The translations under genes were made by a program, and so were the position numbers. From the NCBI RefSeq assembly GCF_022458985.1, contig NC_061789.1, positions 13,114,357 through 13,178,356 on the forward strand: a stretch of 64,000 nt of DNA. Reading direction: 5' to 3'. Under the pieces are notes generated by a model. It was not told the DNA's origin. It did not search any database and saw only the letters and a list, made by a program, of their open reading frames with translations. This stretch comes from Mugil cephalus. Lineage: Eukaryota > Chordata > Actinopteri > Mugiliformes > Mugilidae. Shown in pieces: positions 1-64,000 of this stretch (positions are counted from its first letter, which is position 1; each line of letters opens with the position of its first letter).

Positions 1-206
1 CTGTTGAACTGCTCATTAATCAGCCAATCGCAGATCGCAGGACAATGAATTCACTGTACTTACATGATCTGAATCTAATTGATCACATTTGGGGTGTGAT
101 GCTATCATGTCAATACGAATCAAATCCTTGAGGCAGTTCTGAAGACAAAACCATGTCCAACCTGGTACTGACAATATTTAACTAATGAACTATATGGTGA
201 GTGAAT
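1..206 (+). mobile_element. Internally deleted Tc1/mariner-like element
   Basis: Both ends of a common teleost Tc1-like transposon are joined here. The left part (about 1-40) resembles the element's start. The rest resembles the C-terminal transposase coding end, with a DLN-L-ID-H-W pattern like the SPDLNPIEH-W motif of Tc1 transposases, followed by a terminal TAATGAACT...GTGAGTG motif near 183-204. Most of the transposase is missing and stops interrupt the reading frame, so this is a dead, MITE-like copy. A longer copy in the opposite orientation lies at 16196-17072. It sits just 3' of the visible msrb1 exons, in that gene's last intron or 3' region. Confidence 0.65.
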
Positions 207-358
207 GTGTATATAAAGTCTCTATATTTGTTACTTTTTTCATACGACTTTGTGCGGCGAAAAATATGAATAAACATATTTATATATTTGGTATTAATGC
301 ATCCTTCGGAAACATATATCAGAAAGCATAAGTGGCATCAATCTGCCGGGGCAGATAC

Positions 359-1766
359 CTTTAGGGACGAACTTCAGTGAGCTGCTGAATATTCAGAAGC
401 GCGACAGTCCTTTGGCTGGCCCATCATTCACGAACTCATGGCCCAGACCATTTCCACACTTCCCGCAACGCACCTGGAACAAGACAACATACAAATGACC
501 AATGTGGAAACTTTCACAAGAGTGAGTTTGATTACAGCCAGGTGGTATCTTAAGATCTTAAATCTTAAACTAATTTATCCATCTTTTTTTTTTTTTTTAA
601 GAATACGGCACCTTGTACGCCCCGGGTCTCTCCTTATGTTTGGACACACTGTCCTCACGGACGGTCTCTGTGAAGGCCGGCCAGGGTGATGAGTGCTCAT
701 ACTTGGAGTGGCTGGAGAACAGCTGGTGATCACACTTGGAGCAAACATAAATCCCTGAGGAGCGAAGAAATGGAGATGAATGCATCTCGTGCTGATATAA
801 CTATTTGAATTTTAGTACAATTCTTTAGTCACTCTTCCACAGCCAATCGAGACAAGGAAGTAAAACCTTCCCTTTATAGCCTCTTGCCAAAATGTTAGGT
901 ACAGTAGTGAAAATGAACACATTCTAACATAACAGACCTGCCTTTACCCACAGTTTAAGGTTCTGCATTAAGTTGAGGAAAAGCAGATGCTATCGAATTG
1001 ATTGTTTTGGATCAATGAAGAACTTGTATGGTTAACTGAGGAGGTTTGGAGAGACAGACATTCAGTCACCGTAAGTGAACCAGGAAGTAGCCGGACTAAT
1101 ATTTAGTTGTAGTTCATGCAGAACGAGCCAGACCGATGAGGCACAGGTGTAAATGGCTCACACCTTCGTAGGCTACGTGCGTAGGTTACTGCGTTTACGT
1201 CCCGCAGCACTGAGCATGAATATCTTGGAGGATGTAGTAGACATAGTGCAGGACTGTTACATTAAAATACATCACTTTTCACTAGTGTATCTAATGAACT
1301 GGCAAGTGAGTGAATTACATACATTAATTTACATAGATTATGTTCCATTTGAAAGGGTTTAAGAGTGTGACTTATCAGCATCCCGTTTTGTAACTGCGTT
1401 GTTGTGTAACCTGAACATACATAACAAAAGTTAACTAGCTTTTAAAACTAAGTTTTTGGTTCTTTTTCATTTGATCTTAGTGGCTAAAAAAATTGCTCTT
1501 CTATAACTGCGTCAGGTATCCCCGCGGGTTGACACTGTATACAGGGATTAATTATTTATCACGGGTTACTCGCAGGTGTTTCATAAGTTATTCTGTCTTC
1601 AGCTGTTAGCGAACGGTGGCTAGCTGGCTAATGAGTTTTTAACTTCTTCTACGCAGGCTCTGAGCAAGATTCGTTTGAATAAAGTGACAGAAGTAAAAGC
1701 AGTGGGCGTACCTGGTTTGAAGTGATCTTTAAAGACCTCTCCGCCGAAGAAGGAGCAATACGACAT
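359..1766 (-). CDS. msrb1: Methionine-R-sulfoxide reductase B1, selenoprotein (3' end outside window)
   Basis: The enzyme reduces methionine-R-sulfoxide in proteins using selenocysteine. Three coding exons are read: 1712-1766 (start ATG 1764-1766; [19 protein letters not shown]), 612-754 (contains YVCSKC and [10 protein letters not shown]) and 359-473 ([12 protein letters not shown], then [15 protein letters not shown]). They join in frame with GT/AG borders. The two CxxC pairs are the structural zinc site of MsrB proteins. The catalytic residue is an in-frame TGA at 393-395, codon 93, matching the Sec of vertebrate MSRB1. A donor-like GGTATC follows the last visible codon, so a short final exon and the SECIS element probably lie beyond position 1; none was found in 1-358. 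The start is about 700 bases from the divergent zinc-finger gene, suggesting a shared promoter. Gene order with rpl3l, ndufb10 and rps2 is as in mammals. Confidence 0.93.
393..395 (-). other. msrb1: Selenocysteine codon (TGA) of msrb1
   Basis: The codon lies in the frame of exon 3, preceded by CGC TTC (RF) and followed by ATA TTC AGC AGC TCA (IFSSS). This is the conserved context of the catalytic Sec in MSRB1. Conserved coding continues after the TGA, so it is not a normal stop. Recoding needs a SECIS in the 3' UTR, which is not visible in this window. Confidence 0.92.
1235..1317. repeat. End fragment of a short inverted-repeat element
   Basis: The segment ends in CTAATGAACTGGCAAGTGAGTG, or close to it, and contains TGCAGGACTGTTACATTA. 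Related pieces occur in reverse at 54173-54420 and as a terminal repeat at 33254-33539. It lies in msrb1 intron 1. Only one end is recognisable. Confidence 0.5.
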
Positions 1767-2479
1767 GGCTTTCGACTCGTTTTAATTCCCTCCTCTGAAT
1801 GGTCGCGGACGAGTAGTAAACTTCCGCCGCACTAATCACAACTTCCGGCTTGAGTTTCAGACCTTCATAATTTAACCAGTAAAACTTCAAAGCACCTTCG
1901 TATTTCCTCGTAATATTTTTTTTATTCATTTATTTTTCCGGAAAAATGACTATGAATAAAATCGATTAAAAAGAATTCAACACCAAAATATAATTTACTG
2001 ATTAATTATTAATGGGAATTAAATTCCCATGACATTCCCATGTATTACAGTGACACAGCGTTAGCTTTATTAGGTACGTTTTCATACTAAAATCAATCCA
2101 ACACATCTAATTTTACATCATATTTACTTTTTATTCAATTGACACGTTGAAGTTTGTGTCCATGAACGAATATTCTGTTCCTCTACATACTGCTGAATTT
2201 ACGCATTTTCTACAATGTACACTGAAACCGAAATGTTTTGTTGTACTGAAGGACATCTGGTTTTACACGTGTAACTCATATTAATGTGTGTTTACATACC
2301 TTTGCCGTCTTTATTTAAACAGGCGCTTTTATTCGGATAGACTCAAACCGGAAGCGATGTTGCGGTTTCTCTCGCATCGCAGACTGAAGGCATTGACAGG
2401 TCTCCAGCGAGCAGAGTTTATCCTGCTATCATCCCAGTGTCATCATTGATGCTTTTGCACCGCACCTCTCTCCGGGGAC
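1767..2479. promoter_or_regulatory. Divergent intergenic region msrb1 / zinc-finger gene
   Basis: About 700 bases separate two start codons that face away from each other, so both promoters must lie here unless far-upstream exons exist. The stretch is mostly AT-rich with a GC-richer end next to 2340-2479. I see no clear TATA box or recognised factor site and no additional gene. Confidence 0.4.
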
Positions 2480-4339
2480 ATGGACGCCACGATGTTTCAG
2501 CTGAGGTCGTTCGTTCATCACCGGATGTACGCGGCTGCAGAGGAGATCCTCGGAGAGGTGGAGAAAACCATAACGTTAGCCATGAGCGAAGTTAGTCGCC
2601 CTAAAGAGGAGGCTGAAAGTCTGCGACGCCGGACGAGCTTCTTGCAAAATAAATCAGGTCTGGGACGCAGCTTGGATGTGTTTTACAGTGGCGCTTTGGT
2701 GCCTGTGTTGAGCCAGAGCCATTGCTCTGTGTTCTGCTAGTGGTAGATGTAGCTTTGTTGCTCCTGTGGCTCGCTCTTCTTTGACGCATGCGCGCACGCA
2801 CACAGAAGCATGAGTCCCACAGCTGCACTCTATTTGAGCGAGTTGAAAAGCAAAAAATTTCTTATAAAATCCGGCAAAAACTATTTACTTAACCCTGTAA
2901 AACCAAACATGAAACAAAACTAACTAAATCAATGATTGACAACTATTTCCTCTTATTTTTATTTATTTTTTTTTAATCAGAACTGACACATTTGGTATTT
3001 ATGGAAATTTATTTATTTTTTTATAATAAAGTATTGATTATGTGGATGGAACAGAGGTTTCAGACACTCATGTATCAAAAATGATAAATTTGTTGTTAAG
3101 AGGGTTAAAAGGAAAGAAACATACATCATCATGGGTGACTTTTTTGTGAATATTTTATTTTCAGCTGACAGACTTCCACTGGCCAGCAGCAGCCTGGAAC
3201 GTGGAGCCGAATGTGACCCCCCAGCTCTGCGGGAGAATCAATCACCCTCAACGCAAGAGGGGTCGAGCTTCAGCCTGAGTCCCGACCTCCCGGGACCCTC
3301 TAAATTAAAAGCAGGCCTGCACAGTAGCGACTGGAGCTACAGCTGGGCGGAGACGGATTTCAAAATGACCGACATAAAAGAGGAGCAGGTGGAATCAGGG
3401 GAAGAGAGTCAAACGCCAAGCGTTGCTTTTCTCTCCGCTGTAAGTGTGAAATCCGAGGAAGATCAGACACGAGCGTCGAACGAAATGCAGCCGGTTTCTA
3501 CAGACGACTCGTCGGTTCATAGTGAGAGCAAACTGAGTGATGAGGAGCTGTTGAGCAGCAAAGGGGAACCGTTCAAAACAATGAGATCGAATAAGTTTCA
3601 ACGTGACAAAGATGGCAAGAATGGCCGAGCAGCTTTGCCTCGCGAGAATCGAAAAAGCCAAAAAGACCGAAGTTTTTGTCACTTGTGTGGCAAGGGATTT
3701 CAGTACATCGGCTCTTTGATGAAGCACATAAAATTACACGAGAGCCAGACTGATTGTAGTTTCTGTGGGATGACACACCAGTCCACGAGAGAGCTAATAA
3801 TTCATTTGAAACGTTGCCACAGCAAATCAAATTTTTGCGGCGATTGCGGAAAGGCCTTTATCAACAACCGCCGTCTCCGGCTCCACAGAAAAATACACGC
3901 CGGCATAAGAGAGTTCATGTGTCAAGAGTGCGGCAAAAGATTCAATCGCAGGGAGCATCTCATTGTGCACGTGAGGACCCATTCCGGGGAGAAACCGTAT
4001 CACTGTGAAATTTGCGGAAAAGCATTCAGCCAGAGCCAGAACCTCACGATCCATAAGAGAAGCCACTCCGGAGAGAAGCCGTACCAGTGTGGGCTGTGCG
4101 GCAAACTCTTCAACACGAGCAGCCACCTCAAGACGCACATGCGGTACCACTCGGGGGAGAAACCGTACCCGTGCGACGTGTGCGGGAAAAGTTTTCGCCA
4201 GAGTGGACAGATGACGAGGCACAGGACCACGCACACGGGGGAGAGGCCTTACGCCTGCCACATCTGTGGTATGAGATACAGGTTCGCGCCTAATCTTAGG
4301 GTGCACATGGAAAGTCATGAGCAGGCGGCCACAGAGTGA
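2480..4339 (+). CDS. C2H2 zinc-finger protein, eight fingers
   Basis: This is a probable nuclear DNA-binding transcription factor. There are two coding exons: 2480-2657 and 3165-4339, joined in phase 1 (AAATCAG|gt ... ttttcag|CTGAC), giving about 450 residues. The N-terminal exon (MDATMFQLRSFVHHRMYAAA, then EEILGEVEKTITLAMSEV) is the helical leader common to many teleost C2H2 proteins. It is not a KRAB, SCAN or BTB domain. A charged linker contains DIKEEQVESGEE, a pattern seen in fish ZNF families. Eight C2H2 units follow from about residue 235 to the C terminus; fingers 4-8 are joined by canonical SGEKP/TGERP linkers, while fingers 1-3 have atypical spacing. A possible poly(A) signal AATAAA is at 4473-4478 and another at 5512-5517. 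The orthologue cannot be named by eye; the family is large and lineage-specific. Confidence 0.9.
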
Positions 4340-7010
4340 AAACTGAAGTTAACCACCCCAGAATGTGAAAACTTGTATCGTTAGCTTAATAGCGCAATTG
4401 TCCAAGTCATATTTGAAGGGAAAAAAACAAGTTTTTGCAAGAACATTGGTATTTTTATTGATTAAGTAAGTCAATAAATGGGCAGTTGGGCAAATATGCT
4501 ATTAGGCTAACGCTATGTAAGTTGTTGATTGTGGTTGATTCACAACATGTCATGTGAGACAGTTCCACATTTTCCTTGCCACACAACCCACTGAAGTTAA
4601 TGGACTGATTAGATGCATTTTACACCTATTTTAAAAGCCACAACACGAAATTCTACATGCTAGCTTAAACCAACCCAAGGTTCCCCCGCCCTCAACATTT
4701 TTTTGTGTGTGAATTTTGGTCTGGAGTCACTACAGTCAATATCCATCATGTGTGATGAAGATCTGGAGGTCCAGATGATGGACAGATGGACATTGTCTCA
4801 GCACCGTCGAGGTGATTTTGCTCACGGCCGCCATCGGAGAAGTCAGGTGTGCAGACTGTGCATCTGCTGGTCAGATGCATATCATTCCTACAGTAGTTCA
4901 GTGCTCTGATTGATTGTTGGACCGTCCAGTTGTTTTTCCTTGTGTTGGTTCAGGATCCTGCATGGCAACGGGATAAAATCACTTCCCAACAGAGCGACTC
5001 CAGACCAGAGGGACTTTGCCCCACAATGATCTTATGGGTGGGGGGAGTTGGGGCTGGCTTCCGTGCAGGCTGTAACATCTTTGTATGTCGTGTTAATCCA
5101 CAGAGAGGACTTCATTTTTCATGTCTTATGATGACTCAAGTTCAGACATTGTTCGACACTATATTAAGAAAGAAAGTGGCTGCATGTAGGCTGCAACTCC
5201 CCCCAATTATTGCATAACCGTGACAATGTGAACGCTCTGTTGTGGCCGTCGTGACGTTTCTTTTATTTTGAAGGAGGGGGGGTTGAAGAATTCTGTTCTC
5301 AAAATAACTGCAGCGGCTAAATATGTCCAGAAGTCCTTTCAGTGTCCTGTTCTCCGTGGTTTAGACTGCCGAACTACTCGCCTGGTCAGTATGTGGATCC
5401 CTGTAGGTAAGCACATCTGCAGATGATCTTCTTTCACGTCACATTCATGTATTTTGATATATTGGTCTGTGTAATGTTCCTGTGCGTTGGCCACATTTCC
5501 AGATGGTCCACAATAAAGTTTAATACCCCGTCATATCAAATTAACGGTCACCTGCTTATCGTTTTCTGATTCTAGACACCAGGTACAAATATTTATTCTG
5601 GTCTTATCCCTACGTTGGTCTGAACCTACCTACATACAAAACTGAAAAATGTACTGAATAACTCAACTTGCTTATGAGTTAATATTTTGACATCATGACT
5701 TGCAGATTAAGACGTGTCTTGTTGGTTTGTCCATTTTGAATGATTTGTCTTTGTTTCCGTGCTTTCATTAATTAGTGGATCCCCAGCTGGAGTTTATCAG
5801 CCGTAATCGTCAATAGAAAAAATGATTTTCTCCCATGTCATGTCTATGAAAGCTAAGCCACATTACAAATCAAGTCTAGATGATACAAATAAAAGTGGCA
5901 ATGGATTTTTCTTTTTTCTTTTTTTTTTTTTTTTACTTCTGCAGCTTTTCCAGCAGGAGGCAGCAGAGGCAACACGATGGGCCTTAACCAGCCAGGCTGA
6001 AAGATACGTGATGCCCACATCAATGACGTGTTGGCTCACACTGAAAAGTTATTTACACTTAACCAATCTTACATTAGTGCCACAACTCTGAACACGTAAC
6101 AATAATTTTCACTGGCCTGAGGTTACTGAGGCCAGAGGTGAAACATCTCAGTAAATGAAGGAGCACAGTATGATAAGTTGCCTGGTATTTTGACAGGGGG
6201 AAAAAAAGGCAAATACAAGCTAAAATCGTCAAAGACCTTCATAGGTCATGATATTTCAAGATCAGAAATGGCCGAAGAACAGAGGAGGTACAAAGAGCAT
6301 GACATGTATTTATTTTATTGCTACTATGGCTCATGAAACAATTAGTTTCATATAATGTTAATACTGAAACTCTTTCTTTAAACTGCATATGCCTTGCAGA
6401 AAAATAAGCAAATCTCTTTAGATTTGACATTCTTTCGTATTGTAAAACCTCAGTTTAGAGGCTGTAGCGGCGTCATTTTTGTTGTGAACCATGTTTTTCC
6501 TCAATGTTTGTGCAGCCGCCCCTCTGCCACCACCCCAACCACCCCAGGCAAATACGAACATACATGTGCTGTCCCACCAGTTCAAAGAAGCAAATTCTGC
6601 CATAGGGTTGATGGAAGGGGGCCCTTTGGTGGAGTTGTGGACTATTCCTGATGCACTGTGGGGCCTCTGAGCTTAAATGGTTTATGGCTGTCGTTGCAAA
6701 ACATGCCAAAGGGCGGCCACCGGGGTCCCTCCAAACAGTTTGCGTAGTTTGCACGTTTGCGTTTATGTCAGGTCGTGGGGAGGAGGGTGTGCGTCTCCCC
6801 GCTGCGTTCACGGCCATGAGTGAAACAACAAGGAAATCCCGAAAGCCACAGTCTCACTCACTGGGACACACGATGGAAATGAAGTAGAAGAGTGCGTTAT
6901 ATAAAAGGTATAAAATGTTCTGGCTTTTAAAACTGAAGCTTTTGAACACCGACCTGTGCCTGATGTGGGTGTTCCGAGTCGTGCACTTACATAAGTCTGC
7001 GTAAAGCCCA
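4340..7010. other. Intergenic / possible 3' UTR, no gene recognised
   Basis: Short open frames occur (for example 4703-4909, 4930-5217 and 6651-6887), but none shows a family motif, a run of plausible splice sites or codon bias. The first ~1.2 kb may be zinc-finger gene 3' UTR, since AATAAA motifs occur at 4473 and 5512. A T-rich run lies near 5911-5933. Confidence 0.5.
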
Positions 7011-7019
7011 CACGAATGC

Positions 7020-7309
7020 AGCGTCGGAGCAGGGAGAGTTCAGTCCAGTCAGTGTTTTGACGCCGAGCGCGGAGCGCAGCGCCGAGGAGGAGCCGCTCCG
7101 CCAACTGTTGGCCTCGCGCATCTAATCTGGATTAGAGTTTCGTCCATTCTGCGTTCGGGTCTCCAGTAATCACATTACCCCCGCTGTGTATTTCGACGCG
7201 AGCTTTTTCAAATGGAAGGGCGAGTGGCGATGTCAAACGCTCCCTGCGTAGCCGGCGCGTTAACCTCCAAACTGAAGAGCTAATTAAAATGCAAAGAGCG
7301 TGCTTTAAG
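7020..7309 (+). promoter_or_regulatory. tex2: GC-rich promoter / probable 5' UTR exon of tex2
   Basis: A locally CpG-rich stretch (around 7020-7110 and 7190-7260) ends at a good donor, TTTAAG|GTGAGT, at 7309/7310. The first coding exon of tex2 is preceded by an acceptor (tttccag at 10651-10658), so a noncoding first exon is expected upstream. This is the best candidate. No transcript evidence is available. Confidence 0.4.
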
Positions 7310-7929
7310 GTGAGTTTTTCCGCAAAACAGTAAGTAAAGTTGGATGAATATTTGTTTTTGTTTTTTTCCGGCCGGTCGGTGGAAGGCGTGCATCCTCGTG
7401 TGCAGCACAGCGCGCTCTGCAGCATCCAGACTTATCACTGCAGCCTGCGCTTGAAGCACATTTCTGGAAAAAAACAGACACACACACGCGCGCGCGATGC
7501 ATTCGTTAGCCTGGAGCTCAGCGACTACTGATAACACAAGGGCAGCTAGTAAAACACACCACACTCAGGTAATTACTCTTTTATTGTTATTATTCCTGAC
7601 TGGTGTGCAGCAGAATAGCTGCAGCGGACTCGAGGAATTTCCTTCGGGTGATGACAGTGTAGTGATGGGTGCTGAGAATGCATCTACAGCACGAGGAGAA
7701 GAGTTTAAAGGAAGCAAGTGTGGGCTTATTAGGATTCTGGGAAGATGTTCAACAAACAATCAGCCACTCTCGGGTCCTGGAGTTTCTCTCTTAAGGATTC
7801 GCTCGGCTCCACTAAGACTCATTATGTGATACCCACACAGCTCAGCAGTGCCAAATGTGTCAGTCATGGTCAAAGGGGAGTTTGAGGATTAAGGACAAGG
7901 ATGCCATGGAAATAAACTGCATGCCTGTC

Positions 7930-7932
<3 letters not shown>

Positions 7933-7980
<48 letters not shown>
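7933..7980. repeat. (TG)24 microsatellite
   Basis: A perfect 48-base TG dinucleotide run in the putative first intron of tex2. Confidence 0.98.
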
Positions 7981-7982
<2 letters not shown>

Positions 7983-9724
7983 CTTGTTTTTGTGTTTTTA
8001 CGTGTTTTGGGTCTAAACTTTTGCAGAATGTTGCGGGGCCATGTTCTTGTGGGGACTCAATTTTTTTTCCAGTGTTAAGACCTGTTAACACTTGTTGAGT
8101 TCAGTCGATATGGTCATGGTTAGCAATGCACTTTCTGTTCGGTTTTCCCAGTTTTGGTTTGTGTTTGAAATCGCCCTAGTACCGTATATTTTTTTGTTCC
8201 ACTTTTTTTGTCTTCTTGCCTCTGGGATCACGCTCACCTGTGTTGTCATGTTTCCTTTGTCCGCATACTTCTCCTCTCATTAGTTCTTTCGTTACACTAT
8301 CAGCCCATGGGCATATACAGTCCTGTCTTTCCCTTTGTTTGTTGTCCAATCATCTGGGTCCTCCTGTGTTCGAGCCTGGATGTTTATTTTTCATGCATCC
8401 CTGCCTGTGTTCCCGCGTTCTCTGTTTATTATTATTATTATTTTTTTTTACTTCTTTTTGGGTTTTTGGATTATTTGGATTATCCTCTCTCACTCTGCAG
8501 CGCTTTTTGTTACTTCGTTGTAAGCTTCATTAAACTGAACTATTTCATCCGGCCTTGCTGACTGCGTGTGCATGTGATGTCTGGCTGCAAGAGCAATCCA
8601 GATCCCAGATGGCACGCCACCAGATTTTTATGAAATTCTTCTTAGACAAAATATAAAGATTATTTTATTTCCCTTTTACCTCATGTTCTTCTTAATCCCA
8701 GATAGACCGGCCATAGAGAGGACAAAGCAGGAAGGTGATTTTTTCCCATAATACAAAATTGTTTTGACCTCAGGGTTTCTGCTGGTACAGTAATTTCTAA
8801 CTCCATTTAATCTCTAATACAAGTTGCCTTTTTAAATTTGCCACAAATGTGTACTTTGCTACTTTCCTTTTTTTTTTACATGTAGCTGTAAATATAAAAA
8901 CGTAGTCGTATGTTGGGCTATTTAAAATGAGTATTCTTTTCTCTATTTGATCAACATTATTAATAAGTATTTGTGGAAGTCCTAACGTGACCATTTTTTG
9001 CATTTTACATTATGTTATGTTAAAATGCCAGAAAATGCCTTGCATCTCGTTTTATCTGCGTTACTAAGGAGGAAATTTTAACACTCCCAAGGGACAAACC
9101 AAAAACCAAGAAGGCAGAAACAGGGCTTGCACAGGCCTGCGTCAGCCCTCGGGTGGTTACACAGAAATTTGGATTGCAGAAATTCACGTACAGTCACGAG
9201 GGGCAACCTGCCAAATCTCTGCTGACGCCGCGTTCTACTTGGCAGCAAAGGTTTTCTTTTCTCTGTCAGCGTGAACTGATCCAAATTGACTCCCAAGTAG
9301 AAATTGATCGGGGTAATTCAGGACCTGTCCAGAGCAGTTAAAGCCCGCGTAAAGTGACACTATTGGTTGATGAGATTTACAAAACAGCCAGACAGGCTGT
9401 TGTTAAAATGAATATCTGTCTTTAAGTGTGAAGATCACTGCAGAGATGTCTCTTTCAGGTCCTGTTAATGACAGAATATATAATACGGAGGGCCAAACAC
9501 TGGTCAAGTGTCTCAACAACTTCTACATTTCTGTTGTTTTAATACTTTATGTAATCAATAAATACAAGGACATTAGTTTTTTAGCAATGTTATTTTTAGG
9601 GAAAGCGTCAACTCAGAGAAAAAAAAAGAAAAATAAATTCCAACAGTTTCAATTTTCTGATACAAAACTCTTGAGGGTTACAGTTAATGCACTCTTTGCA
9701 CTAAATCCAGTAGCAGCATTAATA
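7981..9724. other. Intronic or intergenic stretch without recognised gene
   Basis: This lies between the candidate tex2 5' exon and its first coding exon. It is T-rich on the + strand around 8150-8530, with open frames that are low complexity. The 8400-8580 part looks like repeat-derived DNA, but I cannot assign a family. Confidence 0.4.
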
Positions 9725-10165
9725 ACATTGACTGTATATACTATGTACAAACCCAACGTGAGGTCAACCATTGGATTCTGAACTTTGAAAATGAAGCCCA
9801 AATTTGGCGGAGCCTGCGGCGCCATGTTGGATGAGCTTTACTCCGCCCACACTGGGATACTGCAAATATGGATATGGGGGTTGTTTTAGGGTGGAACTAG
9901 AATAGCTCCCTGTTAGCTCAGGCTACCGGTCACTCAAAGTGGGGACGCCCTTAATTATGCAGAATTTTAAACCTTAATAAAATAAATAAATAAATAAATG
10001 AGTTAGAAAAAGTTTAAGTTGGGCTTTTTAACATGGGGGTCTATGGGATTTGCTCACTTTTGGAGCTTCAAGTGGCCACTTGATGAACTGCAATTTTTAT
10101 GCACCTCCACATGGGCTTCATCGCTCAGACCCGGAGGTTGCTGCCTTGTATTCATGACTCAGACA
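9725..10165 (+). repeat. Dispersed teleost repeat
   Basis: The segment begins with an ACTGTATATACTATG-type end. It contains CCAACGTGAGGTCA, a GGCGCCATGTTGGA block, an ACGCCCTTAATTATGCAG block, and an ACATGGGGGTCTATGGGATT block followed by GACCCGGAGGTTGC. In my recollection of perciform genomes this set of blocks recurs as one dispersed element. It includes an (AAAT)n tract near 9976-9999. It lies in the putative first intron of tex2. Confidence 0.6.
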
Positions 10166-10796
10166 ATTGACAGTCTTATTTATTTAGAGTGAGGGTTCAG
10201 TGGGGTGGTACATTATGTTAGGGAGACGTGGTACCAACCACATGTTGTTGACATTGTGTGAAGGTGAAAACTTAAGTGGAAGCTAGTAAGGTATCTAAAA
10301 AAGGATGTTGTAAACATCACCATGAATTGCAACTCTGTGTCAGTGGCTCTTTTCCTGAAAAAAAAAATCACTCCCCCTTTACCCTGTCTCAGACTTTAAC
10401 AGACAGCACAAAGTGAAATGTAGTTACGTGTATGCCTGCAGAAGAGTAGTTGAAGAGAGAAGATGAAGGATTAAAAGAAAAGACCATGATGTGAAAAGGG
10501 GAGTGAAAAATTCTTTTGGAAAGGGTTACAGAGTGGCAGGATATTGAAAGAAAGGCCCAGCTTGTTATTAAATGTTGTTGCCATAGAGGCACACTGAAAA
10601 TAAGCACATTCTAATGTGTTTTTTTTTAATGTATGTTCTTTGTGTGCTACATTTCCAGGATCCAGCATGAAGAACAACAGAGTATCCATGAAGGATTTTC
10701 CAAGTCTGTGTGCAAATACAGAACTCGTGCTCCTTGTGGACTGCTGCTCCATTTGCCTGACCTCTTTCTCATCTTAGCTTCTGGTTCGCAGCCATC

Positions 10797-13700
10797 ATGG
10801 AGGAGAGCAAGCTCATCTTCAGTTTGGACGGCCATGTCGAGGGTCCATCTGTGGTCTTTTCTAAAGATCGACCACAAACCAAAGAGAGTGGGTCTGACCT
10901 CGGTTTGGGGATGAATCTGGACCTAAGCCATGGCTATCGCTCCCAGCCTCCCTTCCTACCGCACTCCCCCTCTTCCCCAGGCTCTTTAGCTGACCTGTCA
11001 GCCTCATCAGCAGGCCGTCTTGTCTCCAGTAGCCTTGTCAAATCCTCGTCCACAGAGTTGGAGCCAAGAGAGGGTAGCTCACTAAAAGGCAAACCTCTCC
11101 TCAGTCTCGTCAAGTCCCTGAGCACGGAGATCTCCCGCCGGGTTGAGCCAGAGGTCAATCTCTCCAAGTCTGACTCCAAGCTGCATTTGCATCCCTGGAA
11201 GCAGATTACACATCCAAAGATCCCAGAGTCTAGGCCTGAAGCAGGAGGATTTAATGAGAATGATGATTGGGTTTTACCCCCATCCATTTCTTCCGCTGAA
11301 CCTCGGGGCAGTACACTGATTGCTGAGCTGGAAGACACACGGAGGAAGTTCTCGGAGGCAATGCAGGAGCCACTGAGCATGCTGAGTAAGATCATGGGGG
11401 ATGAAAGCTCTGGAAGTCCCAAGCAGGGCAGAGACTCACCAGCCTACCAAGGCAGCTGTGGAAGAGACGGGAGCAATGAAGACTCAGATGTTAAATGCCG
11501 AAGGAGAACGGACGATGAGCGCAGAGGTGTATGTGACACTCCTCTCAGAAGATTTCAAAAAGACTCATTAACGAAACCATCCGTCTCACCCGAACGGCAC
11601 ATCCACAGCAGTGACAGCCATCTTGAAATCTGCACCTATGGGGATATAATTCAGGTGGTGGAGCTCCAGAACGGATACAGAGGGGCACGTCATAGAACTT
11701 TCCCCAAAGTCCCAGGTTCATCGCTGCCTCTTCACTGGCTCCTCCCTGTTGGCCTTCTAGCTTATGGGTTTTTTGTTCTGCCCCTGCCTCTCTACGTGGC
11801 CGGCCTGTCCATGGGGATTGCTTTTGGCTTTGTGCTGGGCTTGGTCGTAGTGTTCATGTTTGCCCCAAGACGTTCAACAGTGAGGCGCAGCGAGGGCTCT
11901 CATTGTAAATCCAGTCCCATGAACTTGGATCTGCTGGACGGAAAGCTGACCGATCTAGAAATCCTAGAGGTAATAAATCAGTACAAAGAGGCAGAAGGTG
12001 TAAAATTAAACGCGCTGACTTGGGCTCTGTGTGGTGCAGTGCTCATTTAAGTGTTCATTAAGAGAACAGAAGGGCAAGGTAGTAATTACTGAAGCAGCAT
12101 GTGTCATATATTTTATGCCAAGTCAGTGGCCTAGAAAACTAGATTTGACCTACCTGCAGAAATTTTCACCACAATGCAACATTTACTCTATGTTTTTGCA
12201 TGGATGACACATCTACTGCCACTCTGATCCATGCCATTCATGCAGGATCATTAGGGATGTTAGTGTTGATTGGACCCCCAGCCTCATCTGCTAAATATTG
12301 ACATGTTGTCATTATCTCCGTGGACATATTCTGCTGTTAGCACTTTTAGTCATGTCCAGAGCCATTGCTATGTCTGTACATCAGGGGTGGGTATTGGCAA
12401 GGACTTCAGGATACGATACTTGAGTCACGATACTATACGTTATTGCGATATTATGATATTGCAATATTCTACATAGTTCACTGAGAAATTTTAAGTGCAG
12501 CTTAAAATAAAAAATGTATATATGTACATCAGATGACAATGATAATTCATTTGACAAAGGATCCATTTCCAATTTATTGCACTTGTAGAGAAAAAGTGGT
12601 GGTGGAGGTGTGGAAGTTGTTCGCAATCGCTCCAAAACATGCCCTTTTCCTTTTCTTTTAAAATCGATATTAAGACATTCAAAATCAATATTGTACTGGA
12701 ATCACGATATATTTCCATATGTTTTTCCTGTATTGTACACTCTTTTGTCTCGTTCAGTATGCAGAGAAACCACTGCAGCCGCACCCATTTGCTTTCTGTT
12801 TTCCCCGTTTTGGCTACATGGAAATGAGCTTCAAGCTCCAGTGTTTGCATTGCAGGATGAGAGATCAAAACAACAATAGCCGTGTAATGGAAAAAAACAT
12901 TGGTTGGGGCTAAATGGATTGGTTTCAAGGGAATCGCTGCATGAAAAACTGCCCTCGGGCACTTCAGGTTCAGGATCAAGGGGAGGGTTATTTTGATAAT
13001 AGGTTTCTGAAAGCACTTTGCGGCAGTTCAGCCAAGAGACAATCGCAACAAGCACAATGTTAGCAAGATCAAATGAGGTAAAGTTTAGGAAGACAGAGGA
13101 GCTACTGACAATAGACTGGTGGCTATTTAGACACAAACAGTGTTAAATGATACAGATGAATTCTGTCACGGCTCATGTTTCCCCACCTACTGAGCTGTAT
13201 TGTCTCTGTTTGCACCACTCACTGTTGAGTGCACGAGCAGACTTTTTGCTAGACTGACATATTTTATTTGTGGATATTAATTAACACTTAGATATTAACA
13301 CTATACATCAAATACACCAAAATACAGACTCGCTACAGCTGTCAACCTAGCTTAATTCTAACAGGAAATGTAAAATGTTTGGGACTGTCTGTGTTGCTAC
13401 ATTGCTACATGCAATAATTTTATGGATTGGATTAAATAGTTTTCTGTTTTTCCAGGGTTGGATGAATGAGACCTATGGCTACAACCCAGAGACTTTCCAC
13501 CCCTCTCTCACACACTCTGTCTATGCCACGCTGGAAGGAAGCCGACTGCGGCTGGCATACCCACGTGCCAGCATCCCCCGGTGGGCTTCTTTCAATGAGA
13601 CGCCTCACGAGGCTGTGTTTTTGTATACACGCACTTACCAGTTGGCCAACTGTAAGGTCAGTTTGTGAAAAAAAAAATGTCATTTGTTTTTTTTTTTTCA

Positions 13701-16700
13701 AGGCAGTAGGCATGTCCCTGCTAAAGTAAAAGAAAGCCACCTGAACCCTTTCCTCTCATCTCTCTGCACCCAGTTTGTCATCTAACACGGAGGTAGCAGG
13801 CCAGTAGGGTTACGGCTGAAGTGATGATGCACTGAATAAACTTGACCCCACCACCGTCCCAGTGGTACTCGGTGGCAGGCTACAGTAACTTATGCCTATG
13901 AGCTTCCTAACAAATCTAACACACTATATGGACAAATGGTGTAGCAAAATGACTTGACTTGACAAATATATGAACAGTGGAGCACTAGAAGCCCTCTATG
14001 CAGTATTCAGACCAGAGTGAGTTGTCTTTGGTACAGACTGTCACCTTTATCCACCCAGGTATCTTTGGTGCCTCCCGGTTTGGCACGTAAGAGGGTGTGG
14101 AACAAGAAGTACCCCATCTGCATCACTCTAGCCGAGGGGGAGGTAGGGGATGAGAGCCTGGTCGAAGGGCAGGATGAAGAAGAAAGGGCAGAGAACATTG
14201 TGATCCCAGACCAACAGTTTCCTGTCACCCTCTATCTGTTTGGGCGCACTGGAAGAGATAAGGAGGAATGGTTCCAGCGCTTCCTGTCAGCTTCCAGGGC
14301 TGAAGCCCAGAGCAGTGTGAGCAGTGACGAGAACACAGGTATGTGTTCAGCTGGGCGAAATACGGTTTGTAGACTGGAAACATGCAACTCTTAACAGGAC
14401 ACGTTGATGCTCAGAATACATTCAATGTCCAATTTGACTTTCGGAAACATTGTGCTCCTGGATTTCATCTGTTACACAGAATCACTGGGTTGTGGAGAGG
14501 CTATGAAGGAAAGCACAGAGGAGCCGTCTGACTGTCCAATGAAAACAAGAATGCTCTTGGACTACAGCACCTACATGACTCAACTGATTGGCTCCCAAAG
14601 TAGCGATCCCACCCCCACCTCCTGCCACGCTGACAAGGAAAGCCCCACAACTTGCAAGAAGGTCAGTGAGCAAACCTATTATTTAGTTTTTGATACACCT
14701 TTAATAATCAAATTCTCTTCTCTGATTTCATTTAGAGCATCCCTTTCCATGAAAAACATATATATCACAATGCTTTTTCAGCTTTATTCATCCTCTGCAT
14801 GCTTAGCATTAGCTCCATTGTTTTGCTCTGCGGTCAGATCACACTTGTCCAGGATTCTAGCTCAGCTAAACACATCCTTGCTGACTAGAGCAAATGTCAG
14901 TGTTCAGAAATATTAGATTTCAATTTACTGGAAGACTATTAATAGCAGCTGACTGGTGCAGCTTCTAATTTTGGCTTCGGATCGGCAACCCATGTAGTGG
15001 CAAACTGCCAAGGTGTTTAAAAGTGAAAAATGAACTCACAGTCAGGGAAAGTTTGGGTTGGTAACATCTGCAAAATGCCAGCGTGCTCCCCAAAGATAAT
15101 ACCTTTGTTATTCCCTGTAGGCTGAAGAGCATGGTTCTGGATGCCAGGTTGGATCTGAATCTCCAGGTATTGAGACAGAGGAAAGCTATCTGGAGGGTCA
15201 GCCCACCTGGGTGAACTCCCTTCTGGGCAGGATCTTCTGGGACTTTCTGCAGGAGAAGTACTGGGCCGATCAGGTGGCACACAAGATCCAGAAAAAACTC
15301 AGCAAGATCAAGGTGAGCGTGGAAGAGAATACATATGGAGGGATTTAGTGGTTTCGATAAATATAATCTTTAATGTTACCCACAAAACAGTAGCTAGTCA
15401 AAACATATAGTGGTACTATACTGAAGTCCCGATAATTATTATTAATAATGGTCTTTAAATGGATCATTAACGGTGCCACAATGACTAATGACGTGGCTGA
15501 TTTAGGAGCTCTGCAAACTGTGTGTGAGGATGGAACCTGATCAACTCTGCTTTGTTGCTCCTTTTTATATGTGTGTAGACTTGTTTTTGTCCTTGTGGGC
15601 AGTTTTTGAGGGATAAAACGTGTTAAGACTTAGGTTTAGAGTAAAGGTTACAATTAGGTTAGGGTTAGGCACTTAGTTGAGATGGTAGATGGTAGCTGAG
15701 GGGAAGAAGCTATGTAATGCATTATATCAGTGGAAGGTCCTCACAAAGATAGAGACACGTGTATGTGTGGGCTTGAGAGTGCTGATAATGCATTCTCTCA
15801 GCTCACTAGGAGGTGGGTGGGTGTGGAGCTGATGGCACCAAAGTATCCTATTACTCATTTCCTGTGCTCCACTTTGACACAGACCACTCTTTTCTACTTT
15901 CTTTCTTCCACCTGCACGCATTCTCATACAGTGGAGGTTTCCCAGCTCACTCACTTCAGAGTAATTAAATACCTCCGTGGGTCCATCCAGTTTACACAGA
16001 TTTAATTTGAAGGCTTTTATTGGCAACGTGAATGCACTGATAACAGGCTCTGTTTGTCTTATTGTAGTTGCCGTACTTCATGAATGAACTGACGCTGGCT
16101 GATCTGGACATGGGCACCTGCTTTCCCCAGGTCCTCAGCACATCCAAACCTACACTGGACTCTAGAGGTATACGTCTGTTTGTGTAATTGTATTTGCACT
16201 CACTGGCCACCTCATTAGTGCCAGGTTGGACCCCAGTTTGTCTTCATGTCTACATTAATTCTTTGTGGTATAAACTGAACAAGGTGGTAAACATTCCTTT
16301 CAGAGTTTGGTCCATGTTGACAGGATAGTGTCACGTGGTTGCTGCAGATTTATCGGCTATCCACTGTGTGAATCTATCTGTTCCACCACATCCCAAAGGA
16401 GCTCTATTGGATTGAGATCTGGTGACTGTGGAGGCCTTTTGCATCCAGTGGCTTTGTGACATGACTAATTATCCTGCAGGAAGTATCCACCAGTGATTGG
16501 ATACACTGTGGTCATAAAGGTATAGACATAGTGACCAACAATACTTTGCTAGGCTCTGGCATTTAAATGATCCTCACTTGGCCCCGTGGTGTGCCGAGAA
16601 AATATCGCTCCACCAGCACCATAAATACAATTCATCATTTCATTTATGCTAATGTTGAGCCCACCATCCGAATGTCACAGCAGAAAACGAAACCCGTCAG

Positions 16701-19599
16701 ACAAGACAGTGTTTTTCTAATCTTCTTATGTCCAATTTTGGTGAGCTCTTACAAACTGTAGCCTCCATTTCTGGTTCTTAGCCGGCAGAGTGGCACTCGG
16801 CGTGGAATTCTGCTGCTGCAGCTCATGTTTTTCAAGGTTCAACAAATTGTGTGTTCACTTCGGAGAGACTATCCTTCTTCTGTCATCTCAAACGAGGCTG
16901 ATCATTCTCCTCTGACGTCCTTGGAGAAAGCATGAACAGATATTTCTTTCACTTTGTCAGACCATTCTCTATTAACCCCAGAGATGGTTGTGTGTGAAAA
17001 TGCCACTAGGTCAGCCGTTACTGAAAAACTCTAATAAGCTCATCTGGCACCAATAACCATGGCACAATAAGATGTGATTGTGTATGTCTGTATATTGCAT
17101 TGATCAAGTACCTTTCTCTACTGCTTAATTTAAGGAGTAGTCACAGCTGAGCATTAGCCAACAACCAGATAACTCTCTCTGTCCCATGTCTGCAGTCAGT
17201 TCATTTGATTCATTACAATCATGCCGTGCTTGACCTAGAAGCTTTTCATTGTCTGCTAATGAAGCGCTTAGCAATCCTCTTAGCCCTGACTAACCCTAAC
17301 CAACCATAAGAAGCCAAAGCTATCCTATCCGGATCTTAAGTCCACAGCACTGTGCCAGATTGGATCAAGAAGTGATGTTTCTTCCATTTCCACATCACGT
17401 CAAACCAAACTCCCTCCGTCCCTTTCTTCTCCAAGGCTTGTGGCTGGAGCTGGAGATGATGTATACAGGCTGCCTTCAGATGACCCTGCAGACCAAGATG
17501 AATCTGTGTAAACTGGGTAAAGAGGAAGAGGACGAGGCTCACAGCATTTCAGAGGCCGAGCAAGCAGGGTGAGGCCCAACTCACTCACATATTACTCACT
17601 GGTTAAAAAGAGAGGGTTGTGACAAAGGTGAACACTCGGAAATTTGTTTTCAAAGCTCGTGAGTTTGCAGTAATAACCGCAACCTGTGTGTTTTTCAGTT
17701 CCAAGCCAAGGCTGTGCGTACTGGCTGATAGTGATGAAGAGTCATCCAGTGCAGGATCATCTGATGAAGAGGACATACCCCCATCTGAGCCACAGGGGTC
17801 ACTGGCAGAGAAGAGCACAGCAGTAGGAGCTGAAGGGTAAATTCACAACGTTCGTGTTTTCTACTGCAGAGATGAAGGGATGTGGGCAGGATCACTTAAT
17901 CAGGCAGCAACAGGCAGACAAACAGGAACCATGAGGGGAAAAGGCAGAACTTATGGTTGGAAAAAGATGACTAAAATGGTTTACGGGAAGCAGACAGAGC
18001 AAATGAGTCGGAGACAGGCACGGTCAGTATCGGGAAGTCGGGCAGAAGAGTGCTGGAAAGACTTTGCAAGCATTGCACAGAACAATCTGTCCAGGGAGCG
18101 AGTGCGGAACTGGTGAATATACGCTGGCCTGATTACAGAGGATGAGGAGCAGCTGTGTGCACAGGTGAGCGGAGTTGACTGATGAGGTGGGAGTAGCTGG
18201 CAGGCTTAGTGATCCAGCGGTAGGGTAAATGGAAAAATACTGAGAGCGACGTTGGGCCACATGCTCCTTCCTTTTTTCATGTAAATTAACAGTAAGCGGA
18301 CAAAACCGTCCAAGTCCATGTCCATGTCCAAAAACTGCTATAAAAACTGATTAATATTTTTTACAAAAAAATTACAGTCTCTACACAACTACCACAAATA
18401 CCATAAGTTTGAGGAATTTTAACCCTGTAAATGCCAGTTTGATTACTAATTTGATTAAGTAACTCTTGTTTTTACAGAAAAAAAAAAAAACTTGAAAAAT
18501 TATCTATTTTCCATAAAACTAATGTTGGGTGACTGGGGCATTTTTCATATCAGTCTTGGCTATGACCAAGATTACCTAAAATATTGACTTTAGTTTATTA
18601 TTAGTTTTTGTGTAGCATCAGATTTATTGTATTGTGTCATAGCTGAGACATTAAAAAAAATAGTTATAATGGAAGTCAATGGGACATTTTTGTCCGCTAA
18701 GGTTACAAGAGGGTAGTCTTTTTTTTTCAGTGTTGACCTATTAGAATTCATTTGTTTTGAATTTCAAAATTTGTATAGAGATAGACTTTGTTACAAAAAA
18801 CTGTGCCATGTGCACAGCCTAAAATCATCCAAAAATGTCCCTAAGGTTGCCTGAGGGTTAAGATAAAAAATTGTATCACATGCTGCTTTGTTCTTACTCT
18901 CCATAGGCACACCGGAGGCAGCACAGGTAGGAAAATACTGAGATTTGTGGACAAGATAGCAAAGTCGAAATACTTCCAGAAGGCCACAGAGAACGAGTAC
19001 ATCAGGAAGAAGATAGCTGAGGTCTCCAACACGCCCCTGATGCTCAGCGTTGAAGTCCTGGAGCTGTCTGGAACCCTGGCCATCAACATCCCTCCTCCCC
19101 CAACCGACAGGATATGGTGACGACATTCGCTTGGTGTTTCATTTTCATATCACAATATCTGGGATTTCAGAGAAAACAGTACAGTTTTTTTCCCCCTCCT
19201 GTCACAGGTATAGTTTCAGGTCGCCTCCCAGGTTGGATCTTCACGTGCGTCCTATGCTCGGCGAGAGGGAGGTCACCTTCACCCACGTCACTGAATGGAT
19301 CGAGAGAAAGCTGCAGTGCGAGTTTCAGGTCGGCCCCGTCATTGCATTCGATTTTTCCTAATAGCACGGAGATGATGCAGACTTTCTGGCAGTGTGGATG
19401 TATCATATGGCTGTAACATTTTCTGTATCTTTCCAGTAACCTTTTAAATGTGGCGTTATTGTCCTTTTCCTATCAACAGAAAGTGTTTGTCATGCCCAAC
19501 ATGGATGATCTGTATCTGCCCCTGATGACATCCGGCCTGGACAGTCCGCCTGCATCCCACCAGTCCTCCATGGAGTCTCACGATTACCTCTCCGAGTAG
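10797..19599 (+). CDS. tex2: Testis-expressed protein 2-like, SMP-domain ER lipid-transfer protein
   Basis: TEX2 is an ER membrane protein with a lipid-carrying SMP (TULIP) domain acting at membrane contacts. Eleven coding exons keep frame: 10797-11969, 13456-13656, 14059-14338, 14480-14661, 15121-15312, 16068-16167, 17436-17568, 17699-17836, 18907-19116, 19208-19328 and 19480-19599, giving about 949 residues. The first donor could instead be at 11999, adding ten residues. Residues 1-310 are Ser-rich and probably disordered. Two hydrophobic segments at about 313-355 (HWLLPVGLLAYGFF..., ...GFVLGLVVVFMF) form the membrane anchor. A conserved block starts at GWMNETYGYNPETFHPSLTH. The SMP domain runs from about 640 (WVNSLLGRIFWDFLQEKYW) to 910, with an acidic insert (SDEESSSAGSSDEED). 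The acceptor at 10651-10658 implies an upstream noncoding exon. Poly(A) candidates are at 20058 and 20128. Confidence 0.92.
12384..12760. repeat. Dispersed repeat with GATA/ATCG-rich body (hAT-like?)
   Basis: The segment starts GGGGTGGGTATTGGCAAGGA and is followed by repeated ACGATA/GATATT motifs, ending near ATCACGATATATT. It resembles non-autonomous fish elements whose bodies are rich in CGATA words, such as the one at 59871-60716. It lies in tex2 intron 1. Boundaries are approximate. Confidence 0.45.
16196..17072 (-). mobile_element. Degenerate Tc1/mariner-like transposon
   Basis: A nearly full-length but decayed copy lies antisense in tex2 intron 6. The left end is CACTGGCCACCTCATTAG. 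The block CCACATCCCAAAGGAGCTCT, then TTGGATTGAGATCTGGTGA, is the reverse complement of the transposase SPDLNPIEH region. The CAGAGATGGTTGTGTGTGAAAA block near the right side corresponds to the N-terminal helix-turn-helix region. Many stops and small deletions make it inactive. It is the same family as 1-206, 26041-26425 and 37480-37750. Confidence 0.85.
18285..18860. repeat. Probable non-autonomous DNA element
   Basis: The ends carry related inverted words: AGTAAGCGGACAAAACCGTCC near 18290 and GGGACATTTTTGTCCGCTAAGG near 18680. TCCATGTCCATGTCC is tandem-like. A later copy of CCCTAAGGTTGCCTGAGGG lies near 18838. It is in tex2 intron 8. Family and exact ends are uncertain. Confidence 0.35.
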
Positions 19600-20250
19600 T
19601 TCCCCTTGATGTCACACATGAGATTACGCTGATGTAAAAATATCAGCTGCACTGCTATTCTAATGAATCTCAAAAGGATTCTGCGGCTGCTGCAGCAGGG
19701 TACCTGATTGGCGTCCAGCTTGCGTTTCTGCTTTGTAACTGGTGCGGGACAGATTTTCTCTGAGGCCACACTGAGCTGACATCAAAACTGTGAGAATGGT
19801 GATGCGGCGCCCCCTACTAGGCAGTTTATAACAACATTTCCGCTGAAATGGAGGCAAGGCTTTTAAGAAGTCTGGATGTCTTAAATGCACAAAAGAGACA
19901 CTCTTTGGGGAAAAAAATGCTCTTTGAACAAACTATCCATCCATTCATTTTGTAATCTGCAAGGTTGAAGAAATCAGAAATTGAACGAAATGGAGATGGG
20001 GAACTGATGAGTACTGTGGTGCATGTTATTTCTGGGCAGTGTTCATATCCTAGTGGACAATAAACACCTGTTTGATGGTTTAAACCCGTGTTACCTGTTG
20101 AGCTCCAAATACATATGTGCATAATGCAATAAAACACACACATATATGGCTATGGCAACTGAATATCACTTAGTGTGCACAAAATAACTAAACATTTTTA
20201 TTTGAAACTTAGATTTATTATTTTAGAAGATTTTGTTATCGTCCATTCTT

Positions 20251-23934
<3,684 letters not shown>

Positions 23935-25425
23935 GTCTGCGCACTATCCAGGCGAGAGATAGAAAGAGAGAGGAAGCACTGCTGTCGTGAGGGTCATGCA
24001 TAAGATGATACATAGAGTGGAGTAAGGGCTCTAATTTGGTGGTTGGCCCAGTTGAGGAGACGTATTTGCTTTCAAACAAGGCAGCCCGTGCCAAGTCCCA
24101 GGAAGAGAAGATAGGAGGAGGAGGGAAGAGGGTAAAGTCAGAGGTAGTTGGGGGGGGGCTCAGCGGAAAGGAACCGTGCAACCAAGAAAGGAGAAAGAGA
24201 GGAAGAAGGTGGCGTAATCTTTATTTGGTGTAATCTTTTTTTCATAGTTTAGAAAGCAACTAGTAGCCCACACAGAGTCCACCTCGTGTTCATGTATTTC
24301 TGTCTGTTGGGTTTGAGAATGTACAAGTTGCTGTAAGTATATCTGTGTGGGCCACCCATGAAGTTCCTGTACAGTGTGTATTTCCACACACATTTCACAC
24401 ACATCCGGCTACGAATAAAGTTGCCAAAAACAAAAAGTATATCCCGACCACAATCGAATCCCACGCCGATTTTATTTTATTTCAACAAGTATTAATATCA
24501 GTACATTAACAACAGGTGGCCACACAACACTCACTCAAACCTGAGATAATAAAACGATACTCGTTCACCAATGACAAAGCTCCGCTGAAAGGTTGTCCTG
24601 CTGCCTCTAGCTCATAGCATCTTTAAACACTCCTTCCCCTCAGGACATTATGTGTTTCAGTTCCAGACAATCAAAAAAAAAACAAAAAACAAACTAACTG
24701 TTTTGACCCCAGATCCATTTCATGAATTGGACGGGGTCATGCACTAATGTGAAATGCCTTGTGTGAGCACTTTTTAAGCATATAACTTTATGTTTATAGT
24801 TTTGTTGTGTTTTCTGTTTGCAACGAGAAGGACATTTTTCAGTTTTCTTGTGCACGTACAATGATAATAAAGATATTCTATTCTATGTCCTATTGTACAA
24901 GATCCTACCAGTGTATTCAAACTCTGAAATAAGTGTCGGTCTGTTAGTCACATAGACTACAATTTATGGCTAGACACAGTTATCCATATTAAAAAATGCA
25001 AAAATAAGCATTTGCAAATACTTTTACACTTTAAATGGTCTTCATATTTTTTAAAATGCTGAAGGACAAATAAATTCTTACTGACTAGGCACCAGTGCCT
25101 CTCACTTGTTTTAACCAGCCCTACAGCACCACCTACAGTATTAAAATGGTGCAGTTCAACTATGACCTTTAGCTTCCGACCTCGTTGTTTAAAAAAAATA
25201 TACCGCATTCAGTTCATTTTAAGTTTCCAGTAATGTGCACGATTTGCATTTAACAATACTTTTAATATGCGGTACAGCTATCCAAATAACATTTAAACAT
25301 TTAGTTTGTGACCTCTAATTCGCCATTGTGCCGTGTCTTCTGCGCATGCGCGCCCTCCAAAGGCGAGCTCTCGAGGTCGAGTTGTGGGATTTCTCTGGTG
25401 CAGGATACAGAAAAAAGGAGGCGAA
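23935..25425. other. Intergenic region rpl3l / ndufb10 (divergent starts)
   Basis: The two genes face away from each other across about 1.5 kb, so this holds both promoters. The 25320-25425 end next to ndufb10 is GC-richer and contains GCGCATGCGCGC, an NRF1-like palindrome that suits a nuclear mitochondrial gene. Near 24780-24890, a TGTGCACGTACAATGATAATAAAG tail followed by ATTCTATTCT-type sequence looks like the end of a dispersed fish repeat. No gene is seen. Confidence 0.45.
25342..25353. promoter_or_regulatory. NRF1-like site upstream of ndufb10
   Basis: The sequence TGCGCATGCGCG around 25341-25352 matches the GCGCATGCGC consensus bound by NRF1 (nuclear respiratory factor 1). It lies about 75 bases 5' of the ndufb10 start codon. 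NRF1 commonly drives genes for respiratory-chain subunits. Binding is inferred from the motif only. Confidence 0.55.
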
Positions 25426-27177
25426 ATGCCTGAAGACTACAATAAAGGAGCCTACCCCGAGCCTCCTCAGCAGACTCCGGTCATAGAAAAACAAACGGCG
25501 GTGCCCAACCCTTTAGAAATTGTGACTAAAGTCTTCTATTACGCCGTGGACCTGCCTGTCACCACCTTTAGAGGTAACTGAAGCTAACTCGGCTAACAGC
25601 ATAGCATATCAACACCGCTAGAAAGACGCGCTATGTGCATAGACAGTTGCCTCATTTAAGGCTATGCCCTTGCTTAAATTGAAAATATGTTTTAAAAAAA
25701 AGTGTCAATAATGGTCAGAATAAGCTATGAAGCTGAAGGATATATGTTATAGATGTTATCCCATGGATCGCGCATTATTTGCAGGCTAGCTTAACATGGC
25801 CTTGATGTACTTTTTGCACTGTGTCTATGTCTCCATCTTCATCCAGACACTTTTGAAAGCATTCGGGCTAAAAATAGGCCGGTCTACTATCACCAGAGGT
25901 TCCGCCGTGTCCCGGACCTGACTGAGTGCCAGGAGGGCGATTACGTCTGCTACTATGAGGCGGAGATGCAGTGGAGGAGAGACTTGTAAGTAAAGCAGAT
26001 ACGAGTTTCATTCATTCCCGTTGTTAGTCCAGCAGATGCCCTCACCGGCCAGTTCATTAGGTACACCCGGCTTATTGCACCACCCTGTGTCTCGATCTGG
26101 CGTAATTATTTGTGACAGATGCAAGAAGGTGCTGGATTACTTAAGTGAGCTCGGTCTGTTTTGACTTGAGAGCATCATGCGGTTGTGCATCCATCATGTA
26201 AATCTGGGTGGATCCATGCTTTTGTGTTGTTTATTCAAACATCTGACCCAAACACTTGAATGTTGCATATGTCATCAGACCAGGCAAAAATCAGACTGGT
26301 GTCTGATTTTGGTGGTCGAGCTTTCTTTTTTATTTTGTTGGCCACCACAGGCCGTCTTCTCCAAGGCTTGACATGTTGTGCGTTCATAGATGCTCTTCTG
26401 CTTTCCATGATTTGAGTGTTTATTTCTGTGCTTTAGTCTTAGCAGTCTGCTGCTCACTGGGTATTGTATTGTCTTTTCAGACTCTCCAAACTAAGTGGAT
26501 TTGCATAAAAATCCCAGCAGGCAACGGCAACTTTTTAGGGTCAAGGATTTGGGAAAGACAACCAGACATGGGTGAAATGTTTTAGATGACCATGTAGTTT
26601 TTAGTCTTACTAGTGTCCTTAAGAAAGAGACTCTTGCTGGCTTGAGGGAAGATGTTGTTCTTGCAGCCTCTCTGCAGAAAGGGAATCTTTTTGAAAGTAA
26701 CAGGAGTATTGACCCGTGTCGTGGTTTTTGTTACTCTTCAGTAAAGTGGATCAGGAGATTGTGAAGGTGATCCAGGAGCGTATGAAGGCCTGCTACCAAA
26801 GAGAAGGGGCCAGCGCAGAGCAGAACTGTGCCTATGAACTCAAGCAGTTCAACGATGTGACCAGGAGCTACCAGTTGCGCTGTAAGTAGTTTTTTTTTTT
26901 TTATTAAAGTCTTTAAGCACCGCCCCTCCATTGATGAACCACATCGGTGTCACTAATGTTTTGGTGGGATCTGCAAATGGGAAACCATTGTGCTGAAATA
27001 ATATACAAAACTTGCCAAGCAAAAGCTTTTAAAATGTACCTGCATTTGTTTTTAAATTATATTTTCTGTTTGCTTCATTTGTTTCCAGATGGGGACCTGG
27101 GAGCTTACGCCAGTGGGAGAAAATGTTTAATGAAGCAAAAAGAGCGAATGATTGCAGCTCAGGCCCAGAGTGCTTAA
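25426..27177 (+). CDS. ndufb10: NADH:ubiquinone oxidoreductase subunit B10
   Basis: This is an accessory subunit of mitochondrial complex I, on the intermembrane-space side of the membrane arm. Four coding exons: 25426-25573, 25847-25985, 26742-26881 and 27089-27177, in frame, 171 residues (human 172). The start [16 protein letters not shown] follows GAA at -3. Family features include [53 protein letters not shown] and [27 protein letters not shown], with the conserved cysteines (TEC, YVC, KAC, QNC) that form intramolecular disulfides in this family. It has no cleavable presequence, as expected. AATAAA is at 27206-27211. It converges with rps2; the two stops are about 350 bases apart. Intron 2 contains Tc1-like remains. 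Confidence 0.96.
26041..26425 (-). mobile_element. Tc1/mariner-like transposon fragment
   Basis: The left end CACCGGCCAGTTCATTAGGTACACC is typical of the family seen at 16196-17072. Further on are TGGATCCATGCTTTTGTGTTG, CATCAGACCAGGCAAAAATC and GACATGTTGTGCGTTCATAGATGC, which match internal transposase blocks in antisense. It is heavily deleted and lies in ndufb10 intron 2. Confidence 0.75.
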
Positions 27178-27525
27178 AAAGTTCCGTCTTCTGTAATAAT
27201 TGTAAAATAAAGTTTATGGTACATGACGTTTCGTCAGTGTGTGAATGCTCCACCACAGAAAAAATTTTACAAGTTGAACTACAAACTACATCTGACATGC
27301 AGACTGTTGAACTCTTCCATTTATAACGAATGCTCAAGATTTAGTGCAGTTTTCACTGATGTACTCAAGAAATTGTTAGTGTCTTTTAGTCACATGCCAA
27401 GTGGATTACAATGGCACATCTTCAGACATTTGAGGCACACTTTTCATGATTCAACAAATGTAATAAGACAATACACATAGGTGGTGTTCCAGAATGTTTA
27501 TTCAACAATTCTCTGTACAAAAAGT

Positions 27526-29398
<1,873 letters not shown>

Positions 29399-29459
29399 TT
29401 GCTGCAAAGCAAGAATGAGAATGAGATACAGTCAAAATTCAGTCGCTAAATAAACAACA

Positions 29460-30264
29460 GAGCTTCGCAACATCATCTTTCCGTCTCACAGGACACGAGA
29501 ATCGCCGCCATATTCACGGACAAAAACTCATACACAATAATTACGCTTTCGTTCAATTATGTCATTAAATATATGGCGTAACTTGAAATATCACATTCGG
29601 GTGTAGCGTTAAAGGTAAAACTGAGATGTTTAGTTGAATGATGCTTAAGATAATTAAGGATTTTGATGAGGGTGATAGATCCGACGTACGACTTACGTGA
29701 TTGTTAAAACAGGAAGAAGGCCCGAAAAAGGTTCCGCCGGGTTTTATGTGAAAGGTGTCATCGCGATACTTCCTCCGCGAGATAACGTGCTCACTAGTGC
29801 CCCCTATGGGCAGCCTTTTCACTGGGTTCAAAACATGACTTGTATTAAATGACTTAATAAGTGTATAAAGTCCATGATAAAATCTAAAATTTCTACTGAT
29901 GTGCATGTAATTTTTATCCATACGAAACCTCTTGATACAAATACATTATTTTAAAGCAAATCTTTGTATATTTTATGTTTATTGCACAGAATACCTAAAC
30001 AACTTCCCTGTATAGGTGAGCATATGTGGCAATAAATCTGATTGTGATTCAGAACCTAGGCTAATATTAGTATTGTTTTACTTATATTTGTTTTATGTTG
30101 AAACAATGTAAGAAAAGCGGTGATTCAAGAGCATGATCTTTTTGGAGGGTGTAGTTTTACGAAGGTTTTTACAAAACAATGGAAGCATGTGTTGATACCA
30201 AACATTACAATTCAATAACACGTTAAGACCAGAAGCAGATATGAAAATGTGTAATGTTAAATAC
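29460..30264. other. Intergenic region rps2 / rnf151 3' end
   Basis: This holds the rps2 promoter and first noncoding exon near 29.45-29.80 kb; a minus-strand ATGGCGGCGATTCTCG stretch lies near 29500. The rest up to the rnf151 poly(A) signal shows no gene or strong repeat. Confidence 0.45.
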
Positions 30265-30369
30265 TTTATTTACAAAGCTGCTGAAAATTCTCTAAATGTA
30301 CCCACATATTAAAAAAAAACACGCGAAATTATACACAGCAGTAGCCAACCAGTAACACTGACTCGTCCC

Positions 30370-31986
30370 TCAGCCGTTGCTGTTGCTACTTGGAGTCCCG
30401 CCGGAGCTGCCACTGCTCTCCCCGAGGTCGTCCTCCTCCACCTCGTGCAGGTCGTCCATCACCTCCAGGCTCTCGCAGATGAGCCCTATCTGCCTCTTCA
30501 TGTGAGCCATGGTGCTCTGCATCCGCCTCATCTTCCTCTGGAGGGCGGTGGCGATGGCCCTGTGGTTCCTCTGCCTGGCCTCGTACTCCTGCCTCAGCTG
30601 CTTGTAGCAGTTGTGCTGCGTCTGGGTGTGGTGGGAGAGTATCGTGCCGCAGCCCATGTGGCACGGCTGGCGCCAGTGCTCGCAGTGGCGCGCGTGGGTC
30701 TCCAGGTCCCTGCGGAGGAGCTGCGCCCTGCAGCCCTGGTACGGGCAGGGGATGAGCTCGTACAGGCAGCTCATGCTGTGGCAGTACTGCTCCGAGAGGG
30801 AGAAGGTCTCGTCGCAGCCACGGATCTCGTTCTTACACTGCCAGATGCACAGGTGGACGAAATAAACACATGACATGCAGAATTGTATGTGTACACACTA
30901 TAAAAATAAGATCATTCACATAAATGCCAATAGAGACGGAGAAAGAACTAGAAAATACTTCTGGAATATAACTGATTAGAGCTGCAGCCTCCACCTAGAT
31001 TCCAGATTTTCTATCCTAGTGTGTTCTCCTCCACATCATTTCATTGTATTGCTGACGTTGTGTTGACAAATAAACTGATGATCCTGTTTCTGACCTTGAT
31101 CTTCATACGGCCAATAGATTTGCTCAGCTTGAACATGACAAAGATCAGGCTCGGGTTAACCGGCTTCCTGCAGCAGGGGCAGGTCTCCTGCCTGTGGAAT
31201 GATAAATTGGGCATCTCTTACAGTTAATAATTTCATCCAATTGACGGCTTTGTTCTTTGTTTATTTTGTGTTTCGTACCTTTTTAGCCACTGTAAGATGC
31301 ATCTCTTGCAGAAAATGTGGTGGCATGCCGCTCTTACAGGACACCTGAGGACCCCCTGGCAAATGGTGCAGATCAGGTCGTAGTCCGGAGCTTCCACAAA
31401 CAGCTCCACGTCATAGCCGCCGCTCTGAGTCGACACCTCTGGGTCCGCCTTGATTTGGCCGATGTAAATACAAACTGTTATTCTGGATTTAACCGTCTTT
31501 AATGAAATTAGAAGGCAAAGGTGTATGGCAGCTGCGGGCCGTGACGGCGACCTGCCCACAATGTATTCAACGTGAAGCAAAGAGACAACAAAACAGAATT
31601 GTTCTGGAAAGTCATATGACCAGTCACATGACTGGCAAAAGCACAATACGTTGAATAACCCAAAATGATTTCAGGACATGAGATCATTTTAAAATGTGTT
31701 CAGCATTATCCGCAATGGTGTTTTTGCTAAACCAAATTCAAAAACCTAACCTAAATTCAAAAACCAAATAAATAAATAAATAAATATTCATACAGCGCTT
31801 TAAAAGACAAAAAATGCTAGGATACACTTCACGGACTAAGGAAAGTAGTTTTTTCTCAAATTAAGGATATAAATTCACATGTACATCCACTACAGTAAAA
31901 ACAAACAAACAACGGAAATTAAAGATGAAAAGAAACACGTATTAAATTAAATAATAAATAAAGAGAAGCTGCCCTATACTCACCAT
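30370..31986 (-). CDS. rnf151: RING finger protein 151-like E3 ubiquitin ligase
   Basis: Four coding exons are proposed: 31984-31986 (ATG alone, followed by GTGAGT), 31279-31448, 31095-31191 and 30370-30837, giving 245 residues, the human RNF151 length. The second exon may instead begin at 31424, eight residues shorter; both keep frame. A C3HC4 RING lies at about residues 29-67: CTICQGVL...CHHIFCKRCI...CPCC. A TRAF-type zinc-finger region follows (GCDETFSLSEQYCHSM...CPYQGC...HARHCEHW...CHMGCG). A predicted coiled coil (YEARQRNHRAIATALQRKMRR) precedes an acidic, Ser/Gly-rich tail. Mammalian RNF151 is testis-biased and implicated in acrosome formation. RNF41 is the nearest alternative family, but the position between rps2 and tbl3 and the length favour RNF151. 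The poly(A) signal is at 30265-30270. Confidence 0.85.
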
Positions 31987-32589
31987 AACAAACTCCTTTC
32001 CTTTCCATTCCCGGCGATGGTTTACTCCCTATCGATCCTCTCACATGTCACGCAGGGAACACACCCCCGTTATCAATACAACACACGCATGAACATTCCT
32101 GACGAAACATGAAGGAGGCAGGGCCCCCGGACAAATGGAAACAGTAAATTATATAAAAAGGAGCTAGATAATTCCCTGCTGTTCGGACAGGGTCCACCTG
32201 TCAAACGTGAAAGCTGAAAAGCTGCCGAAGTAGCGTCTGTTGCAGTAAAAGATAACGTTCATTTCGACAATAATGATACACGTTACTTCGGTTTTGCTGA
32301 AATAACATTTTAATATATGTACTCTAAATTCCCATAAACTACCAGTTGTGTTTTGTTGACATTAAATTTCTACACAGGTTGAAAAAGCTTTTACGGTTCA
32401 GAAAACTAAAACAACAATCCGTCCAATCACAGCTCGGTGCGTTCCGATGACGTACAACGTGTGCGACTCGGTTATCAACATGCGGGATGGACGCCTTGGC
32501 TGTAGCCAACGTGTGTGACGAGAAATAAATTATTTACATTGCAAGTGGCGCCTAATTATTCGGAGTTTGGGGCATTTCTCGCGAGCAAG
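31987..32589. promoter_or_regulatory. Bidirectional promoter region rnf151 / tbl3
   Basis: 603 bases separate the two divergent start codons. The tbl3-proximal half (32430-32590) is GC-richer. A CRE-like TGACGTACA is near 32449, inside CGATGACGTACAACGTG. A TATATAAAAAGG box is near 32149-32162, which on the + strand points toward tbl3 and lies about 430 bases from its ATG. Motif calls are by eye. Confidence 0.4.
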
Positions 32590-35500
32590 ATGGCGAATAT
32601 CAATCTCCGATTCAAAACGAAGTGAGTTTTACACCGCACGTGTAGAAGAAGCCCAGGTGTTGCTAGCGGGCTAACGCAAACTAGGCTACGGCGGCTTCAC
32701 TTCACGGTCTCATTTCTCTCATTCTCTTCCAGTTATGCTGTTTCCAGCAAGATCGAGCCGTTTTACAAAGGAGGCAAAGTGCAGGTGCGTTGTCTGCACT
32801 GACATGTCAGTGTGTAAGGATGTAGTACGTGCTGGGTTAACTTGACACGATTTTAAGTGAGACTTTATGGAAATGCCACATTGTCATAAGGTTGAAAGAC
32901 TTCGAGGAGGCACGTTTGGTTGTGTATTAGAGGCCAAAATGCCTTGATGTATTGTCCGAAGTATGGGGCTAGTGACTAAAACTCATCGACTTGACCTTTA
33001 ACCTCCCTGTCTCTATTTTTCCCCCAGATCAGCAAAGATGAAAACTACATCTTCTGCACATGTGGATCTCGTGTCAATGTTTTGGAGATCAGCACAGGGA
33101 AGATCGTTCACTGTGTGGAGCATGTGAGTGCAGTCTGATTATGTTTGAAGGGTTAGCAGCTACATTAACAACAACAATGTATAGTGCCAGAGATTGTAAT
33201 AATCCATTATGACGCATTAAAAGGTGACAAAAGTCAATCGCAACAATGAAATGGCACTCGCTTGTCAGTTCATTAGGTACACTAGTGAAAACTAGTGATT
33301 TCTAATATAACACACCAGTTCTATAGTGTTCAGCATTTGTTTAAAATACCTGAGAGCTGATGATTCAGCTGTGTTTTCCTTTTGGAAGCTGTGGTTTGTA
33401 GTACTGTTAAATTACATATGACACATATTTGTGTTGCTTTGAATTTCAGTCAGGAACAGTCATAAAGGTGGATTAAGTGCAGCACCGTTATACTAGAACA
33501 CATTTATTTTCCAACATACTGAGCTGACAAGTGAGAGAAAGCCTTATTTGGATGTTGAAATTGTAAATGTTTAAATATACCTTATAATAATGTGCACAGT
33601 TGTGTCACAGTGTGTGAAGTGTGACATCACCCGGAGACATTCTCTCCCATTTATAACAAAGGAAATACATCTTGAACTTTATAGGTTCTCCTACTGATAA
33701 TGTAAAGACCTAAGATGTGACCTAGCTAATGAGAACATTTCCGTTTCTGCTGTCTTCTCCTGTTTGACAAAATTTTCCACGAAGGACGATCAAGAGGACA
33801 TCACATCGTTTGCGCTCAGCTGTGACGATGAGGTAAGCAAAAAACCTGACTCGACTGAAATGACTCAAAATTCACGATGCAGTTACTGGTGTGCCATTTA
33901 AAAAGCCTTGACTGTGTCTTTGCTTACTGTGTCACAGTTTCTGGTAACAGCCAGCAGGGCTCTGTTGCTGAAGCAGTGGGACTGGAGGCAGGCCACCTGC
34001 GTTCGCTCCTGGAGGGCGATTCACACGGTTCCTGTTGCCAGTATGACCTTTGACCCCACCTCCACCCTCCTGGCAACAGGTCGGCTATGATGTAACTAAT
34101 TAACAGCGATTATCTCCTCCCTAATGTTTGGCATCACATAGTTGACAGTGTTTCGCTTTGTCTTGCAGGTGGCTGTGATGGCACCATAAAGGTTTGGGAC
34201 GTGGTGAAGCAGTACTGCACTCACAACCTGAAAGGGTCGTCTGGTGTCGTACAGTAAGTGGACGCAGCTTGGCCCTTCTTGGAAATACAAAAATACTTTT
34301 ACATGTGTGCCATACAGCAGGGGTCTTCAATGTTTTTCAGGCTAAGGATCTGAAATTGGTTCAGCAGTGATAGGGTACTGTGTACAGGAGGCTTAGATTA
34401 CCAGGTCTAATGTGGAGCTGCACTGTTGAGCTCCCATATCGCGAAAGATAACATCTTCTGACCCCATTTATCCCTTAACTTAAATGTGTTGGATTCAGGT
34501 TAATGTGAATCTAAAGAAATTTGTGGGGGAAAATAATTTAAAAAAAAGTCTAATCAACCAAAGACCCTCCTGCAGTACCTCCGCGGCCCCCTAGGGGTCG
34601 CTTACTCCCTGTTGCCGTACAGAATGGTATATTCACTGGAAATCCTTTATAGGTCTTTATTGTCACAAATGTAAAAGAAACTGTCCATTTTGTAGCTGGA
34701 ATTAATAAATTACTTAAATCTTCTGTTTATTTTTGCAGCTTGGTCCAGTTCCACCCAGACATGGACCGGCTGCAGCTCTTCTCCTCCTCTCTGGACTGCG
34801 GCATTCGGCTGTGGGACCTGCGCTCCAGCAAGTGTGTGTGCGTGCTCCAGAGCCACTACAGCGCCGTCACCTCCCTCAGCTTCAGCCTGGACGGCGACAC
34901 CATGATCAGGTGCGGCCGGCGCGCAGACGCAGCGGATGTGGCTGATGTCGTCCGTCAAAGTGCCGTGAGTGTGTCTGAAACGCCGACGCGCGTAACTGTT
35001 TCCTGATCTTTACTTGCAGTTCCGGCCGAGATAAAATCTGCACAGTGTGGGACCTAAAAAGTCGGGAAGCGAAGAGAACGATTCCGATCTACGAGGTAAG
35101 AGCGTGCAAAAGCTTTAGTTGATAACAGAAATTCATTTTTATACTTTTCCTGCTTTAAAAATACTTCATCCTCATCAGTGCATGTCGTCTTTATCTGCAG
35201 GCTGTGGAAGGTGTCACGCTCCTGCCTGAGGAGACAGATTTATCTGAGATTGGCGTGAAGACCAAGGGCTTATATTTCATCACAGCTGGCAGCAAAGGTT
35301 TTTTCAAAGGCTCTTGAATTTCCCTGAAACATCTCATCTGTGTCCCAAATCTAAATTTTGTGCTTTAAATATCACTGTCACACGCCAATGCGTCCGTCTT
35401 CCCTGCAGGTATAATGAGGTTGTGGGACGCCAACAAGGCGCGGTGCGTCTACACCCAGACCCTCTCCTCCACCCTCGCCCCTGCCTCTGGAGAGGAGGAG

Positions 35501-38500
35501 GAAGAGAATGACGGCGACAACCCCCGTAGTCTCACGCACCTCTTTTACCTGCCTGCCTCCTCCAGACTGGCCACAGTCACCGCAGAACACAACATAATGT
35601 TCTACAAGCTGCCCGACCTCACCACAATGCAGCAGGTGAGCGCGATATTTAGATCCAATCCTGATGGTTATTACTTGGGAATTGCACCGTTTTTACAAAT
35701 TTTCGTCGTTTGATCTGTCCGTTTGCTCCAGTTCGTGGGTTACAATGACGAGGTGCTGGACGTGAAGTTCCTGGGGAAAGGCGACAGTCACATCGTGGTG
35801 GCGACCAACAGCTGCCAGCTGAAGGTGTTTGAGCTGCTCACCAACAGCTGCCAGATCCTCTACGGACACACAGGTCGGTCACCAGCAGAGGGCAGCACGT
35901 GAACACGGTTCTGCAGCGGAAAAGTGTTGCACTGCATGCATGTACATCAGGGGTCACATACAGTCCAACAATTTATAGCATAATAACTTATAAGTAAAGA
36001 CAACTCCAGATTTCTCCATTTGTTGTAGTGCAAAGAAGAGCAAGTAAACTGGGAGAATGTTTACATTTAATAAACTATCCTTAAACTATCCTTGACACCT
36101 GTGATCTGACAGTGGTAGTCAGATGAAAATAGTTTAAATAAAAATACGATGAATTGGGTATAAATGCAGATGTATGGAATAATTAAAAGGATGCAGATCT
36201 AGGAAGTATTAAAGCACAGGGGGAAAATGTAAAAGTAGCAACGAAACCAGAATTCTAATCAGATTTTCTCGTCTTTGTGCGACTCGCCGAGCAGGTCGGA
36301 TGGATGTTTATCTCTCCCTCTTTTTCTCTTCTTTTTTCCCCCCTGTTCATCTCCCCCAGATACTGTCCTCACGTTGGACGTGTTCAAAAAAGGCCAACTC
36401 TTTGCAAGCTGCGCCAAGGTAACAATAACGTCTTTTAAACATGAAAGCTTTCCATAGATAGCAGCATTAAACCACGTTGAAGCCAACAGACACATTGGTG
36501 CGTTTGTCTTTAGGACAGGTCGGTGCGTGTGTGGCAGATGGACGGTGGTCGGGTGAGATGTGTGGCCCAGGGCTCCGGCCACACCAATGCTGTGGGCTCC
36601 ATCACCTGCTCCAGGTAAAACTCCTGCAGGTTTTCTTATCACAGGTACCTGCCACGTATGCACCATAAACGGATTTAATGTGAATCTGATCCTTGTGTCC
36701 AGGGTGAAAGCGTCTTTCATTGTGACTGGTAGTCAAGATTGTACCGTGAAGGTGTGGGATCTGCCGGCAGACCTCTTTACGACAGAGGCGGACATCCATC
36801 AGCTGACCGCCCGCACCACGGAGAAGGCACACGATAAGGTACAAGACAGTTAAGGAACAGGAGGGAAAGTAACTCCTGCAGCCATTTTGTCTGCATAAAA
36901 GACAATATTTCTTCTCCAAATCTGAGCCTGGAACTCCTATGTGGCATGATATGGTTGGCAAATACATCAAAATCTAAATCAAACTGGAACCGGTCCAAAC
37001 CTTTTGACAGGCTTCTCCTGCTCCAGGTGCTTAACAAAACATTTTTTATTTGCACGCTTGGATAAACCGTCACTGATGAAGGAGATTAGGTTGAAATATC
37101 GAAACAAGAAAAAAAGCAATTGTTGGGAAATACTTTTATCCTTTAAAGTTGTTCTAAAATCCGCTGGCACGTTTCCTCACCACGAAAAACACATCTCTGG
37201 TTGGACTAAATGGTTAATCTTCAACTACTTTGTCCGCTGTCTAAACACTCAGAGCGAGCCTTACTTAAGAGGGATTGTGGAGGCTTAGTCTCTGTTTACA
37301 CTTAAATGAGAAATTCGATGACACAGTGAAACAAAAAGCTCTGTAAAAGTGACAACCTGTTTGAACATTAATCTCCAATACCGAGTACTGCTTGTGACGC
37401 CTTGTACAAGCGAACACCCGTTGAAACAGCACTTTATATTTGGCTAAGAAATCAAATATTTGGTCAACAAAAACAGGAAGTGTCCAGTGAGCAGCAGTTT
37501 CCTGGGTAAAAAGGCCTTGTCAGTGCCAAACATCAGAGGAGAGCAGTGAGACTGGTTCAAGCTGGTAGAAGGAAAACAGTAACTCTAAACTGAAACCTCT
37601 CTGAAACAGAGGATCACATCTGAAACCACAACACGCCAAACATGGAAGTGCTGCGACAGCAGAAAACCAGACGCAGGATAAGAGCAGGAACAACTGAGGC
37701 TACAGCTCACAAGGGTTCAACAAAATTAGACAAAAGAACATTCAGTGTGTTTACATGCATGTGAAAAAAACAAAAACCAATGATTCCCTTAATCCGACTT
37801 AAACTGGAAAACTTTAGCACATGTAAACACGTTACAAACTAATATCGCTGAGTTCTACTCATCCAAATAAGACACCCCCCACATATATACGCCTTAATTG
37901 GAGTTTAACTAGACAACACGTTTTTGAATGTTTAGGTCCCGTTTAGTCTTTGTATCAACGATTCAAGCTGGCGGTGGTGGTGTTGGGGTGACTTTGGGCC
38001 CCTAGTAGGCGGTTTAGACTTCTGCGTTAAGTTGACAGCGCAGACCCTGTGAAGAGGCTAGTGCCAGAACTGACACGGACCTTTCCGAAAAATGTAACTG
38101 TACGACTCGCCACAGGCCACAAGAGCTGTGATTGTCGTGTTTCCGCTTTCGTATTTCCAGCTGCTTCTCCAACTCCACCATTTCCAAACTGATTGTTTTG
38201 GGTCAGTACAGATGGAGCACATCCTTGAAGGTTAACTGAAGAGGTTCGGAGATACAAACATTCGTGTGACTTGTCATCAGCAAAATTTCGGCAAAAAGTT
38301 TCAGTCGCCGCTGTCGAAAGTGACGCAGGAAATGGAAACAAAAATGCACCTGACTCTCAAAAAAGACGCTGCTCCGACTAGCGTTTCGGGTTTGTTGTTA
38401 TAGGCCAAGCCATAAATGCAAGCGTAAATGGCTTGCGCTGGCAATTTGTGTAAGTTACAGCCTCTATGTGCCACAGTACTCTAAAAGAGTCTTTAGACTC

Positions 38501-41500
38501 AATGGCTACTTCCAGGCTCCACCACATTTCTGATCACCCCCTCAACTAATAAGCTAACATGTTTCTTTTTATATGGTTGCACGGTGTAAATATCAACTTC
38601 TAGATTATAAAGCTCTCTCCATTAACTGTAGGAATGCAAATAATGTTCATTGTTTTACAAGTGAGGTGGTTTATTTATTTCTCAAATCCTGTCTAATACA
38701 CGCACCAGCGGTGACTCAGTCCCAAGCTATGTAAACGGTGTGTATTCAAGTTAATCTTTTCTTAAGAAAGTTTGCTCACTTCTGGATCTGAATACCATTT
38801 GTAAGGTGACGGCAAAGTTTGGGCACGTGTGGGTTTTTTTTTGTTTGTTTGTTTTTTTTGCCTGCTGCACGTACACTCTTCTCATTCAAGATATGCAATG
38901 CAGCAATTTCACAACAGGAACTGTCATTTAGGGCGGCATAGCGGCTAGGTGGTTAGCGCTGATGCCACCCAGCGAGAAGGTCCGGTTTGTCTGAGTGTTA
39001 GACCTGGGATGGCCTGGCCACCTGTCCAGGGTGTACCCCGCCCCTCGTCTAATGACAGCCGGTATAGGCTCCGGCAACCCCCCAGACCCCAGTGAGGATC
39101 AGCGGTAGTAGAAGCTGAGATGAGAATTGTCAAATAGAGGTTTCAGGAGTGTCATTGGTTTTCTTGCAAATTGAACTCCCCTATATTTCCATATAAATTC
39201 TCAATGCAGCTTCTTTGCTGATTTAAACTTTACTGTTAAAAATGATTCCTCATATTATTTACGTCCACGTCTTTCTATATTCCCACAGGATGTGAACAGC
39301 GTTACAGTGTCGCCCAATGACAAGCTCCTGGCCACGGGCTCCCAGGACCGCACGGCCAAGCTGTGGTCGCTGACGGGGGACGGGAACCTGGCCCTGCTGG
39401 GCGTGTTCCGAGGCCACCGTCGCGGCGTTTGGACCGTCTGCTTTTCACCGGTCGACCAGGTGCTGGCCACCTCCTCCGCAGATGGCACCACCAAGCTGTG
39501 GAGCCTGCAGGACTTCAGCTGCCTCAAGGTGAGGGGGACGATAGTGCGTGCACGCGCCACGAATCCCTTTAGTCGTCGGTGTGGACTTTGAAACTTTTTC
39601 CCCTCTTTGTTTTCAAGACGTTCGAGGGCCACGATGCGTCCGTCCTCAAGGTCGTCTTTGTGAGCCGAGGCGCTCAGCTGCTTTCCAGGTAACCGCACTT
39701 CCTCATTATATTAACAAAAGAGGCCTGTTCTGTTACCACGTTGCAGAGAAATGAGTCAGTTCATTTAAAAATAGCAGCTTCGCATTGTGCTGTAGATTAA
39801 GGAAACGAGACGATAAAATGCCTGATTTGCCCTTATCGCATTATCTCAGATGGCTGATTGTTTTGGCTCATTTCAGGGAACCATCATTTGTTAAGCATGT
39901 CGAAAAATGCAAACAAGGCTGTGTTTTAAAAGCAAAGCTATATTCTAAAGATGCTCGTCTGTATCCATGAGATAAAAAAAAAAAAAAAAATTTGTTCCAT
40001 TTGTGCACCGTGATAGACAAGTGTACATCAATTACATCCATAATCGTTTATTATGTCTTCATGCTCGCTGCTATAAGCATGAATTAATATTTTTTATTAG
40101 CTTCAATTTTCAGATGTCGGATTCATATTTTGAACCTTATTCAAAATCTTCACATTTGAAAAGCTTAAACCTAAGAATATTTGCATATTTGCCTGATTAA
40201 ACAAAGTAAAGATTATTTGAATCATCTTTGTTTCAACACTTTTTTCCAACACGCGAGTCCTGTGGTGTGTTTAATTTAATATTTCCTTATCGTGTTCCAC
40301 AGCGGCTCCGATGGTTTGGTAAAGCTGTGGACCATAAAGACCAACGAGTGCGTGAAGACGCTGGATGCCCACCAGGACAAAGTGTGGGGTCTCCACGCCA
40401 GTCACAAGGATGATAAGATGGTGACTGGCTCAGCAGACTCTCATATCACCGTGTGGGTGGTAAGTAGGTTTTGACTGATGGAGGATTTAAGTGGACCAGA
40501 TGATTCTTTGTTAGGCTTCTGATTGGTCTGCTGACCACCAACCAACCCTATTCTTTGTCAAGTCTAGGCTCCCTTTGTTGGGTTAGACAAACAACAGCAA
40601 TGCAGGTATCCATCCCATAGAAAATCCTTCTGATTGGTGGTCGGCAGACCAATCGGAAGACCAGGAAAGTGTCAACCAGCAATCAGACTTCTAAATAGGC
40701 TAAAAATAGTGCTTCAGGAATCAAAAAGCTTCCTTAAAGTGTCACCAATTCATCTAATTTGAATAAACCCAATCAATTCTAGATTGACATGGAAATATGT
40801 GGAATAGTATGACACACAGACCTCTCAACCCAGAAATAAGCACGTGTCACAGTGTTTATTTGTCATTTGACCGTGCACTCGATGCTTCTTTGTTCAGTAT
40901 TTGCATCTAGTGTTTGAGGAGGGGATATCAGGGAGTGGTTCTTACCATGAAGAATGCTTCAGAAACATACTCATTCTTTCTTTATTGCTCTTAGCTTGTT
41001 ATGTTTAGCTGACCATTCATTCTGACTTATCCCTGAACAGGGCGGGTGATTGTACAATGTTAAATATACTTGCCTGTTTGTGCACCGCTAGGATGTCACT
41101 GAAGTGGAGATTGCAGAAGAGCAGGCCAAGCAAGAGGACCAGATCCTCAAGTAAGTTGCAAAGATTGATTATTTTGTCGGATGTTCGTACCTGATATTGA
41201 TATCTGATCCCAAGTGACCAGTTTCAAGTACAACTGTGAACACACCCGAGGTGCACTGAGGACACATTGGAGATCTGGTCACTCAGACTATGATCATAGG
41301 GCGTCTGGGCCACTTGTCAATTCCTGTAAGTGAATTTGGGAATTAACAAATAATATTATTGAGCGTGTTCACACTGTGTCATAAACACAGGGCACAAAAC
41401 TTTGATCGGATCTCGAGACACATTCAAAATATTGGGTGTGAACACAGCATTTTCAGCTGGTTACTTGTAATCTGATCACTGAGAACACATTAAAATGAGT

Positions 41501-44417
41501 GAAAAACAAAAAACTGTATTCATTTGACTTTAACCTTACAGTTACGGTGGAATCCAGTTTCAAGCCATTGTAAAGCAGCTATGTTTTTCATTGGAAAAAT
41601 TCTCAGCAGTGCATCTTGGTCATGCATCTCTAGTGCGTGTGTGTGTCAACGTGCGTCTTTGTGTCGTTTAAAGGCAGCAGGAGTTGTCGAACCTGCTCCA
41701 TGAGAAGAAATATCTGAAGGCCCTGGGTCTCGCCATCTCACTCGACCAGCCTCACACTGTGCTGACTGTCGTCAAAGGTACTTCACTCTGCTGGTGTATT
41801 CCACCTGTCTGTCCCCTGTGCTTTATGAGCTGCTGAATGGTATGTTCAGTATCTGCACTGTCTGTCCTTCGCCTGTGGTTATCTTGACCGTCAATCTGCC
41901 TTCTTCATTCTGAGCTCTGTCTTCAGAATGAGGATGTGAACACCTAAACAAACACCTGGATTTTGCAGCTTAACTCTTCTTTTGTTCAGTGACGCAAACT
42001 CTTCTCCTTCTTTTTTTTTCATCCCTAATTACTTTGGAAACACAATTGCAGTTGGCACGTCCAACACAGACTATTTATAGCAATATTGAAAGTGTTACGG
42101 ATGTGGTGAACCAGCTCAACAACATCTAACATTTTCCATTGCACCTTTCACAATTTTTTTCTTCTATTTCCACAATGGAAACCATCTGGTGCAACCTAGT
42201 CATGCTTATGTTAAAGAGACTGAATTTATCGAAACCAGTTCATGCACAAAGGAAATCTATTTGTAGGCAAGACCGTCACTCCGGACAAGTGAATTGACAC
42301 GTACAATGTGACATATGTACTGGTAAAGTTTTCTTTTTTTTTGTAATGGCAGCTTAAAAGACTGCAGGCATGCACAAAGGGCGTTTTTGAGTCTCTTGGC
42401 GTGTGGAGTGGTAATATTGGTGCTATTGGGAGCATTGCCAAGAGCAAAAAATTACCCACATATACGAAATTGACAAACATAAATAAGCAATCTATCTGTC
42501 CATATGCCTGTATATATTATACATATTATCTGTCAACTGGGTAAATCCTAATTTGCCTGTCAACAAAATTTGGTCAGTTTGGTATTACAAACTGAAAATG
42601 AACAAAGGTTATCCACTTCTGCCTGGCCGCTGACTTCAACTCGTCCTGTGCTGTTTCTAGCAATCCGTCAGCAGGAGACCAGCCACGAGCTCTTGGAAAA
42701 AACTGTGCTGAAGCTTCGACAAGATCAAAAAGGTAACACGCCGAAAGACACCTTTGGACCTTTTTCATTAAGAACCATCTGATACACTATGTTGGAAAGG
42801 TGTTTATTGATTCAGACTGAAAGTTAAAGGCTTGACATTTCACAAACATGCCTGACTTTAAAGAAAGAATGAAAGAATGACTCACTTTCAAACACAATAC
42901 TACCAACCTCTGTGAAAAGAATGCTTGTCAATGGAAACTGTCTCTGAACTTTAAACCATTCCTTGTTTTCTTCTTGCTGTCGTCCGGTATTTGACCCTGT
43001 TATGGTTGTGATGACTCAGAGTCGCTCCTGCGCTACTGTGTGGTGTGGAACACCAACGCCAGGAACTGTCTGGATGCCCAGGCCGTCCTCCAGGTGCTCC
43101 TCACACACCTGCCGCCCGAGGAGCTGCTGCAGTACCAGGGGGCCCGAACACACCTGGAGGGTCTCATTCCTTACACAGGTTAGCAAAAGGACATGTGAGG
43201 CAAATAGCACGTCAGAGTGTACCATTATATACTGCCATTATTGACCGAATCACAGGCTCAGAATAGTTAAATATAACAAAATAGAAGTGTGCATGAAATT
43301 GTATTGGGATTTCTGTTGGAAAGGCAAGGTTATGAAAAGAGTGACATCATCTGCATAGACTGCAAAAGTAAAGATCTGACCAAATGGGAAACCAACTTTG
43401 GGAAAGTTGTGCTGGTATGACCAAAAAGCTTTGAATCCCCGGTTTAAAAACTTTTATACTTCCCATAGCAGTTCCTGCAGGTACACTCACCCAAAGAAAC
43501 CGAAGAGTATAAAAATCAGTTTCACTTCCAAAACTTAGCCGTTACTGAGCTGATTATCTGTTAGACTCATCTTCTGTCTCTTACTTGCAGAGAGACACAT
43601 GCAGAGGATTGGCAATCTGCTGCAGGCATCCATGTTCTTGAACTACATGTGGCAGAAGATGAGAGTTGCCGGAGCACCATCCAGGTGAGATAACTACCTA
43701 ACCTCTTTGATTTAAATGAAACAAATGCTGGTCTGCTTTCCTGTTTGTTTCGGCTGGTGTGCAAGCTGTCGGTTGACTTCTGGTGTTGACCTGACGGCAC
43801 AGAGGTGCTGCTCAGAGCTGATGTTAACGTTCATCTTGGACGATGTGATCACAAGTGGGCACCTGTTTGTGTGCATGTATGCACTAGTCTTAAAATGCAC
43901 TTGAGATCCAACCCTGGTTGTAACAGCAGATGAAACCAAGATAATGTAAATGTCATCCGGCATTCACTGCATATACTAATGTATACTGTTTAAATAACAC
44001 TTTAAGCAACTTTATGAATCTAATCCATGTTTCTATGTCCCACTCAGCATGGACCAAGGTGAAGACATGGATACTACACCTCTCGTCCAGACCCAACCTT
44101 TCTTTGTGATTGACAAGGAGAAAAGGGACGTCAACAGTGAAGAGAGACAGGACGAAGGGGACGACAGTGACAGCGGACAAGACGAAGATCTAAACTGCTC
44201 GGTTGAAGACGTAGAGCAGATTGATGAGGTCAGCGCCACCAGCAAAGCCTCCACCAACAATGGGCAATTGAAAAACGGAAACCATGACCCGGGAAGTGAG
44301 GAGAGCTCAGAAGAGGAAGACATGGAAGACAATGATGAGAACGATGTAACCACGATAAAAGTCACAAAACGTGTCCCGGTGTCTGTCACTCCACAACGCC
44401 AGGCTCTCGCTAGCTGA
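32590..44417 (+). CDS. tbl3: Transducin beta-like 3 (UTP13), small-subunit processome WD40 protein
   Basis: TBL3 is the UTP13 orthologue, part of the nucleolar UTP-B complex needed for 18S rRNA maturation. Twenty-three coding exons keep frame: 32590-32621, 32733-32784, 33028-33123, 33785-33832, 33938-34079, 34169-34253, 34739-34909, 35020-35095, 35201-35297, 35409-35635, 35732-35873, 36360-36418, 36514-36614, 36703-36838, 39289-39528, 39618-39688, 40303-40459, 41092-41150, 41674-41777, 42661-42732, 43020-43178, 43591-43684 and 44048-44417. This gives 929 residues. Tandem WD40 repeats fill about residues 15-645 (for example LLATGSQDRTAKLWSL and VLATSSADGTTKLWSL). The UTP13 C-terminal helical domain is about 645-806. 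An acidic Glu/Asp/Ser-rich tail of about 120 residues makes it longer than human TBL3 (808). AATAAA is at 44848-44853. Confidence 0.96.
33254..33539. mobile_element. Short terminal-inverted-repeat element (MITE-like)
   Basis: The left end CTTGTCAGTTCATTAGGTACACT and the right end ACTGAGCTGACAAGTGAGAG are inverted complements with a few mismatches. The interior is about 240 bases and noncoding. It lies in tbl3 intron 3. Related ends occur at 1235-1317 and 54173-54420. Confidence 0.7.
37480..37750 (+). mobile_element. Tc1/mariner-like transposon fragment
   Basis: This is a sense-strand piece of the family at 16196-17072. It has a GGTCAGAGGAGAATGG-like block (here ACATCAGAGGAGAGCAG), GAGACTGGTTCAAGCTGGTAGAAGG, a CACAACACGCCAAACATGG block, and an AACTGAGGCTACAGCTCAC block near the downstream end. 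The frame is broken. It lies in the 2.45-kb tbl3 intron 14. Confidence 0.75.
38933..39125 (+). repeat. SINE-like dispersed teleost repeat
   Basis: The segment opens with GGGCGGCATAGCGGCTAGG then TGGTTAGCGCTGATGCC. It continues with CCTGTCCAGGGTGTACCCCGCC and CCGGTATAGGCTCCGGCAACCCC, ending near AGCGGTAGTAGAAG. This is the well-known fish repeat with a tRNA-like head and a GGATAGGCTCCAGCA tail. It lies in tbl3 intron 14. Confidence 0.75.
40517..40659. repeat. Inverted repeat, ~30-base arms
   Basis: The arms 40517-40546 (CTTCTGATTGGTCTGCTGACC onward) and 40631-40659 (GATTGGTGGTCGGCAGACCA onward) are inverted complements with about two mismatches, separated by 84 bases. It lies in tbl3 intron 17. 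It could be a solo MITE or a chance palindrome. Confidence 0.6.
41200..41490. repeat. Dispersed repeat rich in 'GTTCACAC/GATCTGATCAC' words
   Basis: The blocks GATCCCAAGTGACCAG, GGAGATCTGGTCACTCAGA, GTGTTCACACTGTG, TTGATCGGATCTCGAGACAC and GTGTGAACACAGC recur in inverted and direct forms. Similar words appear at 45236-45345 and 52693-52835. It lies in tbl3 intron 18. Confidence 0.45.
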
Positions 44418-45182
44418 CAGAAATCACCAAGCTGAACACAGGTGACTCACTTCTGTAAAAAGATTTTCACAACTTGGACCATTAGTGAGCCTGAATAATA
44501 TGTGGCAGTGCTACAGGAGACAGTGAAAAGGGTGTGAAATTACAATAAGGAAAACTGGCTCACTTCTCAGCAGTCTTGAAGACTTTCAGTCTTGTGCCAG
44601 CACCAAAACTAGTCCATCAGCCTCCAGGCAGGAAAAGAAGAGATGAAACAGATTGCACAAAGAAATAGCTGCATAAATATTCAGGCGTTGAGACACTGCC
44701 CTCTTCACCCACAGCACATACTACTGTGTTGTTCTGCAATGTTGCAAAGACTTGATCTACCAGGTTGTCAAGAATGCAGTTTCCCTGTGCACCCCACGCC
44801 TTTCCTTATACCCATTTTTTTAATGTCTTGTCTACAAATGTTTATAAAATAAAAATGGTTTGAAAATGATTTAAAACAAGTTGCATTTTTTTTTCATAAA
44901 TTAACAAATTAACGTATTAAAATGAGATGCCTACAGAAAAGGTTTTAAAACAAGACCCAGTCACTTTTTCACATGCTGAACTGAAACAGAAAGAACACAA
45001 TTGCTTATCAGGAAAAAGCAACTTATTGGGTTGTTTTTTTTCCTCATTGTCTTAAAGTAAAGCTCTGGTTGGGCTTATTGTGCAGCTTTTGTGACACGCA
45101 AAAACAAATCAACCAATTTGTCTTTGATCATTTAAGGAATCATTGCTCAGTTTTGTTTTAGAAGGAATGCCACAAATGTCCC

Positions 45183-45222
45183 TAGGGTTAGGGTTAGGGT
45201 TAGGGTTAGGGTTAGGGTTAGG
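45183..45222 (+). repeat. Interstitial telomeric repeat (TTAGGG)~6.7
   Basis: A 40-base perfect run of the vertebrate telomere unit, TAGGG then five TTAGGG and TTAGG. Both sides continue as ordinary single-copy-like DNA. Confidence 0.97.
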
Positions 45223-45569
45223 TGGCCTTGGTTATTCCAATGTATTTTTCTGATCTGATCACAAGCAACCAGCCGTAAACTGTTTATATTAAGTGCGTGT
45301 CCAAGTGCATCTGGAGATCTGGTCAGCTTCACACTCTATGCAAATAAATAATAAACACGAACATTGTGTAGGAGCAGTAACGTAACGAAGGCTTAACAGA
45401 TATCTACTCGCAACTATGTCAGAATCACAGACAGCCCTGTTTGCTCAGTATTCGCCATGACTTGGGGGACATGAGTCAAATTCTGGAACAAGCTGTGAAG
45501 TTTTTCACTCACTGAAAGAAGGCACATACATTGTATTATCATTTATTGATAGCTGTTTTTTAGAGACCC

Positions 45570-45720
45570 ACATGACAAGACCCACAAGGCAACTGCACTT
45601 GAAGAGTTTTAATCTTCTTGAGAAGACGTTTCGTCACTCGTTGGAGTAGCTTCTTCCTGACTGGTAGGAAGTTGAGATTTAAATAGGAAACTGTGGGCAT
45701 AACCTGTCAGAAACTTGCTT
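45570..45720 (-). repeat. Dispersed repeat, probable LINE 3' tail
   Basis: Read on the minus strand it contains CTCCAACGAGTGACGAAACG and then CTTCTCAAGAAGATTAAAACT followed by TGCAGTTGCCTTGTGGGTC. 'GAAACGTCT...AAGTGCAGTTGCCTT' resembles the tail of fish non-LTR elements as I recall them. The family is not assigned. Confidence 0.4.
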
Positions 45721-46708
45721 AGCTTGTTTCTGTTAATGACGAGAAACTGGCACAACAAGTGTCCATTAACAGCTAGATAATTACCTGTTGTTAAACAGTA
45801 GACCTTCCATACACACAGTTATTTTGAGTGAAAGAAAATTCTCCCATAATAAAGCTGTGTAAAGACACGGGCCGTTGCTAAGAAAATGCAGCAACTTCAC
45901 TCCACATAGCTCCTATGGATGGGTGGATAATTAACCACACGCTGACGTGTTTTTTTGAAGATGGATATCCTCTGTTTGCGCAAGAGAACTCCTGTTGACA
46001 AATTGGTCCTTAATGTGACCCACTGTGTCTTCACATTACCAAAGGCCTGTCGTCAAATCTGTCCCAGACTATTTCCAAATGTGGTCTTAAATCGGGTCAG
46101 TCAAATACGTCCTTATTTTACCCGGGGTGTGTTTACACCGTTACTTTAAGCTACTTAAACAACCAGACCTTAACAGGACCCAGATTTAGCTGACAACTTT
46201 TGTTTTGTGATTAGTAAAAACGTGAAACGGTCATTAATGAATATCTTTCCGACATTGTGTAGAGGTTTCTTTTCTTGCACTGGCCTTAGAATAATAAAAT
46301 AACACTTTATAAAAATATTTGCTTTTGATGGAGCTTTGTTAAATTGAGTCTTCCAAGTTATACATATACAGTTCAGGGTTTTTAGACATGTTAAGAAAGA
46401 CTTGAACATCGTCTGAGTTCCTAAAATTGCTTTTATTAGTTTTTTATTTTCTTTTGTGAATACACCTAGAAGTTACATGGAGAGATTCACAGAGTTTGCT
46501 GTACAGATAAAAATAAAAAAAAGATCATCTTTCTCAGTACACTAGACATTAATGCATGTAAGGCACAACACAAGGTTTCCAGTTTGAAAAATAAAACCCC
46601 AAATTTTTCTGTCTCCAGTATCTTTCATTTTCCAAATTTGGCACCCTTAATTCTAAGCCATAGAATAAATGAGATTGCTACACCGCGGAAATAAAACATT
46701 TTGATACT

Positions 46709-49662
46709 TCATCGGCTGATTATCTCCGTTTGTGTGGGTGACGCTGCACCTTTGGCTGCATTCTTTCGCGTGACGGTGGTACAGCGGGTGAGGATCTCCT
46801 GAGCCCTTGGTCGAGGTGGCACCTTTGGTAATGTGGGCCCCTTGTAGAGGTTGGGGTCAGAGACACTGGGGATCATCTTCCCCTCTGGGTTGGCGGTCGG
46901 GCTGGACACCGGGCTGAGGCGGTTGCTCACAATTGGCGGAGGCGTGCGGCTGAGACGAAGCTGCTGTTCGTTGAGGCTTTGGCTCAGGTCGAGGAATGAG
47001 CCTGTCGAGGAGGAGACGTCGCTGAAGTCATCGCTGAAGCTGGAGTCGCTGTTGAAGCTGTCCACGCTGTCCACGCTGTTTTGCGTCGGGCTCCTGCCGC
47101 GTTGTACCTCCTCTCCGTCCAGCTCCACCCTGATCATGGGTGGAGGGTTTGGGGAGATGGGTGAGGTGGTTGAGGTGGGTGAGGTGACGTTTGTAGGAGG
47201 TGCAGCATCTCTTGCTGCAGGCGGCACGGGAGGTCGCGGGGAAAACACAGGCCGAGAATGCTCATTGCTGTGTTGCTGGATTGGGGAGGGTGACCTGGCA
47301 GGTGGAAGTTGCAGCAGGTTTCCTTGGGAGTGGCTGTGCTGGGACTGCTGCTCCAGGCTTAAGGAGGCGCCCAAGGAGGTGCCCAGGAGTGGGGTGGAGA
47401 GGCGGCGACCTTGGTGGTGGACTCCCATTTGAATTTGCGGGAACTGGTAGGGCTGCAGGCAAATGGTAGGAATGTAACCTGATTTTCCATTGTATCTGTA
47501 AAAGCACAAACATGGAGAGGTGAAAATAAGCATTCGGTTTACAAACTGAAAACAGCTAGAGGTCCTTACACATGCTTTAACTTCTACTTTATCCATTTTC
47601 GGAGGATCGACTGTAATACCTGATGAGCCACCAGCCGTTTTCAGACTGCTGCAGAACCTCCACCACCGACCCGGTGCTCACGGTGATTTCGTCATCTTTG
47701 GTGGCCTTGTAGCTCTTGACTGCAGTGTAAAGGACTCCTATGGGTGGAATAAATGGCTAAATGTAACGACATGTAATATCCACCCAGAATTTGCCCTACA
47801 TGCAGGTATGCCAGAGATACGGGTGTTGATGTCTTGAGAAAGGGTACAACAAATGCTCTAGCTACAGTATGTGCATACCTCTTTCAGGAATTCCACCATC
47901 ATCATCATCGTCATCCTCATCCTCATCTAGTTTTTCCAGGTAGGGTGCAGGAAACCAGGCCATCTGCTTGTCTTCGTTCTCCACAAGCCACCATCCTGAA
48001 CCAACACACTCACATTGAGACTGCGCCCTGAGAGTATTCTTATCCGTTACTGACCAGACACGCTTGCTCACCTGCTTTGTCTTTGATGAGCACGTCGACT
48101 TTTTCATTCACGGCCACCTTGAAAGGTTTGTTCTTGGTGTCTTTGGTCTCGTACGTGGCCACGCACTTGTACGTCTCCGTGACAAACGGCTGGGTCACGT
48201 TGCCGGTGGTGCCGTGTCCGCCGCTGCCCTTGACTTCGTCGTCTGTGTGCATGATCACGATGCTGAGGATGAGAGAGGCCCATTAGTCTTGAGCTCCATC
48301 CAGATCAGAAAGAAAGAGATTGTCCTTCTGTCAGATGAGGCATTCAGCTTCCTTCCATCTCTTTAGTGCTTGCTCTAACCCTAACTCTAACCCTAGTCTC
48401 AGGCTCTGGGTTGAGACAGTTTGATAATTGTTATTGGCAACGTATAAGTAAAGTTAAATTGAATCAGATTGATTACATCTGAAACCTGAACTGTATGCAT
48501 GGCCTTGTTTCATCTTTGTTACACCTACTGGCTCTTATCTCTTCCTTCCCAAAAAGCCGACAAACTGGAGAAGCTGCTTGGATTGAACTGTTGGCACAGC
48601 GTCTTCAAAAAACTCTACAAGTCCAGTTCCACTTGTTTTGAGCTTTCACTAGATATAGATCCTTCACAGATTTATACAAGGTGTTGTTTGTTTGTTTTTT
48701 TTAGTTCTTGGACGTGATTATGAAAAAAAAAAAAAAAAAGAGGTTAAGCCGGTTAGTAAGGGGGTAGTACCATGTAAGTATTTACTTCTTTGAACTATTT
48801 TTGAAAATCAACTTGCAAAAAAAACATGTGTAACAATTTTTTATTTTGTTTTCTTTATTTTCACTGCCACCATTTATTGTGGAAGTTTTCTCAAATCAGC
48901 TCTAAATGATTACTGAAGACATTTTCAATATAGGTTGCAATGTGACATGCTCTGTTATAGGCGCTGACATCGACAATACAGTTGCTAGAGCTAGTTGTTT
49001 AACCTACCTGTCCTTTGCGAAATCCGGTTGCAGGTCCTTGCCTTTAGGGGTAAAAAACTGGATGAGCTCCCTACACTGGGAGACTCTCGGGTCGCAGCTC
49101 AGAAGTTCATTACAGTATTTCTGCAAAAACTTCAGGAGGACCAGGACCTTGGCCGTGCCTTTCTTCTGACTGCTGCGCTTCAACCTCCTGTCTAAAAGCA
49201 CACAGGACTCTTTCAGTACTCATCCGTCAGGAGTGCAACTGGGTTCAGCCCAGACGTGTAAATAATGCACACTTACATTGAAATCTCGGGATGATTCTGT
49301 CAGATTTTTTTAATTTGTTCGCTGGCATGAATGCTTTCTTCAGTTGCTTCTGCAGGAAATAAACAGCAAACAAAGGTGAGCGTGCACGTGCAAGTGAGAG
49401 GCATGAATGAGGCTTGTAGCTCGTTCTACACTCACATGCAGTTTCTTGAAATCCTGAAAGCTTCTGTACACCACGATTTCATCCTTGTCCGACCAAAGCA
49501 CAGAGGTCATGTACATCTGGAAGAAGAAAAATGCGGAATTTTATCACAAATTCTAAAAGAAAAAGAAATGTAATAAACAACTCTATGCGCGCTTACTTTA
49601 CACTTGTCCTTGTGTATCACTCCAGCTAAACGGACGCTCATTGGATATCGCTGAGGCTCCAT
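46709..49662 (-). CDS. noxo1: NADPH oxidase organizer 1-like (PX + two SH3)
   Basis: NOXO1 anchors NADPH oxidase (NOX1) to membrane lipids and recruits NOXA1. Eight coding exons: 49597-49662, 49436-49516, 49277-49349, 49008-49191, 48072-48262, 47879-47995, 47620-47737 and 46709-47495, in frame, 538 residues. The PX domain is residues 1-~130 ([33 protein letters not shown]). The first SH3 is about 166-223 (YKCVATYE...[20 protein letters not shown]), followed by an acidic run ([10 protein letters not shown]). The second SH3 is about 240-290 ([20 protein letters not shown]...GWWLI). A long Pro/Ser-rich region ends with the PxxP segment [20 protein letters not shown]. It is longer than human NOXO1 (about 370). 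p47phox (NCF1) is the paralogue alternative; the absence of an evident autoinhibitory arginine-rich linker and the position next to tbl3 favour NOXO1. The poly(A) signal is at 46432-46437. Confidence 0.88.
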
Positions 49663-50849
49663 GGTGGAAGGGGTGGCAGACAGCGCTGGTCCGTCCTGCA
49701 GTCTCAACCTGGTTCAGGACTGTAGCAGAGGGAAATGCGGTGCAGGTGAATTTATTTCCTCCACCGGAGCAGGCGTGGCTGCTACGTCTCACACTCACAA
49801 ATGGAAAAACAAATTCCTGCATTCATCCATTGTGTTATGTGAAACAGGTCAAGTCTGTTCTGCTCTAAATCAGGACACAGACGTGGGATTGTAAGAGTGT
49901 GGCCACGTTTTTTGCCAAAGAAATATTCAGCACTTTGATTTTCTTGAAATTCAGGCCCGCCATTCTACATTAACACGGCGCATCACTGAGCAAATTAGCT
50001 GTCCGATTAAAAACACGAAACATGTCTTTTTTTTTTAAATTTAACTGGTTTTATTTTGTGTCATTTGGAAGGCTAACATATTAAACAATCAAGAGGAATG
50101 CTAATACAACTACTACAGACATGAACTGGGATGAGACTGAAGATACTGTACTTTCATTGTTGACAACACAGAATATATTCCCGACTATTCATTTAGTGCT
50201 TTTAATTACTTTATTTTGGCCTCCGTTCAGAAATTCTACCATATTATGACTGCACTGTCAACTGAAGTATTCATAATGAGTCATCTGCAAAGAAATTAAC
50301 TGTGCATCACCCCTGTACCCCTATAGTAGGTGGTAGTCACGTCTCCTCTCAATAAAGCAGATTCCATTGTTAAAGCCACACGAGGAAGTTGTTGCACACA
50401 TGACATTCCACATCTTTTTTTTTTTTTTTTCCCTTTCTGGGCTTCATGGAAACAAACGTTTCCTTCTCTTTGCAGCCAGGTATTTTTAGGTGCAGCATCT
50501 ACACGCCAAGCATGTGGACTGGTTAATTTTTGTTTCTGCATGTTTTCACCCTGCTGGGAACCCGACAACAAAACAAGTGCCAGACACGCTTCCCACGGTG
50601 CCGTCAAAGCTTGAATACTTCTGATAAAGTGACAAAAGGATTGTTAAACCAGTAATCTAAGGGCTTTTCAGATCGACAGACTGGGTTTCAAGGTCCATTA
50701 CTGACATCTAGTGGTAGCTGCTGTGATGTTTTCCATCTGAGCCACTTCATTAATCATACTTATTAATTTAACCTGCCGGATCATAAGCCATAGAAGTCAT
50801 AAAAGAACCACAGACAATGCAAAGCACAGACATGTATGAAACCGCCATC
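49663..50849. other. Intergenic region spanning the probable synteny junction
   Basis: This lies between the noxo1 start and the gid4 poly(A) signal. It is AT-rich with a T18-type run near 50413-50430. No gene, recognisable transposon or satellite marks the junction between the 16p13.3-like and 17p11.2-like blocks. Confidence 0.5.
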
Positions 50850-51030
50850 TTTATTTTTCCTCACAAAATACCCTCATAGCAAAAGTATAATACATCTTCT
50901 TTCAACTGAGTTAGTTAAATCAGGGTTTAAATGACCCACTCCCATATAAACAATCTCTCATTGCACAGATTCCTCTGTTATACATGATTAATGATAATAT
51001 AAAATAATTACTTTGAAGTCACTTGCTCGG

Positions 51031-51033
<3 letters not shown>

Positions 51034-51064
<31 letters not shown>
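51034..51064. repeat. G31 homopolymer
   Basis: An uninterrupted run of about 31 G within the inferred gid4 3' UTR region (C-run on the transcript). Length in the assembly may be unreliable. Confidence 0.9.
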
Positions 51065-51065
<1 letters not shown>

Positions 51066-52162
51066 GTGCATGCATTCGTCAGCAGATAAGAGCTTCCACA
51101 GCGACCTTACTACAACATGAGAATCCTGAAAAGTTGAAAAAGAGAATACATAGTTCCTTTCAAATACAACTGTCCATCTTAAAAAAACCACTTACAAACA
51201 TTTCAAGTAGTAAGGCAGCATATCCTCCGTCACCCTCTCGTGTAACTCTCCATGAATCACATGGTTTCCAATCAATATAATAATAATATCACACTCCCCA
51301 CCGAGGAAGCAATCCATTATCGGCAGTAAAACATAATTAAAAAGATCGATATAAAGGATCAGAACACGGCACTGTGCCACGGCCAGAAAAAAATGTAGAC
51401 GGCTTAAGGAATTCTACCCATCAAGTGATCTTTGGCTTGCATAGAGAACATCTGATATGAAGTAGTTGCGGCTTATAAAAGACCCGTTCTCTCTGTCAGT
51501 TCTATCTCTATCACTGTCAGCGTTGCAGTTATATCTATATTATATTGTCTTAACATCATAAACGAACATACCATCCCTGAACAATCAACAAAAAAAAATA
51601 GATTCTTGCTCATCGTAGTGTCTCCTCCGACCTCAGCGCCACCATTAATCACTTTGGGGCTTAAAAGATTAATAAAGATACTGGATATTTAAAACGAAAA
51701 TAAATAAACTCTCATTTAAGAAAAGCATCTTCCCACACAGCTTTATAATTTATATATTCTTTCTTCTGCAGCCCCCTAATTGAAAGCCATTTCTGTTTAT
51801 TCCCCTTAAGGATGTATTTTGATGTCCGACTACAGAGACAGATTTGAGTGCAAATAAATGAGGTGGAATATTAAAAAAAAAAAAACATACAAAAAGAAAT
51901 CAAAGACGAATTAAGTTTTCAATTCATCTCTGCGGCGACTGTGAGAGCTGGCCACATCTCACTGATCTTTCCCCCTCTTCCTCCTCTGTGCCTTCTTTCC
52001 TTCGCTGCAGCAGAAGAGCTTCTGACCACTCGTTTCTTTTCCAGCGTGGCGAGGAAAACCGGTCACCTCGGGTCCTTGGCATTCAAAGGCCCTCCCATCC
52101 CATTTAAGCGCAGGGCAGAAGGAGCTGTCCCTTACTTCACTCACTGTTCCTGTGCATTCATG

Positions 52163-53724
52163 TCACCGGAATTCATAAATAGGCATACTGTGCTCTCGAA
52201 TATGGTTTAGGCTTAGAGACTGGTACCTGCAGGAGTAAGGAAAAGACAAACAGCATGAATAAGAAGAGTGTTATTATTATAGAACTATAAATGACTTCAG
52301 TTTGAATGAGTTACCACTCTGAGCTCCTATGGTAATAGAAGCCTTCAATAGTGGCTGTGGACTTCTGGAAGCAAATGTAGTAGAAGCCGGCGAACGAGGC
52401 CCCGCTGATGTCTTTGATGGTGTGGTCCGGAACTAGAAACTGCTCCTGAGAGGACGAGAAGAGCCGAGGTCAGCTTGGTGCTAGGCTGAGGAGGGAGAGC
52501 GAGAGAGATGAATGCTCGCGGTTTGGCGACCGTAACCGACCTTCCACCTCATGAAGATATAATCACTGTTTTCCAGGGCTTCGTAGTCAAAGTCGTCCGA
52601 GTTGAAGTTTTTGGCGTACTTGTAAAAAGCCTGGAACTTGCTCTGGGAATGGGAATGGAAACGTCAACATCAACAACACAACACGTGCAATTACCATGGC
52701 CCCGTTCACACCAGGTGTTAGCATGTGTCCCGGACGATCAGATCAACCAGAAAACCAGGTGTGAACACATGGACACATTGAGGATGCGTCTGAGATCTGT
52801 TTACGGAGACCTCATTTAGAGGTGGTCCTGCCCACTTTCCACAGTCTTTGCATTTGTTCTAAAATAAAGATAAAATGACTGAATATGAGTAGTTTGTCAT
52901 GAAATTCATCGGGGATGTGGTTAATTATCGATGTAATGATGTTGATGTATACAAAGCCGCCATGTGGAGTTAAGTGACGCATTTCCTACACAAGCTCTGC
53001 TGCAGTGGCTTCCACAGTTCGAATTAAAATCTGTTCTTTGTTACCAAGAAGAACCACTTCTTAAAAGTGAAGCCAAAGCCAGTAGAGCTCCCCCTGGTGT
53101 CTGGCTGCAGTACAGGTCATACGCTCCATCTCCTCTTAGTGGATGGGCCGAACTAAAACACTAAAATACATGTCAAATAATTTGTTTCGTTTTGTTTTTC
53201 AAGGACGGTTTCTGTCATTTTAGGTAGTTAATATAATGATAATAAACGTTTAAGAGTCAATTGTTTGGATAAAGCAGGTCATCGATATCGCGGCCCCACT
53301 CTCGGACCGCACCGCGCAGACTCAGGCTCCAAAGTCCCAATACGTCCCCAACGTCAGCGTGACAATATTCTACTGCACGTCAAATGATGTCTGTATTTAT
53401 TTATTTATTACTACTACGCAAAAACCTTTTGGACAGATGTATTTTCAGCCAGTTTCATCCGGTGCGATCAGACCACTCACGAAACAAAGAATTAGGTCAG
53501 AACAGGGCCACTGATCGCGCAGACCACATTAAATGGTCGAAGGCCACATGTGGTCGCATTCTTCTGGCAGCATTCGGTCGCCCCCATAGTGAGCAAATAA
53601 TTTCACTGAGCCTTTCCCTTCAGAAAAAAAAGCCTACCCCGTCATATACTTCCCGCATCTTTCCAAATTGTTCGGGCATTGTTGTGCATTACTGGTTATT
53701 ATGCAAGTTATTGATCAAATCCTC

Positions 53725-53804
<80 letters not shown>

Positions 53805-55162
53805 CCAATAAAGATAAACGAACATACCCAGTGCTTTCGGTCCACATCCTCGTCTGCGTCCCATTTCCTAGTTAAAAAAGGCCTTTTTCTGCTGATGATT
53901 TCACCAGCAAAGAAAGTAGTAAGGGTGGGATACTCCTGCCACACACAACAAATGAGAAAATGCAAAATAAATAAATAAAGCTCTGCTTCCACATAATGTT
54001 TTTTAATATAAATACATAAACTACTGTGCAATGTGAGGATTACTGTGGTTTACAGGTTGTGGGACCTGGCTATGAACTATGCATTTTTGCATCTGTAGAT
54101 ATAGAGACTACTACAGGGACTACATGTGCCGCAAATCAAACTGTTATGCCCTCCATTTCTGCAACACGCTGATACACTTACTCACTCATCTGGCAGTCCA
54201 CTAGTGAACACAAATGTGTTCAACTACAACAGTCCTGCACTAAATCGTTTCATTCGTTTAAGATACACTGACGGAGCGTTTTCATTTTGGAGGCCGTGCT
54301 TTGCATTAGATTGTGTTGTTCCGACAAGTTTCTGTTATTCTGAACAGAAACAGTTTATTCAGTGGACTAAGGTTAAACAACAGAAACAGTACTTATGTCT
54401 GAGTTTCAACGTTAACTGAAACCGAGATTTCATGCAGGACTGTCACACCAGAACGCACTTGTTTTCACTAGTGCACCCACCGAAGCTGGCTGCAGAAGAA
54501 ACGAGAGGGACTATCAGCTTTCCCTCCGCTCGGTCACAGCCAGAATGTAGTTGGGGGGGGGGGGGGGGTCTTGTTGACCCTTTTCTCCCTTCCACATGTT
54601 ACGTAAAGCAACGAGGCATACAAGCTGACACGCTTATCTGTGCGTGGTTAACCCCAGTCACCTCGCATTTTTTTATCAACAGCTAGTCTGACACGCTTCA
54701 TCCTGTGTCGAGCAAGTGGGAACCAGTTCGTGTTCAGTCGCTGAGAGAATAAAGGTCAGCGTTACTACACACGGCCCAGTTGCGAGGCTTACCTCAGTCA
54801 GGCCTTTGATCTTCAGGTATCCACACAAATACGAGTCCTCCACGGTCACATGCTGCCCAAGATAAAGACATTCAGGGAATCGCAAGCACAAAAAGTTGGG
54901 CATGATTCAATTTGATGACAAACAGACACTAAGTGGGCGAGAAGACATGAATCACACCTGGCAGTGGACAGGTTTGGCAAGTCTGCTAGGCGTAATTATG
55001 CAGTTCAGGTAGCTTATTGCACTAAATGCTTAAGTGTTTGCATAGTGTGTAAGCCGCAAACTACATTATACGCGACTGAAGTGAAATGCCAGCACAGGAA
55101 CGTGTCACTGGGGCTGACAAAAAAAATAGGTCAGCGTGTAAATACTGGAGGACGGCCCCAAG

Positions 55163-55193
<31 letters not shown>

Positions 55194-55488
55194 AAGCAGC
55201 TAACAAGTTAGCAACTGCCTGCACAAATGCTGACTTTGCATTATAAATATTAAAAAAAAAACAATATTAATAAACAAACTAATAACAATAACAATTCACC
55301 TGCAATACGACCTCGACGTCGTAGGAGTTGCCTTTGCTCTTCTGGTAACCGCGAAACTGCGAGCCGCTGTACAGGAGCGAGGTGGCCACCCCCGGCTGGT
55401 GGGTGTTGATCGGGGCAGGGGGAACAAGAGAGGCCGAGGACGGGCAGGCCGAGCCGGTCGCTCTGTAGCACTCCGCTCGGACTGGCAT
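52163..55488 (-). CDS. gid4: GID/CTLH E3 ligase substrate receptor GID4
   Basis: GID4 is the substrate-recognition subunit of the GID/CTLH ubiquitin ligase, binding Pro/N-degrons in a beta-barrel. Six coding exons: 55300-55488, 54793-54852, 53828-53935, 52541-52642, 52315-52445 and 52163-52226, in frame, 217 residues from MPVRAEC. Conserved stretches are [114 protein letters not shown] and SMPIYEFR at the end. In-frame ATGs at 55602 and 55524 would add an N-terminal extension as in human isoforms. The poly(A) signal near 50850-50855 implies a 3' UTR of about 1.3 kb. Orientation next to drc3 is as in the human 17p11.2 block, but ATPAF2, which lies between them in human, is absent. Confidence 0.96.
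52693..52835. repeat. Dispersed repeat fragment
   Basis: CCCGTTCACACCAGGTGTTAGCATG, or close to it, then CCGGACGATCAGATCAACC, GTGTGAACACATGGACACA and TCTGAGATCTGTTTACGGA. It shares words with 41200-41490. It lies in gid4 intron 3, close to exon 4. Confidence 0.5.
53727..53802. repeat. (AT)23(GT)15 compound microsatellite
   Basis: 46 bases of AT followed directly by 30 bases of GT. It lies 25 bases from the gid4 exon 3 donor (exon edge at 53828). Confidence 0.97.
54173..54420 (-). repeat. Degenerate short inverted-repeat element
   Basis: The block TACAACAGTCCTGCACTAAATC is the reverse complement of the GTGCAGGACTGTTACATTA block at 1235-1317. A following TTAGATTGTGTTG...TGTTATTCTGAAC stretch is repeat-like. 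It lies in gid4 intron 2. Boundaries are approximate. Confidence 0.4.
55163..55189. repeat. A27 homopolymer
   Basis: An uninterrupted adenine run in gid4 intron 1. No attached retrotransposon body was recognised. Confidence 0.9.
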
Positions 55489-56370
55489 GATGAGCGCTAA
55501 GGTGCCTCCGTCAGCAACCGTCATTAACTTTGCGACCGAGCACAACACCGCAGCTTGGGGAGGAAATGGGGCGCTGACAGAGGAGGCTCGGCCAAACTGC
55601 ACGCCACCGAGTCCAAACTTTCCTCAGATATCTGAGGTTTCTATGAAACTGACGGCTGGTTGAGGGGCTGCAGCGTTTCATTTGAGAATCCAGCGTCCCC
55701 GAATTTCATTGGCTAGAAACTGGTGCTCGCCCGGAGGAGGATTCTTATTGGACAGTGAGCCGCAATGTATTCTGGGTGTTGTATTGCCCTCCCACCACTC
55801 CTATCAGGAGCTAGGGTACAAGATGGAAACTCAATGTTTTGGTGACTATTTTTAATACTGTAGTTTAATATTGAAATACAGGAATACATATATTAACGAT
55901 TCAAAACATTACAGTGTGTCTTCGAAATAAATAAAGCGCTCATATGATCGAATTATGTTAAAATTGTATTTTTTTTCTCATTCAAATTTCAAATGTTAAT
56001 TGTAGGTTCTCCTCAAAGGGATACAACATTATATTTCACTATACATATTCTTTGTGGTAATTAAGCCTTTCAGTTCTTGAATTCAGTTTAATAATTTTAT
56101 ATTTGAAGGAGGCAACTTTTAAGGACATATTGTAGAAGTAATGGTCAAAAAACACACACACACGTATATATATACACACACACATGTTGTTTTAATCTCA
56201 AAACAGGCAGCAAAAATGACAAGCGCAGGGGTAGTTATAGCTTTTTTTAATACATATGACCTTTTCAGAAGACATAATTTTTTATTTGTACACAATGGGA
56301 TTTTGTTACAGTTGTCTGACGAAGGTGTGAGTATACACACACAAAAAAAACAAACGACCTATTGATCTTG

Positions 56371-59300
56371 CTAGCTCATCTCCTCCAGTTGTTCTTTCAG
56401 ACGGTCCATGTATGTGTTCATGTCTGAGATGCACATGCGGTTCCGCTCAGTTTCTTTGTCTTGAATCTGCAATAACCCGTGAAGGCAAACGGCAAAATTT
56501 AAAAAAAGACTGTGAGACGAATATGGGAGGTTTGTCATCCATGATAAAATACACGCTTCATGATATCTACCCCTTTAAATAGTGTCCCCTTCCAGGTGCT
56601 GACGCAGGTAACCAGCTGAGTCTCCCGATCATTGATCTTCACAACGTGGTTATCGTGGCCAGTGGCTAGTGCGTCCATCACTGCGTCTTTGTCCGCAAAC
56701 AGCTACACGTGGGAAATGCAAGCAAAGGAACAAGGGCAGTGATTTATTTCTGTCATCAGCGTTCACATTAGGCTATTCAAATATCATACTGGTTGTAATC
56801 ACTGATCAAAAGATATGTCATATACAAACTCTATTTCTATCATGTTGGACTAAAAGGGACATCACTGACCATCACGACGTCGCTTGACATCGCCTCATCC
56901 AACTCGCTTTTGGCGACCTTCTGCAGAGTTTCATTAGCAACTTCCTTCACGTTCTGATAGTAGACGTCCTCCAGATCTCGACATCGGGCGAACGTATGAA
57001 TGTGTCAAAGAAATCACATGCATGATGGTGAAACATCAGCGTCAGCTGAAACGATTCAGAGGTGTAACGCGGGGTGACAGCAGAAGGATATGTTTCTTGA
57101 ACAGTTTCGCTGAAGCTGCCAACCATGTCCGAGATGCTGCCGTCAAGGTTTTTGATGTTTTCCTGAAATGAAGAGGAAGGCGTCGCCGTGGGTGAGAATT
57201 TAAAGTAGCACACAGCATCAGAACGAAATGCGCACGCCCTACCTCCAGCAGAGTGACCAGCTGAAACTCCAGCTCCATGAGGCTTTGACAGAGCTGGTTG
57301 ACCTCATCGTTGCAATGCTTGAGCTTGGCCTTAAATAAATCTGGGTCTGATAACTGCTGCAACTCCGCTATCCTCTATAAAGAACAAGACATAATCCTAT
57401 GCTAATTACTAATATCAGATGTACAGAGTTACTGAATCTATGCAACTCTGCTTGAAAGGCCAGAAAACGTCTCGTTAGAATATGATGGTCCTCTCAGCTT
57501 GCCTCGCTGTGTTGCTGATCAAAAGCTGCCAACGTCTGCGACGCTTTCCGTTGGTAGTGCTCCACAGTCTTCCGCTGACCATCGAAGAAGGAGTCCACCA
57601 GTGTCTTTCTTTTTTCATGTTCAGCCAAGCCCGTTTCAAACAGCTGCACACACGCCTCCACCATCTGTTGTTCAAATGTAAATGCAAGGTCAAGGAACTC
57701 AAGGAACTCGGCTTCTGCGCTATCGATAAAACACCTGCGTGGATTTGAAAGCCAGGGCAAGGATATGTCTGAAGCAGAGCGTCCATTCCCGGAGCACAGC
57801 GCAGCGTCTCCGCCTCCGGATCGTCTTTAAACATGCTCTTAAACAGATCTGGCCCGTTGAGGAACTCCACGAAGGCATCCTGCGAGACAGGAGAGCTTAA
57901 GTGACGCATGTGACGCATATACACGTACACATCTGCACGAACAAACCTGAACTTAAATTACTTTGTGCAATTGGAGCTCCGCCTCTTTACTTTGGTGAGT
58001 CTCAGTGGTTTGTTGTTTCTGTGACTCTTCAAGTCTCATTTTCTCCAGGATATGCGGGTATTTGACCATTGCTTCTTTTCTCTGTATTATTTAATCATAT
58101 AGGATCAACATGACTGATTATTAAGGGCCCTGAGGATAACAATGTTGTCTTAAAACCAAGATTACATTACAACTTACATGACTACAGTCAATTGTGAACT
58201 GGATTCGTTTATACTTACAGTATTCTTGTCAATGTATCTGTAGTCCAGGAACATCAAGTCTGGAAAATAGGCAGCGATGAAGAATGTGTAATCGTCAGCC
58301 TTGGAGACAGGATTCCCAGATAAGATGACCGTGAACAGTTTCTTCAACTTCCTGATGTAGAGCACCTTTGAAATGTATCAAATATGCATAAGGTTATGTA
58401 AAATATATGTCTTCAGCAGTTGCACAACCGCCCGACTGTTTCACACGTTTGAAACAAAAAAAAGTATATTTGAACCTGTGTATTATTTGAATAGCTTAAC
58501 ATTGAATATAAAATGATAATAATAATGTATATTTATAAATAGCACTAAGCTGAGTTTAATATAGAACACATATAGTAGGTAGGGGGTCCTTGGCCCGATA
58601 AACTTTGCAGACCCCTGATGTATAACATTCACTGGCGTGGTACATTTAATTTTTCCCTCTTACATTTTCTAGCTGACTGAGGAGGTTGTTTGCAAAGATG
58701 AAATGGGTGAGGTTCTCGAGCGTATCCACGTTTTCGATGACAGAGATCTTGTTGTTGGACAAATTCAGCACTTCAAGCCTCCGCAGAGCCTCCAGACCCT
58801 CAATTCTCTCGATTCCGTTGAACGACAGGTCTAAAAGAGACATTTAAAGTGTCGCTACGATCGTTTCTGTGCAGATCTCAGGTGTTGTCTACGAGAAAAT
58901 GTAATCGGAAAGTTTCTTCTTACTAAGCCATGTCAGATTAATCAGGTGGTCCAGGCCCTCAATCTTCTCTATGAGGTTGTTATTCAAGTCAAGTCTGGTC
59001 AAGGAGGTGTATTCCCACAAGTGGTCAATCTTGTGGATTTCTGTAAACCGATAAACTCTCAAAATAAACTCTCACACAACTAAACCCAGAACACATTGAA
59101 ACTCATTGTTTTTTTTAACTTTTCCTCACTTGTGTATTCCATGTGTAATTCGAGGACTTCACTACAGTGGGTTCCCACAGGATAAGGCTTACAAGATTTG
59201 TCAGAGCTCATGATGTTGTTAGTGCCGTTGGAAGTAGGCTTGGCTTCACTTTTCTCTGTCAAAAGAAAGAGAAATACACAATATTTTGTTACTTTGAAGC

Positions 59301-59540
59301 TTGTTTTTCTCACATAAACACTGTGCGATATAAAGGAGTAGAAACACTGGATGGTGTTGTTCGTTTTGTGTTATTTATTATGTAAAACTGAAACCTAGAT
59401 AGTAGAATAGTTTAACAGAGTAAACGTTAATACTATCACAATATGACAAACTAGATTTTTTTTCACTCTTTCATGCAACGATCTCAAAAAGCATCATTAA
59501 TTAAAACTTTACTACCTTCATAAAGTCCGTGCGGAACCAT
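56371..59540 (-). CDS. drc3: Dynein regulatory complex subunit 3 (LRRC48)
   Basis: DRC3 is a nexin-dynein regulatory complex subunit of motile cilia and sperm flagella. Thirteen coding exons: 59516-59540, 59130-59255, 58924-59040, 58664-58830, 58219-58365, 57962-58081, 57767-57879, 57503-57677, 57243-57374, 57092-57162, 56870-56993, 56571-56702 and 56371-56466, giving 514 residues (human 523). Leucine-rich repeats fill about residues 45-190 (LTRLDLNNNLIEKIEGL, LEVLNLSNNKISVIENV, LFTVILSGNPVSKADDY, PDLMFLDYRYID). Coiled coil follows to the end (for example FETGLAEHEKRKTLVDSFF and RCRDLEDVYYQNV). Introns 7 and 10 are AT-AC, U12 type. Intron 8 uses a GC donor. Frame is kept only with these noncanonical borders. 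An X-box-like RFX site lies about 20 bases 5' of the ATG. The poly(A) signal is near 56280. Confidence 0.93.
56994..57091 (-). other. drc3: U12-type AT-AC intron (drc3 intron 10)
   Basis: This is a 98-nt intron that also begins ATATCCTT, with TTCTTTGAC as branch site (A 12 nt from the end) and ending CATAC. Splicing joins GTT CAA GAA AC|G TTC GCC to read VQETFARCRDLEDVYYQNVKE, matching the DRC3 CRDLE region. Reading through gives an unrelated tail and stop. Confidence 0.92.
57678..57766 (-). other. drc3: U12-type AT-AC intron (drc3 intron 7)
   Basis: This is an 89-nt intron on the minus strand. It begins ATATCCTT (the exact U12 AT-AC 5' consensus), has TTCCTTGAC as a near-perfect branch site with the branch A 12 nt from the end, and ends TTTAC. 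Splicing at these borders turns CAG AC|A TTT GAA into LLQTFEQQMVEACVQLFETG, which matches the DRC3 family. No GT-AG alternative gives that frame. Confidence 0.93.
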
Positions 59541-59559
59541 TACCTCTTGTGTTTACACT

Positions 59560-59572
59560 GTTACGTAGCAAC
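59560..59572. promoter_or_regulatory. X-box-like RFX site upstream of drc3
   Basis: GTTACGTAGCAAC is an imperfect palindrome with GTTAC and AGCAAC half-sites, as in RFX-bound X-boxes (GTTRCC-N-RGYAAC). It lies 20 bases 5' of the drc3 start codon on the promoter side. Motile-cilium genes are typically driven by RFX factors with FOXJ1, so the location is meaningful. Binding is inferred. Confidence 0.6.
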
Positions 59573-59870
59573 AGGCTCATTCGAGGCTGCGTTCAAGTGC
59601 GTTCAATTTATTCCGTTAAAAGGTGTTTTGTAGGCCAAAATGCAACTTTCTTTTATTTATTTATTTATTAGAAAATATATCAAATTGTTTAGCTGTGTTC
59701 TCAGTAACGTTTTGCGCACAAGTTATTTTACGCCCTCAAATAAAGAAGCATGATGATTAGCCTTTATGACTGCTGCATTCGTTGCTAGACTATGACCAGG
59801 CAGCAGTCACTGCCGGGCATACGCGTCGGTCGAACCACAGACACATGCGTCGAACGCTCTCTCCCTTTTC

Positions 59871-60134
59871 TAGGGATGTACGATACCACTATTTTTTATT
59901 TCTATCCGATACCAAGTAATACCAAAGCTAAACATCCCGATATCGATATCGGTACTTTTAGACGTCTACTTGTGTGTATGAATATTTTGACTTTTACAAT
60001 GAACAGTCGTAAATGTAACTATGTATGAGAATTAAACAAGCTGCCAGATATCAGACTCGCCTTTAATCAGAGCAAATAAAGACAATTTGTGCAAATCGCC
60101 AGGTTAACTGAAAATCTGAGAAAATCACTTTTTA

Positions 60135-60186
<52 letters not shown>

Positions 60187-60716
60187 TATTTTATTTATTT
60201 ATTTTTTTAATGAAACTAAGAACAGTCGCTCTGACTACAATGTAATTCTTTTTGGACTAGAAAGAGTGATCTTCAAGTTAGAACTTGAACTTTGACAATG
60301 TCAGTCAAATGTCACATCCTGCATTCTCTGTCATTCTCCATTTATATGTTTTTGTTAAGAAACAACAGAATGTTGACGTGATCTATGCGTATATACCTGT
60401 AATAGGCACTGTGATGTATTTTCATGGTATACCCAGATATTGTCTGCCTGTCTGAAGGTCTTCCATCACAGAGAGATGTCTCAGGTAGAGTGCGGGGGCA
60501 TGATCCCACGCTTTTTACTTTTTATTTTTATTTATTTATTTTTATTTGTTTTTAGACTTGGTAACAGATTCAGTGTCAGAAAAGTATTAATATTTCTTTA
60601 ATTTCTCTAATTTCTATAATTTCTCTTTCTATTTTTTTTTTACCGATATTCTGATGTGAAGACCGATTCTAAAAAAAAAACGTATCGATATTTCTGGATC
60701 GATTCACACATCCCAA
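59871..60716. mobile_element. Non-autonomous hAT element with 8-bp target duplication
   Basis: The 846-base element has imperfect terminal inverted repeats: TAGGGATGTACGATACC at the left, and TTGGGATGTGTGAATCGATC as the reverse complement of the right end. It is flanked on both sides by the identical octamer CCCTTTTC (59863-59870 and 60717-60724). Eight-base duplications and this TIR style mark the hAT superfamily. There is no transposase frame. The interior includes a (TTA)n tract at about 60137-60186. It lies between drc3 and tom1l2, within 110 bases of the tom1l2 start codon. Confidence 0.9.
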
Positions 60717-60825
60717 CCCTTTTCTCTGCCGACCAATGGGATTCTTCAGTGGGCGGGGCTTGACCGCACCGCCTCAGGGCCCCAGCCTCTCTGTCATTCC
60801 AGAGCGGATTGTTGTTGTTGTCAAG

Positions 60826-60877
60826 ATGGAGTTCTTACTTGGGAATCCGTATAGCACCCCCGTGGGCCAGTGTATTG
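60826..60877 (+). CDS. tom1l2: TOM1-like protein 2, first coding exon (rest beyond window)
   Basis: TOM1L2 is an endosomal adaptor with VHS and GAT domains that binds ubiquitin, clathrin and Tollip. Only the first coding exon is present: MEFLLGNPYSTPVGQCI plus one base, then a GTACGT donor. It is nearly identical to the N terminus of vertebrate TOM1L2 just before the VHS domain. ATG context is AAGATGG. The following 3.1 kb to the window end is intron 1 with no exon 2 recognised. Its position beside drc3 matches human 17p11.2. Confidence 0.9.
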
Positions 60878-61448
60878 GTACGTCAGCTTTCAAATGACTA
60901 ATTATAGCGTTAGAGCTGCGCTGCTTCCTCCACCGCTTACGCTACGGGAACAGACGATCCCCCGGGGTCTACTGCTGGGATTAAGGGTCGCACCAGCGAG
61001 CTAGCATCATCTTAGCCAACGTCATCCATTTGGAGTCCGCTTTAAGATGATGTTAGCCCGCTAACTTGCCTAACTTTAGTTCGCTATAATAACACCTGCT
61101 AAACCACCGCAGCTGTGTAGACCGTGTTATTTTTTGAGAGAATTCAGTTAGTGGGGATTAAATGGGGTCTGTGGTGACAGGGCTTCGGGTGACTTGCAGA
61201 GCCTGAACTAACTTCCATATATATGTGTATCCTTAGTGGGCGTTTAGTTGGATAAATTGCTTGGTCAGCCTAGTTGTTTTTAGTTCAAAATATCAATTGT
61301 CAATTATCTTCTAATTCTGCTTCTTCGTCATCTTTTTTTGCCGTTTAATGGCGGGTGGCACCAGCTTTTAAGGTGCATTACCGCCGCCTTCAAAGCTCGA
61401 GTGTGACCCAGAGTCATCTACCCCCTTCTATCCCGTCTCCCTTAAGAT

Positions 61449-61891
61449 TAGGGATGTTCGTATCGATCCAGAATTGTCGATACTTCCGATCTAGACGTGT
61501 GATCGTCACATCAAAGTGTCGATACCAAATTTCACAAGGAGTATTAATAATGTAATGACACCGAATCTTTTATCAATCCTTAAAAAAGTAAAGGGAGCGC
61601 AGGGAAATGGATGATGAAGACCTTCAGAGAGGCAGGCAACATCCAGCTTTATAGTGAAAATACATCACTGCGCCCATCACAGGCATATACGCTTAGATCA
61701 ACGTGCTGTTTTTTCTTAACAAAAACACATAATTGGGAAATGATAGAGAATGTAGAATGAGACCTTTGTTGTCATTGTAAATGTCATCATTTCCATGCAC
61801 ATGATGAGGCATTTAAAAGTATCAATATCGGACAAATTAGCCTTGGTATCCTGCGGATCGAAAGGAAAAATAGGGGCATGGCACATTCCTA
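61449..61891. mobile_element. Non-autonomous hAT-like element
   Basis: It opens TAGGGATGTTCGTATCGATCC and closes with GGCACATTCCTA, whose reverse complement TAGGAATGTGCC forms the matching terminal repeat. The interior shares AAAGTATCAATATCGG / GATATCGGTACTTTTA words, inverted, with 59871-60716. A clear target duplication was not found. It lies in tom1l2 intron 1. Confidence 0.65.
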
Positions 61892-62611
61892 TCTTAGACA
61901 CTTAAACAGATTCACACTTTCTTTGGTTGTCAACTTATTAAGGCCCACTTCTTCTCCACCATTCTGATTTACTCTCCTTTCTCTTTCTCGAATGTATTTT
62001 ATGACAATTAAGATGCTCCACTGACTCTTCAACACTTCGACACTGCTCACATAACCCTGATATTTGTAAATTAAACGTAGCGTCTCATCAAGTCTTGTGT
62101 GACCAACCCTCGACCTGATTTACATTTTTTTCTCCTCTGTGGTGTCACTTCTGTGTTTTGGTGCTCATCAGTGCTGCAGTGGCGAACAAGGGCACACCAC
62201 ATCCCTTTGTTGAGGTTGCAGCTATCTTTGCAACCTGCCTTTTTGTGTAGAGAGCCACCCCAGACTACGTCTGATCCAGACCAGTTGTCACCGAGCCTTT
62301 GTCACGTAATATGTAAGGATATCTGCACGGTTTGATCACGCAAACATCCGCGACTCTTTGCTCGTGGCAGTGCTCGGTGATGAGGAATGCGGCTATCGCG
62401 AATATCAGTCAAGACGGGGCACGGTTCCTAACAGCAAACCCCCACATTAGTGCCGTGTTCCTGTTCGTAGAGAGGCCGCATTCTTCGCTCTGACTTGCCT
62501 CTGATATTTCCCTTCTACAACTGCAGATTGGATGCCTGATGTCAGTGGAGTTGCCGCTTAAAAAGGTTTCAAGCGGCATTTCCTGTTTTGAAGCAAAGCC
62601 TCTTAGTCTCC

Positions 62612-62690
62612 GGTTGTTTACACTGCTGCTTAGCAACAGGCTCATTTGAAGGTACGTTCAGGGGCCTTCAAATTATTCCGTTAAAATGAT
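62612..62690 (+). repeat. Second copy of drc3-upstream sequence
   Basis: GTTTACACTGCTGCTTAGCAACAGG, or close to it, then CTCATTTGAAGG...TTCAAATTATTCCGTTAAAA closely parallels 59551-59622 (GTTTACACTGTTACGTAGCAAC..., ...TTATTCCGTTAAAAGG). Divergence is about 15-20 percent by eye. The X-box-like centre is weaker in this copy (GCTGCTTAGCAAC). Confidence 0.7.
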
Positions 62691-63651
62691 AATAAGCATC
62701 TGCATCAACATAGGACAAGGCCAATGACAACGCACGAACAACTGTTGCAGACTTTCTAAAAGTTTTAAACAGCACTTCCTGTTTTGACGTAAAGCCAATG
62801 TAAATCTCAGATGTTGTTGCTCATCTGGTTTATAGATCACTTTCTAGACCTAGAAACCCTGCAGCACCTCACTAGCTACGATTCCATTACAGTTTTTTGC
62901 AAAATACAAACGGCATTTCTAAAGTATCGACGAAGTACAATTGCTCTTTCCGGCGACGGTGGCCCATTGCACTTTTGTGATGCGCTTTTATATCGACGCG
63001 TCTGAAAATCCACCTAATTTTAGCAATATTTGACAGTTTTTATGAAACGTGGGTATTTCCATCACCGGTATTTTTATAGCGACATTTAGGTTTTGCGAAT
63101 CTCTAGGGGAAATGAAAACGCAGCAGCTGAAGCTCGGTGACCTCATCGAGCTCATCGACGTTGCAGGATAGAAAGCGAAGGAAGCCGATAGTGCTGTGTG
63201 AGTTGCTGCACAGCCAGCTGCCCGCTGCAGTCGTACGGGTCTGCAGGCTTCAGCGAGAGGGCAAAGGATGAACGTGCCTGACGCAGAGGCGGTTAAGAGA
63301 AGGTTAATTCTGTGCTCGGGATCCCAGTAAATATCCACAGCTTAGTTTTGCCGTTAACAAGGCGTGTGGGAGGATATGTAGAAAACACGCGAGAGTAATG
63401 AAAGTGAGAGTCCACAGCGGAGCGTACAGAAATAGGCCGGAGAAGGACTTTGTGGCTTTGTTGGCAAGTGCGTGGCACAGCTTGCCACCGTTACTGTTAA
63501 AGCCATGTGATCGACTGGCTTCGTTTGTGCGGCGTCGGCTCCCAGGGCCGAGGGAGGCCGGATGAATGCCCTCAGTGGGCATTTAACGTCTATCAGCAAA
63601 GCTCTGATTGTTCAGTGTAGTTCAAGCGCATATCATGTGGGCGGATCAGAT

Positions 63652-63669
63652 CCCCCCCCCCCCCCCCCC
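63652..63669. repeat. C18 homopolymer
   Basis: An uninterrupted cytosine run in tom1l2 intron 1. Confidence 0.9.
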
Positions 63670-64000
63670 TTGTTTTATTTCCTTCCTTGCCACCCCGCTT
63701 TGACATGACAATCCACTTGAGGAGATTAAACGGGATATCCCAGCGGAGTCGGCGGGTTAAATCGTCCTATGTGCCGTGCAGTGCGATGCCAGTGCCGGGG
63801 TGGTGATTTATAAATGTTGAAGTTCCTCCATAGCTGTCCGGTCTGTGACAAGTTGATCGGAGAGGGGAGCTGGAGCATGAATAAATCATGGCTTTGGGGT
63901 TTGTCAGGTGTTCGGTTCCACCAGCAGCCTGTCATCACTGCCCAGGAAGATGGGCTTGGCCCGGGCATCGCGGCCTGCTGAGGCCCTCTGAGCTCCAGAG

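Follow-up and report, generated by a model that had tools for sequence, protein, structure and literature searches.

Two probable U12-type AT-AC introns in the drc3 (LRRC48) gene

Introduction

Genes with two minor (U12-type) introns are known, and uncommon. In human and mouse alike, 50 genes are reported to carry two minor introns and a further 3 to carry three (PMC6717393), and about 50 human genes with two U12 introns are likewise given in PMC3584512. Most of the genes for the alpha-subunits of mammalian sodium and calcium channels have two minor introns (PMC2831892), and minor introns have been reported to cluster within genes above chance in all 21 of 21 genomes tested (PMC7367187). Introns with AT-AC ends form a minority of the class, making up ~22% of human and ~24% of mouse minor introns (PMC6717393), and ~26% of those in human according to another survey (PMC10639083). 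Because of these shares, and with only about 50 human two-minor-intron genes among which to find them, genes with two AT-AC introns should be scarce and make up a small part of the two-minor-intron genes.

It is the 5' splice site and the branch sequence, rather than the terminal letters, that define the class of an intron, and the optimal distance of a U12 branch site is 11-13 nt (PMC3584512). Here we describe two AT-AC introns in drc3, a gene lying in a 64-kb window (the whole stretch of DNA that was analysed; all positions refer to it). The gene content of the window and its compact introns point to a fish as the probable source. The initial annotation of this locus had called two such introns in one gene unusual, a view which holds in so far as a pair of AT-AC introns should be scarce, and does not hold for two U12 introns as such, a state already known.

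Results

The drc3 (LRRC48) gene model lies on the reverse strand at 56371..59540 and comprises 13 coding exons and 12 introns. Joining the exons at splice signals gives a 491-aa open frame (59211 to 56371, reverse strand), which becomes 514 aa when the short first exon 59540-59516, the basis of which is splice signals and open frame only, is joined to 59255. In a phmmer search of the PDB with the drc3 protein, the three best matches were all named 'Dynein regulatory complex subunit 3' (8j07_3, E 6.6e-116; 9fqr_Qv, 2.2e-108; 8glv_Em, 1.9e-55), and Pfam identified leucine-rich repeats (LRR_4, LRR_9 and LRR_8) in the product; the gene is therefore drc3, the name it had been given from the outset. 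The alignment with 8j07_3 covers residues 16-489 of the 491-aa query and starts at residue 42 of the chain. The N-terminal end (59211-59130, reverse strand) is poorly matched to the solved DRC3 chains.

By their ends, the 12 introns, the median length of which is 101 nt, divide into nine GT-AG, one GC-AG and two AT-AC. The first AT-AC intron, the seventh of the gene (57678..57766, reverse strand), is 89 nt long, and the second, the tenth of the gene (56994..57091, reverse strand), is 98 nt long. Both are in phase 2, both have a ATATCCTT donor (8/8 bases in each) and both end in AC; the exon before each also ends in AC, with the codon split after its second base. Matches to the branch-site motif are found at 57689..57697 in the first intron (TTCCTTGAC, reverse strand) and at 57004..57012 in the second (TTCTTTGAC, reverse strand). 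The first intron ends 12 nt from its branch A and the second 11 nt from its own, the nine-base motif being followed by 11 and 10 nt, respectively. A ATATCCTT-like 5' splice site is the consensus of U12-type AT-AC introns and TTCCTTRAC the usual consensus of the U12 branch site, from which the TTCTTTGAC motif of the second intron is one base away. The initial annotation was exact as to the coordinates and lengths, and the features that it had listed, i.e. identical ATATCCTT donors, TTCYTTGAC motifs, AC ends, phase 2 and a preceding exon ending in AC, were all seen; its branch distance of 12 nt applies to the first intron, the second having 11. Lengths that it had singled out as near minimal, i.e. 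89 and 98 nt, are ordinary beside the gene median.

At the branch site of the first AT-AC intron there is a tandem pair, TTCCTTGAG-TTCCTTGAC (57706-57689, reverse strand), in which TTCCTTGAG is a near-copy of its neighbour; the tandem is possibly a small duplication. U12 introns are typically without a distinct polypyrimidine tract before their 3' end; by a crude count, pyrimidines occupy 14/20 and 13/20 positions of the last stretch in the two AT-AC introns, values that fall inside the span of 10-16/20 seen in the ten other drc3 introns, such that this count does not show the absence of a tract. The drc3 frame is open throughout after both AT-AC introns are spliced out. Both have lengths of the form 3n+2, such that keeping either shifts the frame, and neither contains a stop codon in the read-through frame; retention of one of them would therefore act via the frame shift.

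To estimate how often such a combination of signals arises by chance, the 64-kb window was dinucleotide-shuffled 200 times and both strands were scanned for the joint pattern, a ATATCCTT donor with TTCYTTRAC and an appropriately spaced AC no more than 2 kb downstream. On average, 0.03 such donors were present per shuffled window versus 2 in the real window, both of the latter belonging to the drc3 AT-AC introns; the joint pattern in drc3 is not due to chance. Five ATATCCTT sites are present in the window, two of which are the drc3 AT-AC donors, as are three TTCYTTGAC sites, two of which are the drc3 AT-AC branch sites. For the other three ATATCCTT sites, and for both GTATCCTT sites, no fitting branch site with an AC or AG acceptor was found within 3 kb using a slightly looser branch pattern. 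No Rfam family reached its gathering score in a search of the whole window.

The borders of both introns were tested without use of the donor and branch motifs. The candidates were all introns of 40 nt or more that had GT-AG, GC-AG, AT-AC, GT-AC or AT-AG ends and at least 30 nt of flank; the joined exons were translated and aligned to the matching stretch of a single reference protein chain, 8j07_3. The AT-AC intron ranked first at both places, among 831 candidates with a score of 191 (next, 180) at the first and among 396 with a score of 124 (next, 110) at the second; retention of the AT-AC segment scored 45 and 1, respectively, versus the same chain. The alignments to 8j07_3 and 9fqr_Qv are gap-free across both AT-AC junctions; with the more distant chain 8glv_Em there is a one-residue gap five residues past the first junction, the second junction being gap-free.

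Between the two AT-AC introns lies a block (57092..57677, reverse strand) of three exons and two major-type introns, which is bounded on both sides by phase 2. Its exons, of 175, 132 and 71 nt, add up to 378 nt, i.e. 126 codons. The AT-AC introns had been described as about 370 nt apart in the pre-mRNA; the actual distance is 586 nt (57677-57092), and ~370 nt agrees instead with the 378 nt of exon that remain between them after splicing. The GC-AG intron (57375..57502, reverse strand; GAG|GCAAGC...TATAG), the borders of which were deduced from the sequence together with the open frame, sits between both AT-AC introns, and non-GT-AG ends are thus present in 3/12 drc3 introns.

Several further genes were recognised in the window. 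Just downstream of drc3 and on the same strand is a gid4-like gene (55623-53723, reverse strand), with a Pfam Vac_ImportDeg match at 54049-53723. Its likely first exon (55279-55623), presumably of gid4, matched no Pfam family; the proximity of drc3 to gid4 agrees with the human gene neighbourhood. On the reverse strand there are also a ribosomal S5-family protein (27632-28459), which we take to be rps2-like, ribosomal L3 (23109-23468) and a RING-finger protein (31233-31670); a WD40 protein, in our view tbl3-like, is at 39175-39591 on the forward strand. A frame at 46709-47677 (reverse strand), presumably noxo1-like, has a weak match to the p47phox C-terminal domain (23.1 bits, below the curated cut-off of 27). 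Pfam analysis of 10 frames of the window left 4 without a family, the gid4 first exon being among these.

Discussion

We put at about 95% the probability that both segments are genuine U12-type (minor) AT-AC introns of drc3, a class which is assigned here from sequence signals; the other ten introns of the gene look to be of the major type. Since donor, branch motif and branch distance in both introns are those of the minor class, their removal by U11, U12, U4atac and U6atac is the natural reading. U11 would pair with the ATATCCTT donor and U12 with the branch motif, which lies 11-12 nt from the AC end, and U4atac/U6atac would drive removal of the intron. Excision restores the DRC3 reading frame, which is shifted by failure at either AT-AC site.

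Open, in-frame GT-AG choices are present at both places (28/125 at the first and 30/83 at the second), and the segments might be removed as conventional GT-AG or GC-AG introns with borders close by, the AT-AC reading being coincidental. The border test makes this extremely unlikely: the best GT-AG choices score 172 and 84, and the best GC-AG choices 175 and 89, against 191 and 124 for the AT-AC introns, the lower values arising because each such choice inserts or deletes residues next to a conserved stretch. If the borders are as proposed, the AT-AC ends alone still leave the class undecided, and for one human SCN4A intron with AT-AC ends, removal is by the major (U2) spliceosome (PMC2831892). 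The U2-type AT-AC introns of sodium channels have, however, a G at +5 (PMC2831892), whereas the drc3 donors have a C at +5 within the full ATATCCTT sequence, and a correctly spaced U12 branch motif accompanies each; because of the difference at +5, removal of the drc3 AT-AC introns by the major spliceosome is scarcely credible.

Given real U12 introns, one could have been copied from the other by intron duplication, an origin which the initial annotation had raised, and the first eight bases, the phase and the preceding AC are indeed common to both. The shared ends are, however, the class consensus, and the intron bodies, once the splice signals are removed, align no better than shuffled sequence (-19 versus -18.7 +/- 4.0 in 500 shuffles); there is no signal of duplication beyond the splice motifs and we consider a copying event exceedingly improbable. 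The shared phase is unremarkable because minor introns are biased away from phase 0, which accounts for ~22% of them (PMC10639083). Most likely, both AT-AC introns are old and inherited, rather than recent duplicates. Ancient conservation of the two is likely on general grounds, and old inheritance is the default reading because 91% of human minor introns have been reported to be conserved in zebrafish (earlier work cited in PMC10639083).

The arrangement of the pair also brings to mind an in-frame bypass, in which the minor spliceosome alone would connect the donor at 57766 with the acceptor at 56994. Such a join, which is also listed by the motif scans as a donor-acceptor pair, would leave the frame intact while skipping exactly 378 nt, or 126 codons (18 x 7 residues), the skipped block consisting of whole codons because both AT-AC introns are in phase 2; the junction threonine is kept and the resulting protein is open over 365 aa, counted without the short first exon. 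If the bypass is used, there would be a shorter DRC3 without a block of its C-terminal half. To our knowledge, minor and major splice sites are not expected to join each other, and the amount of the short form would therefore track minor-spliceosome activity. We hold use of the bypass to be very unlikely, because the two major-type introns within the block must then be ignored. No clear heptad pattern was seen around the block of 126 codons, and the 18 x 7 figure may for this reason be mere coincidence.

If both introns are of the U12 type, it would follow that drc3 is doubly dependent on the minor spliceosome. Axonemal DRC3 would then need this machinery twice, and may serve as a marker for minor-splicing defects that reach motile cilia. 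In mouse, a recessive missense mutation of Lrrc48, with the transcript also lowered, is reported to be associated with hydrocephalus, laterality defects and male infertility (PMC4978901). How minor splicing relates to ciliary genes is under active study, as in PMC13216214, the main text of which names neither drc3 nor lrrc48. Among the papers examined from a search of PMC full text, none described drc3/LRRC48 as a minor-intron gene; the minor-intron catalogues, which lie outside that search, may well list both introns. LRRC48 and U12 did occur together there in a hydrocephalus paper, in the available text of which the two terms are unconnected.

The AT-AC introns of drc3 are not a new kind of intron. 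They resemble the vertebrate U12-type AT-AC introns catalogued in U12DB, IAOD and MIDB in donor, branch motif, branch distance, AC end and non-zero phase, with no difference found in the drc3 introns themselves. The gene product is similar to DRC3/LRRC48 of the nexin-dynein regulatory complex in having leucine-rich repeats and a long C-terminal part, and differs in that query residues before 16 are unmatched to the two best chains. The voltage-gated sodium and calcium channel genes share with drc3 the presence of two minor introns per gene (PMC2831892, PMC3584512), but belong to an unrelated family, whereas drc3 encodes a structural protein of motile cilia and has two short AT-AC introns that lie 586 nt apart.
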